Shown here in pieces: positions 1 to 64,000 of a DNA stretch of 64,000 nucleotides (position 1 is the first letter of the stretch; each line of letters begins with the position of its first letter). The notes below the pieces were generated by a model. It was not told the origin of the DNA and searched no databases. It saw only the letters and a list, made by a program, of their open reading frames with translations. The position numbers were made by a program, and so were the translations under genes. The DNA is from Loktanella sp. PT4BL (GTDB lineage Bacteria; Pseudomonadota; Alphaproteobacteria; Rhodobacterales; Rhodobacteraceae): the NCBI RefSeq assembly GCF_003201935.1, contig NZ_QJJL01000002.1, forward strand, positions 62,001 through 126,000, given 5' to 3'.

Positions 1-482
1 TCCCCGAAAAGCACACAGGTCGCGCGGTCGGTCCAGTCCATGATCCTGCTGAAGGTTTCGGCCCCGATCACAAGGACACGGTCTGCCTGACCCGAGACAA
101 TCAGCGCATTGGCGTTGGACAGTGCATAAACAAATCCGGCACAAACTGCTTGGACATCAAAGGCATAGCCCTTTGTGTTGCCAATGGCGTTTTGCACCAT
201 TGTGGCGGCCGAGGGAAATGTCAGATCGGCGGTTGACGTGGCCAGAACGATGGCGTCGATATCATTGCCGTCCATACCGGCCATCGCGAGTGCGGCTTTC
301 GCGGCTTTGATAGCAAGGTCGGATGTGGTTTCACCTTCGGCGGCGAAATGGCGACGTTCGATGCCGGAACGGGTCTTGATCCATTCGTCCGAGGTATCGA
401 GTGTTGCTTCGAATTCAGCGTTCAGAACCACACGTTCGGGAAGGTAATGACCAACCCCTTTGACCACTGCGCGACGCACCAT
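1..482 (-). CDS. fabH: 3-oxoacyl-ACP synthase III (partial, runs off left edge)
   Basis: Starts at 482 (ATGGTGCGTCGC) and is open to base 1, so about 160 N-terminal residues are present. FabH condenses acetyl-CoA with malonyl-ACP to begin type II fatty acid synthesis in the cytoplasm. Visible hallmarks are the N-terminal strand [10 protein letters not shown], the [16 protein letters not shown] segment typical of FabH, and the nucleophile motif [12 protein letters not shown] with its cysteine. The gene begins two bases after the plsX stop, so the two are one transcriptional unit. The catalytic His and Asn lie beyond the window. Confidence 0.95.
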
Positions 483-484
483 GT

Positions 485-1609
485 TTATTTGCCCGTTTTT
501 ATCTTGGAACCGTCGGTTCCGCTTGCCGTGCTTGCATCTTGGGCAAGCGAGGCAGCGGACGCAACCCTTGCTGCGAGTTTATCTGAAAAACCGCTTTGGG
601 CGAGCCGGTAGGCCAGATGAAGCGCGGCTGCGACACCGGTTTCGTCGGCAGAGCCGTGGCTCTTGATCACCGTCTGGTTCAGCCCCAGAAACACGCCGCC
701 GTTCACGCGGCGCGGATCAATCCGTTTGCGCAAGCTGCGCAAAGAACCACCCGCGAGCAGTGCGCCCAGCATAGACCAGGGGTTTTTCATCAAGGCACCG
801 CGCAGCAGCTCGCTGATCAGCGTGGCGGTGCCTTCGCCGGTCTTCAACGCGACGTTGCCGGTGAAACCGTCGGTGACGATTACATCGACTTTGTTGGAAG
901 GCAGATCGCCGCCTTCAACAAAACCGACATATTCAAAGTCACCGATTATTGCAGCGTTTCCAATAAGTTCATGGGCAACCTTCAACTCAGCACGGCCTTT
1001 GTGCTCTTCTGTGCCGACATTGAGAAGCCCCACACGAGGGCGCGCGATATCAAGACCGTTGCGCGCGTAGGAGGCCCCCATGAGCGCATAGGTCAGCAGG
1101 TCATCCTGATCGGCGCGGATGTCGGCGCCTGCATCCAGCATCACGTTGAACCCTGACGGATTGCGCGACGGCCACAGGCAGGCGATGGCAGGGCGGTTGA
1201 CGCCCTCGGCCTTGCGCAGGCGCAGCATGGACATCGCCATCAGACCGCCTGTGTTGCCGCAACTGACAGCAACGGCAGCCTCGCGGTTGCGTACCGCCTC
1301 AATTGCCGACCACATGGAGGTGTTCTTACCATGGCGCAGCACATGGCTGGGCTTGTCGGTCATCATCACCACGTCAGCGGCATCATGGATCGTGACGCGT
1401 TCTGCGATGCCGTGCTTGTCGACAAGCGGGGTAAGTTCTTGCTTGGGCCCGTGCAAAATCGCAGAGGCGCCGGATTGCTTGCCCAGAAACTTGGCAAGGC
1501 CCGCAACAACCGTTGCAGGCCCTTTGTCGCCGCCCATGGCGTCGACGGAAAGCACGTGGCTCGCAGCATGCCCCTGTGTCGGAGCGGTGTCCGTCTGGGG
1601 TGTTGTCAT
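485..1609 (-). CDS. plsX: Phosphate acyltransferase PlsX
   Basis: A 374-residue protein converting acyl-ACP to acyl-phosphate, the first step of the PlsX/PlsY route to lysophosphatidic acid. The family signature [10 protein letters not shown] is near residue 24, after a longer than usual N-terminal extension rich in Thr, Gln and Ala. SCGNTGG and a [11 protein letters not shown] segment are also present. It lies between rpmF and fabH in the widely conserved yceD-rpmF-plsX-fabH order, 22 bases after rpmF. A start further in, near the VLSVDAMGG segment, would give a more standard length, but the ATG at 1609 is the first good start after rpmF. Confidence 0.96.
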
Positions 1610-1631
1610 GCTACTTTGCCTTTATGCGACG

Positions 1632-1838
1632 TTAAGCAGCGTCGTCGTCGAGATCGATTTCTGTGGTGTCTGCGATCACTTCACGTGTCGCATAGTGGCC
1701 ACAGGAAGGGCACACGTGATGTGGGCGCTTCAGCTCACCACAGTTGTCACACTCGTTCGGGTTCGCCGCGACGAGTGAATCGTGTGCACGCCGGTTGTTG
1801 CGGCGGGATTTGGATACTTTATTCTGCTGGACAGCCAT
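1632..1838 (-). CDS. rpmF: 50S ribosomal protein L32
   Basis: A 68-residue basic protein starting [19 protein letters not shown], as in alphaproteobacterial L32. It carries a zinc-binding four-Cys arrangement (CDNC about residue 31, then CPSC about residue 44) and an acidic tail. It is part of the large ribosomal subunit. It precedes plsX on the minus strand, linking ribosome supply and phospholipid initiation as in many bacteria. Confidence 0.97.
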
Positions 1839-1999
1839 GTCTCAACCCTATGGTTTAAAGGGCCGCGGCCCTGATTTCTGTGCGTCTGCGCGGGGTCCTA
1901 CGCCATTGTGGCAGCCCTGTCGAGACACGATGTCAAAGAGGCCGCGAACATACTGCGATTCCTCTATAGTGCAACCCTTTTTCGCCAAGGGCCGTGGCG

Positions 2000-2548
2000 C
2001 TATTTTTCTTCTTTCTTTTCAAGACTTTCCCGTAAAGCGCCTAGGCCCGCAAAAGGCTTGGCATCATCGTCCGTCATCGGGGTTTCGCCCGGTTTGGTGA
2101 AAATCGCATCTGTGAGCGCGGCGTCCTCTTTGCGTGGATAAAGCGGCAAAGCCAGCGCAAGCGCCTCGATCATCACCTGCGCAAGGTCGAGCGTTTCGGG
2201 CAAGCCCTCAACCGTGTCGTCCACAGGCATTTCGATCTCGGTGGCTTCAATCTCGGGCAGTTCGGCCAAGTAATGCCGCACAAGCGGCTCATCTATGCGG
2301 GTGGTCACCGGATCAAGCGTGACGACGCAGGATTGCACCACTGTGGCACCCAGTTCGCCGTTCAGGACCCAGTCCTTGCGGTCCTGCGGTGTCAGTGTGC
2401 CGGCAAAGCGCAGTTTCTTGATCCCGACAATGCCGAGTTCCTCTGCTATTGCCGCGCGTTCCTGTGGCGTCGGCACCAGTTCAAAGGGTGTTGGTTTGCG
2501 CGTTGCCAGATCAGCCAAACGCAGATGTGACGTGGGTATGTTGGTCAT
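2000..2548 (-). CDS. yceD: YceD/DUF177 family protein
   Basis: A 182-residue protein. The start at 2548 (MTNIPTSHLRLADLA) is preferred over longer upstream reading, because it gives the family length and the upstream extension overlaps bamE on the other strand. DUF177 proteins sit upstream of rpmF and are linked to 23S rRNA accumulation in E. coli and plants. The conserved cysteine segment (VVQSCVVTLDPV) followed by the acidic pattern ETLDLAQVMIEALALALPLYP is visible. The C-terminus is very acidic and basic (ESLEKKEEK). About 160 bases separate it from rpmF, so rpmF may have its own promoter. Confidence 0.88.
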   Translation of the reverse strand: MTNIPTSHLRLADLATRKPTPFELVPTPQERAAIAEELGIVGIKKLRFAGTLTPQDRKDWVLNGELGATVVQSCVVTLDPVTTRIDEPLVRHYLAELPEIEATEIEMPVDDTVEGLPETLDLAQVMIEALALALPLYPRKEDAALTDAIFTKPGETPMTDDDAKPFAGLGALRESLEKKEEK

Positions 2549-2632
2549 AACTGCTTTCGATTCTTGAACAGGGGCGGGGTGTACTGTATCGGGGATAAAA
2601 GGCGCACGGCGCCAAGGCAAGAGGCGACAGGT

Positions 2633-3109
2633 ATGAGTGCGATGACAGGTAAACTGCGCAAAACAATCAAGGCCGCAGGATTCGTGTCCGTGTTTGCAAT
2701 CGTGGCCGGCTGTAGCCCGATGGACCGCTATCACGGCTTTATCCCGCCCGCAGAGGAGCTTGCGACAGTGAATGTCGGCAGCACAACCAAGGACGAGGTG
2801 ATCGCCCTTTTCGGCCCGCCTGTGTCTGACCGCGCCTTGCAGAACAACACGATCTACTATGCCTCCAGCCAGTTCGAAATTTTCGGCCCCTTCGCACCGG
2901 AAGAGGTGGACCGGCAAGTTCTGGCGATTGATTTTGACGCGGGCGACCGCGTGCGCAACATCTCGCGCTATACGCTCGAAGATGGCCGCGTGGTGGTGCT
3001 TGACCGTCGGGTGACTGAGGATGGCATCAACGACATTACCTTCCTCAGCCAGCTGTTGGGATCGTTCGGTCGCATTGATGCCGGGCAGTTCCTGGGTGAC
3101 GAGCCGTAG
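2633..3109 (+). CDS. bamE: BamE/SmpA-type outer membrane assembly lipoprotein
   Basis: A 158-residue lipoprotein of the BAM complex that inserts beta-barrel proteins into the outer membrane. The start at 2633 gives a short basic N-terminus and hydrophobic stretch ending in the lipobox VAGC, with the lipidated Cys at residue 27. A longer in-frame start at 2564 would put 23 polar residues ahead of the signal and is rejected. The SmpA/OmlA fold is recognisable from VGSTTKDEVIALFGPP and the Tyr-rich strand after it. It is divergent from yceD with about 85 bases between starts. Confidence 0.85.
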   Translation: MSAMTGKLRKTIKAAGFVSVFAIVAGCSPMDRYHGFIPPAEELATVNVGSTTKDEVIALFGPPVSDRALQNNTIYYASSQFEIFGPFAPEEVDRQVLAIDFDAGDRVRNISRYTLEDGRVVVLDRRVTEDGINDITFLSQLLGSFGRIDAGQFLGDEP

Positions 3110-3242
3110 GGCGCACTTAGGCAATTACAATCACTTGTCATGCCCGCTGGTTTGGTCCGGAGGCTGCCGCCACAGACGCCTGCACCTTGAAGTGACAGAT
3201 CAGGTTGCCCATATTTCTACCTGAAGTAGAGTGGGGGAATCG

Positions 3243-4103
3243 ATGCAGAATTCACTTTTCCTAGGTGGTGTTGTTTGCGTGTCTTTCATCGCAGCACCGG
3301 TCGCCAGCGATGCGGACACGATTGCATCCGATATTCCAAATGGATTATTTGCTCCGCTCACGATCATTGAAGATCACCCTCAATGCAATGGTCCCGGGCA
3401 AACCGCGTTTAAAGTGGAATTCGAGACCGGCGAAGTGTCCTATACGGCGCAGCATGTGCAGTCTTTGCGGGAAGCTAGCATATCATCGGATGGTGTCATC
3501 CTAGAGGAAGAAGCAAGATGCTTCGTAGGTCACAGGTCTGGCACTGAACTCAGACAGGTCGAAGTCAGCTGCAACGGCGGCGAATTGCAGCGTTCGCCTT
3601 TCGATGCACGCAATCTTTCTCAGACGTCCATCTCGATCTCTGGAACATTTACTGCGTGTCACTCACCTTTCGCATTCGAGATCATGGACAGTAGTTGGCG
3701 TGCGCAAATCAACGAACCGAAGGGGCCGTCTGAAGTGACGGGCACTGTCTTTCAAAACCCCGTCGAGGGCTGCGAGAATGCTGTGCAGGTGCTTGAGCCA
3801 CGCTTGTATCTGAGATACGTTCAGACGACGTCGTCGGGCATACCCTTGGGTATTGAGCGCAGGTTTCCGTATGATGATGTGGATGTTGTTTCGCCTGCTT
3901 CGCCTACTTTTTTCAGGCTGATTTTCAATGATATTCCCGTACTTCTGAATGACAATAACTCCGCGTTTGCCACTGTCGACACACAGGTTTTTCTGTTTCC
4001 AACCGATCAGGGCGTGGCGCGTTGTCCGGCTGGCCTGTGTACACTCCCGCGGTTTGTAACGAACATGTCGAATGTGTCGCGGCATGCGCGCAAATGCCCA
4101 TAG
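3243..4103 (+). CDS. Orphan secreted Cys-rich protein, function unknown
   Basis: A 286-residue protein I do not recognise. The start at 3243 follows a GTGGGGGA ribosome site; an in-frame GTG at 3231 is less likely. The first 22 or so residues (MQNSLFLGGVVCVSFIAAP) look like a Sec signal peptide. The mature part has eight cysteines, an even number suited to disulfides in the periplasm, and no transmembrane segment. It has no Walker, protease or lectin motif I can see. Base composition is less GC-rich than its neighbours, with many A/T-ending codons. It is flanked by unrelated core genes (bamE, msrB), suggesting a lineage-specific or acquired gene. Confidence 0.7.
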   Translation: MQNSLFLGGVVCVSFIAAPVASDADTIASDIPNGLFAPLTIIEDHPQCNGPGQTAFKVEFETGEVSYTAQHVQSLREASISSDGVILEEEARCFVGHRSGTELRQVEVSCNGGELQRSPFDARNLSQTSISISGTFTACHSPFAFEIMDSSWRAQINEPKGPSEVTGTVFQNPVEGCENAVQVLEPRLYLRYVQTTSSGIPLGIERRFPYDDVDVVSPASPTFFRLIFNDIPVLLNDNNSAFATVDTQVFLFPTDQGVARCPAGLCTLPRFVTNMSNVSRHARKCP

Positions 4104-4116
4104 CGACGCATAGTAA

Positions 4117-4509
4117 CTATTCTTCGGGTTCAAACTCCAGCGCGACCCCGTTGATACAGTAGCGCAGACCGGTTGGCTGTGGTCCGTCGGGGAACACATG
4201 GCCCAGATGCGCGTCGCAGCGGTTACAGTGCACCTCTGTGCGCTTCATGAAAAAGCTGCGGTCGACACTCTCGCCCACCATTTCGGAATCGATGGGTTGA
4301 TAGAACGAAGGCCAGCCTGTGCCGCTTTCGAACTTGGCTGCCTGCTCAAAGAGCGGCGCGCCACAGCAAACACACATGTAAGTGCCCGGACCTTTCGGGA
4401 AATTCTCATGCGTGCCAGCCCGTTCCGTGCCATGCTTGCGCGTGACCTTATAGGCCATATCTGACAGTTGCGCGCGCCATTCAGCATCAGATTTGACGAC
4501 TTTATCCAT
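4117..4509 (-). CDS. msrB: Peptide-methionine (R)-S-oxide reductase MsrB
   Basis: A 130-residue cytoplasmic repair enzyme reducing methionine-R-sulfoxide in proteins. Two zinc CxxC pairs are present (CVCC about residue 47 and CNRC about residue 96). The GTGWPSFYQP substrate segment and the catalytic cysteine in RYCING (residue 118) are also visible. Length matches stand-alone MsrB. It is convergent with the orphan secreted gene, with 13 bases between stops. Confidence 0.96.
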   Translation of the reverse strand: MDKVVKSDAEWRAQLSDMAYKVTRKHGTERAGTHENFPKGPGTYMCVCCGAPLFEQAAKFESGTGWPSFYQPIDSEMVGESVDRSFFMKRTEVHCNRCDAHLGHVFPDGPQPTGLRYCINGVALEFEPEE

Positions 4510-4584
4510 GGTTTCCCCATTCCTTTCGTAACCTATCTGTCGTTAACTTAGGTCTACAACGGTAGTTCGCCAAGGCAGGCCCAG

Positions 4585-5313
4585 ATGACAATTTCGTTTC
4601 AGGACGGACGCTATGCGGCACGGTTGGCCAGAACCGATGCTGATCTCGTTGCCTGTCAACGCCTGCGGCATCAGTGCTTTTTTGGCGGCAAGGGGCAGGA
4701 CCGCGATGCCTATGATCCGATCTGTGCCCATGTGATGGTCGAGGATCAGGCGGGCCGGCTGGTCGCGACAGCGCGCCTGCTCGAGATGGCGTCAGGGGCC
4801 GAGATCGGCAAATGCTATGCGGCGGGGTGTTATGACCTGTCCGGCCTTGCGACCTGCGACGCCCCGATGATCGAGGTGGGCCGCTTTTGTATTGCCGCCG
4901 ATGCGCGTGATGCGGATGTTTTGCGCGTTGCGTGGGGGGCGTTGACCGGGCTGGTGGATGCGCGCGGTATCGCGGTCCTGTTCGGCTGTACCAGTTTTGC
5001 AGGCACCGATCCCGCGCCATACGGGCAGGCCTTCAAACGGCTTGCCGCGCGTCATCTGGGGCCTGAAACCTTGCGCCCCGGCCCGAAAGCCGCAGAGGTA
5101 GTGCGCTTTGCCGATATCCCGTGCCATGGCACCGTGCCGATGCCGCCACTTTTGCGCACCTATCTGGCCATGGGCGGCTGGGTATGTGACCACGCGGTGA
5201 TCGACCGCACCATGCAAACCTTGCATGTTTTCACCTGTCTTGAGGTCGCGTCGGTGCCGCCTGCACGTGCCGCTGCACTGAGGGCCCTTGCGCAGACAGC
5301 ATCTCTGCCATAG
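4585..5313 (+). CDS. olsB: L-ornithine N-alpha-acyltransferase-like (OlsB family)
   Basis: A 242-residue GNAT-superfamily acyltransferase. OlsB transfers a 3-hydroxyacyl group from ACP to ornithine, giving lyso-ornithine lipid, a phosphorus-free membrane lipid common in roseobacters. Supporting segments are the N-terminal RLARTDADLVACQRLRHQCF, the CAHVMVED strand, and the acyl-CoA/ACP binding region EVGRFCIAADARD. The usual partner OlsA (the O-acyltransferase making the mature lipid) is not adjacent; an ABC-F gene follows nine bases later. Assignment of substrate is by family resemblance. Confidence 0.8.
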   Translation: MTISFQDGRYAARLARTDADLVACQRLRHQCFFGGKGQDRDAYDPICAHVMVEDQAGRLVATARLLEMASGAEIGKCYAAGCYDLSGLATCDAPMIEVGRFCIAADARDADVLRVAWGALTGLVDARGIAVLFGCTSFAGTDPAPYGQAFKRLAARHLGPETLRPGPKAAEVVRFADIPCHGTVPMPPLLRTYLAMGGWVCDHAVIDRTMQTLHVFTCLEVASVPPARAAALRALAQTASLP

Positions 5314-5322
5314 CAGGCGGAT

Positions 5323-7124
<1,802 letters not shown>

Positions 7125-7128
<4 letters not shown>

Positions 7129-7949
7129 GTTTTCGCCCGTTTCTCGGCAGCTTTGACCTGATCCCAAAGCGCATCCATTTCGGCGAGATCGCTGTCGGCG
7201 GGGGTTTTGCCCATCGCTTTCAGCGCATCTTCCACCGCCTCAAAGCGCCGCGTGAATTTGGCGTTGGTGGCGCGCAGGGCCGTTTCGGGGTCGATATCAA
7301 GATGACGGGCAAGGTTGGCGACCACGAACAGCAGATCGCCGAATTCTTCCTCGACCTCTGCGCGGCTGAGCGTATCACGCGCCTCGACCAGCTCACCTGC
7401 TTCCTCGATGATCTTGTCGATCACATGGGAGGTATCGGGCCAGTCAAAGCCCACACGGGCTGCACGTTTTTGCAGTTTCACGGCGCGGGTTAGCGCGGGC
7501 AGGCCGGTGGCCACACCGTCCAGCGTGCGGGTCTGCGCTTTGCCTGCGCGCTCGGCTGCTTTGATCTTTTCCCAGTCGGCGGTCTGTTGTTCGGCGGATT
7601 TGTCGCGCGATTCGTCGCCGAAAACATGCGGGTGGCGCGCGACCATTTTGTCAGCGATCGCCTTGACGACGCTGTCAAAGGTGAAATGCCCCGCCTCTGA
7701 CCCCATCTGCGTGTGATAGACGGTTTGCAGCAGCAGATCGCCCAATTCGCCCTCAAGCTCGTCCCAGTCGGCGCGGGCGATGGCGTCAGCGACCTCATAG
7801 GCCTCTTCGATGGTGTAGGGGGCGATGGAGGCGAAATCCTGTTCGATATCCCAAGGGCAGCCAGTGTGGGGATCACGCAAACGCCGCATGATTTCCAGCA
7901 GACGCGGCATTCCGCCGTCAGGATCATGGATCAGGGTGTCATCAGGCAT
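7125..7949 (-). CDS. mazG: Nucleoside triphosphate pyrophosphohydrolase MazG
   Basis: A 274-residue enzyme hydrolysing NTPs to NMP and PPi, a nucleotide-pool sanitation role. It has tandem MazG domains, each with the metal-binding acidic helices: EEAYEVADAI with ELGDLLLQTVYH, then EEAGELVEARDTL with EEFGDLLFVVANL. The DPHTGCPWDIEQDF opening is typical of the full-length family. Start 7949 is chosen because it gives this canonical N-terminus and has an AAGAGG site upstream. A longer upstream frame overlaps the divergent amidohydrolase and is rejected. Confidence 0.95.
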
Positions 7950-8012
7950 TGCACGGGGCCTCTTGTTGGGGTCAAGTGGCACCGTAAGAGCAGATTTGCC
8001 GGAGCACCAGAC

Positions 8013-9170
8013 ATGCCAGTGATTAACCGTATCGCCGATTTTGCGGAGGATATGACCGCGTGGCGCAGGCATCTGCACCAGTATCCCGAGTTGGGATTTG
8101 AATGCCATGAAACGGCGGCCTTTGTGGTTGAAAAGCTGCGCACCTTCGGGGTGGACGAGATCCACGAGGGGATCGCGACGACTGGCGTGGTGGCGATTAT
8201 CAATGGCAAGGCTGCTGGGCCAACGATTGGCTTGCGCGCCGACATGGATGCGCTGCCCATGCAGGAGGAAACGGGGTTGGATTATGCATCAAAAGTGGCG
8301 GGCCGGATGCATGCCTGCGGTCATGACGGGCATACCACGATGTTGCTGGGGGCGGCGCGGTATCTGGCGGAAACGCGCAATTTTGCAGGGCGCGTCGCGC
8401 TGATTTTCCAGCCTGCCGAGGAAAATGGCGGCGGCGGCGAGGTCATGGTCAGGGAAGGTATTCTTGAGCGGTTTGACATCGCCGAGGTTTATGCCCTGCA
8501 CAGTGGACCGGGCGATGCGGTGGGGGCCTTCTATACCACGCCGGGGCCGATTATGGCCGCTGTCGATAGCTTTCACATTCATATCACAGGGATTGGCGGG
8601 CACGGGGCCTACCCCTACGAAACCGCTGATCCGGTGGTTGCGGCTGTGGGGATGGTCAATGCGATCCAGACAATTGTGAGCCGCAACCATGTGCCTTTCG
8701 AGGATCTGGTCGTCTCGGTCACGCAAATTCATACGGGATCAGCCGATAACATCGTGCCCGAGAAAGCCTATATCAACGGCACAGTCCGCACGATGGCAAA
8801 ATCGGTGCAGGACATGGTGGAAAAGCGGCTGACCGAGATCGTGACTGGTCATGCGGCGGCTTACGGTGTGCAGGCCGAGGTGATTTACGAACGCGGCTAT
8901 CCGGCGACGATCAATGATCCTGAAAAGACCGCCTTTGCCGCGGCTGTCGCGCGGGAAATCTCGCCGGATGTGGATGATGCCCGCCAGTATGACATGGGGG
9001 CAGAGGATTTTTCGTATTTTCTCGAAAAACGTCCCGGTGCCTATGTTTATGTCGGTAACGGTGACAGTGCGGGGTTGCATCACCCCAAATATGATTTTGC
9101 CGATGGGGCGGCCCCTGTGGGGGCGTCCTTTTTCGCGCGGTTGGTCGAGCGGGCTTTGCCAGCGGCCTGA
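8013..9170 (+). CDS. M20D family amidohydrolase (hippurate hydrolase/aminoacylase-like)
   Basis: A 385-residue metalloamidase that cleaves N-acyl amino acids or similar amides. Metal-binding and catalytic segments are MHACGHDGHTTMLLG, the AEENGGGGEVM loop with the catalytic Glu, MGAEDFSYF and LHHPKYDF. The start at 8013 (MPVINRIADF) gives the family length; a longer frame back to 7713 runs antisense through mazG. It is divergent from mazG with 63 bases between starts. Two ureohydrolases follow, so the three may share a nitrogen-scavenging role, though a repeat element sits between. Confidence 0.9.
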   Translation: MPVINRIADFAEDMTAWRRHLHQYPELGFECHETAAFVVEKLRTFGVDEIHEGIATTGVVAIINGKAAGPTIGLRADMDALPMQEETGLDYASKVAGRMHACGHDGHTTMLLGAARYLAETRNFAGRVALIFQPAEENGGGGEVMVREGILERFDIAEVYALHSGPGDAVGAFYTTPGPIMAAVDSFHIHITGIGGHGAYPYETADPVVAAVGMVNAIQTIVSRNHVPFEDLVVSVTQIHTGSADNIVPEKAYINGTVRTMAKSVQDMVEKRLTEIVTGHAAAYGVQAEVIYERGYPATINDPEKTAFAAAVAREISPDVDDARQYDMGAEDFSYFLEKRPGAYVYVGNGDSAGLHHPKYDFADGAAPVGASFFARLVERALPAA

Positions 9171-9181
9171 GGCGTGCGGTG

Positions 9182-9225
9182 CAGGGGCAGAAGCCTCCGG
9201 CGGAAGTTTGATTGGACATGGAAAA
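9182..9225 (+). repeat. Dispersed intergenic repeat, copy 1
   Basis: A block containing GCCTCCGGCGGAAGTTTGAT followed by a GGACATGGAAA tail. Near-identical blocks recur at 14331-14389 and 25170-25215 in the same orientation. It fills the gap between the amidohydrolase stop and the agmatinase ribosome site. It has no ORF of its own. Confidence 0.75.
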
Positions 9226-9237
9226 TGAGGTGGCGTG

Positions 9238-10206
9238 GTGACACTTGATAAAGCGAAAGAGGCGGTGGACGGGGCGTTTACGGCCATCGAGCGGCGCGGA
9301 TTGGCCTATGAGAACGCTTTTGGCGGGGCCACGTCGTTCTTGCGCAGGATGTACACCAAGGATCTGACGGGGTTCGATCTGGCGGTCACGGGTGTGCCGT
9401 TCGATCAGGCCGTCACCCATCGCCCCGGCACGCGGTTTGGACCGCGCGCGATCCGCGAGGCGTCGAGCCTGCAACCCTATGATCCGCCTTACGGCTGGGA
9501 CGGGTTTGATCCGCTGGGGGAATTTGCCATCGCAGACTATGGCGATATGGCCTTTGACTATGCCAATGTGGCCGGTGTGCCTGCTTTGGTGGAGGCCCAT
9601 ATCGCGGGGATATTGGGGCAGGGCTGCGGGACGGTGACCTTGGGGGGTGATCACTTCATCACCCTGCCGATCCTGCGTGCCTATGCCGCGCAATACGGGC
9701 CGCTGTCGGTGGTTCAGTTTGATGCCCATTCCGATCTTTGGCCTGATGACGATATGGCCCGCATTGATCACGGCACGATGATGTACAAGGCCGTGAAGCT
9801 GGGTTTGGTGGATGTGACGCGCTCTGTCCAGATCGGCATTCGGACGGAATGCGCAGACTATCTGGGAATGCCCTATATTGACGCCCGCACGTGCCACGAA
9901 AAGGGCAATGCGTGGGTGGCCGAAGAGATCAGGGCGCGGGTGGGCGATCATCCGACCTATGTGACCTTTGATATCGACGCGCTTGATCCCGCTTTTGCGC
10001 CCGGCACCGGCACGCCTGTCTGGGGTGGTCTGGCGTCCTGGCAGGCGGCGGCAATCCTGCGGGATATTGCCGGGATCAATATGGTGGGGGGCGACATCGT
10101 TGAGGTGTCGCCGCCCTATGACACGACAGGGGCCACCGCGATTGCGGGGGCGCATGTGGCGATGGAACTTTGCTGTCTTGCGCTCTGGAATAAAAGGAAA
10201 AAGTGA
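9238..10206 (+). CDS. speB: Agmatinase (ureohydrolase family)
   Basis: A 322-residue binuclear manganese hydrolase, probably agmatine to putrescine plus urea. Metal-ligand motifs are GGDHFITLP, QFDAHSDLW and DIDALDPAFAPGTGTPV. The DHGTMMYKAVKLGLVD segment resembles agmatinase more than arginase. Two adjacent GTG codons (9235, 9238) could start it. The GAGG site at 9227-9230 is better spaced for 9238. Its stop overlaps the next gene's ATG (TGATG), so the two paralogues are translationally coupled. Confidence 0.88.
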   Translation: MTLDKAKEAVDGAFTAIERRGLAYENAFGGATSFLRRMYTKDLTGFDLAVTGVPFDQAVTHRPGTRFGPRAIREASSLQPYDPPYGWDGFDPLGEFAIADYGDMAFDYANVAGVPALVEAHIAGILGQGCGTVTLGGDHFITLPILRAYAAQYGPLSVVQFDAHSDLWPDDDMARIDHGTMMYKAVKLGLVDVTRSVQIGIRTECADYLGMPYIDARTCHEKGNAWVAEEIRARVGDHPTYVTFDIDALDPAFAPGTGTPVWGGLASWQAAAILRDIAGINMVGGDIVEVSPPYDTTGATAIAGAHVAMELCCLALWNKRKK

Positions 10207-11147
10207 TGCCGAACCAACCGATATCGGGAAATGATCTGGCGCGGTTTTCAGGGCCGCAGACCTTCATGCGCCTGCCAGAAGTCACCAGTGCGGCAGGCCT
10301 TGATGTGGGATTTATCGGCATCCCGATGGATATCGGCACGTCGTGGCGGTCCGGTACGCGGATGGGCCCCAAGCAGGTCCGCGAACAGTCGGCGATGATC
10401 CGCCCCTATAACATACAGACGGGTGCGGCGCCTTTTGATGTACTGCAATGTGCGGACCTTGGGGATGTGGCGATCAACACCTTTTCGCTCAGCGAGAGTA
10501 TCCGCATTATAACAGAGACTTACGCGGCACACCTCAAGCATGATTTCATCCCGATGACATTGGGTGGTGATCATACGCTGACCCTGCCTGTGCTGCGTGC
10601 GGTGGCGGCCAAGCATGGGCCGGTCGCGCTCGTGCATGTGGATGCCCATGCCGATGTAAACGACGAGATGTTCGGCGAGCGCGAGACCCACGGCACGGTT
10701 TTTCGCCGCGCCTATGAGGAAGGGCTGATCACCGCCAACAAGGTGTTCCAGATCGGGCTGCGTGGTACGGGTTACACCGCAGATGACTTTACAGAGGCCG
10801 CGGGCTGGGGGTTCAACCAGTATCTGGCGCCGCAGTTGTGGCACAAATCGCTGACGCCCCTCGCGGCCGAGATCAAGGCCACCATCGGCGACCAGCCTTG
10901 TTACATCACCTATGATATCGACAGTCTGGACCCTGCATATGCGCCGGGCACCGGCACACCCGAGATTGGCGGGCTGACCACACCGCAGGCGATGGAGCTG
11001 ATCCGCGGTTTGCGGGGCCTGAATATTGTGGGCTGTGACCTTGTCGAGGTGTCGCCGCCCTATGATCCGTCGGGCAATACTGCACTGACCGGGGCGAACC
11101 TCATGTTCGAAATGCTGTCGATACTGCCCGGTGTGCCGTACCGCTAG
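10206..11147 (+). CDS. Second ureohydrolase, guanidinobutyrase/agmatinase-like
   Basis: A 313-residue paralogue of the preceding gene with all manganese ligands retained (GGDHTLTLP, VDAHADVND, DIDSLDPAYAPGTG). The HADVNDEMFGE and HGTVFRRAYEEGLI segments resemble guanidinobutyrases such as GbuA as I remember them, so 4-guanidinobutanoate or another guanidino acid is a plausible substrate. It is coupled to the first gene by a TGATG overlap. Having two co-translated ureohydrolases suggests different guanidino substrates rather than redundancy. Substrate is not decided by sequence. Confidence 0.8.
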   Translation: MPNQPISGNDLARFSGPQTFMRLPEVTSAAGLDVGFIGIPMDIGTSWRSGTRMGPKQVREQSAMIRPYNIQTGAAPFDVLQCADLGDVAINTFSLSESIRIITETYAAHLKHDFIPMTLGGDHTLTLPVLRAVAAKHGPVALVHVDAHADVNDEMFGERETHGTVFRRAYEEGLITANKVFQIGLRGTGYTADDFTEAAGWGFNQYLAPQLWHKSLTPLAAEIKATIGDQPCYITYDIDSLDPAYAPGTGTPEIGGLTTPQAMELIRGLRGLNIVGCDLVEVSPPYDPSGNTALTGANLMFEMLSILPGVPYR

Positions 11148-11205
11148 GCTTCAAAAGTGACCACCGGCGCATTAGGTGCATTTTAAATCAATTATGAGGG
11201 GCCCT

Positions 11206-11637
11206 ATGCGCATTCTTTATCTGATCATTCTCATTGTTGCCGGTCTTGTGGCCTATGTGCGGTTTGCGCCGACGGACATAGCGCGCTGGCATCAAGTGCC
11301 CGAAGTGACTGCGCCGGGCGATACGGAGGGGCCGGGGTCGTTCCTTGCCGTGCGCCGCATCAATGCCCCCGCTGCCGACGTGCTGGGAAGGGTTGAACAG
11401 CGGGCCTTGGCGACGCCACGGACACGGTTGCTGGCGGGCAGTGTGGCGGAGGGTATGATAACCTTTCAGACACGGTCGCTTTTATGGGGCTTTCCCGATC
11501 ATACAACTGTTGCCGTGCAGGGTGATTTACTTGTGATTTACGGCAGGTTGCGGTTCGGCCAGTCTGATATGGGTGTGAACAAGGCGCGCGTTGAAAGCTG
11601 GCTTGAAACGCTTGCCCCCTTGACCGAGCCGCTTTGA
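11206..11637 (+). CDS. DUF1499 family membrane-anchored protein
   Basis: A 143-residue protein with one N-terminal hydrophobic helix (MRILYLIILIVAGLVAYVRF) and a soluble domain resembling DUF1499. Start 11206 is chosen from the GAGGGG site at 11196-11201; an upstream ATG at 11194 lacks a site. The conserved QTRSLLWGFPDHTTV segment is visible. Family function is unknown. It lies 18 bases before prfA and may be co-transcribed with it. Confidence 0.72.
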   Translation: MRILYLIILIVAGLVAYVRFAPTDIARWHQVPEVTAPGDTEGPGSFLAVRRINAPAADVLGRVEQRALATPRTRLLAGSVAEGMITFQTRSLLWGFPDHTTVAVQGDLLVIYGRLRFGQSDMGVNKARVESWLETLAPLTEPL

Positions 11638-11655
11638 TCCGCCAATCGGTGATCC

Positions 11656-12711
11656 ATGATCGCATCTGATAAAATCGAACAGCTGATTGACCGTTTCCAG
11701 TTTCTGGAAGCGAAAATGTCGAGTGGTGCCGCGGGCAATGATATTGCCAAATTGGGCAAGGAATACGCCGATTTGCGCCCCGTCGTGGAAACCGTGACCG
11801 CCTACAAGGACCTGCTCGCGCAGATCGCCGATGCCGAGGCGATGCTGGCTGATCCGGAGATGAAGGAATTGGCCGAGGCTGAATTGCCTGATCTGAAAGC
11901 GGCGCTGGAAGCGTCCGAACATGATGTGCAACTGGCGCTTTTGCCGAAAGATGCCGCTGACAGCCGGCCCGCATTGCTGGAAATCCGGCCCGGCACGGGC
12001 GGTGATGAGGCGGGGCTTTTTGCGGCTGATCTCTTACGGATGTATCAGCGCTATGCCGAAAAGCAGGGCTGGAAATTCGAAATTCTTGAAGAGAGCCTGA
12101 GCGAATTGGGCGGCGTGAAAGAGGTAGTCGCGCGGGTTGTCGGTGATGGTGTCTTCGCAAGGCTGAAATACGAAAGCGGTGTGCACCGCGTGCAGCGTGT
12201 GCCTGAAACCGAGAGTGGCGGGCGTATTCATACTTCTGCTGCAACGGTGGCAGTGCTCCCCGAGGCGGAAGACGTCGATATCGAGATCAATGCGAATGAT
12301 TTGCGCATTGATACGATGCGCGCGTCGGGATCGGGGGGACAGCACGTCAATACCACGGACAGTGCGGTGCGGATCCTGCATATTCCCACGGGCATCATTG
12401 TTGTCAGTTCCGAAAAATCCCAGCACCGCAACCGCGAGATTGCAATGCAGGTGCTGAAAACGCGCCTGTTTGATCTGGAACGCCAGCGCGTGGACAGCGA
12501 ACGCTCGGCAGACCGGAAAAGTCAGGTCGGGTCGGGGGACCGCTCGGAGCGGATCAGGACCTACAACTTCCCCCAAGGGCGCCTGACGGATCACCGGATC
12601 AACCTCACGCTCTATTCCTTGGGGCAGGTGATGCAGGGTGATCTGGATGAGATCATCGATGCCCTGCAATCTGACGCGCAAGCCACGATGCTGGCCGAGA
12701 TGGGCGCGTGA
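11656..12711 (+). CDS. prfA: Peptide chain release factor 1
   Basis: A 351-residue class I release factor reading UAA and UAG. The peptidyl-tRNA hydrolysis motif is [13 protein letters not shown], with GGQ about residues 227-229. The stop-codon recognition region reads [17 protein letters not shown], so the tripeptide is PET where E. coli has PAT. The conserved [18 protein letters not shown] segment is present. It overlaps prmC by four bases (GTGA), coupling the factor to its methylase. Confidence 0.97.
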
Positions 12712-13556
12712 GTGACGCCAGGACCGGCAGTCAGGTTCTGACGGCGGCTGTGCAGCAATTGACCAAAGCCGGGGTGCCCGATGCCGCGCGTGACGCGCGC
12801 AAGCTTTTTGCCTATGCCTCCGGCGTGGATGCAGGGCGGCTGACGCTGATCCTGCCAGAGCCTGTGTCGGCAGAGGTCATGACGCGGTTTGACCACCTGA
12901 TCGCCCGCCGCGCGCGGTTCGAGCCCGTGTCGCATCTGATCGGGTCACGCGCGTTCTACGGGCGCGATTTCGAGGTGACAAAGGATGTCCTTGATCCGCG
13001 TCCTGAAACCGAAACGCTGATTGATGTGGCCTTGCGTGATCCCTTCGCGCGTGTGCTGGATCTCGGGACGGGGTCAGGCTGTATTCTGGTGACGCTGCTG
13101 GCGGAAAATACGCAGGCGGTTGGTGTGGGGGCCGATGTGTCGCCCAAGGCGCTTGCCGTGGCCTTGCGCAACGCGCAGCGACACCATGTGGATGACAGGG
13201 CAACCTTTGTGCAAAGCGACTGGTTGGCGGGTATCAGGCGGCCCTTTGATCTGATCGTGGCGAATCCGCCCTATATTGCCGCCGATGAAATGGCGGGCCT
13301 GTCACGCGATGTGCGCGAATGGGAGCCGCGTTTGGCGCTGACCGATGAGGCTGATGGGCTGTTCGCCTACCGCACCATCATTTCACAGGCGCAAGATGTG
13401 CTGGAACCGGACGGCCGGTTGATCTTCGAGATCGGATCGACACAAGGCAAAGCGGTGGCTGAACTGATGCTGCAAGGCGGTCTGACCCATGTTTTCGTGA
13501 TTCCCGACCTTGATGGTCGCGACCGTGTTGTGACCGGCAAAACCAGGCGTTCTTGA
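12708..13556 (+). CDS. prmC: Release factor glutamine methyltransferase PrmC
   Basis: A 282-residue SAM-dependent enzyme that methylates the Gln of the GGQ motif in release factors. The SAM-binding strand [16 protein letters not shown] and the catalytic NPPY motif ([11 protein letters not shown]) are clear. It starts at a GTG overlapping the prfA stop. Its product acts directly on the upstream gene's product. Confidence 0.95.
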
Positions 13557-13774
13557 CCCGCCAGCGCCACAATAACCGGCAAAAACACGCCTTTTTCTCA
13601 CTTTGGTCTTGTCTTGCGTCCCCCCACATGCTTATTCAATCCCATCGGATGGGACGAGGCTCGCCACTGACCTCCCCCCGATCAGTCGCCAAACATCGCA
13701 AGGCTACACATTTGAGACGCGCTATTAGCGCGACATTGGCCCAGCAACGACAGCCAAAGGCTTGAAAGCAACTT

Positions 13775-14290
13775 ATGAGATCATCTAAGTCACGGTCGCG
13801 GAATAAAAATCGCAACAACCGTCCCACGGGCGGTAACATCATCAATCGGGTTTTTGACAGCTCGGGCCCTGATGGCAAAGTGCGCGGTACGCCGCAGCAA
13901 ATTATTGAAAAGTACAACCAGCTTCACCGCGATGCCGTTTTGTCGGGCGACCGTGTGGATGCGGAAAACTTTGCCCAGCACGCAGAACACTACACGCGTC
14001 TTCTGGCCGAAGCGCAGCGTGAAGTCGATGCCAAGCGCGAAGAGCAGGAAGAGCAGAACCGTCAGCGTCAGGCCGAGCGTGACCGCGAGCGTCAGGAGCG
14101 CTTGAGCGCGCAGGAGGAGGCCGCGAACGCTCCTCTGGAGATGGATCAGCCGGATCATGCGCACGAAGGTGACAGCGGTTTGGTAGAAACCCCCGAGGCC
14201 AAGCCCAAGCGCCCGCGTCAGCCGCGCAAACCGCGCAAGGCACCCGATGAGGGGCCAAAGAGCGACAACGCCCCAGAGGCTGCTGAATAA
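13775..14290 (+). CDS. DUF4167 domain protein
   Basis: A 171-residue, very charged protein. The N-terminal 70 residues are the DUF4167 domain typical of alphaproteobacteria (basic opening SRSRNKNRNNRP, then the conserved NRVFDSSGPDGKVRGT). A Glu/Arg/Gln-rich coiled-coil-like middle follows, then a Pro/Lys/Arg-rich tail. Basic ends suggest nucleic-acid or ribosome contact; the function is not known to me. It is 218 bases after prmC and is followed by a strong terminator, so it is likely monocistronic. Confidence 0.85.
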   Translation: MRSSKSRSRNKNRNNRPTGGNIINRVFDSSGPDGKVRGTPQQIIEKYNQLHRDAVLSGDRVDAENFAQHAEHYTRLLAEAQREVDAKREEQEEQNRQRQAERDRERQERLSAQEEAANAPLEMDQPDHAHEGDSGLVETPEAKPKRPRQPRKPRKAPDEGPKSDNAPEAAE

Positions 14291-14294
14291 AGAC

Positions 14295-14323
14295 AAGCCC
14301 TCCGATTTCGGGGGGCTTTTTGT
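14295..14323 (+). terminator. Rho-independent terminator after DUF4167 gene
   Basis: The arms AAGCCCTCC and GGGGGGCTT pair around a short loop and run into CTTTTTG. It begins five bases after the stop codon. Confidence 0.85.
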
Positions 14324-14330
14324 TTGGCGG

Positions 14331-14389
14331 GGGCAGGATTGCCGCCGGCGGAAGTTTGATGGGACATGGAAAGCCCGGGGATCAGGGCC
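14331..14389 (+). repeat. Dispersed intergenic repeat, copy 2
   Basis: Contains GCCGGCGGAAGTTTGATGGG then ACATGGAAAG and a CCCGGGGATCAG end. It has the same core and orientation as the copies at 9182 and 25170. It fills the gap between the DUF4167 terminator and the rsmA stop. Confidence 0.75.
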
Positions 14390-15232
14390 CTAGGCTGCGT
14401 CGAGGCTTCTTGCCAAGGCGCAGAAGGCCTCTAATCCGACCTGTTCGGCGCGTTCCGTGGGTTTGATGCCGACAGCATTTAGGTGGTCTTCGATATCTGG
14501 GCTGACGGATTTGAGTGCCGAGCGCAGCATCTTGCGGCGCTGGTTGAACGCGGCGGCCACCACTTTGTTGAGCGTGGCAGGATCCGCGGGATAGCGCGGG
14601 GCGGGCAGGGCGGTCAGGTGGACCACGGCGGAGTTTACTTTGGGTGGGGGGCTGAAGGCCTCGGGCGGCAGTTCCAGCACCATTTTGGCATCGGTGCGCC
14701 ACTGCGCCAGGAGCGCCAGCCGCCCGTAGGCTTTGCTGCCCGGTGTTGCGACGATCCTTTGCGCCACTTCGCGTTGGAACATCAGTGTCAGGCTTTCCCA
14801 GAAGGGGGGCCATTCCGGCGGTGTCAGCCAGCGCACCAGAAGTTCCGTGCCGACGTTATAGGGCAGGTTGGCCGCGATCTTTATCGGTTGCGTCAGGTGT
14901 TCGAGCGGATTGACGTTAAGCGCATCGCCGTTGATGGTCTGTAACCTGCCGGGGTAGGCCGCGGCAATTTCGGCCAAGGCGGGCATGCAGCGGGGGTCTT
15001 TTTCAATCGCCAGCACGCGGCGCGCCCCTTCGGCCAAGAGACCCCGCGTGAGACCACCCGGACCCGGGCCGATTTCGAGCACGTCAGCGCCAGTGAGATC
15101 ACCGGCAAGCCGCGCAATCTTGGCTGTCAGGTTCAGATCGAGCAGAAAGTTCTGGCCGAGCGATTTTTTCGCGGCCAGCTCATGCGTGGCGATTACCTCG
15201 CGCAGGGGGGGCAGGTTATCAATCACGGGCAT
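14390..15232 (-). CDS. rsmA: 16S rRNA dimethyladenosine transferase RsmA (KsgA)
   Basis: A 280-residue methylase that dimethylates two adjacent adenines near the 3' end of 16S rRNA late in 30S assembly. Hallmarks are [15 protein letters not shown], the SAM-binding [16 protein letters not shown] and the catalytic [11 protein letters not shown]. It is last in the lptF-lptG-lptD-surA-pdxA-rsmA operon, overlapping pdxA by 14 bases. The surA-pdxA-rsmA order is conserved from E. coli. Confidence 0.96.
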
Positions 15233-16175
15233 CGGCCATTGTTGCGGCCATACGGATGGCCGCGATCATCGAGGTGGCGTCGGCGATCCCTTTGCCTGCG
15301 ATATCAAAGGCGGTGCCGTGGTCGGGCGACGTGCGGATAAATGGCAGGCCCAGTGTCACGTTCACACCGCCGGAAAAATCCAGCGTCTTTATCGGGATCA
15401 GCGCCTGATCATGGTACATGCAGACCGCCACGTCATAGCGCGCACGCGCGCCTGCATGGAACATCGTGTCGGCCGACATCGGCCCGCTGATATCCATGCC
15501 TTGGGCGCGCAGCGCATTCAGGACAGGGATGATCATTTCCTGCTCTTCATGGCCCATTTTCCCGTCTTCGCCCGCATGCGGGTTCAAACCCGCCACGGCG
15601 ATGCGCGGCCTGGTGATGCCGAAATCGCGCCGCAGTGCGGCATGGGTAATCAGTAGGGTATCGGTCAGAAGGCTGGCGGTCAGTGCGGTGGGCACATCCG
15701 ACAGCGGGATATGTATGGTGGTCGGCACGACGCGCAGGGCATCACAGGCCAGCATCATCACCACCTGATCGGTTCCCGCGAGGGCCGCCAGATATTCTGT
15801 ATGTCCGGGGTAGGCGAAATCGGCACCGTCGATCAGGGCGGCCTTATGGATCGGCGCGGTACAGAGCGCACGGGCAGCACCGGCCTGAACCAGCGCCACG
15901 GCGTCGGCGATGGCCGCAATCACACCGCTGGCATGGCGCGGGTCAGGTTTGCCCGGGGTGGCGGGGCTGCCGAAATCGCGGGCGAGCACCGTCATCTTGA
16001 AGGGATGGATATCGCCGGGATCAGTGGCGCGGTGCACATCGGTGCCTGCAGGCAGATGCGCCGGATCACCGATCCACAATAGCGGCACTTCGTTTCTCAG
16101 CGCCTGCCACGCCTTAACTGCGATCTCGGGGCCGATCCCCGCCGGTTCGCCGCAACTGATGGCGATCGGTTGCAT
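15219..16175 (-). CDS. pdxA: 4-hydroxythreonine-4-phosphate dehydrogenase PdxA
   Basis: A 318-residue NAD-dependent dehydrogenase of the DXP-dependent pyridoxal phosphate pathway. The opening [18 protein letters not shown] and the metal/active-site region [18 protein letters not shown] are diagnostic. The ATG overlaps the surA stop (TGATG). Confidence 0.95.
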
Positions 16176-17410
16176 CAGGGGCGGATAACGGCAGAGGCCC
16201 GCAGGTCTTCCAACAGGGCATCGGCAAGTGCTGTCAGACGCTGGCTCAGGATTTGCTGGCGCACGACGGCGGGATCAAGTGTGTCGGCGCCTGCGGCGTT
16301 GCGTGCACAAAGCATCAGGAACACGAGCGTTTCACCATTGTCGCGTGTCAGGTTGTAAGACACTTCGCCGGGATCAAGGCGGGCCAGTTCGAGCGCGATC
16401 TCGTCGGGGATCGCGGCGGGCGCAACTGTCAACCGGTCAAGCACCTCGGCAGGTTGGTTGCGCGCCACGCCGTAGAGATCATCGCAGGTGTCGACCTGAT
16501 CGCTGACTACAGCCGCCTGACGCAGGCCGGCATCGGATTTGCCACCGGGAATGTAATAGGCGGCATATTCAAGGCTGACGGGGGCCTGTGCCGGGCGCAG
16601 GGCCTCGCGTGTGCCGCGGAGTTGGAACAGCGCGATACCATTGGGGATCTCGATCGGTTCGGTTACTTCGCCCGGTTCCAGATCAAGGATGATGGCGCGG
16701 ATTTGCGGCGGATAGTTGTCAATGGGAAGCCAGCCCAGCCGTCCGCCATCTTCACGCGACGGCAAAGCTGAAACCTGGCGCGCAGCGGCTTCAAACTCTG
16801 CAAAAGAGCGCATCCGCGAAATCTGATCGGCCGCCTGCTGTGCCCGTGCGGCACGATCGGGTGGGGCTGCGATGATGATTTCCGAAAGCAGCACTTCAAG
16901 TTGCGAGCGGGCATTGCCGCGCTGCGCAATGGCGCGTTCCACGTCGCTATCGGTGATTGTCACCTGACGGCTGAAGCGCGCGCGCACATAGTCGCGCCAA
17001 AGCACGCCGATTTCGACAAAGTCGCGCAACGTGCTGAAATCGACACCATTCTGCGCAAGGACCTGAGTGAATTGCGGCAGCGTCAGATTGGCGCGTTCGG
17101 CAAAGGCTTCCAGTTCCTGCTGCAGGACGTCCTCGGAAATTGTCACATCGAAACGTGCCATTTCCTGCTGTTTCAGGCGATCCTCGATCAGCGCATTGCG
17201 TGCAGCCTCATTGAGGTCACCCGGTGTGCGGAACAGTTCAAGCAGACGGATGCGCTGGGTCAGTTCGTATTGGGTCACCACACGGTCATCAACTGTGATG
17301 ACTGCGGATAGCTGTCCTTGCGCGATGGCGCTTGGTCCAACACATGTGCCGATAAGTGCGGCAGCCACCGCCGCCATAACCCGACCTTTTAGCATCTCAA
17401 AACCCGTCAT
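16175..17410 (-). CDS. surA: Periplasmic peptidyl-prolyl isomerase/chaperone SurA
   Basis: A protein of about 411 residues that escorts outer-membrane proteins through the periplasm and supports LptD folding. A hydrophobic signal ending near AIAQG is followed by the SurA N-domain (VITVDDRVVTQYELTQR) and a parvulin-like domain (LGWLPIDNYPPQIRAIILDLEPGEV). I prefer start 17410, because its ATGA overlaps the lptD stop; an upstream ATG at 17422 adds four residues. Its partner lptD lies immediately upstream. Confidence 0.9.
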   Translation of the reverse strand: MTGFEMLKGRVMAAVAAALIGTCVGPSAIAQGQLSAVITVDDRVVTQYELTQRIRLLELFRTPGDLNEAARNALIEDRLKQQEMARFDVTISEDVLQQELEAFAERANLTLPQFTQVLAQNGVDFSTLRDFVEIGVLWRDYVRARFSRQVTITDSDVERAIAQRGNARSQLEVLLSEIIIAAPPDRAARAQQAADQISRMRSFAEFEAAARQVSALPSREDGGRLGWLPIDNYPPQIRAIILDLEPGEVTEPIEIPNGIALFQLRGTREALRPAQAPVSLEYAAYYIPGGKSDAGLRQAAVVSDQVDTCDDLYGVARNQPAEVLDRLTVAPAAIPDEIALELARLDPGEVSYNLTRDNGETLVFLMLCARNAAGADTLDPAVVRQQILSQRLTALADALLEDLRASAVIRP

Positions 17411-19494
17411 TCGTTTCCGCATCCTGTCGCGCGCCCTGTGGAAAAGCTGCCGATAGAGCCGCTTATCCCGAAAGTTGTTGTGGGTTCAACCGTACTGGAA
17501 GACGTAAAGCGGCGCGAGGCCGAAACGTCGACGGTCACACATTCGTTTCTCCATTGCAGTACCGCGCCTGCGCGGACGGGACGCTCGGCGGCGAGATCAT
17601 AGCGTGCATCCACGTCAAACGACCATGCATCATTGATGACGAAGCCCGCATCGACTGTCCATTCCGAACTGGTTTCCAAGCGGTTTTCCTCTGGGTCCGG
17701 CCCCAGCCAGACATAGTTTGCACCCAGTGATATGCGGTCGTTTTGCCACGTGATGCGGCTGTCGATCACTGTCAGGTCCTGCACGCCATTCCAAAGGCTG
17801 CGCGTGTCAAAAAGGAAACCGCCGGGCGCTGTGAACTGGCCTGCAAGCAGCCAGTCGGAATTGCGCCCGTCCAGGCCGGATGTCTTGGTGAAGCCGTCCT
17901 GCTCTTCCTGACGGAACACGCGCCCAAAGCTGAGGACCGAGTTGAACCCCCGCCCGCCCAGACGCGTCCATGTCACTCCGGCGGCACCTTGCAGGCCTGT
18001 TTCGATGCGATCATCGCCCGCATAGCGTGAAAGGGCAAAAAGGTTGGCACGGTCCAGTTCGGTACGCAGGCTGTCTTCATTGGGAGGTGTGCCGCCATAG
18101 GTTTCGGCCCAGCCAAGACTGACGACGGGTTCCAGAAGATGTGTGGCATCCGCAGTCCCAACGCGCCCGAGGGGCCATCGCAATGTCGCGCCGACACTTG
18201 GCGCGACGCGCAGGTCTTCGTTTTCGAAGGCGATATCATCGCTGACGAAATAAACATCCGCGCGCAATGCGGTCTGCATGTCTGCCACAAAGCCATAAGG
18301 CAGGACCCAACTGTCGGACCATGCGCCTGTCGTCCCGATGCGGCCGACATCGCGTCCGGCGTCCCCGTCGATTGTGCTATATCTGTAGGCCACATCAAGG
18401 CTGGCACCATAGCGCAACACACCGCCAAAGGCGGGTTCATAGCGCGTTTCATAACTCAGATCCGCAATGATCGGGGGGAGGGATGCGTCTTCTTCGTCAT
18501 CACGGAGCGATTCGTAATTCGTCAAACGTGCATTGAAGAGCGTATCGTCCATCACGCGCAGCAGTTGCACCGCGCTTTCTAGGCGGTCGATATCCGAATA
18601 GCCGTAATCCAGAAGATAGGCGGGGTCACTGGACGTTTGGACATCAAAGTTGAGTTGATAGTCATCGGCAAGATCGAACCGGCCTTCGGCAAAGAGATAA
18701 GACCGTGCTTCCGGCAGCAATGTATCGTCGCTGATCGCACCCTCGACGGTCAGGTTGCCATTGGCAAAGGCCTGACGATAGCGCAGCTCGAGCGTGGTTG
18801 TTTCCGGCGATACATAGGGTGATAGTGTCAGGTCGCGATGATCACCAAGCGTGATGAAATAGGGTAGCTTGATCCCAAAACCTAGTTGTGTGGTATTGCG
18901 CTGTTCGGGGACCAGCAGCCCGTTGGCCCGCTCGAGCGACGGATCAGGCAGGCGCATACGCGGCAACCACAGAACCGGTATGCCGCGCACGCGCAATGTG
19001 GCGTTGCGGAAGTAAAGCTGCCGTTCTTCTGCATCGTGGATCACCCGTTCAGCGCGGATTTCCCACAACGGGGTCTGCGTGCCACAGACGCGGCAAGAGG
19101 TGGCGGTGGTCTTGTACAGTTGCGAATAGCGTCCATCGCGGCGGTCGATCTGGTTTGATGCGACCTGCAATTGTTGATCAAGCACGATGCGCGCACCCTG
19201 CAAGATACCGTTCTCAAGGCGGGGGTCGAGTGTGGCGCGGTCTGCCGTAAAGATGGTACCGTCCGCCGCCTGAACGACGATCGGTCCGATAATCTGCAAC
19301 GTGTCGCTGGCGCGATCAAATACGATCTCGCTGGCGGTCAGCCGGCTGCCGTCAAAGAGCACTTCAACATTGCCCGTCGCAATCAGCTGTTCGTCTTGGG
19401 TCAGCACAACACTGTCCGCCACGAGTGTGGCAGCGCCTTGGGCATGTAGCGAAAGAGGCAGGCACAGCATCAAGAGGATCAGGAAAACGCGCAT
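17407..19494 (-). CDS. lptD: LPS assembly outer membrane protein LptD
   Basis: A protein of about 695 residues placing lipopolysaccharide in the outer leaflet. The start at 19494 gives a signal peptide (MRVFLILLMLCLPLSLHAQG). An OstA-like N-domain follows (VLTQDEQLIATGNVEVLFDG), then a large beta-barrel of alternating strands. The conserved RVRGIPVLWLPRMRLPDPS segment is the LptD hallmark, and cysteines are seen in SCRVCGTQTP and near the C-terminus. The ATG overlaps the lptG stop. A longer upstream frame overlaps lptG and is rejected. Confidence 0.95.
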   Translation of the reverse strand: MRVFLILLMLCLPLSLHAQGAATLVADSVVLTQDEQLIATGNVEVLFDGSRLTASEIVFDRASDTLQIIGPIVVQAADGTIFTADRATLDPRLENGILQGARIVLDQQLQVASNQIDRRDGRYSQLYKTTATSCRVCGTQTPLWEIRAERVIHDAEERQLYFRNATLRVRGIPVLWLPRMRLPDPSLERANGLLVPEQRNTTQLGFGIKLPYFITLGDHRDLTLSPYVSPETTTLELRYRQAFANGNLTVEGAISDDTLLPEARSYLFAEGRFDLADDYQLNFDVQTSSDPAYLLDYGYSDIDRLESAVQLLRVMDDTLFNARLTNYESLRDDEEDASLPPIIADLSYETRYEPAFGGVLRYGASLDVAYRYSTIDGDAGRDVGRIGTTGAWSDSWVLPYGFVADMQTALRADVYFVSDDIAFENEDLRVAPSVGATLRWPLGRVGTADATHLLEPVVSLGWAETYGGTPPNEDSLRTELDRANLFALSRYAGDDRIETGLQGAAGVTWTRLGGRGFNSVLSFGRVFRQEEQDGFTKTSGLDGRNSDWLLAGQFTAPGGFLFDTRSLWNGVQDLTVIDSRITWQNDRISLGANYVWLGPDPEENRLETSSEWTVDAGFVINDAWSFDVDARYDLAAERPVRAGAVLQWRNECVTVDVSASRRFTSSSTVEPTTTFGISGSIGSFSTGRATGCGNE

Positions 19495-20588
19495 CAGCCG
19501 TCCTCGTTGTGCAACAGGAAACCCATGGATATTCCAATCGCGACAAAGGGCGGGGCCCATGCCGCCAGCAAGACCGGCAACTGGCCGTTTTCGCCAAGCA
19601 CCTCTGCAAAGTTACGGATGAAATAGATCACGAACGCCAGCAGGATCGCGAACATGACCATCAGGCCGGTGCGCCCGCCGCGTTGATGCCGCAAGGTAAA
19701 GCTCGCGCCGATCATGACCATTGCGACCAGAAACAAAGGTTGCGCCAGTTCTTTGTGGAACCACATCAGATGGCGTTGTGCCGAAAAACCGGCTGTTTGC
19801 AGCCGCGTGATGAACGCGGGCAGGTCCCAGATCGCAATCGAAGAGGGCGTACCAAAGCTGTCACGGATCTGATCAGGGGTTAATGTGGAAGGCAGGCTGA
19901 GTTCTGGCAAGAGCTTGGCTGTCGCCTCGGGTGTTGTGTCTTCGGACAAAGCCCATGACTTGACGTCTTGCAGAACCCATGCACCCGCCATCAATTCGGC
20001 GGTTTCCGCGCTGATCCGCTGGAATGGCGCCCCGTCGGGCGTAAATGTCAGGAAGGTGACATCGCTCAATCGCGTTCCGTCAAGATTGGCACTGAGGGCA
20101 CGGATAACGGTTTGTCCGGCTTCATCGCCCTGACGCAGCCACAGACCCGACGAACCGATGGACAGCACGGAGCTTGTACCGCGCAAGGCGTCGCTGCGCA
20201 CTTCATATGCTTTTGATGTACCGGCGACGATCGGGTTCAACACGGCCACTGCCAACACACCCGCCAGAAAGGCAACGGTCAGCGGGGCCAGCAATGCTTT
20301 CAGTGCCGAACGTCCTGCGGCCCGTGTCACGACCATTTCCGAAGAGCGCGCAAGGCTGAGGAAAAGCGCCACAGTCGCGAGAATGACGATCAATGGCAGT
20401 ATGGCATAAAGCGCTTCAGGGATATTGAGCAGGCTCAGGATCACCATATCGGTGAAAGTGGCGTCGGCGCTGCCGAAACGGCGCAACTGCTCGACCAGTT
20501 CGGAAAAGAACATGATCATGAAAAACACCCCGCCGACACCCAGCAGTGTGACCAGAAAGCGGCGTGCGAAATAGCGGTGCAGGATCAT
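19494..20588 (-). CDS. lptG: LPS export permease LptG
   Basis: A 364-residue inner membrane permease of the LptB2FG transporter. It starts MILHRYFARRFLVTLLG and has about six hydrophobic helices, three before and three after a periplasmic beta-jellyroll. The segment LARSSEMVVTRAAGRS is the coupling helix region. It overlaps lptF by four bases and lptD by a TGATG, so lptF, lptG and lptD are translationally coupled. Confidence 0.94.
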   Translation of the reverse strand: MILHRYFARRFLVTLLGVGGVFFMIMFFSELVEQLRRFGSADATFTDMVILSLLNIPEALYAILPLIVILATVALFLSLARSSEMVVTRAAGRSALKALLAPLTVAFLAGVLAVAVLNPIVAGTSKAYEVRSDALRGTSSVLSIGSSGLWLRQGDEAGQTVIRALSANLDGTRLSDVTFLTFTPDGAPFQRISAETAELMAGAWVLQDVKSWALSEDTTPEATAKLLPELSLPSTLTPDQIRDSFGTPSSIAIWDLPAFITRLQTAGFSAQRHLMWFHKELAQPLFLVAMVMIGASFTLRHQRGGRTGLMVMFAILLAFVIYFIRNFAEVLGENGQLPVLLAAWAPPFVAIGISMGFLLHNEDG

Positions 20589-21715
20589 GGCGCGCTGCCC
20601 CCCTGGATCCGGCGTTTGAAGAGATAGGGCCGGCTCGCCCAAAAGAGCAGGCACCAGATCATCACAAACCCCACAATGCACTGCAGGTAGGCAACAAACC
20701 AGAATTGTGGATCGCTGCGCGCGGTGCGCATGCCTGATGTTTCGATTGCCTTGACGATGATTATCAGGACGATTGCGAAAATAATCTGCTTCCAAACCCC
20801 GAACCGGCTATATCCGCCGACCATCAGCGCCGAAAATCCCAAAAGCGCGGCAACGATTCCCAGAATGGATTGGCTGAACCTGTCGTGCGCGGTCGCCAGT
20901 AGTGCCGCGGCCGACCGGTTCGTTTCATCTTGCAGGGCTTGTGTCGGACGAAGCAGTTCCCACGTCGGGACAACATTTTCCCGCCGGCCGCTTGTGCGCG
21001 GTTCACTCATCAGATTGCTGATGTTGAAGGCGAAATCGTCAAATGAGGTGCGGAACAGGCGTTGATCGGCTGTTCTGAGAATCTGGATCATACCGTCGAT
21101 CATGACCAACTGTGTCACGCCGTCCTGCCGGACCAGAAACGCCTTGGCGGCAGTGTATGTTATCTGTTCGTCAGCGTCGCGGGTGTCCGAGAGGAAGACA
21201 TCGCGTAATTCCCCCTCTGGCGTGATGTCGCGGATATAGAAGGTGACGCCGTTTACCGGTTCGAGAAAGCGGCCTTCGGTCAGAAACCGCGCCGTGATAT
21301 TTTGCGCGATTTCGGCCTCGCGCTCGACCAGACGCGCACTGCTGAGGGGGACCAGAAAATGCATCAGGACCGACATCATCACCGCGACAATCAGCCCGAA
21401 ATACATCACGGGCCGCGCAAGCCGGAAAGGCGAGTATCCGGTCGCCTGCACCACAGTCAGCTCGGATTCAGTCGACATGCGGTTGGTCACATAGACTGCC
21501 GCTGCAAAGGCTGCCAAAGGCAAGGCCAGCCGCATCACCGAAGGAAGTGACAGCGCGGTGAACTCAAGGAAAACCGCAGCAGACTGGCCGTCCGCGATCA
21601 ATTGGTCAAAAAGGGATACCGCACGGTTGATCCAGTAGATCAACACCAGCACAAGGCTGAAAAAGCCGAACAGCACCATCAGTTGCGACAACATATATCT
21701 GTCGAATCGCCCCAA
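20585..21715 (-). CDS. lptF: LPS export permease LptF
   Basis: A 376-residue partner of LptG with the same six-helix plus periplasmic domain plan. The coupling segment is NRMSTESELTVVQATGYSPF. It appears to start at TTG (21715): an AAGGA site sits seven bases upstream and the N-terminus GRFDRYMLSQLM is what the family shows. The next ATG (21694) has no site. First gene of the envelope operon, divergent from pepA. Confidence 0.92.
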   Translation of the reverse strand: MGRFDRYMLSQLMVLFGFFSLVLVLIYWINRAVSLFDQLIADGQSAAVFLEFTALSLPSVMRLALPLAAFAAAVYVTNRMSTESELTVVQATGYSPFRLARPVMYFGLIVAVMMSVLMHFLVPLSSARLVEREAEIAQNITARFLTEGRFLEPVNGVTFYIRDITPEGELRDVFLSDTRDADEQITYTAAKAFLVRQDGVTQLVMIDGMIQILRTADQRLFRTSFDDFAFNISNLMSEPRTSGRRENVVPTWELLRPTQALQDETNRSAAALLATAHDRFSQSILGIVAALLGFSALMVGGYSRFGVWKQIIFAIVLIIIVKAIETSGMRTARSDPQFWFVAYLQCIVGFVMIWCLLFWASRPYLFKRRIQGGSAP

Positions 21716-21855
21716 TGCTGTGTCCTTTTTGATGCCTGTCGCTCTGTTGGGGCCAAACTAGCCCAAGCGCGCACGGGTTTGAACAGCTATCTGGTCAAAG
21801 GGGTGGTCGCGGGCTACCTATTGCCACCAAGACATTCACACAGATCGGAGAGACC

Positions 21856-23325
21856 ATGACCACACCCGCTGAAATCCAATTCAAAGACGTTGACCTTGAG
21901 GCTGTCGCCGGTGCTGCGGGGAAGGTTGTTGTTTTTGTCGGGGACGACAGCAAGCTGGATGCGGGTGCGCGCAAGGTGAACACGCTGACCCGCAAGGCGC
22001 TGGCGCGGTTTGTTGAAAGCGCAGCCTTTGAAAAGATGGCTGCGGGCGATGTAGCACCGCTTGGGTATCCGGTGGGCATGGCGGCGGTGGCTGTGGTCGT
22101 GGTGAAACTGGGGCGCAAGCCGAGCTGTGCGGATGCGCGCAAGGCCGGGGCGCAACTGGCCAAGATCCAGAACGGTGATGACCTGCTGATCCTTGCCGGT
22201 TCAATCGCGCGCGCCGAGGAGATTTCTTTGGGCCTCGCGCTGCGGGGGTACACGTTTGAGACCCACAAAACCGCGCCGGCCAAGACGGCTGGAACGGTGA
22301 CCTTCATGGTCTCCAAACCCGAAGCGGTCGCGAAAGCGGCCGCACCTTTGGCGGCAGTGGCCGAAGGCGTGTTTTTCACCCGCGATCTGACGAATGAACC
22401 CGCCAATGTGCTGACCACGGATGATTTCGCCGCACGGCTTGCCGCGATGCAGGAACTGGGGCTCGAGGTTGAAATCCTCGAAGAGGAAGACCTTGCCAAG
22501 CTGGGGATGCGCACGTTGTTGAGCGTCGGCCAAGGATCGGACAGCCCCAGCAAAGTGGTTGTGATGTCCTGGAACGGTGGCGGCAAGGAAGCGCCTTTTG
22601 CTTTTGTGGGCAAAGGCGTGGTCTTTGACACCGGCGGCATCAGCCTCAAACAGCCCGGTGGTATGGAAGAGATGACCATGGACATGGGCGGTGCGGGCGT
22701 TGTGGCAGGTGTCATGCGTACGCTCGCGCTGCGCAAGGCCAAGGCCAATGTGGTGGGAATTGTCGGATTGGTGGAGAACATGCCCTCGGGCAATGCGACC
22801 CGCCCCGGTGATGTAGTCAAATCCATGAAGGGCGACACGATCGAGATCATCAATACCGACGCCGAGGGCCGTTTGGTGCTGGCCGATGTGTTGTGGTACG
22901 CGCAAGAGCGGTTCAAGCCTGTTGGCATGATCAATCTGGCAACGTTGACAGGGGCGATCATGGTGGCCTTGGGCCATGAAAATGCAGGGATGTTCTCGAA
23001 CTCGGATGACCTGAGTACATCGATTGCCAAAGCCGCCGCAGCCGAGGGCGAGGGCGTCTGGCGGATGCCACTGGGTGCGGGTTATGACGCGGAGCTGAAA
23101 TCACGGATTGCGGATATGAAGAACGTTGGCGGGCGCATGGGTGGTGCGGTGATTGCCGCGCAATTCCTGCAGCGGTTTGTCAAACCCGACGTGCCTTGGG
23201 CGCATCTGGATATCGCGGGTACCGCCAGCGTGAAGAAAGAAACCACGCTGGCCCCTGCGGGTGCGACGGGCTGGGGTGTCATGGCGCTGAACCGGTTGAT
23301 TGCCGACAATTACGAGAAGGGTTGA
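21856..23325 (+). CDS. pepA: Leucyl aminopeptidase PepA (M17)
   Basis: A 489-residue cytosolic two-metal aminopeptidase. The C-terminal catalytic domain shows VGKGVVFDTGGISLKQPGGM, the NTDAEGRLVLAD signature and the metal ligand Asp/Glu residues within it. The N-terminal domain is less conserved and Ala-rich. Its TGA overlaps the holC ATG (TGATG). The pepA-holC pair is conserved in many proteobacteria. Confidence 0.96.
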   Translation: MTTPAEIQFKDVDLEAVAGAAGKVVVFVGDDSKLDAGARKVNTLTRKALARFVESAAFEKMAAGDVAPLGYPVGMAAVAVVVVKLGRKPSCADARKAGAQLAKIQNGDDLLILAGSIARAEEISLGLALRGYTFETHKTAPAKTAGTVTFMVSKPEAVAKAAAPLAAVAEGVFFTRDLTNEPANVLTTDDFAARLAAMQELGLEVEILEEEDLAKLGMRTLLSVGQGSDSPSKVVVMSWNGGGKEAPFAFVGKGVVFDTGGISLKQPGGMEEMTMDMGGAGVVAGVMRTLALRKAKANVVGIVGLVENMPSGNATRPGDVVKSMKGDTIEIINTDAEGRLVLADVLWYAQERFKPVGMINLATLTGAIMVALGHENAGMFSNSDDLSTSIAKAAAAEGEGVWRMPLGAGYDAELKSRIADMKNVGGRMGGAVIAAQFLQRFVKPDVPWAHLDIAGTASVKKETTLAPAGATGWGVMALNRLIADNYEKG

Positions 23326-23789
23326 TGGGGGCTGCGTTTTTCTACCGCCTGACCGATAGCCCGCTAGAGGCGACTTTGCCCATGTTGATCGGCAAGGCAC
23401 GCGGCGCGGGCTGGCGGGTGCTGGTGCGCGGGCATGACGCGACACTTTTGAAGCGGTTGGACGAGGTGCTGTGGCAGGGCCCCGAGGACGGCTTTCTGCC
23501 CCATGGCCTTGCGGGCGGGCCCTATGACGCAGACCAACCTGTTCTGTTGGGCGATGTGCCCAGTGACGGGTTTGCCTGCGTCATGAGCGTGGGCGGGGCG
23601 GCCGTTAGCGCCGAGGAAGTCAGCGCCGCCGAGCGGACCTGTATCTTGTTTGATGGCCATGATGGTGCCGCACTTGATGTGGCGCGTGGCCAGTGGAAGG
23701 CGCTGACCGACGCAGGCTGTGCTGCGCAATACTGGGCGCAAGAGGCGGGGCGCTGGACGAAGAAAGCTGAAAAGGAGGGTGGATCCTGA
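23325..23789 (+). CDS. holC: DNA polymerase III chi subunit
   Basis: A 154-residue protein linking the clamp loader to SSB at the replication fork. The family pattern is visible: FYRLTDSPLEATLPMLIGKA near the start, then GWRVLVRGHD, LDEVLWQGPEDGFLPHG and a C-terminal WTKKAEKEGG. The start at 23325 overlaps the pepA stop; a longer in-frame reading into pepA is rejected. A hairpin repeat overlaps its last codons. Confidence 0.92.
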   Translation: MGAAFFYRLTDSPLEATLPMLIGKARGAGWRVLVRGHDATLLKRLDEVLWQGPEDGFLPHGLAGGPYDADQPVLLGDVPSDGFACVMSVGGAAVSAEEVSAAERTCILFDGHDGAALDVARGQWKALTDAGCAAQYWAQEAGRWTKKAEKEGGS

Positions 23790-23797
23790 TCCACCTT
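23776..23797. repeat. Palindromic hairpin repeat, copy 1
   Basis: GGTGGATC, CT, GATCCACC form a perfect 8-bp stem, extended by flanking A-T and G-T pairs. It sits at the holC stop, between convergent genes. A close relative lies at 44151-44174 after sufS. No T-run follows, so it is more like a REP element or bidirectional mRNA end than a standard terminator. Confidence 0.7.
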
Positions 23798-23816
23798 ACC
23801 TGAGGCGCGCGATCCG

Positions 23817-23912
23817 CTAGAACGTGAACGTCGGGTCAAACCCTTCGGGCAGCTCGGCGGGCGCGGGCGTGCAGGCGGCCAGAAGCAGCAGGATGGCAAT
23901 AGCTCTGATCAT
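23817..23912 (-). CDS. Tiny predicted lipoprotein (31 residues)
   Basis: Starts MIRAIAILLLLAACTP: a one-Arg N-region, a Leu/Ala hydrophobic core and a lipobox (LAAC) with the Cys at residue 14. A short Pro-rich mature tail ends in FDPTFTF. Its ATG overlaps the stop of the retropepsin-like gene (ATGA), so it should be translated by coupling. Lengths this short are often left out of annotations. Function unknown; it could be a membrane-anchored partner of the upstream protein. Confidence rests on the overlap and the clean lipobox. Confidence 0.6.
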   Translation of the reverse strand: MIRAIAILLLLAACTPAPAELPEGFDPTFTF

Positions 23913-24487
23913 CGGTTCAACACCAGTTCGCCGTTGGAAATCTCGATCCGGTTGTAAAGCCCCAGATAGGTCATGCCCAGCAGCGAATTATCCATATCGC
24001 CGCCGTTGACGACCGCAGGCACATTGCGGTCGGTGATATCGCCCAAGCGCACCTGATCCAGCACCACTGGGGCTGTCCGCACCACGCCATTGGCGGTGCT
24101 GGCGGCACCCGAGTAATCCAGGCTGTTGGCATCAATCCCGATCCGTGCCGCATCGCGTTGGGACAACACGACCTGGCTGGCACCGGTGTCGATGACGAAA
24201 TCAACCGCTGTGCCGTTGACATCAAGGGTCAGGTGATAGTGCCCGTCAGCCCTGCGCGGCACCGCGATGGCACTTTCGCTGAGGATGGTCTGGCGCGGGT
24301 TGACGTTATTGCTGATATCTTCCCACAGCCCGTAAGCGCCGATCACGCCGATAAAGATCAGCGCCCAGATCGCGGCCTGCTGCGCCATCTTGCCCATATT
24401 CTTGCGCCCGACCACGATCGCAGAGCCGCCGATGGCGGCCCCCAGAAGGACCAGATAGGTCAGTTGCATGATTTGGTCAGTGGTCAT
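23909..24487 (-). CDS. Retropepsin-like aspartic protease (TIGR02281 type)
   Basis: A 192-residue protein with two N-terminal membrane helices (about residues 7-26 and 38-55) and a periplasmic domain. The active-site motif VDFVIDTGASQVVLS has the DTGAS of retroviral-type aspartyl proteases. The second-half element NSLLGMTYLG matches the clan pattern. It would act as a dimer at the membrane; the substrate is unknown. A tiny lipoprotein gene overlaps its stop and marC lies 16 bases upstream, so the three may be one operon. Confidence 0.85.
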   Translation of the reverse strand: MTTDQIMQLTYLVLLGAAIGGSAIVVGRKNMGKMAQQAAIWALIFIGVIGAYGLWEDISNNVNPRQTILSESAIAVPRRADGHYHLTLDVNGTAVDFVIDTGASQVVLSQRDAARIGIDANSLDYSGAASTANGVVRTAPVVLDQVRLGDITDRNVPAVVNGGDMDNSLLGMTYLGLYNRIEISNGELVLNR

Positions 24488-24503
24488 GGTTCAGATATAG
24501 GCA

Positions 24504-25139
24504 CTAGGCGCCGATCCCAAAACCCCGCAGGCCATCAAGCACGAATTGCACGGCCAGAGCCGCCAGCAACATGCCCAAAAGACGGGTGACGATGTTCAGC
24601 CCTGTTTTGCCCAGTGCGCGTTCGATTGCTGGCGCGGCAAGGAAGGCCAGAAGGACGATCAGCAGCACCGCAAAGATGACGCCCGCGATGGCGCCCATAT
24701 CGGCGGCACCCTGTGCCTCGCCTGCCAGCAGGATCACCGTGGTGATGGCACCAGGGCCGACAATCAGGGGCAGCGCCAGCGGAAAGACCGACGGGTCATC
24801 CTGGTGTTCGGCCTGTCCTTCGGCGGCCTCACCGGCGCGCCGCGCCTGCCGGCGCTGGAAAAGCATGTCCAGCGCGGTCAGGAAAAGCAGTATCCCGCCC
24901 GCGATGCGGAAGGCATCCATCGAGATGCCGATGAAGCCCAATACGGCCTCGCCCAGCACCAGAAACACCATCATCAGGCCGACGGCGACCAGAAAGGCAC
25001 GCAGGGCAATGGCGCGGCGTTGCTGCGCGGTCATCCCTTGGGTCAGCGCAATGAACACCGGCGCAAGACCGGGAGGGTCGATGATGATGAACAGCGTGGT
25101 GAAGGCTGCGATGAGGGCTGGTATTTCGGTCATGGTCAT
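24504..25139 (-). CDS. MarC family integral membrane protein
   Basis: A 211-residue protein with about six hydrophobic helices. The MarC/UPF0056 pattern is clear: FIIIDPPGLAPVFIALTQGM near the start, the AFRIAGGILLFLTALDML helix, and PLALPLIVGPGAITTVILL. Despite the name, a role in antibiotic resistance is not supported for the family; its function is unknown. A charged Gln/Glu/Asp loop separates the two halves. An intergenic repeat lies between it and the upstream ABC-F gene. Confidence 0.9.
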   Translation of the reverse strand: MTMTEIPALIAAFTTLFIIIDPPGLAPVFIALTQGMTAQQRRAIALRAFLVAVGLMMVFLVLGEAVLGFIGISMDAFRIAGGILLFLTALDMLFQRRQARRAGEAAEGQAEHQDDPSVFPLALPLIVGPGAITTVILLAGEAQGAADMGAIAGVIFAVLLIVLLAFLAAPAIERALGKTGLNIVTRLLGMLLAALAVQFVLDGLRGFGIGA

Positions 25140-25169
25140 GTGTCTGCCAGATGGGACCGCGCGGTGGCA

Positions 25170-25215
25170 AGGGCAGGATTGCCTCCGGCGGAAGTTTGAG
25201 GGGACGCAGAAAGTC
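25170..25215 (+). repeat. Dispersed intergenic repeat, copy 3
   Basis: GGGCAGGATT then GCCTCCGGCGGAAGTTTGAG, a GGGAC..AGAAAG middle and a CCGGGATCAG end. It is the closest match to the copy at 14331. It lies between the ABC-F stop and the marC start. Confidence 0.75.
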
Positions 25216-25220
25216 CGGGA

Positions 25221-27074
25221 TCAGCTTTTCTCGGCTTTTTCGAGTTTCTCGAGCGATGCCATCCACATGGTTTCGGCGCGGTCCAGACCCTCCATCACTT
25301 CGGCGTATTTCTTGTTCCATGTGGCAAGCTCGCCCGCCTTGCCATCCTCGTAGAGGACCGGATCGGCCAGTTTCTTGGCGAGTTTGTCACGCATGTCGTT
25401 GATTTTCTTGACCCGCTCTTCGTTGTTGCGCACCTCTTTGCGCAACGCGGCAATCGCTTCGCGCGAGGGTTTCGGCGCTTTGACGGGGGCGGGTTTTTCC
25501 TTTTCACGGGGCTTTTCCGGCGTCAGCAGCATTTTGCGATAGGCGTTCAGGTCGTCATCGTAAGTTGTGACATGGCCGTCTTTCACAAGCCACAGACGGT
25601 CGGCCACCATGGACAAAAGGTGCATGTCGTGGCTGACAAGGATTACTGCACCGGAATAGGCGGTCAGAGCCTCAACCAGCGCTTCGCGGCTTTCGATATC
25701 AAGGTGGTTGGTGGGCTCGTCGAGGATCAGAAGGTGTGGCGCGGGCAGGGTGGCCAGCAAAAGCGACAGACGTGCCTTTTGCCCCCCGGACAGACGGCCC
25801 ACTGCGGTATCGGCTTGATCCGCACCAAGCCCGAATCCGGCAAGGCGCGCGCGCAGCTTGGCCTGGCCTTCATTGGGGCGTTCGCGGAAGAGGTGGTCAA
25901 GCGGGGTTTCCTCGATCCGCAGCTCATCCACCTGATGCTGTGCGAAGAAACCGATGCGCAATTTGTTCGAGGTCACCATTTTCCCGCGTGCCAGCGGCAG
26001 GCGGTCCGAGAGCATTTTCGACAGGGTTGATTTACCTTCACCGTTGCGCCCCAGAAGGGCGATCCGGTCGTCCTGATCAATCCGCAGGTTCAGGTCATGC
26101 AGCACGATGTGGTTGCCATAGCCCACAGCCGCCCCTTCGGTGGCAATGATCGGTGGCGAGAGTTCTTCCGGCTCGGGGAAGGTAAAGACCGTGCGTGCCG
26201 CATCTTCGGGCGCGCGGATCGTTTCCATCTTTTCGAGCATCTTAACGCGTGATTGTGCCTGCTTGGCCTTCGAGGCTTTCGCCTTGAAACGGTCGACAAA
26301 GGCCTGCAAATGCGCGCGTTGCGCATCCTGCTTTTTCGCAGCCGCAGCCTGCACCGCACGGTTGGCGGCGCGTTGGCGCGCGAAAGTGTCATAGGGACCG
26401 GTGTAGTAGATCAGCCCCTTGTCTTCGAGGTGCAGGATGCCGCCGACCGAGCGGTTCAGCAACTCGCGGTCGTGGCTGACGATCAGCACGGTATGGGGGT
26501 ATTTGACCAGATAGGCTTCAAGCCAGAGCGCACCTTCAAGGTCGAGATAGTTTGTCGGCTCGTCGAGTAGCAACAGATCGGGTTCGGAGAACAGCACAGC
26601 GGCGAGGGCCACGCGCATACGCCAGCCGCCCGAAAAGGCAGAACATGGCATCTGTTGCTCTTCATGGGTAAAGCCCAGACCACGCAGGATGGTGGCGGCG
26701 CGCGCCTCGGCGGACCATGCCTCGATATCGGCCAGACGTGTCTGCACCTCGGCAATGCGGGCGGGGTCTGTGGCGGTCTCGGCCTCGGCCAAAAGCGCCT
26801 CGCGTTCGGTATCGGCACGCAATACGGTGTTGATCAACGACACTTCGTTGCCGGGCACTTCCTGGCTGACGCCGCCGATCTTCCAGCCTTTGGGGATGCT
26901 GACACTGCCCGTATCAAGCACCATTTCGCCGCGGATCACCCGAAACAGCGTGGTCTTGCCCGAGCCATTGCGCCCCACTAGCCCGACCTTATGGCCGGCA
27001 GGGATGGTGACGGTTGCGTGTTCGACCAGCGTGCGGCCTTCGACGGAATAGGTGATATCTGAAATCTTGAGCAT
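25221..27074 (-). CDS. ABC-F family ATPase (YheS-like)
   Basis: A 617-residue protein with two ATPase domains. Domain 1 has GRNGSGKTT, SGGWRMRVALA and LLLLDEPTNYLD. Domain 2 has GRNGEGKST, LSGGQKARLSLL and LLILDEPTNHLD. A basic linker (KAKASKAKQAQSRVKMLEKM) lies between them and a Lys/Glu-rich C-terminal coiled coil follows. The start at 27074 (MLKISDITYSVEG) is the family start; the longer frame adds 13 residues. It is distinct from the Uup-type paralogue at 5323. Likely acts on ribosomes rather than in transport. Confidence 0.9.
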   Translation of the reverse strand: MLKISDITYSVEGRTLVEHATVTIPAGHKVGLVGRNGSGKTTLFRVIRGEMVLDTGSVSIPKGWKIGGVSQEVPGNEVSLINTVLRADTEREALLAEAETATDPARIAEVQTRLADIEAWSAEARAATILRGLGFTHEEQQMPCSAFSGGWRMRVALAAVLFSEPDLLLLDEPTNYLDLEGALWLEAYLVKYPHTVLIVSHDRELLNRSVGGILHLEDKGLIYYTGPYDTFARQRAANRAVQAAAAKKQDAQRAHLQAFVDRFKAKASKAKQAQSRVKMLEKMETIRAPEDAARTVFTFPEPEELSPPIIATEGAAVGYGNHIVLHDLNLRIDQDDRIALLGRNGEGKSTLSKMLSDRLPLARGKMVTSNKLRIGFFAQHQVDELRIEETPLDHLFRERPNEGQAKLRARLAGFGLGADQADTAVGRLSGGQKARLSLLLATLPAPHLLILDEPTNHLDIESREALVEALTAYSGAVILVSHDMHLLSMVADRLWLVKDGHVTTYDDDLNAYRKMLLTPEKPREKEKPAPVKAPKPSREAIAALRKEVRNNEERVKKINDMRDKLAKKLADPVLYEDGKAGELATWNKKYAEVMEGLDRAETMWMASLEKLEKAEKS

Positions 27075-27173
27075 ATGCGCGCTATGATTGATCGTCTGGG
27101 CGGGGTCAATCACCCGTTTTCTGTAGCCCTGCGATTGTTGTGGCTGGTGCCATGCGGGGCGGGTTGCTAAGCG

Positions 27174-28073
27174 GTGGATATGGATACGCCGCGCACGATC
27201 TTTCTGGCCAGTCTCACCATTGTGGGTTTCGGCATGCTTTGGGGCTTTTACTGGCTGCCGTTACGCCAGATTGATGCGCTGGGGCTGACGGGGCCTTGGG
27301 GTACTGTGGCGATCATGGTCGTGGCTGTGATGGTCATGGCCCCTTGGGGGTGGCGTGGGCGCCTTCGGCTTATGGGTTCGCACCCCATGGCTGTTGCCTC
27401 GCTTGTCCTGGGCGGCTGTTCGCTGATGTTTTACTCGCTGGGCCTGCTCTACGGGCGCGTGGCGATTATTGTGATCCTGTTCTATCTCACCCCAATCTGG
27501 AGCACGCTCATCGGGCGTTACCTGATGGGTTGGCCGATCACGGGGCCCCGGATTGCCGCGCTTCTGGCAGGCATTGCAGGGCTTGTGTTGATGTTGGGCG
27601 GGGATGGTCAGCTGCCGGTGCCCCGCGGGCTTGGCGAATGGCTTGGCCTGACAAGCGGGTTTTTGTGGGCCGTGGCCTCGATCGGGATCAAGGTGAAGGC
27701 CACGGCGGGACCTGCGGAAAGCACGTTCCTGTTTGCCGTGGGGGCTTTGGGAGGCGGGCTGATTCTGGCGCCTCTCGTGGCCCCTTTGCCGGATATCGCG
27801 GCACTGCCGCAACCGGGCGTCGTTGCCTTTTGGGTGGTATTCTCTGCAACCCTGTGGTGGGCGCTTTCGATCGTGGGCCTGCTTTGGGCTACGACAAAGC
27901 TGGAACCGGCGCGCGTGGGGATTTTGATGATCTCGGAGGTGCTGGTCAGTGTGGCCTCGGCCTCGGTGATTGCCGGTGAGGTGTTGTCGCCTGCCGAATG
28001 GATCGGCGGCAGTTTGGTCTTGATCGCAGGTGTGCTGGAGTTTCTGCCCGAACGGAAAAGGAAGCCTGCCTAG
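27174..28073 (+). CDS. EamA/DMT family transporter
   Basis: A 299-residue inner membrane protein with about ten hydrophobic helices in two repeats, as in drug/metabolite exporters. The helix GRVAIIVILFYLTPIWSTLIGRYL is the family's helix-4 region and LEPARVGILMISEVL its helix-9 counterpart. It may start at GTG 27174 or ATG 27180. Substrate unknown. Its stop and that of the convergent MFS gene share one CTAG. Confidence 0.85.
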   Translation: MDMDTPRTIFLASLTIVGFGMLWGFYWLPLRQIDALGLTGPWGTVAIMVVAVMVMAPWGWRGRLRLMGSHPMAVASLVLGGCSLMFYSLGLLYGRVAIIVILFYLTPIWSTLIGRYLMGWPITGPRIAALLAGIAGLVLMLGGDGQLPVPRGLGEWLGLTSGFLWAVASIGIKVKATAGPAESTFLFAVGALGGGLILAPLVAPLPDIAALPQPGVVAFWVVFSATLWWALSIVGLLWATTKLEPARVGILMISEVLVSVASASVIAGEVLSPAEWIGGSLVLIAGVLEFLPERKRKPA

Positions 28074-29380
28074 CCCTGTGTCGGCCATGCGTGGTGTTCA
28101 TCGTCAATCACCAAAGCATGGGCGTGTCTGTGACCGCCGCCTGCAAGATGGGGGTGATTGTCGGGCAGGTCGTCATGGCTGTGGGTGACGATCACCGGAT
28201 CGCCCACGGGCCAAAGGCGCAGGGCAGCGGTCAGCCCGATGGCTCCGACGACGGCCAGAATACCCAAAGTCGGCCCCATCCCCCAGGCGTTCATTGCGTT
28301 CCCCGCCAGCGGATAGGTAAAGAGCCAGCACACATGCGACAGCGCGAATTGCGCGGTAAAGATTGCCTGCCGGTCCTCGGCATGGGCCGAGCGGCGCAAG
28401 AGCCTGCCCTGGGGCGTGAGCGTCGCTGAATACCCGAGGCCGAGAAGGGCCCAGAGCGCAAGGAACACGGGCCAGTTGACGGTGATGAAGGCCTGGAGTG
28501 CCATAAGCACCGTGAGAAGAGCCGCGCCTGTCAGCATGACAGGACGGTCACTGAGGCGTTTGAGCATGGCTGGCAGCGCCAGCGCCGCGATCATGGAGCC
28601 GCCGCCAAAGGCCGCCAGCGCAATCGCCACATCGCCGTCGGTCCCGCCAAAGCCGCTGCGCACGACGACCACGGTATTCACAATCACAAAGGCGCTTGCG
28701 GCAGCGGCGGTCAGCGTAAGCGCCAGCAAGCCGCGCAGGCGGGGGGTGGCCAGATAAATCCGCACGCCGCGCGTCAGGCGCGTACGGAACGGGCGGTCTT
28801 TGGTACGTTGGCGGGCAGGAAGCAGCGTGCCCCAGATCAGGAAGGCCGAAAAGGCAAAGCCGATCACAGTGCCGCCAAAAAGCCAGTGATAGCTGATCAT
28901 CAGCAAGAGCAGACCAGCCAAAGCGGGGCTGATGAGGTTTTCCAGATCGTATGCCAGCCGTGAGAGCGAGAGCGCGCGGGCATAGTCGTCCTCATCCTCC
29001 AAAACATCAGGGATTGTCGCCTGATAGGCGGGCGTGAACGTCGCCGATGCGGTTTGCAGCAGGAAAATGGCGAGATAAATCTGCCAGACCTCGCTGATAA
29101 AGGGCAGGGACAGGGCGACCGCTGCACGCACAAGATCTGCCATGATCAACACAGGCTTGCGCGGCAGGTTTGCGACCAGAGCGCCGGCAACCGGGGACAG
29201 GCCCACATAGGCCACCATCTTGATCGCATAGGCCGTGCCCAGCACAGCACCCGCAGCAGCCCCAGCGAGATCAAACGCCAACAGACCAAGGGCCACCGTC
29301 AAGAGCCCCGTGCCCAACAATGCGACCACCTGCGCCCCGAAGAGCCGGCCAAAGACGGGGTGTTTCATGAGGGTCCACAT
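28070..29380 (-). CDS. MFS transporter with His-rich C-terminal tail
   Basis: A 436-residue major facilitator with about twelve helices. After the last helix, the cytoplasmic tail carries nine histidines in about 35 residues (THSHDD, NHPHL, GHRHAHA, EHHA). Such tails bind divalent metals, and the nickel exporter NreB is an MFS protein with a His-rich C-terminus, so metal export is a reasonable guess. There is no metal regulator next to it. ATG at 29368 is an alternative start four codons in. Confidence 0.82.
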   Translation of the reverse strand: MWTLMKHPVFGRLFGAQVVALLGTGLLTVALGLLAFDLAGAAAGAVLGTAYAIKMVAYVGLSPVAGALVANLPRKPVLIMADLVRAAVALSLPFISEVWQIYLAIFLLQTASATFTPAYQATIPDVLEDEDDYARALSLSRLAYDLENLISPALAGLLLLMISYHWLFGGTVIGFAFSAFLIWGTLLPARQRTKDRPFRTRLTRGVRIYLATPRLRGLLALTLTAAAASAFVIVNTVVVVRSGFGGTDGDVAIALAAFGGGSMIAALALPAMLKRLSDRPVMLTGAALLTVLMALQAFITVNWPVFLALWALLGLGYSATLTPQGRLLRRSAHAEDRQAIFTAQFALSHVCWLFTYPLAGNAMNAWGMGPTLGILAVVGAIGLTAALRLWPVGDPVIVTHSHDDLPDNHPHLAGGGHRHAHALVIDDEHHAWPTQG

Positions 29381-29504
29381 GCATCCACGCTAGCGGGTCG
29401 CGGGGGGTGGCGCAATTCACGCCTTTTCATGGCCAGACGCGCATGGTAGGGCGCAGCCATCATTTCACCGCGGCATCCGCCGCGTAATTCATCAAGAGGC
29501 TCAC

Positions 29505-29927
29505 ATGGCTATCCAGCGTACTTTTTCCATCATCAAACCTGACGCCACCAAGCGTAACCTGACAGGTGCAATCACCGCGAAATTCGAAGAAGCAGGCCTG
29601 CGCGTTGTCGCATCCAAGCGCATCCAGCTGACACTGGCACAGGCGCAGCAGTTCTACGGTGTGCACTCCGAGCGTCCGTTCTTTGGCGAGCTATGCGAAT
29701 TCATGATCTCCGAGCCGATTGTTGTGCAGGTTCTCGAAGGTGAAGACGCGATTGCAAAGAACCGCGAAGTTATGGGTGCCACAAACCCTGCCGACGCAGC
29801 ACCCGGCACGATCCGCAAGGAATTCGCGCTGTCCATCGGCGAAAACTCGGTCCACGGCTCCGACGCACCAGAGACAGCGGCAGAAGAGATCGCTTTCTTC
29901 TTCTCCGGTCTCGAACTGGTCGGTTAA
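29505..29927 (+). CDS. ndk: Nucleoside diphosphate kinase
   Basis: A 140-residue enzyme transferring gamma-phosphate between nucleotides through a phospho-His. The N-terminus [16 protein letters not shown] and the [19 protein letters not shown] segment are standard. The active site [17 protein letters not shown] includes the catalytic His just before GSD. An AAGAGG site precedes the start, and a CGCGGC/GCCGCG hairpin lies in the leader at 29469-29484. A strong terminator follows. Confidence 0.98.
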
Positions 29928-29952
29928 GTCGGAGCAGGCCCCGACCTTAGGG

Positions 29953-31152
29953 TCAAGCAACAGAACCGTCCGCACCTGATTGGTGCGGACGGTTTTTTCT
30001 TTGCGCACGTCGCAGCGCCAGCGTGGCCTCGATGATCGCGAGCATGGCCGTGAGGATCAACAGTGCGGTGGTCCCGACCTCGACGATCATCCAGCCTGCG
30101 ATCAGGGGAAAGCCGAAAATCCCGATAAAGTAGGTCAGCGCAAAAAGCTGCAGCGTCTGGGCGCCCAGACCGTCATCAGCATCCTGTGCGGCCATGCTGA
30201 CCAGCAGCGGATAGGACATGCCGTAGCCGACCCCGAATAAGAAGGCGACGAGCAGATAGGCGGGCAGGCTGGCCCCGCTGAAGATGAACAGCACCACGCT
30301 GGCGCCCATGATATATTGCAGCACCGCGATGGTGCGATACGTGTTCTCGCCCCCCTTATAGCGCGCAAGGATCATCCGTCCGACAACCACCGTTGTGGTG
30401 TAGGTCAGGAAGAATTGCGCGTAATCCAGCCCGCGCGCATCGGCGAAAACGGTCTGGAAATTGGCCATACCTGCAAAGACGCTCGCCCCCAGACAGACCA
30501 TCGCCACCGGCAAGAGAGCAGATGAGCGCGCCACGCCGCGCAGGGCCGCCAAGGTGATGCGCGAGGGGACCTCGGCAATGGGCGTGACCGCATGGGTTTT
30601 GACGGCCCCGTTGAGGCCAAAGAACAGGGCCGCGCTGACAAGGCAGGCAATGGCCGTGAGGGTGAAGGCATCGCGCACGGAATAGCCTGCGCCCTCAAGT
30701 GCGGCGGCAAGAACAGGTGCAAGGCCGAAACCGGCCATCACGAAAAGCGACAGCAGTGTAAAGAAGCGGGTCCGCTCATTTGCCACCACCAGCCTTGTGA
30801 GCACGATGGGGCCGAGCGAGTAGGTCAGCCCCCAGCCGAAGCCCAGGAGCAGACTTGCGCTGATCAGGCCGATGCCGACCGTGTCAATGATGGCATAAAG
30901 ATAGAGCGAGAGCGCAATCGCGAGACAGGCTCCGCCCAAGGTGCGCAGGCGCCCGAAGAGATCGGACAGATGCCCCGAGAAATAGACCGTGACGATGGTA
31001 GAAATCGCCGTCAGCGCCAGCATCGCGCCGACGACCTTTTCATTGGCCCCGAAACTGTCAAAGAGGCGCGGCAACATAAAGGTTAGCCCGTAAGCCCCTG
31101 CTTGCAGGAAGATAGCCGAAAAATAGAGAGCGAAGACCACGACCCGCGACAT
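29953..31152 (-). CDS. MFS transporter (YfcJ/YhhS-like)
   Basis: A 399-residue twelve-helix permease starting MSRVVVFALYFSAIF. The loop GHLSDLFGRLRTLGG is the MFS motif between helices 2 and 3. Start 31152 is chosen because a longer frame adds 38 residues unlike a membrane protein. The last dozen codons (HQSGADGSVA) are encoded inside the ndk terminator hairpin on the opposite strand. Substrate unknown. Confidence 0.82.
   Translation of the reverse strand: MSRVVVFALYFSAIFLQAGAYGLTFMLPRLFDSFGANEKVVGAMLALTAISTIVTVYFSGHLSDLFGRLRTLGGACLAIALSLYLYAIIDTVGIGLISASLLLGFGWGLTYSLGPIVLTRLVVANERTRFFTLLSLFVMAGFGLAPVLAAALEGAGYSVRDAFTLTAIACLVSAALFFGLNGAVKTHAVTPIAEVPSRITLAALRGVARSSALLPVAMVCLGASVFAGMANFQTVFADARGLDYAQFFLTYTTTVVVGRMILARYKGGENTYRTIAVLQYIMGASVVLFIFSGASLPAYLLVAFLFGVGYGMSYPLLVSMAAQDADDGLGAQTLQLFALTYFIGIFGFPLIAGWMIVEVGTTALLILTAMLAIIEATLALRRAQRKNRPHQSGADGSVA
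29964..29999 (+). terminator. Strong terminator after ndk, overlapping the convergent MFS 3' end
   Basis: A 13-bp perfect stem (AACCGTCCGCACC with GGTGCGGACGGTT) and a 5-base loop, followed by TTTTTTCT. It starts 37 bases after the ndk stop. It could also act on the minus strand, where AACCG is preceded by TTG only, so minus-strand termination is weaker. Confidence 0.92.
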
Positions 31153-31237
31153 TTCCGGCCTCTGACATAATGCGTTATCGTGGCACAGTAACAGGAAGGC
31201 CGGAACGCGCGAGGGGAAAGTAGGGGGATGCCGGATG

Positions 31238-31570
31238 TTATTCCTTGGCCACGGCCACCACGCCAATCTGGTTCAGAAACCGTTCCAGTTCCGAGCGGTC
31301 TTCATCAAAGCTGCCCGCTTTGATCTGGTCAAACTGCTTGCGCAGCGCCTTTTTCTCTTCGCCCTTGCAGTCATTCCAGGGCCGTCCTTGCAGCGCCATA
31401 TGCAGCACGTAATAGCCGATGAAATGGGGGCGGGATCCGCCTTCCAGCATCTTGGCATAGGCTGTATCTGCGCCAAGCGCACGCAATTCTTCTGCTGTGG
31501 TGATCCCCACAGCTTTCAGTGACGCCGCAAATGCAGGTCCGATATTCCTGATAGAAGTCAGCTCCGCCAT
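31238..31570 (-). CDS. TfoX C-terminal domain protein
   Basis: A 110-residue protein made almost only of the TfoX/Sxy C-terminal domain. The helix-hairpin-helix-like opening SIRNIGPAFAASLKAVGI is followed by ELRALGADTAYAKMLEGG and a segment ending in LQGRPWNDC. It lacks the N-terminal half of the competence regulator Sxy. A role in natural competence is therefore uncertain; DNA or protein binding through the HhH fold is likely. Confidence 0.82.
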   Translation of the reverse strand: MAELTSIRNIGPAFAASLKAVGITTAEELRALGADTAYAKMLEGGSRPHFIGYYVLHMALQGRPWNDCKGEEKKALRKQFDQIKAGSFDEDRSELERFLNQIGVVAVAKE

Positions 31571-31593
31571 GTCGCGATCTTAGCCATACCACG

Positions 31594-31664
31594 AAAAAAG
31601 GGCCAGTGAGGTTCCAGACGGCTGATCGGGGAGGGCGATCGGTCTGGTCGTGGCCTCACCGGCC
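31594..31664 (-). terminator. Elaborate three-tier hairpin with CCCUCCC loop and U6 tail
   Basis: On the minus strand an outer 11-bp stem (31654-31664 with 31601-31611), a middle 6-bp stem (31642-31647 with 31614-31619) and an inner 5-bp stem (31636-31640 with 31624-31628) enclose the loop CCCTCCC, and six T follow. One outer pair is G-U on the minus strand but A-C on the plus strand, so the structure belongs to minus-strand RNA. It begins 19 bases after the stop of the 39-residue ORF. A CCUCC loop is the usual anti-Shine-Dalgarno feature of regulatory RNAs, so a stable 3'UTR sRNA is possible. Confidence 0.75.
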
Positions 31665-31682
31665 ATTGGCGCCCGTGAACGG

Positions 31683-31802
31683 CTAGATACTCGCGTAATC
31701 GGTATAGACGGGCGCTGTCGGTTTGCCCTGTTGCTGCGGTGCCATCGGTGCTGGTTTTGGCGCCGGCGCGGGCCAAGTTGTCTTTGGTGTTGCTGTGGCC
31801 AT
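31683..31802 (-). CDS. Small Pro/Ala/Thr-rich protein (39 residues)
   Basis: Begins MATATPKTTWPAPAPKP and ends in APVYTDYASI. It has no signal peptide or helix-forming stretch and looks disordered. An AAAGGA site sits eight bases before the ATG. A TATCAT -10-like box at 31840-31835 would give a leader of about 26 bases. The stop is followed by a structured terminator, so the gene has its own compact transcription unit of roughly 235 bases. I do not recognise the family. It may be a genuine small protein, or the coding part of an mRNA whose 3' end is the functional RNA. Confidence 0.55.
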   Translation of the reverse strand: MATATPKTTWPAPAPKPAPMAPQQQGKPTAPVYTDYASI

Positions 31803-31923
31803 TTTGCTGGTCCTTTAGCTTGCTCGTGGGGTTTATGATAAGGACTGGTGTTGTCATTGGACTAGTCTGCTGTGCCCACAAGATGGGGTTGGCGTGACAT
31901 AAATGTGACCAATTGTGCGGGTT

Positions 31924-34020
31924 TTAGGATTTCCCGCGCCGAGGTGCGGCACCGCCGCCTTTGCCTAAGCCCTTGCGCGGCTTGGCTTTTCCGCCCGGCG
32001 GGACAAAGCGTTTGGATGTATCCTTGGCATTGCCCGCGGGTTTACCTGTGGGTTTACCAGCGCCGGGTTTGCGCGGTTTGCTGTCGGCGTTGTAGGGCGG
32101 TTTGCCCTTGCCTGCAGGTTTTTTGCCGTCCGATTTGCCCTTGTAGGGTGGTTTGCTGCGCTTCTCGGTCAGTGCCTCACCGTGGTCACGGCGCTCGGGT
32201 TTATGGCGCGGTTTGCGTGCTTTGTGGTCGTCGGCGGCACCGGGGACCGGTTGGATTGCAGGCACGTGATCTTGTCGCGAGGGTGGCGGGGCCGCCTGAT
32301 CGCGCGGGGCGTGGCGCTTGGGTTTATCACCGTCTTCGCGCTTGGGCTTGTCGCCAAAATCGCGCTTGGGTGCGCGTTTCGAGCCGTCGTCATAGTCACG
32401 CTTGGTTTTGCGCGGACCGCGTTCGCCAAGTTGCGGGGCACCATCCAAGGCGGTCAGCGTTGCCTGGTTTTCCAGCTTCATATCGCTGCCGACGCTGTCC
32501 AGAAAGCCTGGGACGGAAGGAGCGGAAATTTCGATGAATGTCTCATTGGGCTGGATGCGGATCGCGCCGATTTCGTTTTTGGTGATCCCACCGGCCTTGC
32601 AGATCATCGGCAGGAGCCAGCGCGCCTCGGCCTTGCCTTCGCGCCCGATATCGACACTGAACCATTTGGAAGGGCCAAAGGATTTCACCTCGCGCGGAGC
32701 GCGTTCCTTGGCGGCGGGGCCATCTTTGTATTCAGAAATGAATTCGGGTGCTGATTGCTTGCCAGCATAAAGGCGCAGGTAGGCGGCAGCGATTTTTTCG
32801 GGCGCGTGCTGTTCCAGCAGACGTGCCGCGAATGTGATTTCTTCTTCGGTGAAATCCTCGGACCAGACCGGATCGGTCAGTAGACGCTCTTCGTCTTTGG
32901 CCGCAACCTCTTCGGCAGAGGGTGGCAGCGCCCAAGTTGCGGTCAGTTTGCCCCATTTCAGCAGGTTTTCACCGCGCCGTTTCATCTTGGCAGGCACGAT
33001 CAGGGCAGAGATCCCCTTGCGGCCCGCGCGGCCCGTGCGGCCCGAGCGGTGCAGTAGGGTTTCGGCGTTGGTGGGCAGTTCTGCGTGGATCACCAGTTCG
33101 AGGTTGGGCAGGTCAATGCCGCGTGCGGCCACATCGGTGGCCACACAGACCTTGGCACGCCCGTCACGCATGGCTTGCAGCGCGTTGGAGCGTTCGGATT
33201 GCGTGAGTTCACCGGAGAGGGCCACAACCGAGAAGCCACGGTTCGACAGGCGCGTGGTTAGGCGCGTGACCATCGCGCGTGTGTTGCAGAAGACGATGGA
33301 ATTGGGCGCATCGTAGTAGCGCAGCACGTTGACGATGGCGGCGTCGATGTCGTGGTTGGCAACGGTCAATGCGCGGTATTCGATATCGGCGTGCTGGCTT
33401 TCCTTGCTGGTCGTCGCAATCCGGACGGCGTCACGCTGATAGGATTTGGCCAGTGTCGCAATCATCGGCGGGACGGTGGCAGAAAACATCAGGGTGCGGC
33501 GGGTTGCGGGGGCCTGATCAAGAATGAATTCGAGGTCTTCGCGAAAACCCAGATCAAGCATCTCGTCCGCTTCATCCAGCACGACGGCCTTGATCTCGGA
33601 CAGGTCAATCGTGCCGCGCATGATATGGTCACGCAGACGGCCGGGGGTTGCGACGACGATATGCGCGCCGCGTTCCAGATGGCGGCGTTCGTCGCGGAAA
33701 TCCATGCCGCCGACACAAGAGGCCAGCGTCGCGCCGGCACCGGCGTAAAGCCACTGCAATTCGCGTTTGACCTGCAGGGCCAATTCGCGTGTGGGTGCGA
33801 TAATCAGCGCCTGCGGCGCACTCTGCGGGCCGAACTGGCCCTCTTCGTTCAGGATGGTCGGACCAATAGCAAGCCCGAAGCCGACTGTTTTACCGGACCC
33901 CGTTTGCGCGGACACAAGAAGATCCTGACCGACGAGTGCGTCGTCCGTCACGGCCTCCTGGACGGGGGTGAGGTCGGTATAGCCCTGTTTGGCAAGGGCG
34001 TCGGCGAGGGTCGTGATCAT
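31924..34020 (-). CDS. DEAD-box RNA helicase with long basic tail
   Basis: A 698-residue ATP-dependent RNA helicase. Ordered motifs: TPVQ (Q motif), AQTGSGKT, APTRELAL, TPGRL, LDEADEML, SAT, ATDVAARGIDLP and HRSGRTGRAGR. A DbpA-like RNA-binding domain follows (WFSVDIGREGKAEARWLLP, then GITKNEIGAIRI). The last 170 residues are a low-complexity Lys/Arg/Pro/Gly tail likely to bind rRNA. Start 34020 gives the family N-terminus (MITTLADALAKQGY); a longer frame adds 39 implausible residues. DeaD/DbpA-type roles in ribosome assembly or cold adaptation are likely. Confidence 0.92.
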   Translation of the reverse strand: MITTLADALAKQGYTDLTPVQEAVTDDALVGQDLLVSAQTGSGKTVGFGLAIGPTILNEEGQFGPQSAPQALIIAPTRELALQVKRELQWLYAGAGATLASCVGGMDFRDERRHLERGAHIVVATPGRLRDHIMRGTIDLSEIKAVVLDEADEMLDLGFREDLEFILDQAPATRRTLMFSATVPPMIATLAKSYQRDAVRIATTSKESQHADIEYRALTVANHDIDAAIVNVLRYYDAPNSIVFCNTRAMVTRLTTRLSNRGFSVVALSGELTQSERSNALQAMRDGRAKVCVATDVAARGIDLPNLELVIHAELPTNAETLLHRSGRTGRAGRKGISALIVPAKMKRRGENLLKWGKLTATWALPPSAEEVAAKDEERLLTDPVWSEDFTEEEITFAARLLEQHAPEKIAAAYLRLYAGKQSAPEFISEYKDGPAAKERAPREVKSFGPSKWFSVDIGREGKAEARWLLPMICKAGGITKNEIGAIRIQPNETFIEISAPSVPGFLDSVGSDMKLENQATLTALDGAPQLGERGPRKTKRDYDDGSKRAPKRDFGDKPKREDGDKPKRHAPRDQAAPPPSRQDHVPAIQPVPGAADDHKARKPRHKPERRDHGEALTEKRSKPPYKGKSDGKKPAGKGKPPYNADSKPRKPGAGKPTGKPAGNAKDTSKRFVPPGGKAKPRKGLGKGGGAAPRRGKS

Positions 34021-34112
34021 ATAAAAAGTGCTTTCATGGGCGTTAGACCTGCGCCCTACGCCTGTGTTGGTTGTTTGTATAGGGGGAAATCGGCGACTGC
34101 GGCGTCTGTGCA

Positions 34113-34694
34113 TCAGCCTGTGTGTTGGGCAAACCACGCATCAATACGCGTTCTGAGGGCAGACCAGATCGCTGGTGCGCCGCGTTCAACCTTGACGCCG
34201 ACGCGGGATTGCAGTTGCGCGGCGGTGACGTTGTATGCGGGCCATGTGCCGCCACCTGTCTCCAGATTGGAGATCACCGGCTGCACACGGTCGATGGATT
34301 TGGCAAAGATGGCATCGTCGGTTTCGGCCGCTTCGAATTCGTCCCAAAGCGCACGGAGGCTTTGGGCCTGATCAGCTGGCAGCAGGCCAAAGATGCGGTC
34401 GGCAGCGGCCTTTTCGATGATGTCTTGTTCCGCCGGATCATGATCGCCGTGAATGGGATTATCGCCAGCATCAATTTCCACAATATCGTGGATCAGCAGC
34501 ATCTTGATCACGCGGTCGATATTCACAGGACGATTGGCGTGTTCCGCCATCACCAGCGCGTAAAGTGCAATATGCCAGCTGTGTTCGCCTGAATTTTCAC
34601 GGCGCGCACCATCGCAGAGTGTCGTGCCCCGCAGGACGGTCTTGAGTTTGTCGGCTTCGATCAAAAAGGCCAGCTGTGCATCAATGCGCGACAT
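34113..34694 (-). CDS. HD-domain hydrolase (YfbR/5'-deoxynucleotidase-like)
   Basis: A 193-residue metal-dependent phosphohydrolase. HD-superfamily ligands are seen in SGEHSWHIALYALVMAEHAN, LLIHDIVEIDAGD and a later Asp in KSIDRVQP. Family members remove phosphate from deoxynucleoside monophosphates. It lies between the helicase and a small conserved protein, all on the minus strand with short gaps. Confidence 0.85.
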   Translation of the reverse strand: MSRIDAQLAFLIEADKLKTVLRGTTLCDGARRENSGEHSWHIALYALVMAEHANRPVNIDRVIKMLLIHDIVEIDAGDNPIHGDHDPAEQDIIEKAAADRIFGLLPADQAQSLRALWDEFEAAETDDAIFAKSIDRVQPVISNLETGGGTWPAYNVTAAQLQSRVGVKVERGAPAIWSALRTRIDAWFAQHTG

Positions 34695-34702
34695 GGCCGG
34701 AT

Positions 34703-35161
34703 CTAGCCGCGCGAGGGCCGCGAAGGCTGAATGCCCGGTTGCGGGGCGTCAGCATCGGTGTCGTCCGATTGAAGGAATTCATCAAGCGAGCTTAGGACAT
34801 CCGCAAAGGCAGCATCTTCTTCTGACTCTTGAGCCGCCGGTGTTTCTTTCGCGGGGGGCTGCGTTGTGGCGCCGCCCATTGCGATCGACTCTGATGATGA
34901 ACGGGGTTTGTCGTCATCCGCCAGAAGCCGCGATTTCACCCGCGTGGGTTTGCCCGCACGTTCCGCCAGAAGCTTGCGCGCACGTGCTTCGGCGCGCCGG
35001 ACGCGCACTGCGGTCAGAAACGCCTCCTGCAGGGTTTGCGAAGACGAGCCGAGGATTTCACCGATAACATCAACGATGTTTTCATCCCCATTGGTCCTCG
35101 CATCTTCGAGAGCAAGATCGGCGATTTCACCGGCAACGCGTTCAAGATAGCTATCGGCCAT
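34703..35161 (-). CDS. Conserved hypothetical protein
   Basis: A 152-residue soluble protein I cannot name. The N-terminal 75 residues look helical (YLERVAGEIADLALEDART, then EAFLTAVRVRRAEARARKLL). The C-terminal half is Ser/Pro/Glu/Asp-rich and probably disordered. It lies 8 bases before the HD gene and 2 bases after the hydrolase stop, so it is part of the same minus-strand unit. Codon use matches its neighbours. Confidence 0.7.
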   Translation of the reverse strand: MADSYLERVAGEIADLALEDARTNGDENIVDVIGEILGSSSQTLQEAFLTAVRVRRAEARARKLLAERAGKPTRVKSRLLADDDKPRSSSESIAMGGATTQPPAKETPAAQESEEDAAFADVLSSLDEFLQSDDTDADAPQPGIQPSRPSRG

Positions 35162-35163
35162 GG

Positions 35164-35817
35164 CTAGCGTGTGTTCTCTGTCAGACGGCGGCGCACATAA
35201 GAGCGCACAGTGTCGATCATCGGGTCCATGTGAGGGTCTTCAAAGAAGTGCCCTGCACCTTCCATCACGTCGTGGGTAACCGTGATGCCCTTTTGCTCGT
35301 GCAATTTGTTCACAAGGTTCACCGTATCGGCGGGCGGGGCCACACGGTCGTTCGAGCCGTTGATGATCAGGCCGGAAGACGGGCAGGGGGCGAGGAAGCT
35401 GAAGTCATACATATTTGCAGGCGGGCTGACCGAGATGAAACCCGTGATCTCGGGGCGGCGCATCAAAAGCTGCATGCCGATCCATGCCCCGAAAGAGAAA
35501 CCCGCCACCCAGCAATGTTTGGCGTTGTTGTTCATGGACTGCAGATAATCCAGCGCGGAGGCCGCATCAGAGAGTTCACCCACGCCTTGATCGTATTCGC
35601 CCTGAGAGCGCCCGACACCGCGGAAGTTAAACCGCAGGACTGTAAAGCCCATGTTGTAGAAGGCGTAATGCAGGTTATAGACGACGCGGTTGTTCATCGT
35701 TCCGCCAAACTGCGGATGCGGGTGAAGAACGATCGCGATGGGTGCGTCCCGGTCTTTTTGCGGGTGATAGCGCCCCTCAAGGCGACCTTCTGGACCAGGA
35801 AAAATGACTTCGGGCAT
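35164..35817 (-). CDS. Alpha/beta hydrolase (dienelactone-hydrolase-like)
   Basis: A 217-residue serine hydrolase. The oxyanion-side segment LHPHPQFGGTMNNRVV and RFNFRGVGRSQGEYDQG are typical of the YfhR/COG2945 group. The nucleophile elbow is GFSFGAWIG (Ser in GFSFG). The acid Asp is in NGSNDRVAPPADT and the His in GAGHFFEDP. The start at 35817 gives a family-like N-terminus; a longer frame reaches to the Irr-box-like palindrome. Substrate unknown. Confidence 0.85.
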   Translation of the reverse strand: MPEVIFPGPEGRLEGRYHPQKDRDAPIAIVLHPHPQFGGTMNNRVVYNLHYAFYNMGFTVLRFNFRGVGRSQGEYDQGVGELSDAASALDYLQSMNNNAKHCWVAGFSFGAWIGMQLLMRRPEITGFISVSPPANMYDFSFLAPCPSSGLIINGSNDRVAPPADTVNLVNKLHEQKGITVTHDVMEGAGHFFEDPHMDPMIDTVRSYVRRRLTENTR

Positions 35818-35875
35818 GGTATTTCCGTTGCTGCTGTCGGTGCCTTCACATTCTTGACGAAAATGCTCAGACACC

Positions 35876-35890
35876 TTAGAAAGATTCTAA
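35876..35890. promoter_or_regulatory. Irr-box/ICE-like palindrome upstream of iscR
   Basis: TTAGAA AGA TTCTAA, a perfect inverted repeat followed by A. It matches the alphaproteobacterial iron control element TTTAGAA-N3-TTCTAAA (as I remember it) at 13 of 14 fixed positions. It lies 97 bases before the iscR start and 59 before the divergent hydrolase start, so it could serve either side. Confidence 0.65.
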
Positions 35891-35916
35891 ACTCGGGCGC
35901 GGGCCCATGTTGTCGT

Positions 35917-35960
35917 GGTCAAAGTGACCTAATGACGCGAGCCTGCGTCGTCAATGTAAT
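35917..35960 (+). promoter_or_regulatory. iscR promoter with adjacent palindrome
   Basis: A perfect inverted repeat GGTCA AAG TGACC (35917-35929) abuts a promoter-like pair ATGACG (35932-35937), 17 bases, TGTAAT (35955-35960). This would start transcription near 35967, about 20 bases before iscR. The palindrome is a candidate site for IscR self-control. I cannot confirm the consensus from memory. Confidence 0.45.
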
Positions 35961-35986
35961 TGCGCCTGTTTATCTGGGGAAAGCCA

Positions 35987-36451
35987 ATGAAATTAAGCAC
36001 GAAGGGCCGCTATGCGATGGTTGCTTTGGCGGATTTGGCGTTGCAGCCCGAAAATGCACTCGTCAATCTGACCGAGATTTCCAAACGTCAGGACATTTCA
36101 CTGCCCTATCTGGAGCAGCTTTTTGTCAAGTTGCGCCGCGCAGGACTGGTTGATTCTGTGCGTGGACCGGGGGGCGGGTACCGTCTGGCGCGGCCTGCGT
36201 CGGATATTCGCGTGGTCGAGATTCTGGGTGCCGTGGATGAAACCGTGTCGGCAATGCACAAAGGGGCGGGGGCCTCTGGCGGCGCTTCGGGATCACGGGC
36301 GCAATCCATGACGAACCGCTTGTGGGAGGGGCTGAGCGCGCATGTCTATGTGTTCCTGCACCAGGCCCGCCTGTCCGATGTGGTCAGCAACGAGCTTGCC
36401 CCTTGTCCTGCTGTACCGGCGTTGTTCGAAGTTGTAGATGAAGAGACTTAA
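35987..36451 (+). CDS. iscR: Rrf2-family Fe-S regulator IscR, single-cysteine type
   Basis: A 154-residue transcription factor controlling Fe-S genes. A winged helix occupies residues 1-75 (KLSTKGRYAMVALADLAL, then RGPGGGYRLARP). The loop that holds three cysteines in E. coli IscR reads AMHKGAGASGGASGSRAQS here, with none. The only cysteine is C140 (APCPA). Histidines 91, 119 and 125 could serve as ligands. This agrees with the Rhodobacter IscR described as a new type of Fe-S-binding regulator. It heads the iscS-suf operon. Start 35987 gives the standard N-terminus MKLSTKGRY. Confidence 0.93.
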   Translation: MKLSTKGRYAMVALADLALQPENALVNLTEISKRQDISLPYLEQLFVKLRRAGLVDSVRGPGGGYRLARPASDIRVVEILGAVDETVSAMHKGAGASGGASGSRAQSMTNRLWEGLSAHVYVFLHQARLSDVVSNELAPCPAVPALFEVVDEET

Positions 36452-36510
36452 GGGGGCGCTGCCCCCGCGCGTTCCGCGCTCCCCCGGAGTATTTTTGGCA
36501 AGATGATGAG
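36452..36510 (+). repeat. Rhodobacterales-type intergenic repeat inside the suf operon
   Basis: GGGGGC GCT GCCCCC hairpin (36452-36466), then CGCGCGTTCCGCGCT and CCCCCGGAGTATTTTTGGCA. From memory this GGAGTATTTTTGGCAAGATG block is very common between genes in Rhodobacteraceae. It fills the whole iscR-iscS gap, and its end provides the leader of iscS. Confidence 0.7.
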
Positions 36511-37542
36511 ATGAGAACCTATCTGGATCATAATGCGACAACCCCGTTGCGGGCCGAGGCGCGCACCGCGATGCTGGCGGCCATGGATGTGGTTGGCAAT
36601 CCGTCGTCCGTGCATGCTGAGGGGCGTGCAGCCAAAGGGATTGTCGAAACAGCCCGTCAGCAGATTGCCGAAGCTGTGGGTGCATCGGGTGCGGATGTGG
36701 TCTTTACATCGGGCGCGACGGAAGCTGCGGCACTGGCATTGGCGGGGCGGGGATTGAAAGCTGCCCCGATTGAACATGATGCCGTCCATGCCTGGGTTGA
36801 TCCTTGTCTGGCCGTTGTGGATGGCGCTGTGCAGGTGGAGGATCCGGCCGGATCGACCGTGCAGCTGGCCAATTCGGAAACCGGTATTGTGCAGGATTTG
36901 CCGCAGGGATTGGCGGTCAGTGACATTACCCAAGGGTTTGGCAAAGTGCCATTCGCCTTTTCGTGGTCCGGTGTGCAGATGGTTTTCCTGTCGGCGCATA
37001 AATTTGGTGGCCCCAAAGGTGTTGGTGCGTTGATCTTCCCGCAAGGCACAGATATCGCAGCACAAATCAAGGGTGGCGGGCAGGAAATGGGCCGTCGGTC
37101 CGGCACCGAGAACGTCGTGGCGATTGCCGGAATGGGCGCTGCTGCGGTCGCCGCACAGGCCGATCTGGCGGCCGGAAAATGGGAGCGGGTTGCCAAACTT
37201 AGAAATATTCTAGAAAGAGCCATTGAGGCATCTGAAAAGAGCACTATTTTTGTCGGGAAAGGGTCGCAGCGCTTGCCGAACACAAGCTGTTTTGCCTCTC
37301 CGGGCTGGAAGGGTGAAACGCAGGTGATGGCGATGGATCTGGCAGGATTTGCTGTCTCGGCTGGCTCGGCCTGTTCGAGTGGCAAGGTCAAGACAAGCCG
37401 GGTGCTGCAGGCGCTGGGACTGGACGATGAGGTGGCATCAAGCGCAATCCGCGTGTCACTGGGCATCGAGACAACTGAGGATGAGGTTTTGCGCTTCGCG
37501 CAGGCCTGGAGCGAAAAACGGGCGCGGCGCAGGGCCGCTTGA
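36511..37542 (+). CDS. iscS: Cysteine desulfurase (NifS/IscS-like)
   Basis: A 343-residue PLP enzyme that takes sulfur from cysteine for Fe-S assembly. It begins MRTYLDHNATTPLR. PLP-binding features are EH (His89), DITQ (138-141) and Lys164 in SAHKFGGPKG. The sulfur-accepting Cys288 lies in SAGSACSSGKVKTS. It is shorter than E. coli IscS (about 400). It sits between iscR and sufB although a SufS-type desulfurase is also present at the operon end. An Irr-box-like palindrome lies inside its coding sequence at 37199. Confidence 0.93.
   Translation: MRTYLDHNATTPLRAEARTAMLAAMDVVGNPSSVHAEGRAAKGIVETARQQIAEAVGASGADVVFTSGATEAAALALAGRGLKAAPIEHDAVHAWVDPCLAVVDGAVQVEDPAGSTVQLANSETGIVQDLPQGLAVSDITQGFGKVPFAFSWSGVQMVFLSAHKFGGPKGVGALIFPQGTDIAAQIKGGGQEMGRRSGTENVVAIAGMGAAAVAAQADLAAGKWERVAKLRNILERAIEASEKSTIFVGKGSQRLPNTSCFASPGWKGETQVMAMDLAGFAVSAGSACSSGKVKTSRVLQALGLDDEVASSAIRVSLGIETTEDEVLRFAQAWSEKRARRRAA
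37199..37213. promoter_or_regulatory. Internal Irr-box-like palindrome within iscS
   Basis: TTAGAA ATA TTCTAG, in an AT-rich patch of an otherwise GC-rich gene (codons for KLRNILERA, using AGA and ATT). It is the same motif as at 35876, matching the ICE pattern at 12 of 14 fixed positions. It lies 342 bases before sufB. It could be an internal operator or a chance result of AT-rich codons. Confidence 0.4.
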
Positions 37543-37554
37543 GAGGATGAAAAG

Positions 37555-39078
37555 ATGACAGCTTTGGATACCGTCGAGGTCAAAGAAGGCGTTGATCAGG
37601 AGACCGTGGATGCGGTCAAGGAACTCTCTGGCAACTACAAATACGGCTGGAACACCGAAATCGAGATGGAATACGCCCCCAAAGGCGTAAACCCCGATAT
37701 CGTGCGCCTGATTTCATCCAAAAACAAAGAACCCGAGTGGATGACAGAGTGGCGTTTGTCCGCGTTCACCCGTTGGGAAAAGATGGACGAGCCCACATGG
37801 GCGATGGTGAACTATCCTGACATCGATTTTCAGGACATCTATTACTATGCGCGTCCGAAAAGCATGGAAGAGAAGCCGAAATCGCTGGATGACGTCGATC
37901 CCAAGCTGTTGGCCACTTACGAAAAGCTGGGTATTCCGCTGAAAGAGCAGATGATCCTGGCCGGTGTCGAAGGGGCCGAAGATGCACCTGCCGAGGGCCG
38001 CAAGGTTGCTGTGGATGCGGTGTTTGATTCCGTGTCGGTCGGCACGACTTTCCAGAAAGAGCTGGAAAAAGCGGGCGTGATCTTCTGCTCGATCTCCGAG
38101 GCAATCGAGAAGCACCCCGAGCTGGTCAAGAAGTATCTGGGCACCGTGGTGCCGCCATCGGATAACTTCTATGCCACGCTGAATTCGGCCGTGTTTTCAG
38201 ATGGTTCCTTTGTGTATATTCCTCCCGGTGTGCGCTGCCCGATGGAGCTTTCGACCTATTTCCGCATCAATGCCGAGAATACCGGACAGTTCGAGCGCAC
38301 TCTGATTATCGCCGATAAAGGCTCTTACGTGTCCTATCTTGAGGGCTGCACCGCGCCGAAACGTGATACGGCCCAGCTGCACGCCGCTGTGGTTGAGATC
38401 ATCGTCGAGGAAGATGCAGAGGTGAAATATTCCACCGTCCAGAACTGGTATCCCGGTGATGAGGACGGCAAGGGTGGCATCTATAATTTTGTGACCAAGC
38501 GCGCCGATTGCCGTGGCGACCGGTCCAAGGTGATGTGGACGCAGGTGGAAACAGGCTCTGCTGTCACATGGAAGTATCCAAGCTGCATCCTGCGCGGCGA
38601 TGACAGTCAGGGTGAGTTCTATTCCATCGCGATTGCCAACAACATGCAGCAGGCCGATACCGGCACAAAGATGATCCACTTGGGCAAAAATACCAAGTCG
38701 CGCATCGTGTCCAAAGGCATCAGTGCGGGCAAGGCACAGAACACCTATCGTGGTCTGGTGTCGATGCACCCCAAGGCCACGAAATCGCGCAACTATACCC
38801 AGTGCGACAGCCTTTTGATTGGCGATAAATGCGGGGCGCATACGGTGCCTTATATCGAGGTCAAGAATAACTCGTCCCGGGTCGAGCATGAGGCCACCAC
38901 ATCCAAGGTGGATGATGACCAGCTGTTCTATTGCCGCTCGCGCGGCATGGACGAGGAAGAGGCGGTCGCGCTCGTCGTGAACGGGTTCTGTAAGGAAGTG
39001 CTGCAAGCGCTGCCGATGGAATTCGCGATGGAAGCGCAGGCACTTGTGGCGATCTCGCTGGAAGGTTCTGTCGGCTGA
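37555..39078 (+). CDS. sufB: Fe-S assembly scaffold SufB
   Basis: A 507-residue subunit of the SufBCD scaffold. The core shows [20 protein letters not shown], then SYLEGCTAP and [21 protein letters not shown]. The conserved C-terminal region [23 protein letters not shown] carries the sulfur-accepting Cys. It starts 12 bases after iscS. Confidence 0.97.
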
Positions 39079-39192
39079 ATATGCTTCCCCTGCGTCAACA
39101 TAACTGTCGTGACCTTGTCACGCTGCGGCCAATTTCTTGCCCCAGTTCAATGCCATTAGGGATTGAGCAATATTTTGGTGGGGCAGCGGCCT

Positions 39193-39702
39193 ATGGCGAC
39201 GCGGAAGTACGATATCAACGATTTCAATGCGCGGGTGAAGAAGATCAAGAACCCGCGCAACAAGTCGTACTACGACCCCGACCTGGGGATGCACATCCCC
39301 AAGCGCGTCACACGCGAAAAGATCGCAAAGCCGCAGGAACCATCGTTTCTGGGCAAGTTTATCGTCTCGATGATCATCGGGGCGCTGGCGTTGCTTTTCG
39401 CGCAAGTGCTGCGGATCCGCTATTTTGGCCTGCTCGAGCAAAGCGATGTGGTGTTCTATCTGGAACTGTTCATCGCGTTCTGGGCGATGGTGCTGTTTTC
39501 GGCCATTCTGGACCGGCGCAAGGTGGTGGAGCGGTTCGCGCAGGTCGCGGGTATCGCAGTGATGCTGACCGCAGGTCACAACCTGATCTGGCGCTGGCCC
39601 GAACCCATGGCGATGATCTATACCGCAGAATACGTGGATCAGATCATGGAAGTCACAACACAACATTCCGTTGTGTATCGCGGGACCGTTTTCGGCCTGT
39701 AA
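39193..39702 (+). CDS. Suf-operon membrane protein of unknown function
   Basis: A 169-residue protein with a basic cytoplasmic N-terminus (MATRKYDINDFNARVKKIKN) and about three hydrophobic helices (residues 53-73, 83-102 and 110-125). A GGTGGGG site precedes the ATG. It lies between sufB and sufC, in line with the operon. I do not recognise the family. Such inserts are seen in Rhodobacter-type suf operons, so a link to iron or Fe-S delivery at the membrane is possible but unproven. Confidence 0.75.
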   Translation: MATRKYDINDFNARVKKIKNPRNKSYYDPDLGMHIPKRVTREKIAKPQEPSFLGKFIVSMIIGALALLFAQVLRIRYFGLLEQSDVVFYLELFIAFWAMVLFSAILDRRKVVERFAQVAGIAVMLTAGHNLIWRWPEPMAMIYTAEYVDQIMEVTTQHSVVYRGTVFGL

Positions 39703-39795
39703 ACCCACTCTATCGCAATGCGGAAACCCTGCGCGGCTTTGCCCGGCGCGGGGCCATGCGCGTTGGCGTAACACAAACATCTTCAGGAGAATAAA

Positions 39796-40551
39796 ATGCT
39801 GGAAATCAAAGGCCTAGAGGTCAAACTGGAAGAAGAAGACAAGCAGATCCTGAAAGGCGTGGACCTGTCGATCGCACCGGGAACCGTGCATGCGATCATG
39901 GGGCCGAACGGGTCCGGCAAATCGACCCTGTCCTATGTGCTCTCGGGCAAGGACGGTTATGAGGTTACCGGTGGATCCGCCACGCTGGACGGCGAAGACC
40001 TGCTGGATATGGAACCCGAAGAGCGCGCGGCCTTGGGCCTGTTTCTTGCGTTCCAGTACCCTGTGGAAATTCCCGGTGTCGGCAACATGACTTTCCTGCG
40101 CACGGCTGTGAACGCACAGCGCAAAGCGCGTGGCGAAGACGAGTTGAGCGCCGCAGATTTCCTCAAAGAGGTCCGCGAAAAGGCCAAGAGCCTGAAGATC
40201 GACGCAGAGATGCTGAAGCGTCCGGTCAATGTCGGCTTCTCCGGTGGTGAGAAAAAGCGCAATGAAATCCTGCAGATGGCCATGCTTGAACCCAAGATGT
40301 GCATTCTGGATGAGACAGATTCCGGTCTTGACGTTGATGCGATGAAGCTTGTGGCAGATGGCGTAAACGCGTTGCGGTCCGAGGGGCGGTCGTTCCTTGT
40401 CATCACACACTATCAGCGTCTGTTGGATCATATCCAGCCGGATATCGTGCACATCATGGCCAATGGCCGGATCATCAAATCCGGTGGCCCCGAGCTTGCG
40501 CTCGAGGTTGAAAACAACGGTTACGCCGACATTCTGTCCGAGGTGGCCTAA
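39796..40551 (+). CDS. sufC: Fe-S assembly ATPase SufC
   Basis: A 251-residue ABC-type ATPase powering SufBCD. Motifs: Walker A GPNGSGKST, Q-loop FLAFQYPVEIPGV, signature FSGGEKKRNEI, Walker B MCILDETDSGLDVDAM and switch His in ITHYQRLL. An AGGAG site precedes the ATG. Its TAATG overlaps sufD. Confidence 0.98.
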   Translation: MLEIKGLEVKLEEEDKQILKGVDLSIAPGTVHAIMGPNGSGKSTLSYVLSGKDGYEVTGGSATLDGEDLLDMEPEERAALGLFLAFQYPVEIPGVGNMTFLRTAVNAQRKARGEDELSAADFLKEVREKAKSLKIDAEMLKRPVNVGFSGGEKKRNEILQMAMLEPKMCILDETDSGLDVDAMKLVADGVNALRSEGRSFLVITHYQRLLDHIQPDIVHIMANGRIIKSGGPELALEVENNGYADILSEVA

Positions 40552-41837
40552 TGGCACTGGCACAGTTGAAAATTGATACAACAGAGGCCCGCTTGGCCGA
40601 TGTCGACCTGCCGCAGGGGGCTGCGTGGGGCAATGCCGCGCGGGCCGATGCTTTGGCGCGCGTGCGCCTGATGGCTCTGCCGACCAAGCGTGACGAATAC
40701 TGGAAATATACCGATCCGACATCCTTGACCGCGGTAGATGCGCCAGAGGCCGCGCTCTTCGCCAGCGATGAGGCGCCGCTTTTTGACGCGGTTGACCGCG
40801 TAAAGATCGTTTTTGTGGACGGTGTGTTCGATGCGGATGCGTCTGACGATCTGGAGGCGACAGGTCTTGAGATCGAACGCCTCTCTGATGCCATGGCGAC
40901 GGATATCCACTGGGCTAAGGACATCTATGGTGTTCTGGAAGCGCACGGTCAGAAACCTGTGGCGCGGCCCTTGGCGGCGCTGAACACGGCCCTTGCCACC
41001 GATGGCGTTGTGATCCGTGTGACAGGCAAGGCCACAAAGCCCGTGAACTTTATCTACCTTCATAATGATACCACCTCTGACGCGATCCTGCACAATGTGG
41101 TGAAGGTTGAAGCGGGGGCCGAGATGACCTTGCTGGAAACCGGCCCTGCAGCGGCGCGGTTCTCCAAGCTGCTGGAAGTGGAAGTGGCCGAGGGCGGCAA
41201 GTTCAACCACGTCCGCGCACAAGGCCGTGACCATGAACGCCGCGCCGTAACGCATTGTTTTGCAAGGATTGCTGCGGATTCTGTCTTCAAGTCCTTCACA
41301 CTCACCTTCAACGGTGTGCTGACGCGCAACGAATGTGTGCTTGAGCTTGTCGGCGATGATGCAGTTGCGCATGTGGCGGGTGTCTGTGTCGGTGACGGCA
41401 AGGATTTCCATCACGACGACACGGTGTTCATTACCCATGATGCGCTGAATGGCGAAAGCCGTCAGGTGTTCAAAAAGGTGCTGCGCAACGGTGCGACGGG
41501 CGTCTTTCAGGGTAAGATTCTGGTCAAGGAAGGCGCGCAAAAGACCGATGGCTACCAGATCAGCCAGTCGCTTCTGCTCGATGATGACAGCCAGTTCCTC
41601 GCCAAGCCGGAGCTTGAGATTTACGCCGATGATGTGGCCTGTTCGCATGGCTCCACCTCGGGGGCGATTGATGAAACGGCCTTGTTTTATCTGCGCTCGC
41701 GCGGTGTGCCCCATGACGAGGCACGCAATCTGCTGACCCTGTCGTTTCTGGCCGAGGCACTGGAAGAGATCGAGGACGAGACCCTGGCAGAAGACTTGCG
41801 CGACCGGCTTGAAGGCTGGCTGGCACGGCACCGGTAA
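40551..41837 (+). CDS. sufD: Fe-S assembly protein SufD
   Basis: A 428-residue SufB paralogue that pairs with SufB in the scaffold. The N-terminal helical part has LPTKRDEYWKYTDPTSL. The beta-helix core has KFNHVRAQGRDHERRAVTH, and the C-terminal CSHGSTSGAIDETALFYLRSRG with its conserved His. It overlaps sufC and the next gene by one base each (TAATG), so translation is coupled. Confidence 0.96.
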   Translation: MALAQLKIDTTEARLADVDLPQGAAWGNAARADALARVRLMALPTKRDEYWKYTDPTSLTAVDAPEAALFASDEAPLFDAVDRVKIVFVDGVFDADASDDLEATGLEIERLSDAMATDIHWAKDIYGVLEAHGQKPVARPLAALNTALATDGVVIRVTGKATKPVNFIYLHNDTTSDAILHNVVKVEAGAEMTLLETGPAAARFSKLLEVEVAEGGKFNHVRAQGRDHERRAVTHCFARIAADSVFKSFTLTFNGVLTRNECVLELVGDDAVAHVAGVCVGDGKDFHHDDTVFITHDALNGESRQVFKKVLRNGATGVFQGKILVKEGAQKTDGYQISQSLLLDDDSQFLAKPELEIYADDVACSHGSTSGAIDETALFYLRSRGVPHDEARNLLTLSFLAEALEEIEDETLAEDLRDRLEGWLARHR

Positions 41838-42340
41838 TGCCAGTCACAAACGACATCATGCGGACGTGGCGCAGGCCGCGCGCCGTGATGCGCGAGTTGC
41901 TGGATCAAGGGCGGCGCGAAGACAGGGCCATCATGTACCTGATGGTCAGTTGCTTTCTGATCTTTGTCGCGCAGTGGCCCCGTTTGCGTCGGGTGGCGGA
42001 AGGGTTTGAACCCTCACCGTTTCCGCCTGACATGAACTTTGAGGGGATGATGACCTATACTTTCTTCGGGTCGGTCATCATCCTGCCTTTGATGATGTAC
42101 GGGATCGCGGCGCTGTCGCATCTTGTGGCGAAGGTGCTGGGCGGGAAGGGGTCTTGGTTCGGGGCGCGCTTGGCCCTGTTCTGGACCATGCTGGCGACAA
42201 CGCCGATGTTTTTGTTTTACGGTCTGGTGCGCGGCCTGATTGGGCATGGCACACAGGCGGTTCTTGTCGGTGCGATCGGGGCAATTGCCTTTGTTTTCAT
42301 CTGGATACAATCCTTGCGCGAGGCGGAAAGCCATTCATGA
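41837..42340 (+). CDS. YIP1-like membrane protein 1 of suf operon
   Basis: A 167-residue protein with about four hydrophobic helices, with charged N-terminal residues (RTWRRPRAVMRELLDQGRRE) as in YIP1-family proteins. It is coupled to sufD by TAATG and to the next gene by ATGA. Function unknown; it could support a membrane step in Fe-S supply. Confidence 0.75.
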   Translation: MPVTNDIMRTWRRPRAVMRELLDQGRREDRAIMYLMVSCFLIFVAQWPRLRRVAEGFEPSPFPPDMNFEGMMTYTFFGSVIILPLMMYGIAALSHLVAKVLGGKGSWFGARLALFWTMLATTPMFLFYGLVRGLIGHGTQAVLVGAIGAIAFVFIWIQSLREAESHS

Positions 42341-42933
42341 CCGTTGATTTTCAAACCTGGATGCGTGCCGTCTGGACCAGCATCATGGAGCCGTCAGAGA
42401 GCGCGCGCAAAGCGCTTGCCATGGACATTCCGGTACAGGCGCTTTGGACGGGGCTCGCACTTGTTGCGGTGCTGAACGTGATCCTTGTGGCGCTGTTGCA
42501 GCTCTTGTCGCCGGCGCCGCTGGCCATGCAAGAACAGGCCTTTGCGCTTTCGCCCTTCGGTTTCTTTGCGATCATCAGCATCTTTTTTGTGCTGTTTGTT
42601 TACGGCATTTTCTATGCGGGCCGGATGATCGGCGGCCAAGGCACCTTGCAGGCAAGCTTGACGATTGTGGTCTGGTTTCAGGCGGTCAGTCTGACGCTTG
42701 AGGCAATCCAGTTCGCGCTGGTTCTGATCAGCCCCGCGATCGGGTCGATCTTCGGGCTGCTCACACTCGGCGCTTTGATCTGGTGTTTTATGAATTTTAT
42801 CAACGTCTTGCACGGCTTCGACAATCTGGGCAAAGCCTTGGGTGCGATCGTTCTTGCCCTGATCGGGACCGCCCTGATCTCGGGCATCATTTTGGCTGTT
42901 CTGGGCGTTGGTCCGACAGGAGGTATGGCATGA
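42337..42933 (+). CDS. YIP1-like membrane protein 2 of suf operon
   Basis: A 198-residue paralogue-like membrane protein with about five helices. The opening FQTWMRAVWTSIMEPSESAR resembles the previous protein's amphipathic start. It overlaps both neighbours by four bases (ATGA), giving a continuous sufD-yip-yip-sufS coupling chain. The start at 42337 is chosen for this overlap; a longer frame lies inside the previous gene. Confidence 0.75.
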   Translation: MTVDFQTWMRAVWTSIMEPSESARKALAMDIPVQALWTGLALVAVLNVILVALLQLLSPAPLAMQEQAFALSPFGFFAIISIFFVLFVYGIFYAGRMIGGQGTLQASLTIVVWFQAVSLTLEAIQFALVLISPAIGSIFGLLTLGALIWCFMNFINVLHGFDNLGKALGAIVLALIGTALISGIILAVLGVGPTGGMA

Positions 42934-44153
42934 GCTATGACGTCAATAAAATCAGGTCCGATTTTCCTATCCTGTCGCGTGAGGTGAACAACAAGCCTCT
43001 GGTCTATCTCGACAACGGCGCGTCGGCCCAGAAACCACAGGTGGTGATTGATGCGGTCACCCGCGGCTATGCCGAGGAATACGCCAATGTGCATCGCGGT
43101 TTGCATTACCTCAGCAACCTGTCGACCGAGCGCTACGAAGGCGTCCGCGGGATCATCGCGCGCTTTCTGAACGCGCCTTCGGAAGATGACATTATCATGA
43201 ATTCCGGCACGACCGAAGGCATCAATATGGTGGCCTATGGCTGGGCCATGCCGCATATGGAGGCGGGTGACGAGATTGTCCTGTCGATCATGGAACACCA
43301 CGCCAATATCGTGCCATGGCATTTCCTGCGCGAACGGCAGGGCGTGGTGATCAAATGGGTTGATGTGGACGCCAATGGCGATCTGGACCCCCAGAAGGTG
43401 ATTGATGCGATCGGCCCCAAGACCAAGCTGGTGGCGATTACCCATATGTCCAATGTGCTGGGCACCGTGGTTGACGTCAAAGCCATCACCGCCGGTGCCC
43501 ATGCCAAAGGCGTGCCTGTGCTGGTCGATGGCAGTCAGGCCGCGGTCCATATGCCCGTCGACGTGGCCGATATTGGCTGCGATTTCTACGCCATCACGGG
43601 TCACAAGCTCTATGGCCCCTCGGGGTCAGGTGCGATCTATGTGCGCAAGGAACGGATGGCGGAAATGCGCCCCTTCATGGGCGGCGGCGATATGATCCGC
43701 GATGTGACACGCGATACGGTCACCTGGAATGATCCGCCGATGAAGTTTGAAGCAGGCACGCCGGGGATTGTGCAGACAATCGGGCTTGGTGTGGCGCTGG
43801 AATACATGATGGACGTCGGCATGGACGCGATTGCCGCCCATGAACGGGGTTTGCGCGACTATGCGCGCGACCGGTTGGGTGGCCTGAACTGGCTCAGCGT
43901 ACAGGGGCAGTCCGCCACCAAGGGCGCTATCTTCTCGTTCACGCTGGAAGGGGCGGCGCATGCGCATGACATCTCGACTGTATTGGACAAAAAGGGTGTC
44001 GCTGTGCGTGCCGGTACCCACTGTGCGATGCCATTGATGGAACATATGGGCGTGGGGGCCACCTGCCGCGCGTCGTTTGGGATGTATAACACCACCGACG
44101 AGGTGGATGTGTTGATCGACGCGCTGGAACTTTGCCACGATCTGTTTGCGTAA
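42930..44153 (+). CDS. sufS: Cysteine desulfurase SufS
   Basis: A 407-residue group II cysteine desulfurase. It begins IRSDFPILSREVNNKPLVYL with the DNGASAQKP segment. The PLP lysine is in ITGHKLYGPSGSG and the sulfur-accepting Cys in RAGTHCAMPLM. It normally needs SufE or SufU as sulfur acceptor; no such gene is next to it here. It is the last suf gene in the window. Confidence 0.97.
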   Translation: MSYDVNKIRSDFPILSREVNNKPLVYLDNGASAQKPQVVIDAVTRGYAEEYANVHRGLHYLSNLSTERYEGVRGIIARFLNAPSEDDIIMNSGTTEGINMVAYGWAMPHMEAGDEIVLSIMEHHANIVPWHFLRERQGVVIKWVDVDANGDLDPQKVIDAIGPKTKLVAITHMSNVLGTVVDVKAITAGAHAKGVPVLVDGSQAAVHMPVDVADIGCDFYAITGHKLYGPSGSGAIYVRKERMAEMRPFMGGGDMIRDVTRDTVTWNDPPMKFEAGTPGIVQTIGLGVALEYMMDVGMDAIAAHERGLRDYARDRLGGLNWLSVQGQSATKGAIFSFTLEGAAHAHDISTVLDKKGVAVRAGTHCAMPLMEHMGVGATCRASFGMYNTTDEVDVLIDALELCHDLFA

Positions 44154-44174
44154 GGTGGATCTTGATCCGCCTTA
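44151..44174. repeat. Palindromic hairpin repeat, copy 2
   Basis: TAAGGTGGATC, TT, GATCCGCCTTA: an 11-bp stem with one G-T pair. It includes the sufS stop codon and relates closely to the hairpin at 23776. It could end or protect the suf mRNA. Confidence 0.7.
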
Positions 44175-44187
44175 CCTGACTTTGCCG

Positions 44188-44216
44188 TTGCGACGCTCAT
44201 TCACCGTCGCTATAGA
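44188..44216 (+). promoter_or_regulatory. tRNA-Arg promoter
   Basis: TTGCGA, a 17-base spacer, TATAGA. Transcription would start about two bases before the mature tRNA. Confidence 0.6.
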
Positions 44217-44224
44217 ACCCCTAG

Positions 44225-44301
<77 letters not shown>

Positions 44302-44305
44302 ATTT

Positions 44306-45223
44306 CTATAGACCAAGAGCCCGAAGCTTTACGGCCTGCCGCGCCGCCAAGGCATCGACTTCGGCTCTCGTCTCCGCTGTCAGAACACCGCCCGGTTTGC
44401 GCAGTGTGTCATGGGCAATCACCCCGCGCTGCGCCAGCGTATATTTCCGGATTGCCAGCCCCAGACCCGGCTGCGCCTCGTATCGCACCATCGGCATATA
44501 GACATCAAAGATATCGCGTGCGCGGTCGATATCCCCCGCGTTATGGGCGGCAATCACCTGCGCCATCATTTCGGGATAGGCAAAACCTGTCATCGCCCCG
44601 TCCGCCCCGCGCAGCATTTCTTCCAGCAGGTACAGCCCGCCATTGCCGCACAGGATCGAGATTCGCCGCGCGCCTGCGTCTGAAGCGCGGCGCAGGGCGC
44701 TGATCTTTTCCAGCCCCGGCCAGTCCTCGTGTTTGAGCATGACGCAGGTCGGACAGTCCGCAACCACCTGCAGGATGACTTTGGTGGGGATCACGACATT
44801 GGTGACCAGCGGGAAGTCCTGCAACACGAAAGGTGCATCACCCAAGGTCTCGGCCGTGTTGTGGTAATAGGTCAGGATCTGGTCGTCGGTCTTGAGGCTG
44901 CTGGGGGGTGCCACCATCACACCGGCGGCACCGAGATCCATCGCCGCATCGGACAGCGTTTTCATTGCGGCAAACCCGGGTGCAGAGACGCCCACGACAA
45001 TGGGGACCGTGCTGCGCGCCGTGACACGCTTGACCACGGCAACGGATTCGTCGGCCGAGAGTTTGCCCGCCTCACCCATCATGCCCAGAATTGTCAGCCC
45101 CGTCGCACCTTGTGCGATATAGAAATCAACCATCCGGTCGATGCTGTCCCAATCCACTGCGCCATCCGGCTTGAAGGGGGTCACAGCGATCGTAAAGACA
45201 CCTTTGGCGGTTTCATCAAGCAT
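44306..45223 (-). CDS. DapA/NanA-family lyase or aldolase, substrate unknown
   Basis: A 305-residue TIM-barrel protein of the dihydrodipicolinate synthase family. The Schiff-base lysine is K164 (VMLKHED). GMMGEAGKLSADE replaces the usual GTTGE loop. The position of the catalytic Tyr in the family's YN-P motif reads LQDFP here (Gln135), so it is not a true DapA. It is last in a four-gene minus-strand cluster and overlaps the racemase-like gene by eight bases. A role in cleaving a keto-acid product of the hydantoinase pathway is inferred only. Confidence 0.82.
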   Translation of the reverse strand: MLDETAKGVFTIAVTPFKPDGAVDWDSIDRMVDFYIAQGATGLTILGMMGEAGKLSADESVAVVKRVTARSTVPIVVGVSAPGFAAMKTLSDAAMDLGAAGVMVAPPSSLKTDDQILTYYHNTAETLGDAPFVLQDFPLVTNVVIPTKVILQVVADCPTCVMLKHEDWPGLEKISALRRASDAGARRISILCGNGGLYLLEEMLRGADGAMTGFAYPEMMAQVIAAHNAGDIDRARDIFDVYMPMVRYEAQPGLGLAIRKYTLAQRGVIAHDTLRKPGGVLTAETRAEVDALAARQAVKLRALGL

Positions 45224-45896
45224 CCGGATTTCCTTTGTGGCTTAGTTGCAGGGCAATCTGGCCGAGCACCATTGCGGTGGCGGCCTGACAGGGTTCGACC
45301 ACGGGCAGGCCAATCTCTTGTTCAAGGGTGGCGCGGTATTGCGCCATGCCAGCGCACCCCATGATCAGCACGTTGGCCCCGTCCTCATCACGCAGCCGTT
45401 TGCCGGTGGCGATCATGGCAGCAAGGCTCTTGTTAGGATCCGCAAGATCGGCAACCCCGAGGCCAAGCGCGCGGTCGCCGGCCAGCCTGTCAAGAACACC
45501 CATCGCCCCAAAGGCCCGCAGGTGGCGCGGGATCGAGGCGGGCAGGATTGCGATGACGCCAAAGCGCTGCCCGAGGGTCAGCGCGGTCATCACGGCGGCC
45601 TCCTGAATGCCCGCGACGGGCAAAACGGTTTGGTCGCGCAGGGCATGCAGCCCCGGATCGCCGAAACAGGCGATGACATAGCCTGCCGCGTCGGTTTGTG
45701 CTGCCGCAAGCTCCAGCATGGGCGCGATGGTCAGATCGGCCTGCCTTTGGTTTTCGATGCCGGGTGGTCCTTCGGCCAGTGTCAGACAACGGATCGGGGT
45801 TCCGAATTTGCGCAGCGGATCAAGCGCGTGTTTGATCCCGTCCGTAACGGTCTGGGACGAATTGGGATTGATCACAATCAAGGTTTTACTGGTCAT
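45216..45896 (-). CDS. Asp/Glu/hydantoin racemase family protein
   Basis: A 226-residue protein. The opening IVINPNSSQTVTDGI and the two active-site cysteine regions (VIACFGDPGLHALRD and LIMGCAGMAQY) are the hallmarks of hydantoin racemases. It would interconvert D and L forms of a ring substrate. It overlaps the VOC gene (ATGA) and the DapA-like gene. Confidence 0.85.
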   Translation of the reverse strand: MTSKTLIVINPNSSQTVTDGIKHALDPLRKFGTPIRCLTLAEGPPGIENQRQADLTIAPMLELAAAQTDAAGYVIACFGDPGLHALRDQTVLPVAGIQEAAVMTALTLGQRFGVIAILPASIPRHLRAFGAMGVLDRLAGDRALGLGVADLADPNKSLAAMIATGKRLRDEDGANVLIMGCAGMAQYRATLEQEIGLPVVEPCQAATAMVLGQIALQLSHKGNPDA

Positions 45897-46282
45897 GCAC
45901 CCTCACGCGTGGCGGACTGGATTTCGATTTGATAGCCTTCGGGGTCGTTGAAAACAAAAGCGCGGATGCCCAAGGCATCATTGACAAAGAGGTCGGACAG
46001 GTTGGCAAGATCTTCCTCTTGTGCGTAGGCATACCACGCATCCACATCGCGCACACGGATACAAAGCTGCACGGGTTTGACCGCCTGCCATTTGTTCATG
46101 CCACGGCTCTCATCGACCAGCCCCACATGCGCGCCCGCGCAGATCCGGTAGATTTTGCACCATCCCTGGTCAATGGCGAGCGGCAGACCGAGGATATCTT
46201 CATAGAACGCCATCGCGGAGGGCAGGTCGCGGTAATAGAGAAAGGTGATGGCAAGCATGTTCGGGGCGTCGGGGCGGGGCAT
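45893..46282 (-). CDS. VOC (glyoxalase/dioxygenase-fold) protein
   Basis: A 129-residue single-module VOC protein. It has the betaalpha-beta-beta-beta pattern, with LYYRDLPSAMAFYEDILGLPL near the start and FNDPEGYQIEIQ at the end. The terminal Glu of QIEI is a usual metal ligand. It sits between the hydantoinase and racemase genes, nine bases and an overlap away, so it belongs to the same operon; its reaction is unknown. Confidence 0.82.
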   Translation of the reverse strand: MPRPDAPNMLAITFLYYRDLPSAMAFYEDILGLPLAIDQGWCKIYRICAGAHVGLVDESRGMNKWQAVKPVQLCIRVRDVDAWYAYAQEEDLANLSDLFVNDALGIRAFVFNDPEGYQIEIQSATREGA

Positions 46283-46291
46283 GGGTGATCC

Positions 46292-47707
46292 TCAGCTTTG
46301 GGGTGCAGTTGGCGTGACAGCAAGCGCGGGGCGGTCAATCTTGCGGCCTGTGCCGGGCGTTGTTGTCAGGGCACCGTCTGTCACAATCCGCGCCCCCCGC
46401 AGCCAGACATCCGTGGGCCAGCCAGTGACCGTGCTGCCCATCCAAGGATTATAGCCCACATTGTCATGCAGGTCGTTCGCACCGTAGGTGACCGTCTTTT
46501 CAGGGTCCCAGAGGGTGATATCGGCGTGCATGCCGACAGCCAAAGCGCCCTTTTGCGGCAGGCCGTAGATGTCGGCAGGGGCGGTTGCCGTGAGGCGGGC
46601 AAAGGCCTCTGGTCCGCCACGGCCCTTGGTGACCATCGCGTCGAACATCAGAGGCAGGCGGGTTTCCAGCCCGGGAAGCCCGTTTGCGATCTCGTGGAAC
46701 CCTGCGTCAGGTCCGGCAGAGAGTTTGCCGCTTTCGTCAAAGCGGTAAGGCGCGTGGTCGGAAGAGACGATTTGCAGCTCACCCGCTAAAAGAGCGGACC
46801 AGAGCGCCTCTTGATCCGCGACCTGCCGCTGCGGGGGAGAGCACATCCATTTTCCGCCCTCCAATCCGGGTTGGCGCAGGATGTCCTCGGTCATGAACAG
46901 GTAATGGGGGCAGGTTTCGGCCCAGACCGGCGCACCGCGTGCGCGGGCGCTGCTGACGGCGGCGGCACCTTCAGTGGTGGAGATGTGAAAGAGCATCACC
47001 GGCTGCCCCAGATATTCGGCAAAGCGGCAGATGCGTTCCACCGCCTCGATCTCGGCCATGCGCGGGTGTGAGGCTGCGTGGAAATGGGGGGCGGTCTTGC
47101 CTGCGGCAATGAGTTCGGATTTGGCCTGCGCGATGATGGCATCGGTTTCGGCGTGAACACAGACCAATGCGCCATGGGCGCGGGCCCGGGACATCACGGA
47201 CAGGATTTGCGCGTCCGACAGTTGGATGTTGTAGGTAGTAAAGACCTTGATGGACCGGTTGCCTGCGTCGATCAGCGCGGCCAGATCATCCGCGAAAGCG
47301 GGCACACCGGTATCAGTGACCGTCATATGAAAAGCATAGTCGATCATCGCTCCGCGATCAGCGCGGGCGCTGTAATCGGCGACGGTTTGTGCCAATCGCT
47401 CGCCTTTGGCCTGGGCCGCGAAAGAGATCACACTTGTGGTGCCGCCAAGGGCTGCGGATCTTGTGGCGGTCTCGAAAGTGTCGGCATTCATCACACCCAT
47501 GCCGGACATTTGCTCGATATGCGCATGCGGGTCGATGCCCCCGGGCATGACGTATTTTCCCGCGGCATTCATCGTCGTTTTCGCAGGACCGAGCTGTGTA
47601 CCGACCGCCGCGATATTTTCCCCGCGCACGGCAAGATCACCAGTCACCACACCGGCCGGTGTTACGATCCGGCCGCCTGTGATCAGCAAATCGAACGGGT
47701 CTGACAT
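46292..47707 (-). CDS. D-hydantoinase/dihydropyrimidinase-like amidohydrolase
   Basis: A 471-residue cyclic amidase. Metal centre residues: H61 and H63 (GIDPHAHIEQ), the probable carboxylated lysine K154 (RSIKVFTTYN), H185 (VCVHAETD), H241 (LFHISTTEG) and D317 (SSDHAPYRFD). Length and motif order match hydantoinases. First gene of the four-gene cluster. No N-carbamoylase, transporter or regulator is adjacent, so the physiological substrate is open. Confidence 0.9.
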   Translation of the reverse strand: MSDPFDLLITGGRIVTPAGVVTGDLAVRGENIAAVGTQLGPAKTTMNAAGKYVMPGGIDPHAHIEQMSGMGVMNADTFETATRSAALGGTTSVISFAAQAKGERLAQTVADYSARADRGAMIDYAFHMTVTDTGVPAFADDLAALIDAGNRSIKVFTTYNIQLSDAQILSVMSRARAHGALVCVHAETDAIIAQAKSELIAAGKTAPHFHAASHPRMAEIEAVERICRFAEYLGQPVMLFHISTTEGAAAVSSARARGAPVWAETCPHYLFMTEDILRQPGLEGGKWMCSPPQRQVADQEALWSALLAGELQIVSSDHAPYRFDESGKLSAGPDAGFHEIANGLPGLETRLPLMFDAMVTKGRGGPEAFARLTATAPADIYGLPQKGALAVGMHADITLWDPEKTVTYGANDLHDNVGYNPWMGSTVTGWPTDVWLRGARIVTDGALTTTPGTGRKIDRPALAVTPTAPQS

Positions 47708-47780
47708 GGGGCGGCTCCTAGCGGTGTGTTGGGTTTATGTTGCCCTTCACACGACGGTATCCGCAAGTCCCTTCGTCGCT

Positions 47781-48077
47781 CTAGACCTTGTCGTGTTTAT
47801 CCTTGAGATCCCGCACCGAGGCGCGCCCGATCATATGCGCGCCGATGGGTGAGGTGAGCATCAGAAAGATGATCGTCGCGATGACGCGTGCGGTGACTTC
47901 GGTCTGGGCCAGATAGAACGCACCGCCGATCAGGATCAGACTACTGCCCAGCACACCTGCTTTGGTCGAAGCATGCATACGGGTCAGCACATCGGGCAGA
48001 CGCAGCACGCCAATTGCGGCGACGAGGGCAAAGAAACCGCCCAACAGCAGGAAAATACCGATGATGACATTAATCAT
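47781..48077 (-). CDS. mnhG: Mnh/Mrp antiporter subunit G
   Basis: A 98-residue three-helix subunit. The conserved GVLRLPDVLTRMHASTKAGV is diagnostic. The start at 48077 overlaps mnhF. Last gene of the antiporter operon. Confidence 0.92.
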   Translation of the reverse strand: MINVIIGIFLLLGGFFALVAAIGVLRLPDVLTRMHASTKAGVLGSSLILIGGAFYLAQTEVTARVIATIIFLMLTSPIGAHMIGRASVRDLKDKHDKV

Positions 48078-48372
48078 TGGCGTTCTCCTCTTGGCGGGCA
48101 TCGCGGCGTTCGGCGAAACGCGCCAGTGCGACGGTGGCAAGGAAGCCAACCAGCGCGAGCACGAGGGCCACGTCAAGCAATGCAGGCTCTCCGGTTCCGA
48201 CGACAACCACACCACAGACGGCGATGATCGACACGGTCATCATATCAAGCGCCACCACGCGGTCGGCGAGCGTGGGACCTTTGGCCAGACGGATAAAGGC
48301 GATAGCGAGCGACAGCATCACCATCAAGAAACTTGCGTAGATCGCGAGATCCAGAAATGCGGCGGAAGTCAT
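48070..48372 (-). CDS. mnhF: Mnh/Mrp antiporter subunit F
   Basis: A 100-residue three-helix subunit with FIRLAKGPTLADRVVALDMM, the family signature. It overlaps subunits E and G by a few bases. Confidence 0.92.
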   Translation of the reverse strand: MTSAAFLDLAIYASFLMVMLSLAIAFIRLAKGPTLADRVVALDMMTVSIIAVCGVVVVGTGEPALLDVALVLALVGFLATVALARFAERRDARQEENAND

Positions 48373-48848
48373 GCTTCGAATACCTCTTTGACCATGCGTT
48401 CCATGCCGTTTTTCAGACTTGCGATCACCGCATCAGGGTCATCGGCAAACATTGCATGGACAATCAGTGTTTTGCGGTCAGGTGTCACATCAAGCGACAG
48501 CGTGCCGGGGGTGAGCGAAATCAGGTTGGTGACCAGCAGGATCTCGATGTCGGACTTCACATCCAGTGGCATCTCGAGAATTTTGGGGTTGCTGTAATCG
48601 GTGGGCGTCAGCACGTCATAGGCGACACGGATACTCGAGACGCAGAGATCATAGAGGAAATAGAGCACCAGCCGCACGATGCGGTAGGCGCGCAGGTAAT
48701 ATCCGCTGGGCCCGCCGAAAAGCGGCTGCGCGATCCACAGCGTCACAAAGCCCACGATAAAACCTGCGACCAGCTGGAACGAGGTCAGGCTGCCCCAAAG
48801 TGACGCCCAGATGACCGCCAGCAGCAGGTTGAGAAGAAACAGGTTCAT
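48369..48848 (-). CDS. mnhE: Mnh/Mrp antiporter subunit E
   Basis: A 159-residue subunit with N-terminal helices and a cytoplasmic domain. VTNLISLTPGTLSLDVTPD is the conserved motif. It overlaps D and F by four bases each. Confidence 0.92.
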   Translation of the reverse strand: MNLFLLNLLLAVIWASLWGSLTSFQLVAGFIVGFVTLWIAQPLFGGPSGYYLRAYRIVRLVLYFLYDLCVSSIRVAYDVLTPTDYSNPKILEMPLDVKSDIEILLVTNLISLTPGTLSLDVTPDRKTLIVHAMFADDPDAVIASLKNGMERMVKEVFEA

Positions 48849-50338
48849 CGCACTTCTCCCAACACTGTGGTGATATAGGCGGTCGGATCAAGCAGTTGCG
48901 CGGTTGTGCGCTCGGCGAACTGGACGAATGGTTCGGGGTTGAGCCCGATAAAGACTGTCAGTGCTGCAAGGCCTGCGACGGGGATCAGTTGCGCCCACTT
49001 GTGGTCAAGATTCTTCAGCTCGGGCTGGATTCCATCGGGATGGTTCTTCCAAAAGGCCTCTGCCCATATTTTTGTCATGGAATAGATCGTCATCAGACCC
49101 ACCGCCAGCGCGATGAAGGCAACAAACCACATTTCGATATCAAGGGTTGCCTTGACGATGATGTATTTGGCCCAGAACCCTGACAGCGGCGGAAAGCCAG
49201 CCAGCGAAAAGGCAGGGATCAGGAACAGGATCGCAAGGAGTGGCGCTGACTTATAGAGGCCGCCGATCTGGTAAACCTCGGTGCCGCCGGTCAGGCGTTT
49301 GGCGATGCCCGCGATCAGGAACAGGTTCGCTTTCACGATGATGTGGTGCACGAGATAGAAGACCGCACCGACCAGTGCCAGCGGTGTCATCAGCGCGAGG
49401 CCCAGCACCATATAGCCGATCTGGCTGATGATGTGGAACGACAGGATCTTGCGGAAATCCGATTGCGCCGCCGCACCCAGAACGCCGATCACCATGGTCA
49501 GACAGGCGACCCACAACAGCACCGTATGCGTAAAGCCGATGTCGTGGTCAAAGACCAGCGTGAACGTCCGGATCAGGGCATAGACCCCGACCTTGGTCAG
49601 CAAGCCCGCGAAGACCGCCGAAACCGAAAAGCTGGGCGTGTGATAGGCGGCAGGCAGCCAGAAGAAGAGCGGAAAGACCGCCGCCTTGACCCCGAAGGCG
49701 ACCATGAACATCATCGCGACGACCGTTAGCAGGCCCTGGTTCTCAACGCCTTCGACCTTCAGTGCAAGATCGGCAAAGTTCAACGTGCCGGTCATGCCAT
49801 AGAGCAGGCCGATACCGGTCAGGAACAGGATCGTCGAGATCAGGTTCAAGGCCACGTATTTCACGCCGCCGTCGATCTGCTCTTTGCCGCCGTTCAGTAT
49901 CAGCAGACCGAAGGAGGCAATCAACATCACCTCAAACCAGACATATAGGTTGAATAGGTCGCCTGTCAGAAAGGCGCCCGTCACACCCGCGAGCAGCAAT
50001 TGAAACAGCGCATGATAGCCCAGTTTCGCCTGCCGCTCTGTGATGTCACCCAAGGCATAGATAGCGACGGCAAAGCCGGTGATGGCGGTGATCAGGACCA
50101 TGACAGCAGACAGCAAGTCCGCCACCAGTGTGATCCCGAAAGGCGCGGGCCAATTGCCCATCTGCCCGGCAACGACGCCCGCGTCGAGCACGACAACCAT
50201 CAGCGCGATAGAGGCCAAGAGCCCAAGCCCCGATCCGATGATCGACACCCACGCGCCCACGGGATTGGCCCGCAGCAGATAGGCAATAATCGCCGTCAGG
50301 AACGGAATGGCGAGGGGAAGTGTCAGATACCAACTCAT
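48845..50338 (-). CDS. mnhD: Mnh/Mrp antiporter subunit D
   Basis: A 497-residue membrane subunit of about fourteen helices, related to complex I NuoL/M/N. KVGVYALIRTF and the broken-helix region LVHHIIVKANLFLIAG carry the conserved lysines for proton transfer. GGLYKSAPLLAILFLIPAFS and SLAGFPPLSGFWAKY are also diagnostic. Confidence 0.95.
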   Translation of the reverse strand: MSWYLTLPLAIPFLTAIIAYLLRANPVGAWVSIIGSGLGLLASIALMVVVLDAGVVAGQMGNWPAPFGITLVADLLSAVMVLITAITGFAVAIYALGDITERQAKLGYHALFQLLLAGVTGAFLTGDLFNLYVWFEVMLIASFGLLILNGGKEQIDGGVKYVALNLISTILFLTGIGLLYGMTGTLNFADLALKVEGVENQGLLTVVAMMFMVAFGVKAAVFPLFFWLPAAYHTPSFSVSAVFAGLLTKVGVYALIRTFTLVFDHDIGFTHTVLLWVACLTMVIGVLGAAAQSDFRKILSFHIISQIGYMVLGLALMTPLALVGAVFYLVHHIIVKANLFLIAGIAKRLTGGTEVYQIGGLYKSAPLLAILFLIPAFSLAGFPPLSGFWAKYIIVKATLDIEMWFVAFIALAVGLMTIYSMTKIWAEAFWKNHPDGIQPELKNLDHKWAQLIPVAGLAALTVFIGLNPEPFVQFAERTTAQLLDPTAYITTVLGEVR

Positions 50339-50697
50339 GAATGGGGTTCTTTTGGTTCGGCGACGCGCATCTCGTCGGTATTCAGGGTGCCAAGGCTTTG
50401 ATAAGCGCGGAAGGCAAGGATGAGAGCAAAGGCGAAAAGGCCAAAGCCGATGACAATCGCAGTCAGCACAAGCGCCTGGGGCAGGGCGTTGGCCACCACA
50501 CCGGCAGGCGCATCTAGCCCGTCAGGCACCAGCGGCGGCGCACCCGGCGTCAGACGGCCCGCGACAAAGATCGTCAGGTTGGCCGCGTTGGACAACAAGA
50601 TCAGCCCGAAGAGGAACCGCAGCAGGTTGCGCGCGAGCATCAGATAAACCGCAGAGGCGACCAGAATACCGATCAGGATCGAAAGAAGCTGTTCCAT
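50335..50697 (-). CDS. mnhC: Mnh/Mrp antiporter subunit C
   Basis: A 120-residue NuoK-like subunit with three helices; LFGLILLSNAANLTIFVAG and ALPQALVLTAIVIGFG are family segments. It overlaps D by four bases and B by one. Confidence 0.94.
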   Translation of the reverse strand: MEQLLSILIGILVASAVYLMLARNLLRFLFGLILLSNAANLTIFVAGRLTPGAPPLVPDGLDAPAGVVANALPQALVLTAIVIGFGLFAFALILAFRAYQSLGTLNTDEMRVAEPKEPHS

Positions 50698-51116
50698 CAG
50701 ACCGCCTCCTCCAATGCAAAGGTGATCGACAGGATCGCCCCCAGAACCACCAGATAAACGCCGATATCAAAGACCAGCACGGTTGAGAGCGGCAGGCCTT
50801 TCTCGGTCTCGGTCGCGCCGATAAAGAGCCATTGTCCGGTGAAGAGTGCGTCACCCCAGAACACGGCCATCAGACCCGCAATCAGCGCGATGCCAAGACC
50901 AGCGCCCGCAATACTGCCGGGATCAAAGCGTAACGCTTTGCGGGCATCTGCCGTGCCACAGGCGATGGCATAGACGACAAAACCCGTGGCGGCGATCAGC
51001 CCGCCGATAAACCCGCCACCCGGCGCGTTGTGCCCGCGCAGCAGCATGTACGCGGAAAACACCAAGAGCAGCACGACCTGTAGCCGCGCACCTGCGCGCA
51101 GAATGACGGAGTTCAT
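50697..51116 (-). CDS. mnhB: Mnh/Mrp antiporter subunit B
   Basis: A 139-residue subunit with four helices. LLLRGHNAPGGGFIGGLIAA is the signature. It overlaps mnhA by four bases. Confidence 0.94.
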   Translation of the reverse strand: MNSVILRAGARLQVVLLLVFSAYMLLRGHNAPGGGFIGGLIAATGFVVYAIACGTADARKALRFDPGSIAGAGLGIALIAGLMAVFWGDALFTGQWLFIGATETEKGLPLSTVLVFDIGVYLVVLGAILSITFALEEAV

Positions 51117-53371
51117 GGCTTATCCTCCTCGGGCTTGCTTTTGAGCAGGGCAAAGATGCTGATCGCAGCGATCAGAACGACCGCGATTTCGCCGAATGTA
51201 TCTAAGGCGCGGAAATCCACGAGGATGACGTTGACGATGTTTTGCCCGAACGCCTGCGGATAGCTGGCGGTTTCAAAGAAAGTGGTCAATTCGCGGTCAA
51301 TCGGGCCGGTCGTGACCTTGAGCAGGATCACGGTTGTCACAATGCCCAAGCCGACCGAAATGATCACATCAAGCCAGCGTTTACGCAGTGGTTCGGGCGT
51401 CAGGCTTGGCAATTTCAGCGCGGCCGCAGCAAAAAGCACCACAACAAGGGTTTCGACCAGAAGCTGGGTAATCGCCACGTCCGGCGCGCTGTAAAGGATA
51501 AAGATCATCGCCATGCCGATACCGACGACGCCAAGCCCTGCAATTGCAGTGATCCGCGAATTCGTGACCAGCACGAGGATCGAGCCCAGAAGGACAAGCA
51601 AAAAGACCAGCCAGTCCCAAAGCTGAACTTGCGGGACACCCAAGGCAGGGATGCCTGTGCTGCGGAAAAACAGCGTCACAGCGAGCACGGCAAGGGCGGT
51701 GCCGAAAGTCGCAACCATATAATGATAAAGTACACCGGTCTGGATCACACGGGTCAGGGCCTTGGACCCCGCTGCAATCCCCGCCATCAGCTTATCCCAG
51801 CCGTTGTCAAACTTCGGGCTGCGCTCGGTCAGATCAATCAGGATCGCGCGCAGCTTGAGTTTGTAGGCATAAATCGCAAAGCCCAGAACGAAGGTCGCAA
51901 TACTGAGGAAGAGGGGCAGGTTGACGCCGGCCCAGAGCTTCAGTTCCTTTGCGGGCTCTGCACTGCCGACAATCGAGGCGACGGTCGGGTTGACCAACAT
52001 TGTGGCCAGTGTATCCGGGAAGATGCCAAAGAAGGCACCAAGGAGGGCCAGTACGACGGGGCCGACGAGCATGGGCCACGGTGCTTCTTTCACGTCTGCA
52101 ATCGGCGCGCCGGATTTGCTCCAGAAGGGCCGGAAAGACACGATACCTGCAATCGCCACCATCAAAGCGCTGGCGATCAGAAAGGCACCCGCGACAAGGT
52201 ACGGCTCGGATGCCACGGCGATGGCACCTGCATATTTTAACTCTTTGCCGATAAAGCCAAGGAAGGGCGGGAAGCCCGCCATCGAAAGTGCTGCCACGGC
52301 GGCAGCGGCGGCTGTGACAGGCATGGCGCGCGCCATCCCGAACAGTTTACCCGCCTCGCGCGTGCCGGTTTGCGCATCCAGAATACCGACCACAAGGAAG
52401 AGTGCCGCCTTGTAAAGCGAGTGGACGATCAGGAATGTGGCTGCGGCGGTGATCGTATAGCCGCTTTCATTGCCCAAAAGCAGCGTCAGCGCACCAAGTG
52501 CCATGAGCGTGGTATAGGCCAGCGCCAGTTTCAGATCGGTTTGCCGCAGCGCCATGACAGAGGCAAACACCATGGTGATGGCGCCCGCGATGGTCAGGGT
52601 CCAGAGCCAGAAATCGGTACCAGCCAGCGACGGATGCGTGCGCGCCATCAGATAGACGCCCGCTTTCACCATCGTGGCCGAGTGCAGATAGGCGCTCACA
52701 GGGGTCGGGGCGGCCATCGCGTTGGGAAGCCAGAAATGGAACGGCATCTGTGCGGATTTGGTAAAGGCACCTGCCAAAACCAGCAACACAATCGGCAAAT
52801 ACATGACACTGCCGGTCAACACGCCGGGCATGGCGTTGATCTCGGACATCTCGAAGGTGCCTGCGGTGGTGCCGATCAGGATGATCCCCGCCAAGAGCGC
52901 CAGACCGCCGACACCTGTCATCATCAGTGCCTGCAATGCCGAACGGCGCGCCTTGACCGTGTCATGGCTGAAACCGATCAGCAGATAGGACGTGATTGTC
53001 GTCAATTCCCAAAAGACGAACAAAGCCAACAGGTTGTCCGAAATCACAAGACCGATCATCGCCAGCATGAAACTGGTCAGGTAAAGCGAGAAACGCGCCT
53101 GATGCACGTGGCCCGCCAGATAGCGGGCAGAATAGAGCATCACCAGCGCACCAATGCCGGTAATCAGCAGTGCGAATGTCAGGCTGAGCCCGTCTATATA
53201 GAAGCTGACGTTGACACCGAGGCTTGGCACCCATTCCCAAACGAAGCGCAACGTGTCGCCGGCCGCGATCACGGGCAACATTCCTGCGAACCAGATAAAG
53301 AGGCTGCCAGCGATGACGACGGGGAGGAGACCAGCGAGCGTCATCCAGCGGGTGGGCGTTGATGTATCCAA
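51113..53371 (-). CDS. mnhA: Mnh/Mrp antiporter subunit A
   Basis: A protein of about 752 residues with an NuoL-like core and the MbhD/MbhE-type C-terminal extension (ISVGLGIVTTVILLKVTTGP). HSATMVKAGVYLMARTHP and HSLYKAALFLVVG carry conserved lysines and histidine for ion movement. It appears to start at TTG (53371); the next ATG (53344) has no clear site. First gene of mnhABCDEFG, which exchanges Na+ or K+ for H+ and supports salt and pH homeostasis. Confidence 0.94.
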   Translation of the reverse strand: MDTSTPTRWMTLAGLLPVVIAGSLFIWFAGMLPVIAAGDTLRFVWEWVPSLGVNVSFYIDGLSLTFALLITGIGALVMLYSARYLAGHVHQARFSLYLTSFMLAMIGLVISDNLLALFVFWELTTITSYLLIGFSHDTVKARRSALQALMMTGVGGLALLAGIILIGTTAGTFEMSEINAMPGVLTGSVMYLPIVLLVLAGAFTKSAQMPFHFWLPNAMAAPTPVSAYLHSATMVKAGVYLMARTHPSLAGTDFWLWTLTIAGAITMVFASVMALRQTDLKLALAYTTLMALGALTLLLGNESGYTITAAATFLIVHSLYKAALFLVVGILDAQTGTREAGKLFGMARAMPVTAAAAAVAALSMAGFPPFLGFIGKELKYAGAIAVASEPYLVAGAFLIASALMVAIAGIVSFRPFWSKSGAPIADVKEAPWPMLVGPVVLALLGAFFGIFPDTLATMLVNPTVASIVGSAEPAKELKLWAGVNLPLFLSIATFVLGFAIYAYKLKLRAILIDLTERSPKFDNGWDKLMAGIAAGSKALTRVIQTGVLYHYMVATFGTALAVLAVTLFFRSTGIPALGVPQVQLWDWLVFLLVLLGSILVLVTNSRITAIAGLGVVGIGMAMIFILYSAPDVAITQLLVETLVVVLFAAAALKLPSLTPEPLRKRWLDVIISVGLGIVTTVILLKVTTGPIDRELTTFFETASYPQAFGQNIVNVILVDFRALDTFGEIAVVLIAAISIFALLKSKPEEDKP

Positions 53372-53679
53372 TGTTTTTATCCGGTCAGAATGTATTCACT
53401 GCGTGTTGAGATGTAGCTTTTCAAGCGGCAGAGGCAACAAGTTTGGCGAAGGATGCCGGCCCGCCAATGCGGCAATCGCTGCGCGCTTGGTCCCCGAAGC
53501 GTCTGGTCTGAAATCGCTGCATTCTGTTTTTGGCCCGCAACGCATTGCAACTTGTACAAGTCCTTGCAGGCGCGTCCCTTTTTGTCCCCAACTGCGGCTG
53601 GATGTAGCAGCAAATATAATATAGTGAAGTCAATGGGACGTTAAGTTTTGATAGGAATTTCCTATCGGATGGGGGACAG
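53372..53679. other. Divergent intergenic region between mnhA and oxyR-like gene
   Basis: About 308 bases without a gene. The right part is AT-rich (CAAATATAATATAG, 53611-53624), suited to promoters for either side. The last 30 bases hold an OxyR-type palindrome, listed separately. Short open frames here lack ribosome sites and I do not call them. Confidence 0.6.
53650..53666. promoter_or_regulatory. OxyR-type half-site palindrome (ATAG-N7-CTAT)
   Basis: GATAGGAATTTCCTATC: perfect 8-base arms around one base, containing ATAG GAATTTC CTAT. It lies 14 bases before the oxyR-like start, so it is suited to autoregulation by blocking initiation. A second ATAG at 53621 lacks a matching CTAT. Confidence 0.7.
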
Positions 53680-54618
53680 ATGACCAAATTGCCCAGTATG
53701 CTCCAGATGCGCTATCTGGTGGCGCTTTCCGAGACGCGGCACTTTCGCAAGGCGGCCGAGACGATGGGGATCAGCCAGCCCTCGCTGAGCTTGCAAATAG
53801 GTAATCTCGAAGAGCTTCTGGGCCTGCGTCTTGTGGAGCGGGGGCGCGGGCCTGTCACGCTGACGCCCGAGGGGCGCGAGGTCGTGGCGCGGGCGTCGCG
53901 TATCCTGCACGAGGTGCGCGGGATCATGGATCTGACGGCGGCGCTGCAGACAGGGCTGACCGGTACGATCCGGCTGGGCACGACGCCGACAATCGGGCCT
54001 TATCTGATGCCGTTTGTTGTGGAACGGTTGCACGCCAAATACCCCGACCTGCGGCTTTATATCCGCGAGGTTGCGCCGCGCGATCTGCGCGGTGAGCTTC
54101 TGGCGGGCAGCCTTGATGTCATTCTCACACAATTGCCCGAGGGTGGCGCGGATCTGACCACACAGCGTCTGTTTCGCGAACCCTTGCTTCTGGCACTGCC
54201 GGATGACCACGCTTTGGCTGCGAAATCAGAAGTGACCGAAGCGGACTTGCTGGATCTGAATGTGCTCTCGCTGGGGCCGGACTATGCCATGCATGCTCAG
54301 ATTGCAGCCTTGTGCCAGCAGCATGGGGGCATCATCGCGCGCGACTATGAAGGCACGAGCCTTGATGCCATTCGTCAGATGGTCGGGATGGGGATGGGCG
54401 TGGCGCTCTTGCCGCGGCTATATGCGTGGTCCGAAATTGATAGCCGCTCCAGCAACGTCACAGTGCGTCCGTTCCGGCGCAGTTCGGTGACGCGGTCCAT
54501 TGGTCTGGTGTGGCGGCGGGCGGCAAATGCAGGGATGTTCGAGCGCCTGTCGGATGTGATCCGTAATGCGGCACGCGCAAACCTTCAGACGGGGCAATCG
54601 CCGATTATTCTGGATTAG
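53680..54618 (+). CDS. OxyR-like LysR regulator lacking the peroxidatic cysteine
   Basis: A 312-residue LysR-type regulator. The HTH (residues 7-60; RHFRKAAETMGISQPSLSLQ) and the effector-domain line GTTPTIGPYLMPFVVERLH follow OxyR closely. An ungapped match from VTEADLL to ALC aligns with E. coli VPMADLA to GFC. It places Ala where the peroxide-reactive Cys199 should be, while the Cys208 position is kept; this is the only cysteine in the protein. It probably senses something other than peroxide. It is divergent from mnhABCDEFG and may control it. Confidence 0.85.
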   Translation: MTKLPSMLQMRYLVALSETRHFRKAAETMGISQPSLSLQIGNLEELLGLRLVERGRGPVTLTPEGREVVARASRILHEVRGIMDLTAALQTGLTGTIRLGTTPTIGPYLMPFVVERLHAKYPDLRLYIREVAPRDLRGELLAGSLDVILTQLPEGGADLTTQRLFREPLLLALPDDHALAAKSEVTEADLLDLNVLSLGPDYAMHAQIAALCQQHGGIIARDYEGTSLDAIRQMVGMGMGVALLPRLYAWSEIDSRSSNVTVRPFRRSSVTRSIGLVWRRAANAGMFERLSDVIRNAARANLQTGQSPIILD

Positions 54619-54633
54619 GGGGTGGCAGGTGGC

Positions 54634-55203
54634 CTAGCCGCGCCAGCTGCGGATCGGGCCGCAATCCATATGGACAAAGTTTGACCCGTTGTAGCGGCCC
54701 ACACCGCCCGCGCGACAGGCAATCGCCGCGTTGGCCATTTGCGCTGTTGTCCGGCTGGTCAGGCGCAGATCGGCGGCCTGGCCGCGCATGTGCAAGGAAT
54801 TGCGTGCAACACCGCGGCTGCTCGAACGGAGCATCTGGTTTGTCTGGGGGGAGCGGTAGCCGGAAAGAAGAAGGTAGGGTTCGCTGGTTTCCATCAGGTT
54901 CAGCGCGGCCGACATGATGTCGATTGTACGCAGATCCATCTGGACTGCTTCGCCTGTGCGCCAGTCGCGCATGTGCATGTTAATTTCGCGGACCGCTTCG
55001 GCGATATACTCACCCTCGATCCAGTAGATCGTGTCCAGGCGTTCGCCGGTGCGGCCGGAATGCATTGCGATCCGGCGCACATCGCCAGCACCACGCAAAA
55101 AACCCGCCGCGTTGGAATATGTTGGTGCTGCTGCAACGGCTGTTGCTGCAAATGCGCCCAGTAATCCGCGCCGGGTGAACCCAGAGGAGTTTGCTTTTTT
55201 CAT
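54634..55203 (-). CDS. DUF882/YcbK-type peptidase, Tat-exported
   Basis: A 189-residue periplasmic protein of the M15-like (YcbK) family. The start at 55203 gives a twin-arginine signal (SGFTRRGLLGAFAATAVAAA). Zinc-site segments are SLHMRGQAADLRL and NFVHMDCG. YcbK-type proteins trim peptidoglycan peptides. It is divergent from an L,D-transpeptidase, a pairing that recalls E. coli ycbB-ycbK. It is convergent with the oxyR-like gene. Confidence 0.85.
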   Translation of the reverse strand: MKKANSSGFTRRGLLGAFAATAVAAAPTYSNAAGFLRGAGDVRRIAMHSGRTGERLDTIYWIEGEYIAEAVREINMHMRDWRTGEAVQMDLRTIDIMSAALNLMETSEPYLLLSGYRSPQTNQMLRSSSRGVARNSLHMRGQAADLRLTSRTTAQMANAAIACRAGGVGRYNGSNFVHMDCGPIRSWRG

Positions 55204-55547
55204 GTGTTTCGCGCCTGTCCCGTCGCTCGACTTAATTGGCCAATTTTTCAGTGGCTTGTCCCGACATCTCCCCAGATGTGCAAATGGTATTACATATTTC
55301 GAATCGTTGACCAAGACCTGTTTAGGCATTTGTGCTTAACAAGTGGGAAATTGGCGAATTTTCGCGCATTTGTGGCTTTGAGGATTCAATGTCACACCGC
55401 GGGGCTGCAACGGTGCAACACTTTACAACCGCGTGAATGGCTCGCGCTTTTGTCAATAGACACAAATTCGGGTAGGGATATGCATACTTTTGATCACACT
55501 GTCCGAAGTGTATTGTAAGTCATTGTTTATTAAGGGACCGAAACGCG
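55204..55547. other. Divergent intergenic region, DUF882 and L,D-transpeptidase genes
   Basis: About 344 AT-rich bases without a gene. It contains a perfect 12-base palindrome AATTGGCCAATT (55234-55245) and a small hairpin ACATCT CCCC AGATGT close to the DUF882 start. On the minus strand TTGGTC, 16 bases, TAATAC could be a weak promoter for DUF882. No terminator or convincing small ORF was seen. Confidence 0.5.
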
Positions 55548-57158
55548 ATGTCTGCTGCCATTTTGCCCCAGAACCGTTTGCGCGCTGTGTTGCCAACGAT
55601 TTTTGCCGCCTTGATTTTTCTGTTCTCCGCCCCGCAAGCGCAGGCCCAAGTCACCGAATTCCGGCAGGCTGTCGCAGAGGCGGCATCAAGTGATCCCGAC
55701 CTGCTCAGCTTTTACCGCGAGCGCGGATTTGATGGCATCTGGAGCGCGCGGGATGACCGCAATCGCCGTAACGCTTTGCTTGCGGCGTTCAACAGTGCGG
55801 GCGACCATGGTCTGCCAACGAACCGTTATGATGCGGCAGGTCTGATTGCCCAGCTGGAGGCTGCGTCGACGCCGCAACAGCAAGGCCGTCTGGAAGTTGA
55901 ATTATCGCGCCAGTTTCTGGACTATGCCCGTGATATTCAGACAGGGCTGCTGACCCCGTCAAGCATTGATCCCTCGATCGTCCGGCAGGTGCCCTTACGG
56001 TCGCGCCTGAGCACGATGCGGGCCTTTGCGCAATCCAATCCGGCTGCGTTTCTGCGCGCGCTGCCGCCCAGCGCCCCGGAATACACTCGTCTGATGTCCG
56101 AAAAGATGCGGATGGAACGTTTGTTGGCCGATGGCGGCTGGGGGCCTACGGTTCCGGGCCAGAAATACGAGCGCGGCGATAGCGGTGCAGGTGTTGTCGC
56201 CCTGCGCAACCGCCTGATCGCGATGGGTTATCTAGAGCGGACCACGACACAAACCTACGACGATGCGATTTTCGGCGCGATCACCCGCTTTCAGGATGCC
56301 CATGGCCTTGCCATTGATGGCACCGCAGGTCCGGGCACGCTTGCCGAGATCAACAAACAGCCGGAAGAGCGTCTGCGTTCCATTATCGTTGCGATGGAAC
56401 GCGAACGCTGGATCAACCGCCCGCGCGGCGAGCGCTATATCTGGGTGAACATCACCGATTTCACCGCCAAGATATTCGACAATGGGGTCGAAACCTTCTC
56501 GACCCGCTCTGTCGTGGGCGCGCGTGACCGCGACCGCGTGACGCCGGAGTTTTCGGATGTGATGGAATTTATGGTCATTAACCCAAGCTGGTATGTGCCC
56601 CGTTCCATCATCACCAAGGAATACCTGCCCCAGTTGCAGGCAAACCCGAATGCGGTGCGCAATCTGGTGATTACAGACCGCAATGGCCGCGTCGTTGACC
56701 GTAGCAGTGCTGACTTCAGCGGCTACACCGAGACAAATTTCCCCTATTCCATGCGCGAACCCCCAAGTCAGGGCAATGCATTGGGGCTGGTGAAGTTCAT
56801 GTTCCCGAACCGCTACAACATCTATCTGCATGACACCCCCTCCAAGAGCCTCTTTGGCCGCGAGGTGCGGGCCTATAGCCACGGTTGTGTGCGTCTGGCC
56901 GATCCGTTCGATTTTGCCTATGCCTTGCTTGCAAAGCAGGTGGGCAACCCCGAAGAGGTGTTTCAGGCGCATCTGCGTTCCGGTCGGGAACGGCGCGTCG
57001 ATCTTGAGGCACCGGTGCCGGTTCACATTATCTACCGGACGGCCTTTGTGCCTGCGGACGGGCGTGTGCAATTCCGCCGCGATGTTTACGGGCGTGACGG
57101 ACGGATCTGGAACGCGCTTGCGCGGGAAGGGGTGGCTCTTCGCGCCGTTCGCGGGTAA
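55548..57158 (+). CDS. L,D-transpeptidase with peptidoglycan-binding domain
   Basis: A 536-residue exported enzyme making 3-3 cross-links or similar bonds in peptidoglycan. A signal peptide (about residues 1-29, ending AQAQ) is followed by a YcbB-like N-domain. A PG_binding_1 domain about residues 207-272 (RGDSGAGVVALRNRLIAMGY) follows, then the YkuD domain with SHGCVRLADP (His445, Cys447). It is followed by the lpxD-like gene after 33 bases. Confidence 0.92.
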   Translation: MSAAILPQNRLRAVLPTIFAALIFLFSAPQAQAQVTEFRQAVAEAASSDPDLLSFYRERGFDGIWSARDDRNRRNALLAAFNSAGDHGLPTNRYDAAGLIAQLEAASTPQQQGRLEVELSRQFLDYARDIQTGLLTPSSIDPSIVRQVPLRSRLSTMRAFAQSNPAAFLRALPPSAPEYTRLMSEKMRMERLLADGGWGPTVPGQKYERGDSGAGVVALRNRLIAMGYLERTTTQTYDDAIFGAITRFQDAHGLAIDGTAGPGTLAEINKQPEERLRSIIVAMERERWINRPRGERYIWVNITDFTAKIFDNGVETFSTRSVVGARDRDRVTPEFSDVMEFMVINPSWYVPRSIITKEYLPQLQANPNAVRNLVITDRNGRVVDRSSADFSGYTETNFPYSMREPPSQGNALGLVKFMFPNRYNIYLHDTPSKSLFGREVRAYSHGCVRLADPFDFAYALLAKQVGNPEEVFQAHLRSGRERRVDLEAPVPVHIIYRTAFVPADGRVQFRRDVYGRDGRIWNALAREGVALRAVRG

Positions 57159-57191
57159 ATCTGGCCTCGGAATAATATGCCCGGGGGCAGA

Positions 57192-58253
57192 ATGGCACAT
57201 CGTGTGAAAGATATCGCTGCGGCGCTGGGGGCAGAAGCCTTTGGCGCCGTTGAGCTTTTGGTCAATGGTGCGTCTGAACCCGCAAGTGCGGGCCCCGATG
57301 ATCTGGCGCTGGCCATGAGCCCCGCCTATGGCGCAGCCTTGGGGCATGGTCAGGCCCGCGTTGCTGTGGTCTGGCCCGGTGCCGATTGGCAGGCGCTGGG
57401 GCTGGAGGCCGCGATCATCGCACCGCGCGCACGGCTTGCCATGGCGCATCTGACGCAGATGCTGGATGCAGACCTGCCGCATACCGGGATCAGCCCGCAG
57501 GCGGCGATTGACCCTTCGGCGCGGATCGGGGCCAATGTGACAATCGGGGCCTTCTGCGTAATTGGTGCGGATGTTGTCATCGGCGAGGGAACCTGGATTG
57601 CCGATCATGTCAGCATCGCGCCGGGCGTGCACATCGGTGCGGCGTGTCAAATTCACGCGGGCGTGCGCCTGCAACGTGGCGTGCACCTTGGTGCGCGCGT
57701 CATCCTGCACCCCAATGTCGTGATTGGCGGCGATGGATTTTCCTTTGTAACTGCGGAACCTTCGAACGTTGAGAAGGCGCGCGAGACGTTGGGCGAGGCT
57801 GCGATGCACGCCCCTGACGATCCCACATGGCACCGGATCCATTCACTGGGCGGGGTGGTTGTTGGCGATGATGTGGAAGTGGGGGCGAATTCCTGCATTG
57901 ATGCAGGCACAATCCGCCCCACAAGGGTGGGCAATGGCACCAAGATCGACAGCCTCGTGCAGGTTGGCCACAATGTGATTGTGGGCGCGCATTGTCTGCT
58001 GTGTGCCCAGGCCGGTGTCGCGGGGTCCACAGTGATCGGCGACCGTGTGGTTGTGGGTGGCAAGGCAGGGATCGCGGATAATCTCAAAGTCGGTGACGAT
58101 GTGGTCTTGGGTGGTGGCAGTGTCGTGCTGTCCAATGTCCCAGCAGGGCGCGTGATGATGGGCTATCCCGCGACCAAAATGCAGGTCCATATCGACAGCT
58201 ACAAAGCCCTGCGTCGTTTGCCCCGTATCCTGCGCGATTTGGCGCAGCGTTAA
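57192..58253 (+). CDS. LpxD-like acyl-ACP N-acyltransferase
   Basis: A 353-residue left-handed beta-helix protein with hexapeptide repeats (IGANVTIGAFCVIGADVVIG). An N-terminal LpxD-like domain and the catalytic His region VQVGHNVIVGAHC are present. LpxD adds a hydroxyacyl chain to UDP-glucosamine in lipid A synthesis. The usual lpxD neighbours (fabZ, lpxA, bamA) are absent; an ACP and a ketosynthase follow instead. This looks like a paralogue for another acyl product. Start 57192 has a GGGGG site; an ATG at 57177 is an alternative. Confidence 0.85.
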   Translation: MAHRVKDIAAALGAEAFGAVELLVNGASEPASAGPDDLALAMSPAYGAALGHGQARVAVVWPGADWQALGLEAAIIAPRARLAMAHLTQMLDADLPHTGISPQAAIDPSARIGANVTIGAFCVIGADVVIGEGTWIADHVSIAPGVHIGAACQIHAGVRLQRGVHLGARVILHPNVVIGGDGFSFVTAEPSNVEKARETLGEAAMHAPDDPTWHRIHSLGGVVVGDDVEVGANSCIDAGTIRPTRVGNGTKIDSLVQVGHNVIVGAHCLLCAQAGVAGSTVIGDRVVVGGKAGIADNLKVGDDVVLGGGSVVLSNVPAGRVMMGYPATKMQVHIDSYKALRRLPRILRDLAQR

Positions 58254-58316
58254 TTGCCTGTTTCAAATTGCTGATAGAATGACTACATCCCCGCCAAGCA
58301 ACATGGGTGTGATAAG

Positions 58317-58577
58317 ATGAGCATCAAAGATCAGGTGATTGCAATTATAGCCGAACAGGCCATGCTGGAGCCGTCGGATATCCAGATGGAGAATACGCTG
58401 GAAGATATCGGCATCGACAGTCTCGGCCTTGTCGAGAGCATTTTTGCGATCGAAGAAACCTTTGATATTTCTGTTCCCTTCAACGCCAATGACCCGACAG
58501 CAGGTGATTTTGATATCTCGTCTGTCGCGGCAATCGTCGCCGCGGTTGAAAAGCTGAAGTCCGAGCAGGCCGCCTGA
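58317..58577 (+). CDS. Acyl carrier protein (dedicated, non-housekeeping)
   Basis: An 86-residue acidic ACP with the phosphopantetheine serine S35 in IGIDSLGLVE. The length and C-terminal Ala/Glu-rich helix differ from the housekeeping ACP (about 77 residues). Its TGA abuts the ketosynthase ATG, so the two are translated together. It likely carries acyl chains for the adjacent ketosynthase and the LpxD-like transferase. Confidence 0.88.
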   Translation: MSIKDQVIAIIAEQAMLEPSDIQMENTLEDIGIDSLGLVESIFAIEETFDISVPFNANDPTAGDFDISSVAAIVAAVEKLKSEQAA

Positions 58578-59786
58578 ATGCGGCGTGTGGTCATCACCGG
58601 GGCGGGGACGATCAATCCGCTGGGCTCCGACATGCCCAGCACACTTCTGGCGATGCAGGAAGGGCGCTGTGGCATTGGCCCGCTCGAGATCGCGGATGTC
58701 GACCGCCTTGCGATCCAGATCGGGGGGCAGATCAAAGGCTATGATGAAGGCGCGCATTTCAACCGCCAGCAAATCGCGCTTTATGACCGCTTTACGCAAT
58801 TCGCGCTTCTGGCCGCGCGCGAGGCGATTGGCCAGTCCGGTCTCACATTTTCAGGTGAGTTGGCAGATCAATCCGGTGTGATCTTTGGCACATCGGGTGG
58901 CGGGCTGAACACGCAGGACGAAAACTACCGCGCTGTCTATGAGGCGGGCAAGAACCGCGTGCACCCCTTCATTGTGCCGCGCCTCATGAATAACGCCGCC
59001 GCCAGCCACGTGTCGATCGAATGGAACCTGCGCGGCCCGACCTTTACGGTCGCCACCGCCTGTGCGTCCTCGAACCATGCGATGGGGCAGGCATTCAACA
59101 TGGTGCGTTCCGGCATGGCCAAAGTCATGGTGACAGGCGGGTCCGAGGCGATGCTGTGCTTTGGCGGGATCAAGGCGTGGGAAGGGCTGCGCGTGATGTC
59201 GCGCGACGCCTGCCGCCCGTTTTCGGCCACACGCAGTGGCATGGTACAGGGCGAGGGTGCGGCGGTTTTCGTATTCGAAGACTATGAACATGCCCGCGCC
59301 CGTGGCGCAGAGATTCTTTGCGAAGTGGCGGGTTTTGCGATGTCGTCAGATGCCTGCGATATTGTGACACCGTCCAAACAGGGCGCCGCCCGTGCCATAG
59401 GTGGCGCGCTGAAGGATGCGAAACTTCCCAAAGACTCTGTTGGCTATATCAACGCCCATGGCACGGGCACTGCGGCGAATGACAAAACCGAATGTGCCGC
59501 TGTTGCGGATGTCTTTGGCGCGCATGCGGATCAGTTGATGATGTCGTCGACCAAATCCATGCACGGGCATTTGATCGGGGGCACTGGTGCGGTCGAGCTG
59601 ATCGCCTGCATCATGGCGCTGCGCGACGGGATCATTGCGCCGACGATTGGCTATGAAGAAGCTGATCCGGAATGCGCGCTGGATGTGGTGCCGAATGTGG
59701 CACGCGAGGCGCAGGTGGATGTCGCCTTGTCCAATGCTTTCGCTTTTGGCGGTCTCAATGCGGTGATTGCGCTGCGCAAGCATTGA
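58578..59786 (+). CDS. Beta-ketoacyl-ACP synthase (KAS II-like)
   Basis: A 402-residue condensing enzyme. Catalytic triad: C162 (TACASSNHAMGQAF), H294 (NAHGTGT) and H329 (KSMHGHLIGG). It starts directly after the ACP stop. Pairing with a private ACP recalls NodE/NodF or AcpXL-type systems that make special acyl chains. It is probably not the housekeeping FabF, which normally lies beside acpP and fabD. Confidence 0.9.
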   Translation: MRRVVITGAGTINPLGSDMPSTLLAMQEGRCGIGPLEIADVDRLAIQIGGQIKGYDEGAHFNRQQIALYDRFTQFALLAAREAIGQSGLTFSGELADQSGVIFGTSGGGLNTQDENYRAVYEAGKNRVHPFIVPRLMNNAAASHVSIEWNLRGPTFTVATACASSNHAMGQAFNMVRSGMAKVMVTGGSEAMLCFGGIKAWEGLRVMSRDACRPFSATRSGMVQGEGAAVFVFEDYEHARARGAEILCEVAGFAMSSDACDIVTPSKQGAARAIGGALKDAKLPKDSVGYINAHGTGTAANDKTECAAVADVFGAHADQLMMSSTKSMHGHLIGGTGAVELIACIMALRDGIIAPTIGYEEADPECALDVVPNVAREAQVDVALSNAFAFGGLNAVIALRKH

Positions 59787-59834
59787 GCGGCTGATGGGCC
59801 GCACAATGCAAAAAGGGCATCACATCCGGCTGGA

Positions 59835-60431
59835 TCAGTCGGGGCTGGTTTGTGACGACGATGTGAATCCGGCGGTAAAGCCCCGCAGTGATACATCCAA
59901 TACAACCTCTGCGTCCGGTGCTGCCGCAGGAACAAGGCGGACGGTCGCGACCGAGCCGCGCTTGAATTGGTCGACTTCAGCTTGTGTAAAGCCGATCCGT
60001 GCCACACAGCCCGCGCGATTGCAGAAAGTGAACGGATAGATGCGTGCGTTCTGCCCATCCACTGCGATAGTCAGCTGTTCGGTTAAAAGCGTCTCGAGCG
60101 GCACAACCACAGTGGCCCCCGCCGCAGCGCGCTGACCTTCGGGAAGCGGGAAAAGATTGAACTCTGCAACAGCAACACCGTCTTCATTGGTCAGCAGTTG
60201 ATAGAGATTGCAGGGATCCCGCTCGCCTTCCTCGGCCTTGATGCAGCGCAGGGCCCAGTCACCGAAAACCTCACGCTCATAAGGTTCGCCGACCTGTGGA
60301 CCAAGGGGTTCACCCAGGGCAAGCCCTTCTTCGGCGGTGGTTTCCGGCTGCTCTGATGTCTCTTGTGCCAGAACCATGCCGGCGTGACCCAGCAGGGCGG
60401 CCAAGAGGGCGGATTTCAATAGACTGCGCAT
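59835..60431 (-). CDS. Invasion associated locus B (IalB) family protein
   Basis: A 198-residue periplasmic protein with signal peptide (MRSLLKSALLAALLGHAG, cleaved near VLAQ). The IalB domain includes GDWALRCIKAEEGERDPC, the paired Cys in FCNRAGCVA and a basic/hydrophobic strand pattern. Despite the name the family is widespread in free-living alphaproteobacteria. It lies downstream of RNA unit 1, which may be its leader. Confidence 0.85.
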   Translation of the reverse strand: MRSLLKSALLAALLGHAGMVLAQETSEQPETTAEEGLALGEPLGPQVGEPYEREVFGDWALRCIKAEEGERDPCNLYQLLTNEDGVAVAEFNLFPLPEGQRAAAGATVVVPLETLLTEQLTIAVDGQNARIYPFTFCNRAGCVARIGFTQAEVDQFKRGSVATVRLVPAAAPDAEVVLDVSLRGFTAGFTSSSQTSPD

Positions 60432-60540
60432 AGATTTGTTCCTCGTTCGCTTTTTGGCGGCTTAACACGGGGCGGGCAGGGTGTCAGGGGCAAAAACCCG
60501 GGACTGCGCTGGCTTCCGCTCACATTTTCGGGGGGCCAGA

Positions 60541-60606
60541 AAAGAAGAAGGGCCCCCGAAAGGACCCTGCTTCATGTTCTCCCTGTCGGACTTGGCCGAC
60601 TAATTG
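60541..60606 (-). ncRNA. Candidate small RNA or attenuated leader (unit 1)
   Basis: From the promoter at 60641-60613 the RNA would start near 60606. Hairpin 1 is GTCGG CCAAGT CCGAC (60586-60601). A stretch with ACAGGGAGAACATGAAG follows: a Shine-Dalgarno and ATG opening an 18-codon frame, MKQGPFGGPSSFSGPPKM. The terminator-like stem AGGGTCC TTTCGG GGGCCCT and TCTTCTTTTC overlap that frame. One pair is G-U on minus but C-A on plus, favouring minus-strand RNA. It may be an sRNA, or a leader of ialB. Confidence 0.5.
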
Positions 60607-60612
60607 AAAAGA

Positions 60613-60641
60613 AGTTACGAAAACAAAAAGTGACCGTCAAC
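60613..60641 (-). promoter_or_regulatory. Promoter for RNA unit 1 (minus strand)
   Basis: On the minus strand TTGACG (60641-60636), a 17-base T-rich spacer, TAACTT (60618-60613). Four to five of six bases match sigma-70 consensus at each element, with ideal spacing. Confidence 0.55.
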
Positions 60642-60689
60642 AGCAAAAATTTGACGACTTGGTGAAGACCGTTATTTCTCCGCACCACA

Positions 60690-60764
60690 AAAAAAAGCCG
60701 TGCCCGAAGGCACGGCAAGTCAAACAGGGAGGACGTATGCAATAATGCCAATCTCTGGCACGAT
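60690..60764 (-). ncRNA. Candidate small RNA with CCUCCC linker (unit 2)
   Basis: Minus-strand order: hairpin TGCCA GAGAT TGGCA (60761-60747), an open linker containing GTCCTCCCTG, then the terminator GCCGTGCC TTCG GGCACGGC with eight T (60717-60690). The UUCG loop closed by C-G and the U8 tract are textbook and work only on minus. A weak promoter TTGTTA (60799-60794), 17 bases, TAAAGC (60776-60771) is placed to start it near 60764. No protein gene lies upstream for this terminator to serve. The linker is complementary to part of unit 1. Confidence 0.55.
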
Positions 60765-60836
60765 CGCGCGCTTTAAGGTGGCACGATTTGGTTAACAATG
60801 TATTTTGCCTGATAAATTTATGCAGGGAACGCTGAT

Positions 60837-62372
60837 ATGGCTGAAAGTATCTTTATTGGTGGCGGCGGTGAGGGCTATGGCGCACCCCAAACGCTTTTGT
60901 TGGACAAGGCCAACCGGCACGGTCTGATCGCAGGGGCGACGGGCACCGGTAAGACAGTGACTTTGCAGATCATGGCCGAAGGATTTTCAGCGGCAGGGGT
61001 GCCGGTGTTCCTGTCGGATGTAAAAGGTGATCTTTCCGGTCTGGCGCTCAGCGGCTCTGCCGATTTCAAACTGCACGAACCCTTTATGTCGCGCGCACAG
61101 ACCATCGGGCTTGAGCTGCAATATGACAGCTATCCTGTGACGTTCTGGGACCTTTTCGGCGAAAAAGGCCACCCGATCCGCGCCACGGTCGCAGAAATGG
61201 GGCCTTTGCTGCTGTCACGCCTGATGGACCTGACCGATGTGCAGGAAGGCGTGCTGAACGTCGCGTTCCGCGTCGCAGACGAAGAAGGCCTGCTGCTCCT
61301 GGATCTCAAAGATCTGCAGGCTTTGCTGGTCTGGGTCGGGCAGAACGCGCAGGCGCTGTCGCTGCGTTATGGCAACGTGGCGGCCTCCTCTGTCGGCGCA
61401 ATCCAGCGGCAATTGCTGGTGCTGGAAAATCAGGGCGGTACGGCGCTTTTCGGGGAACCGGCCCTTGATCTGGCCGATATGATGCGCACCCGCGATGACG
61501 GGCGCGGCGAGATCAACATTCTGGCCGCCGATCAATTGATGGGGAGCCCGCGTTTGTACGCGACATTCCTGCTCTGGCTGCTGTCGGAACTGTTTGAGGA
61601 ACTGCCCGAGGTCGGCAACCCTGACAAACCCAAACTGGTGTTCTTCTTTGACGAAGCGCACCTGTTGTTTGACGACGCACCCAAAGCCTTGGTCGATAAG
61701 GTCGAGCAGGTCGCGCGCCTGATCCGCTCCAAAGGGGTGGGCGTCTATTTCGTCACGCAAAACCCCGGTGACATTCCTGATGATGTGCTGGGGCAGCTGG
61801 GCAACCGTGTGCAACACGCGCTGCGTGCCTTTACCGCCAAGGACCGTAAAGAACTCAAGACTGCCGCGGAAACCTATCGCGACAATCCGGCATTTGATAC
61901 TGCGGAGGCGATTCAAGAAGTGGGCACCGGTGAGGCGGTGACGTCCTTCCTGGACCGCAAGGGCATTCCGCAGATTGTCGAACGGACCCTGATCCGCCCG
62001 CCGTCGTCGCAACTGGGGCCGATTGATGAACCGACCCGCAAGGCGATCATGAGCATCTCGGATATGGCGGGTAAATATGACAAGACAATGGACCGCGAGA
62101 GCGCGTTTGAAATCCTGAGCAAGCGGGCCGACGCAGCCGCGAAAGCCGCCGAAGAGGCCGAAGCCGAAGAGGCGCGCCTTGAAGAGAAAGAGCGCGAGTT
62201 CAAGGCGGCGCGGCGCTATGACGGGGGCAGCACCCGCAAATCGTCATCCCGCAAGTCGTCCGATGAGGGTTTCGGCGACGCCTTGGCGTCTGTGGTGGTC
62301 AAGGAATTGAAAGGTACAACAGGCCGTCGTTTGGTGCGCGGCATTCTGGGTAGTCTGTTTAAAGGGCGGTAG
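60837..62372 (+). CDS. HerA/YjgR-type P-loop ATPase (DUF853)
   Basis: A 511-residue ATPase. Walker A is [12 protein letters not shown] and Walker B is [16 protein letters not shown]. The conserved [13 protein letters not shown], and the arginine and sensor region [32 protein letters not shown] (in two parts), place it in the YjgR branch. The C-terminal 100 residues are a charged Ala/Glu coiled coil and a Ser/Arg-rich linker. HerA relatives act on DNA; the job of YjgR is not established. It starts 16 bases after an AT-rich stretch. Confidence 0.9.
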
Positions 62373-62520
62373 GCGTAGAGCGCTAGGGTGGACTTTGCGT
62401 AAGGAGCGAATGTCTGCTCTGAGCCCAAGCTTACCGATGCTGCGCACTTCATAAATGGCTATTTTTTGGAAGGTAAGCAGCCTAATATATGTATATCTGT
62501 CGCGCTTATTGGGGGCTGCA

Positions 62521-63012
62521 ATGAACAAGGAAATCCATGCTACACGCATCGGGCACGTGAACCTGAAGGTGTCAAATCTGGAGAGTGCAATAGCGTTTTA
62601 CACAGACGTGATGGGCCTGACGCTTATGCAGCGGTTCGGAACTGGCGGTGCGTTTTTGGGGTATGGCGGATATCATCATCATATCGGGCTAAACACTTTG
62701 TCGAGTGAAGGTGGCGCTCCGCCGCCCGAAAGCTGCACTGGCTTACACCACGTGGCATTTCTGTATCCTGATCGAGACGCACTGATCGCGGCAGTCCAGC
62801 GCGTAATCACGCATTTAAAGGACGTTGGAAGCGACGAAGTTCCGCAAGTAAGAGACCATGGTGTAAGCGAAGCCATCTATTTTCACGATCCGGACAATAT
62901 TCTAATAGAGATGTATTGTGACAGGCCAACAGAAGCCTGGCCTTACGATAGTGCTGGCAACCTAGCGATGTTCAATAAGCAGGTTGAATTGGAAGCTTTT
63001 CTTAATTCGTAG
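62521..63012 (+). CDS. VOC protein, catechol-2,3-dioxygenase-like
   Basis: A 163-residue extradiol-dioxygenase-fold protein. The 2-His-1-Glu metal site fits H12 (IGHVNLKVSN), H76 or H77 (TGLHHVAFLYPD) and E130 (NILIEMYCD). The start at 62521 gives the family N-terminus; a longer frame adds 22 residues. It is visibly less GC-rich than its neighbours, using CTA, ATA and AGA codons, and is flanked by ATGTCTGCT (62410) and AGCAGACAT (63101) inverted sequences. Horizontal origin is likely. Substrate unknown. Confidence 0.78.
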   Translation: MNKEIHATRIGHVNLKVSNLESAIAFYTDVMGLTLMQRFGTGGAFLGYGGYHHHIGLNTLSSEGGAPPPESCTGLHHVAFLYPDRDALIAAVQRVITHLKDVGSDEVPQVRDHGVSEAIYFHDPDNILIEMYCDRPTEAWPYDSAGNLAMFNKQVELEAFLNS

Positions 63013-63031
63013 CTTACAAAGGCACATCTCG

Positions 63032-63089
63032 GAGCAATTGCTCACTTTTGAGAAAGCGGACCTGCGGAATGCGGCAACCAAGGTCCGCT
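63032..63089. repeat. Inverted repeats after the VOC gene
   Basis: GAGCAATTGCTC (63032-63043) is a perfect 12-base palindrome. AGCGGACCT (63055-63063) pairs with AGGTCCGCT (63081-63089) around 17 bases. They may end transcription of the convergent genes or be traces of an insertion. Confidence 0.5.
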
Positions 63090-63125
63090 CTGTCCCGCGA
63101 AGCAGACATCCACCATTGACCGTAT

Positions 63126-64000
63126 TCACAGCTTTCTGATCTTCAGCGTCGCCAGCCTGTTCTCATCCTTGGCCAGTACCTCAAAGCGGAAGCCGTGGAA
63201 CGAGAACACCTGACCCTCGACAGGGATCATCTGGGCCTCGTGGATGACCAGACCGGCGACGGTGTTCGCTTCGTCATCGGGCAGGTTCCAGTCGTGCGCG
63301 CGGTTCAGGTCGCGGATCGTCATGCCGCCATCCACGATATAGGCACCATCCGAGGTGGCCTCGATCTGGTCTTCCTCGTGGTCGTCGAATTCGTCGGCGA
63401 TCTCGCCCACGATTTCCTCAAGGATATCTTCCAGCGTGATGAGGCCCTGCAGCGCGCCGTATTCATCCACCACCAGCGCAAAATGCGTCTTGCGCTTGAG
63501 GAAGTTGCGCATCTGGTCATCAAGCGTTGTGGTGTCAGGCACAAAATAGGGCGGCATCGCCACCTTCATCACATCAAACGCGGCTAGCCCCGCCGCGTCA
63601 TTCCCGCCACGCAGCAGTTTGTGCATCGCGCGCAGCAGGTCCTTGGCGTGGATCACGCCGACGATGTTTTCCTGATCATTGCGATAAAGCGGCAGCCGCG
63701 TGTGGGGGCTTTGCAGAATCTGCTCGAGAATTTCCTCTGGCGGCAGGTCTGCGTCCACCATCTCGATCTGCGAGCGGTGGAGCATGATTTCCTCGACCGC
63801 ACGCTCGTTAAGGTCCAGCGCGCCCAGAATACGGTCGCGGTCCTCTTTCTGCACGATCCCTTCGGAATGGCCCAGCGAGAGCGCACCTGCGATCTCTTCG
63901 CGCACGGCAAGAATGTTGCTGTCAGGGTCCGTGCGGACACCGAACATGAACAACACACCGCGCACCAGATAACGCACGGCGGCCACGATGGGCGAAAAGA
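63126..64000 (-). CDS. CorC/HlyC family protein with CBS pair (partial, cut by right edge)
   Basis: The frame is open to the edge at 64000, so the N-terminal part is missing; the GTG at 63986 is not the true start. The preserved part begins in a membrane-proximal helix (SPIVAAVRYLVRGVLFMFGV), consistent with a DUF21 domain outside the window. Two CBS domains follow (RSQIEMVDADLPPEEILEQI through VIHAKDLLRAM, and the second through FALVVDEYGALQGLITLEDI). A C-terminal CorC_HlyC domain ends in VEGQVFSFHGFRFEVLAKDE. Such proteins take part in Mg2+/Co2+ efflux or sensing. Confidence 0.92.
   Translation of the reverse strand, partial: FSPIVAAVRYLVRGVLFMFGVRTDPDSNILAVREEIAGALSLGHSEGIVQKEDRDRILGALDLNERAVEEIMLHRSQIEMVDADLPPEEILEQILQSPHTRLPLYRNDQENIVGVIHAKDLLRAMHKLLRGGNDAAGLAAFDVMKVAMPPYFVPDTTTLDDQMRNFLKRKTHFALVVDEYGALQGLITLEDILEEIVGEIADEFDDHEEDQIEATSDGAYIVDGGMTIRDLNRAHDWNLPDDEANTVAGLVIHEAQMIPVEGQVFSFHGFRFEVLAKDENRLATLKIRKL

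Follow-up and report, generated by a model that had tools for sequence, protein, structure and literature searches.

RNA sponges are already known, and among them is one directed against RNAs of the alphaR8 type. The sections of PMC12559287 that deal with it describe CrfA of Caulobacter crescentus as a sponge of the alphaR8 siblings SisA-D, which share the core UUUCCUCCCU, and state that an N-formylglutamate amidohydrolase gene adjoins most alphaR8 RNAs. In the passages of PMC6238624 on the small RNAs (sRNAs) SorX and SorY of Rhodobacter sphaeroides, SorX is derived from the 3' UTR of an OmpR-like gene and takP is given as a target of SorY, whilst the corresponding part of PMC8625941 names a spermidine transporter mRNA as a target of SorX.

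The window analysed here, a 64,000 nt stretch of the Loktanella sp. PT4BL genome, contains an intergenic region (60432-60836) lying between a gene for a HerA-like ATPase (60837..62372, plus strand; 744 bits against Pfam HerA_C) and an ialB-type gene (59835..60431, minus strand; 122 bits against Pfam IalB). Its minus strand holds two short terminated units: unit 2, whose divergent upstream neighbour is the HerA-like gene, and unit 1, downstream of which, and outside the pair, lies ialB. Beyond ialB, at 57177-59786 on the plus strand, is a row of open reading frames that we take to resemble a hexapeptide-repeat acyltransferase, an acyl carrier protein and a ketosynthase.

Unit 2 (60689..60762, minus strand, with a putative 5' end) was assigned through Rfam and our model R1 as a candidate SorX/SorY/alphaR8-type small RNA, the third such sibling in the genome. 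It carries an anti-Shine-Dalgarno core, CUCCCUGUUUGACUU (60717..60731), which is kept in relatives, and an intrinsic terminator (60689..60716) detected by a terminator search, comprising an 8-bp stem (60716-60697) and a T-run, with compensatory changes in relatives. A TTAACC..TGCCA motif (60779..60795, minus strand), a possible promoter or regulator site, lies upstream and recurs in 93 of 119 related loci, around 50-65 nt from the core. Unit 1 (60540..60605, minus strand) is a short terminated non-coding RNA of about 66 nt and a proposed sponge, represented by a covariance model, R2; its 5' end is placed from a promoter at 60612..60640, composed of TTGACG (60640-60635), a 17 nt spacer and TAACTT (60617-60612), in a layout shared by relatives. 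Comparison with relatives and the fold predicted in the window both give a 5' hairpin, GTCGG-CCAAGT-CCGAC (60585..60600), which overlaps a segment (60579..60598) found by sequence comparison to be complementary to the core of unit 2 and to the SorX/SorY-type siblings; a terminator stem-loop (60549..60568), again detected by the terminator search, is followed by TTCTTCTTTT. The view that these are two separate minus-strand RNA units, each with a terminator, is supported, unit 1 having a promoter of its own as well.

No family reaches its gathering score when the region is scanned with Rfam. The best match of unit 2 is to SorX (RF02784), at 32.8 bits (E = 5.9e-5 for 8001 bases) against a gathering score of 46.6, followed by suhB/mmgR (RF00519) at 24.8 bits, where the gathering score is 41, and SorY (RF02651) at 24.5 bits; four linked relatives of unit 2 score 28.9-37.8 bits with the SorX model. 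The 63.8-bit match of unit 2 to R1 is not independent, as this model was built from 49 unit 2 relatives with the window sequence among them. Applied to the Loktanella genome, R1 gives three full-length matches above 35 bits, namely unit 2 itself and two further loci, L191 and L192; no other match exceeds 25.6 bits, and most of these weaker ones cover the terminator region. Next to L191 is a response-regulator gene of the OmpR type (winged C-terminal domain), whilst L192 precedes a purL-type gene encoding AIR synthase domains; against SorX the two loci score 75.1 and 59.7 bits respectively. These two loci correspond to SorX- and SorY-like sRNAs.

The single-stranded alphaR8 10-mer UUUCCUCCCU matches the window sequence, CGUCCUCCCU, at eight of ten positions and the consensus of the relatives, CUUCCUCCCU, at nine, and this stretch of unit 2 is largely unpaired in the predicted fold. 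It is preceded by a weak hairpin, assessed in the window only, and followed by a Rho-independent terminator. By eye, the loop of the upstream hairpin reads TGTCCTC in many relatives, a second anti-Shine-Dalgarno-like stretch that the window lacks. The amidohydrolase linkage typical of most single-copy alphaR8 members is absent, the neighbours of unit 2 being the HerA-like ATPase and IalB. Unit 2 resembles SorX and SorY in its core, CCUCCCUGUU.GACUU, and its terminator, but differs from SorX in scoring below the cut-off, in its place in the genome (it is divergent from HerA, whereas the copy adjoining the response-regulator gene is L191) and in having at core position 10 a base left unpaired by unit 1. 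Similarly, it has in common with MmgR/suhB, the alphaR8 family of Rfam, a CUCCCU core behind a weak hairpin and a terminal terminator, but not the score nor the adjoining amidohydrolase gene. Given the shared core and terminator, the R1 matches and the SorX and alphaR8 literature, unit 2 appears to be a third member of the SorX/SorY/alphaR8 sibling set, though it lies under both Rfam cut-offs. This kinship, the two better-fitting siblings and the Caulobacter sponge CrfA had all been overlooked in the preliminary description of the locus.

The distribution of unit 1 was studied in loci fetched by means of ialB, one per genus, 150 of the 192 IalB-matching genomes being used, among the matches listed. 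With a search pattern allowing one substitution, which could hide the unit in at most five of the 150 loci, 145 of these loci, all from the family of the window, have unit 1 upstream of ialB and in the same orientation. Two of the five genomes without it at ialB carry it elsewhere (G141, at locus L014, and G149, at L311). The R2 model detects unit 1 in 170 of 198 genomes of the family at E values up to 0.001; G060 is scored as unit 1-free by this model, yet the motif search finds the unit there. In a sample of 289 genomes from the class, R2 has 13 matches, of which the four at 51.8-63.0 bits are all within the family, and the nine outside it score 26.8-30.1 bits. The exact pattern, which misses the AAGTC form of the window itself, occurs in 11 of 385 class-sample genomes. 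Two of these belong to the family; seven of the nine others were inspected by eye, and none has a terminator behind the match. A scan of genome contigs by pattern returned 23 stretches. Rfam offers no family for unit 1, only a chance-level match to sbrA.

Most genomes bearing unit 1 have a single R2 match. More than one is seen, among the matches listed, in G174, G179, G038, G127 and G197, and in G176 an additional unit 1, complete with terminator, lies away from ialB (L031, 1462-1541, minus strand), accompanied by no convincing unit 2.

A promoter of the form TTGACN(16-18)TANNNN precedes unit 1 in 144 of the 145 loci, with a 17-nt spacer in 141, and the same layout was found in none when a control stretch 120-180 nt upstream was searched. 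The preliminary description had given each unit a promoter-like pair: a generic sigma-70 scan finds neither, and that of unit 1 is upheld by this comparison. The five standard pairs of the 5' hairpin are formed in 144 of the 145 loci; in an alignment of 50 of the 145 sequences (A1, which, like the alignment A2 of 49 of 111 unit 2 sequences, was selected by us for spread), no pair is broken and three of the five have changes on both sides. The information per position is 1.0-2.0 bits through the final G of GGGAG, drops to 0.75 one base further on and is at most 0.6 thereafter, so that conservation falls directly after the complementary block. Over the 145 loci, unit 1 has no conserved reading frame. 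The small open reading frame once proposed to have its Shine-Dalgarno sequence masked by pairing was consequently rejected, as an ATG lies 3-12 nt past GGGAG in only 26 of the 145 loci, in frames without common sequence.

In the window, the complementary arms make up a 19-nt inverted repeat (60576-60594 and 60716-60734) with 84% complementarity. Aligned with a gap over CGG(C)CAAGTC..ACAGGGAG, they have 17 Watson-Crick matches, two mismatches and one bulged base, close to the 18 of 21 matches plus one extra base reported at 60577-60598 and 60715-60735, where the arms are indeed located; in the RNAs, the two mismatches correspond to a G.U pair and to C.U. The local complementarity score between the units, 15, is equalled in two of 2000 dinucleotide shuffles of unit 2. 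A stricter ungapped score taken over the entire intergenic region is less striking, being equalled in 26 of 200 shuffles, and the energy of the duplex between the complete units is equalled in nine of 500. It is the conservation of the arms in other genera that raises the finding above chance; the sequence of the window alone would be insufficient.

Unit 2, for which the search pattern allows four edits, can be recognised in the 360 nt upstream of unit 1 at 125 of the 145 loci; one of these (L040) was judged spurious, leaving 124 linked pairs for analysis and 21 loci in which no unit 2 was recognised in this interval. Of 15 further loci picked from model matches, 14 have a same-strand unit 2 upstream, the exception being L313.

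Pairing was recounted with the letters left free, using the 94 of the 124 unit pairs that have an ungapped core. Fourteen of the fifteen core positions pair in 84-94 of these loci; the exception is unit 2 position 10, opposite an invariant C of unit 1, which pairs in 13. At unit 1 position 2, with at least 24 changes, seven of the 94 loci are unpaired, and a pair is lost in individual loci at positions 5, 7, 8, 10 and 15. The rare exceptions are an A at position 9, an A at position 8 and a C at position 6 of unit 2 (94 loci) and a C at position 8 of unit 1 (145 loci). The other 30 of the 124 unit 2 cores have an insertion or deletion in or beside the core, most of them at positions 9-11, adjoining the unpaired base.

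These changes were counted on a tree of HerA fragments, which covers 127 of the 145 loci and includes 87 of the 94 ungapped pairs. Positions 8, 9 and 10 of unit 1 changed at least 16, 5 and 20 times respectively, always among pair-keeping letters, and position 9 of unit 2 changed at least 14 times over the 87 loci, always in such a way that a standard or G.U pair is preserved; by comparison, the unpaired position 10 of unit 2 takes all four letters, with at least 20 changes. As positions 8 and 9 of unit 1 also lie in its own stem, the clean evidence comes from position 10 of unit 1 and position 9 of unit 2, which together changed at least 34 times. A preference for purines in a Shine-Dalgarno-like stretch, or for pyrimidines in an anti-Shine-Dalgarno-like one, could explain part of this pattern.

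The association of AAGTC with GACTT, and of CAGTC with GACTG, looks strong by raw count. On the HerA tree (83 rows), however, the C/A-G/T switch amounts to two changes in unit 1 and seven in unit 2; the supported branches yield a single independent pair, and for this reason the association is not taken as proof. Independently repeated base-pair switches were accordingly rejected, the two forms reflecting mostly one old switch. Conservation of the arms across relatives, named as a condition in the preliminary description, is borne out, whereas strong covariation is not. The mean duplex energy of the 124 cognate pairs is -36.4 kcal/mol, against -18.3 kcal/mol for mononucleotide shuffles of unit 2, and is slightly better than that of swapped partners (-35.9 kcal/mol; 0 of 5000 permutations, with kinship ignored); since both units were found by motif, these energies serve as a description and not as an independent test.

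As a rule the unlinked siblings fit unit 1 better than unit 2 does. In 22 unlinked siblings from 21 genomes, taken non-randomly from listed high-scoring matches, CCTCCCTGTTGGACTK is present in every case, its position 10 being a G that pairs with unit 1, and in 17 of the 20 cases having both, the predicted duplex with unit 1 is stronger for the unlinked sibling than for the linked sRNA. Complementarity of 15-20 nt between unit 1 and all three siblings is conserved. By count alone, the T/G choice in the 22 siblings tracks unit 1, with T in seven of seven against five of 15 (Fisher, 0.005), SorX and SorY types being mixed in this comparison. The pair is also carried by R. sphaeroides 2.4.1, with unit 1 at approximately 1,426,598-1,426,516 on the minus strand of chromosome I and the core of unit 2 close to 1,426,727 on that strand; this genome was recognised by the position of SorY, 1,632,645 here and 1,632,642 in the relevant part of PMC6238624. 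The predicted duplexes there are -43.3 kcal/mol for SorY with unit 1 and -36.0 kcal/mol for the linked unit 2 with unit 1.

Unit 1 and the siblings also tend to occur together. At a cut-off of E 1e-6, with absences taken from the matches listed and eight genomes assigned as the remainder, a solid match to unit 1 is missing in 12 of 13 genomes without a solid alphaR8 match, against 23 of 185 with one, kinship and genome completeness being ignored. More lenient cut-offs give a co-occurrence table of 169/23/1/5 (Fisher, 2e-4). Of the 23 genomes that lack unit 1 and have a sibling, one (G060) is a miss of the model, and more may be.

We consider it probable that unit 1 is a stand-alone, trans-acting sponge, or decoy, of unit 2 and of the unlinked SorX- and SorY-like siblings. 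The target/sponge pairing in trans originally suggested, with CCUCCC of unit 2 opposite GGGAG of unit 1, is consistent with the comparative data, and conserved complementarity to what would be the seed of regulatory sRNAs is the property expected of a sponge. Unit 1 would present GGGAG as a mimic of the Shine-Dalgarno sequence, beside a hairpin whose loop fits the linker of the sRNA (ACUGG/ACUU). First contact at the mimic or the loop would spread into a long duplex between unit 1 and the sRNA, masking the CCUCCC core and keeping the sRNA from its mRNAs; decay of the sRNA would probably follow, and the mRNAs repressed by the siblings would thereby be freed. The complementarity and the structure in this scheme are supported by comparison, whilst binding, decay and any involvement of Hfq or of an inducing signal are inferred.

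Control might instead run in the opposite direction, unit 1 being itself a trans regulator and unit 2, or the whole sibling set, its target or sponge. Pairing is symmetric, and the single R2 match of most unit 1-bearing genomes would suit such a regulator, but it is the siblings that own the anti-Shine-Dalgarno core and have known mRNA targets, and what is conserved in unit 1 goes no further than a stretch complementary to that core and the hairpin partner of this stretch; we regard this reversal as unlikely. Somewhat less probable still is that unit 1 forms an attenuated 5' leader of ialB, as an mRNA target of the siblings. Its same-strand position upstream of ialB in 145 of 150 loci would favour such a role, though these loci were selected by ialB, and it is countered by the terminator preceding ialB, by the variable distance between the two and by the second copy elsewhere in G176. 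Furthermore, in both G141 and G149 the pair adjoins HerA with ialB displaced: a 351-aa reading frame on the opposite strand intervenes between unit 1 and ialB in the former, and in the latter there is no ialB match within the 1801-base stretch. Hence unit 1 is not simply a leader of ialB.

The arms are on the same strand, complementary and approximately 120 nt apart, such that they could in principle pair in cis within a transcript reading through the end of unit 2, as an antiterminator or processing stem. Pairing in cis, raised in the preliminary description, is countered by the promoter that unit 1 has of its own, between the arms, in 144 of 145 loci, as well as by the strong terminator of unit 2 and the usually better fit of the unlinked siblings to unit 1, and we think it very improbable. 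Just as little weight can be given to the complementarity being a by-product, without functional contact, of a Shine-Dalgarno-like GGGAG and hairpin in unit 1 and an anti-Shine-Dalgarno sequence in unit 2. GGGAG will indeed fit any anti-Shine-Dalgarno sequence and there is no repeated covariation, but the match runs past the Shine-Dalgarno-like stretch through the stem and loop of the hairpin in the 94 ungapped pairs, with the paired positions constrained and the unpaired position free.

An earlier report of unit 1 was not found in the open-licence papers searched, and neither was a family-wide, sibling-linked sponge candidate joined with SorX and SorY. In the same papers none of six core strings appears, SorX and mmgR are nowhere treated together, the R. 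sphaeroides position of unit 1 is not mentioned, and nothing retrieved on RNA sponges together with R. sphaeroides sRNAs relates to the pair; the portion of the Paracoccus sRNA tables covered (PMC5107571) has no entry that could be mapped to the locus. Were the sponge reading correct, SorX and SorY, which are stress sRNAs in Rhodobacter, would both come from a single set of siblings, and the third member of that set would have next to it the gene of an antagonist devoted to the set. A more ambitious version, which we put forward tentatively and think rather doubtful, is that unit 1 represents a new, family-wide class of sponge unrelated to CrfA, which restrains SorX, SorY and unit 2 and, being linked to the sibling that usually has the mismatch at position 10, distinguishes its neighbour from the others and so sets the order in which they are silenced.

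The closest described counterpart is CrfA, and the best reading by analogy is that unit 1 would work as CrfA does. Both are small RNAs with a G/A-rich stretch that, for CrfA in the sections of its description used here and for unit 1 by prediction, covers the CCUCCC core of an alphaR8 sibling set. However, unit 1 adjoins one of its presumed target sRNAs; it would pair through the 5' hairpin and the stretch after it, whereas CrfA is described in those sections as pairing by its second stem loop; and strong R2 matches in the class sample are confined to the family of the window. Taken together with CrfA, a sponge role for unit 1, if true, would make sponges against alphaR8 RNAs seem to recur in the Alphaproteobacteria.
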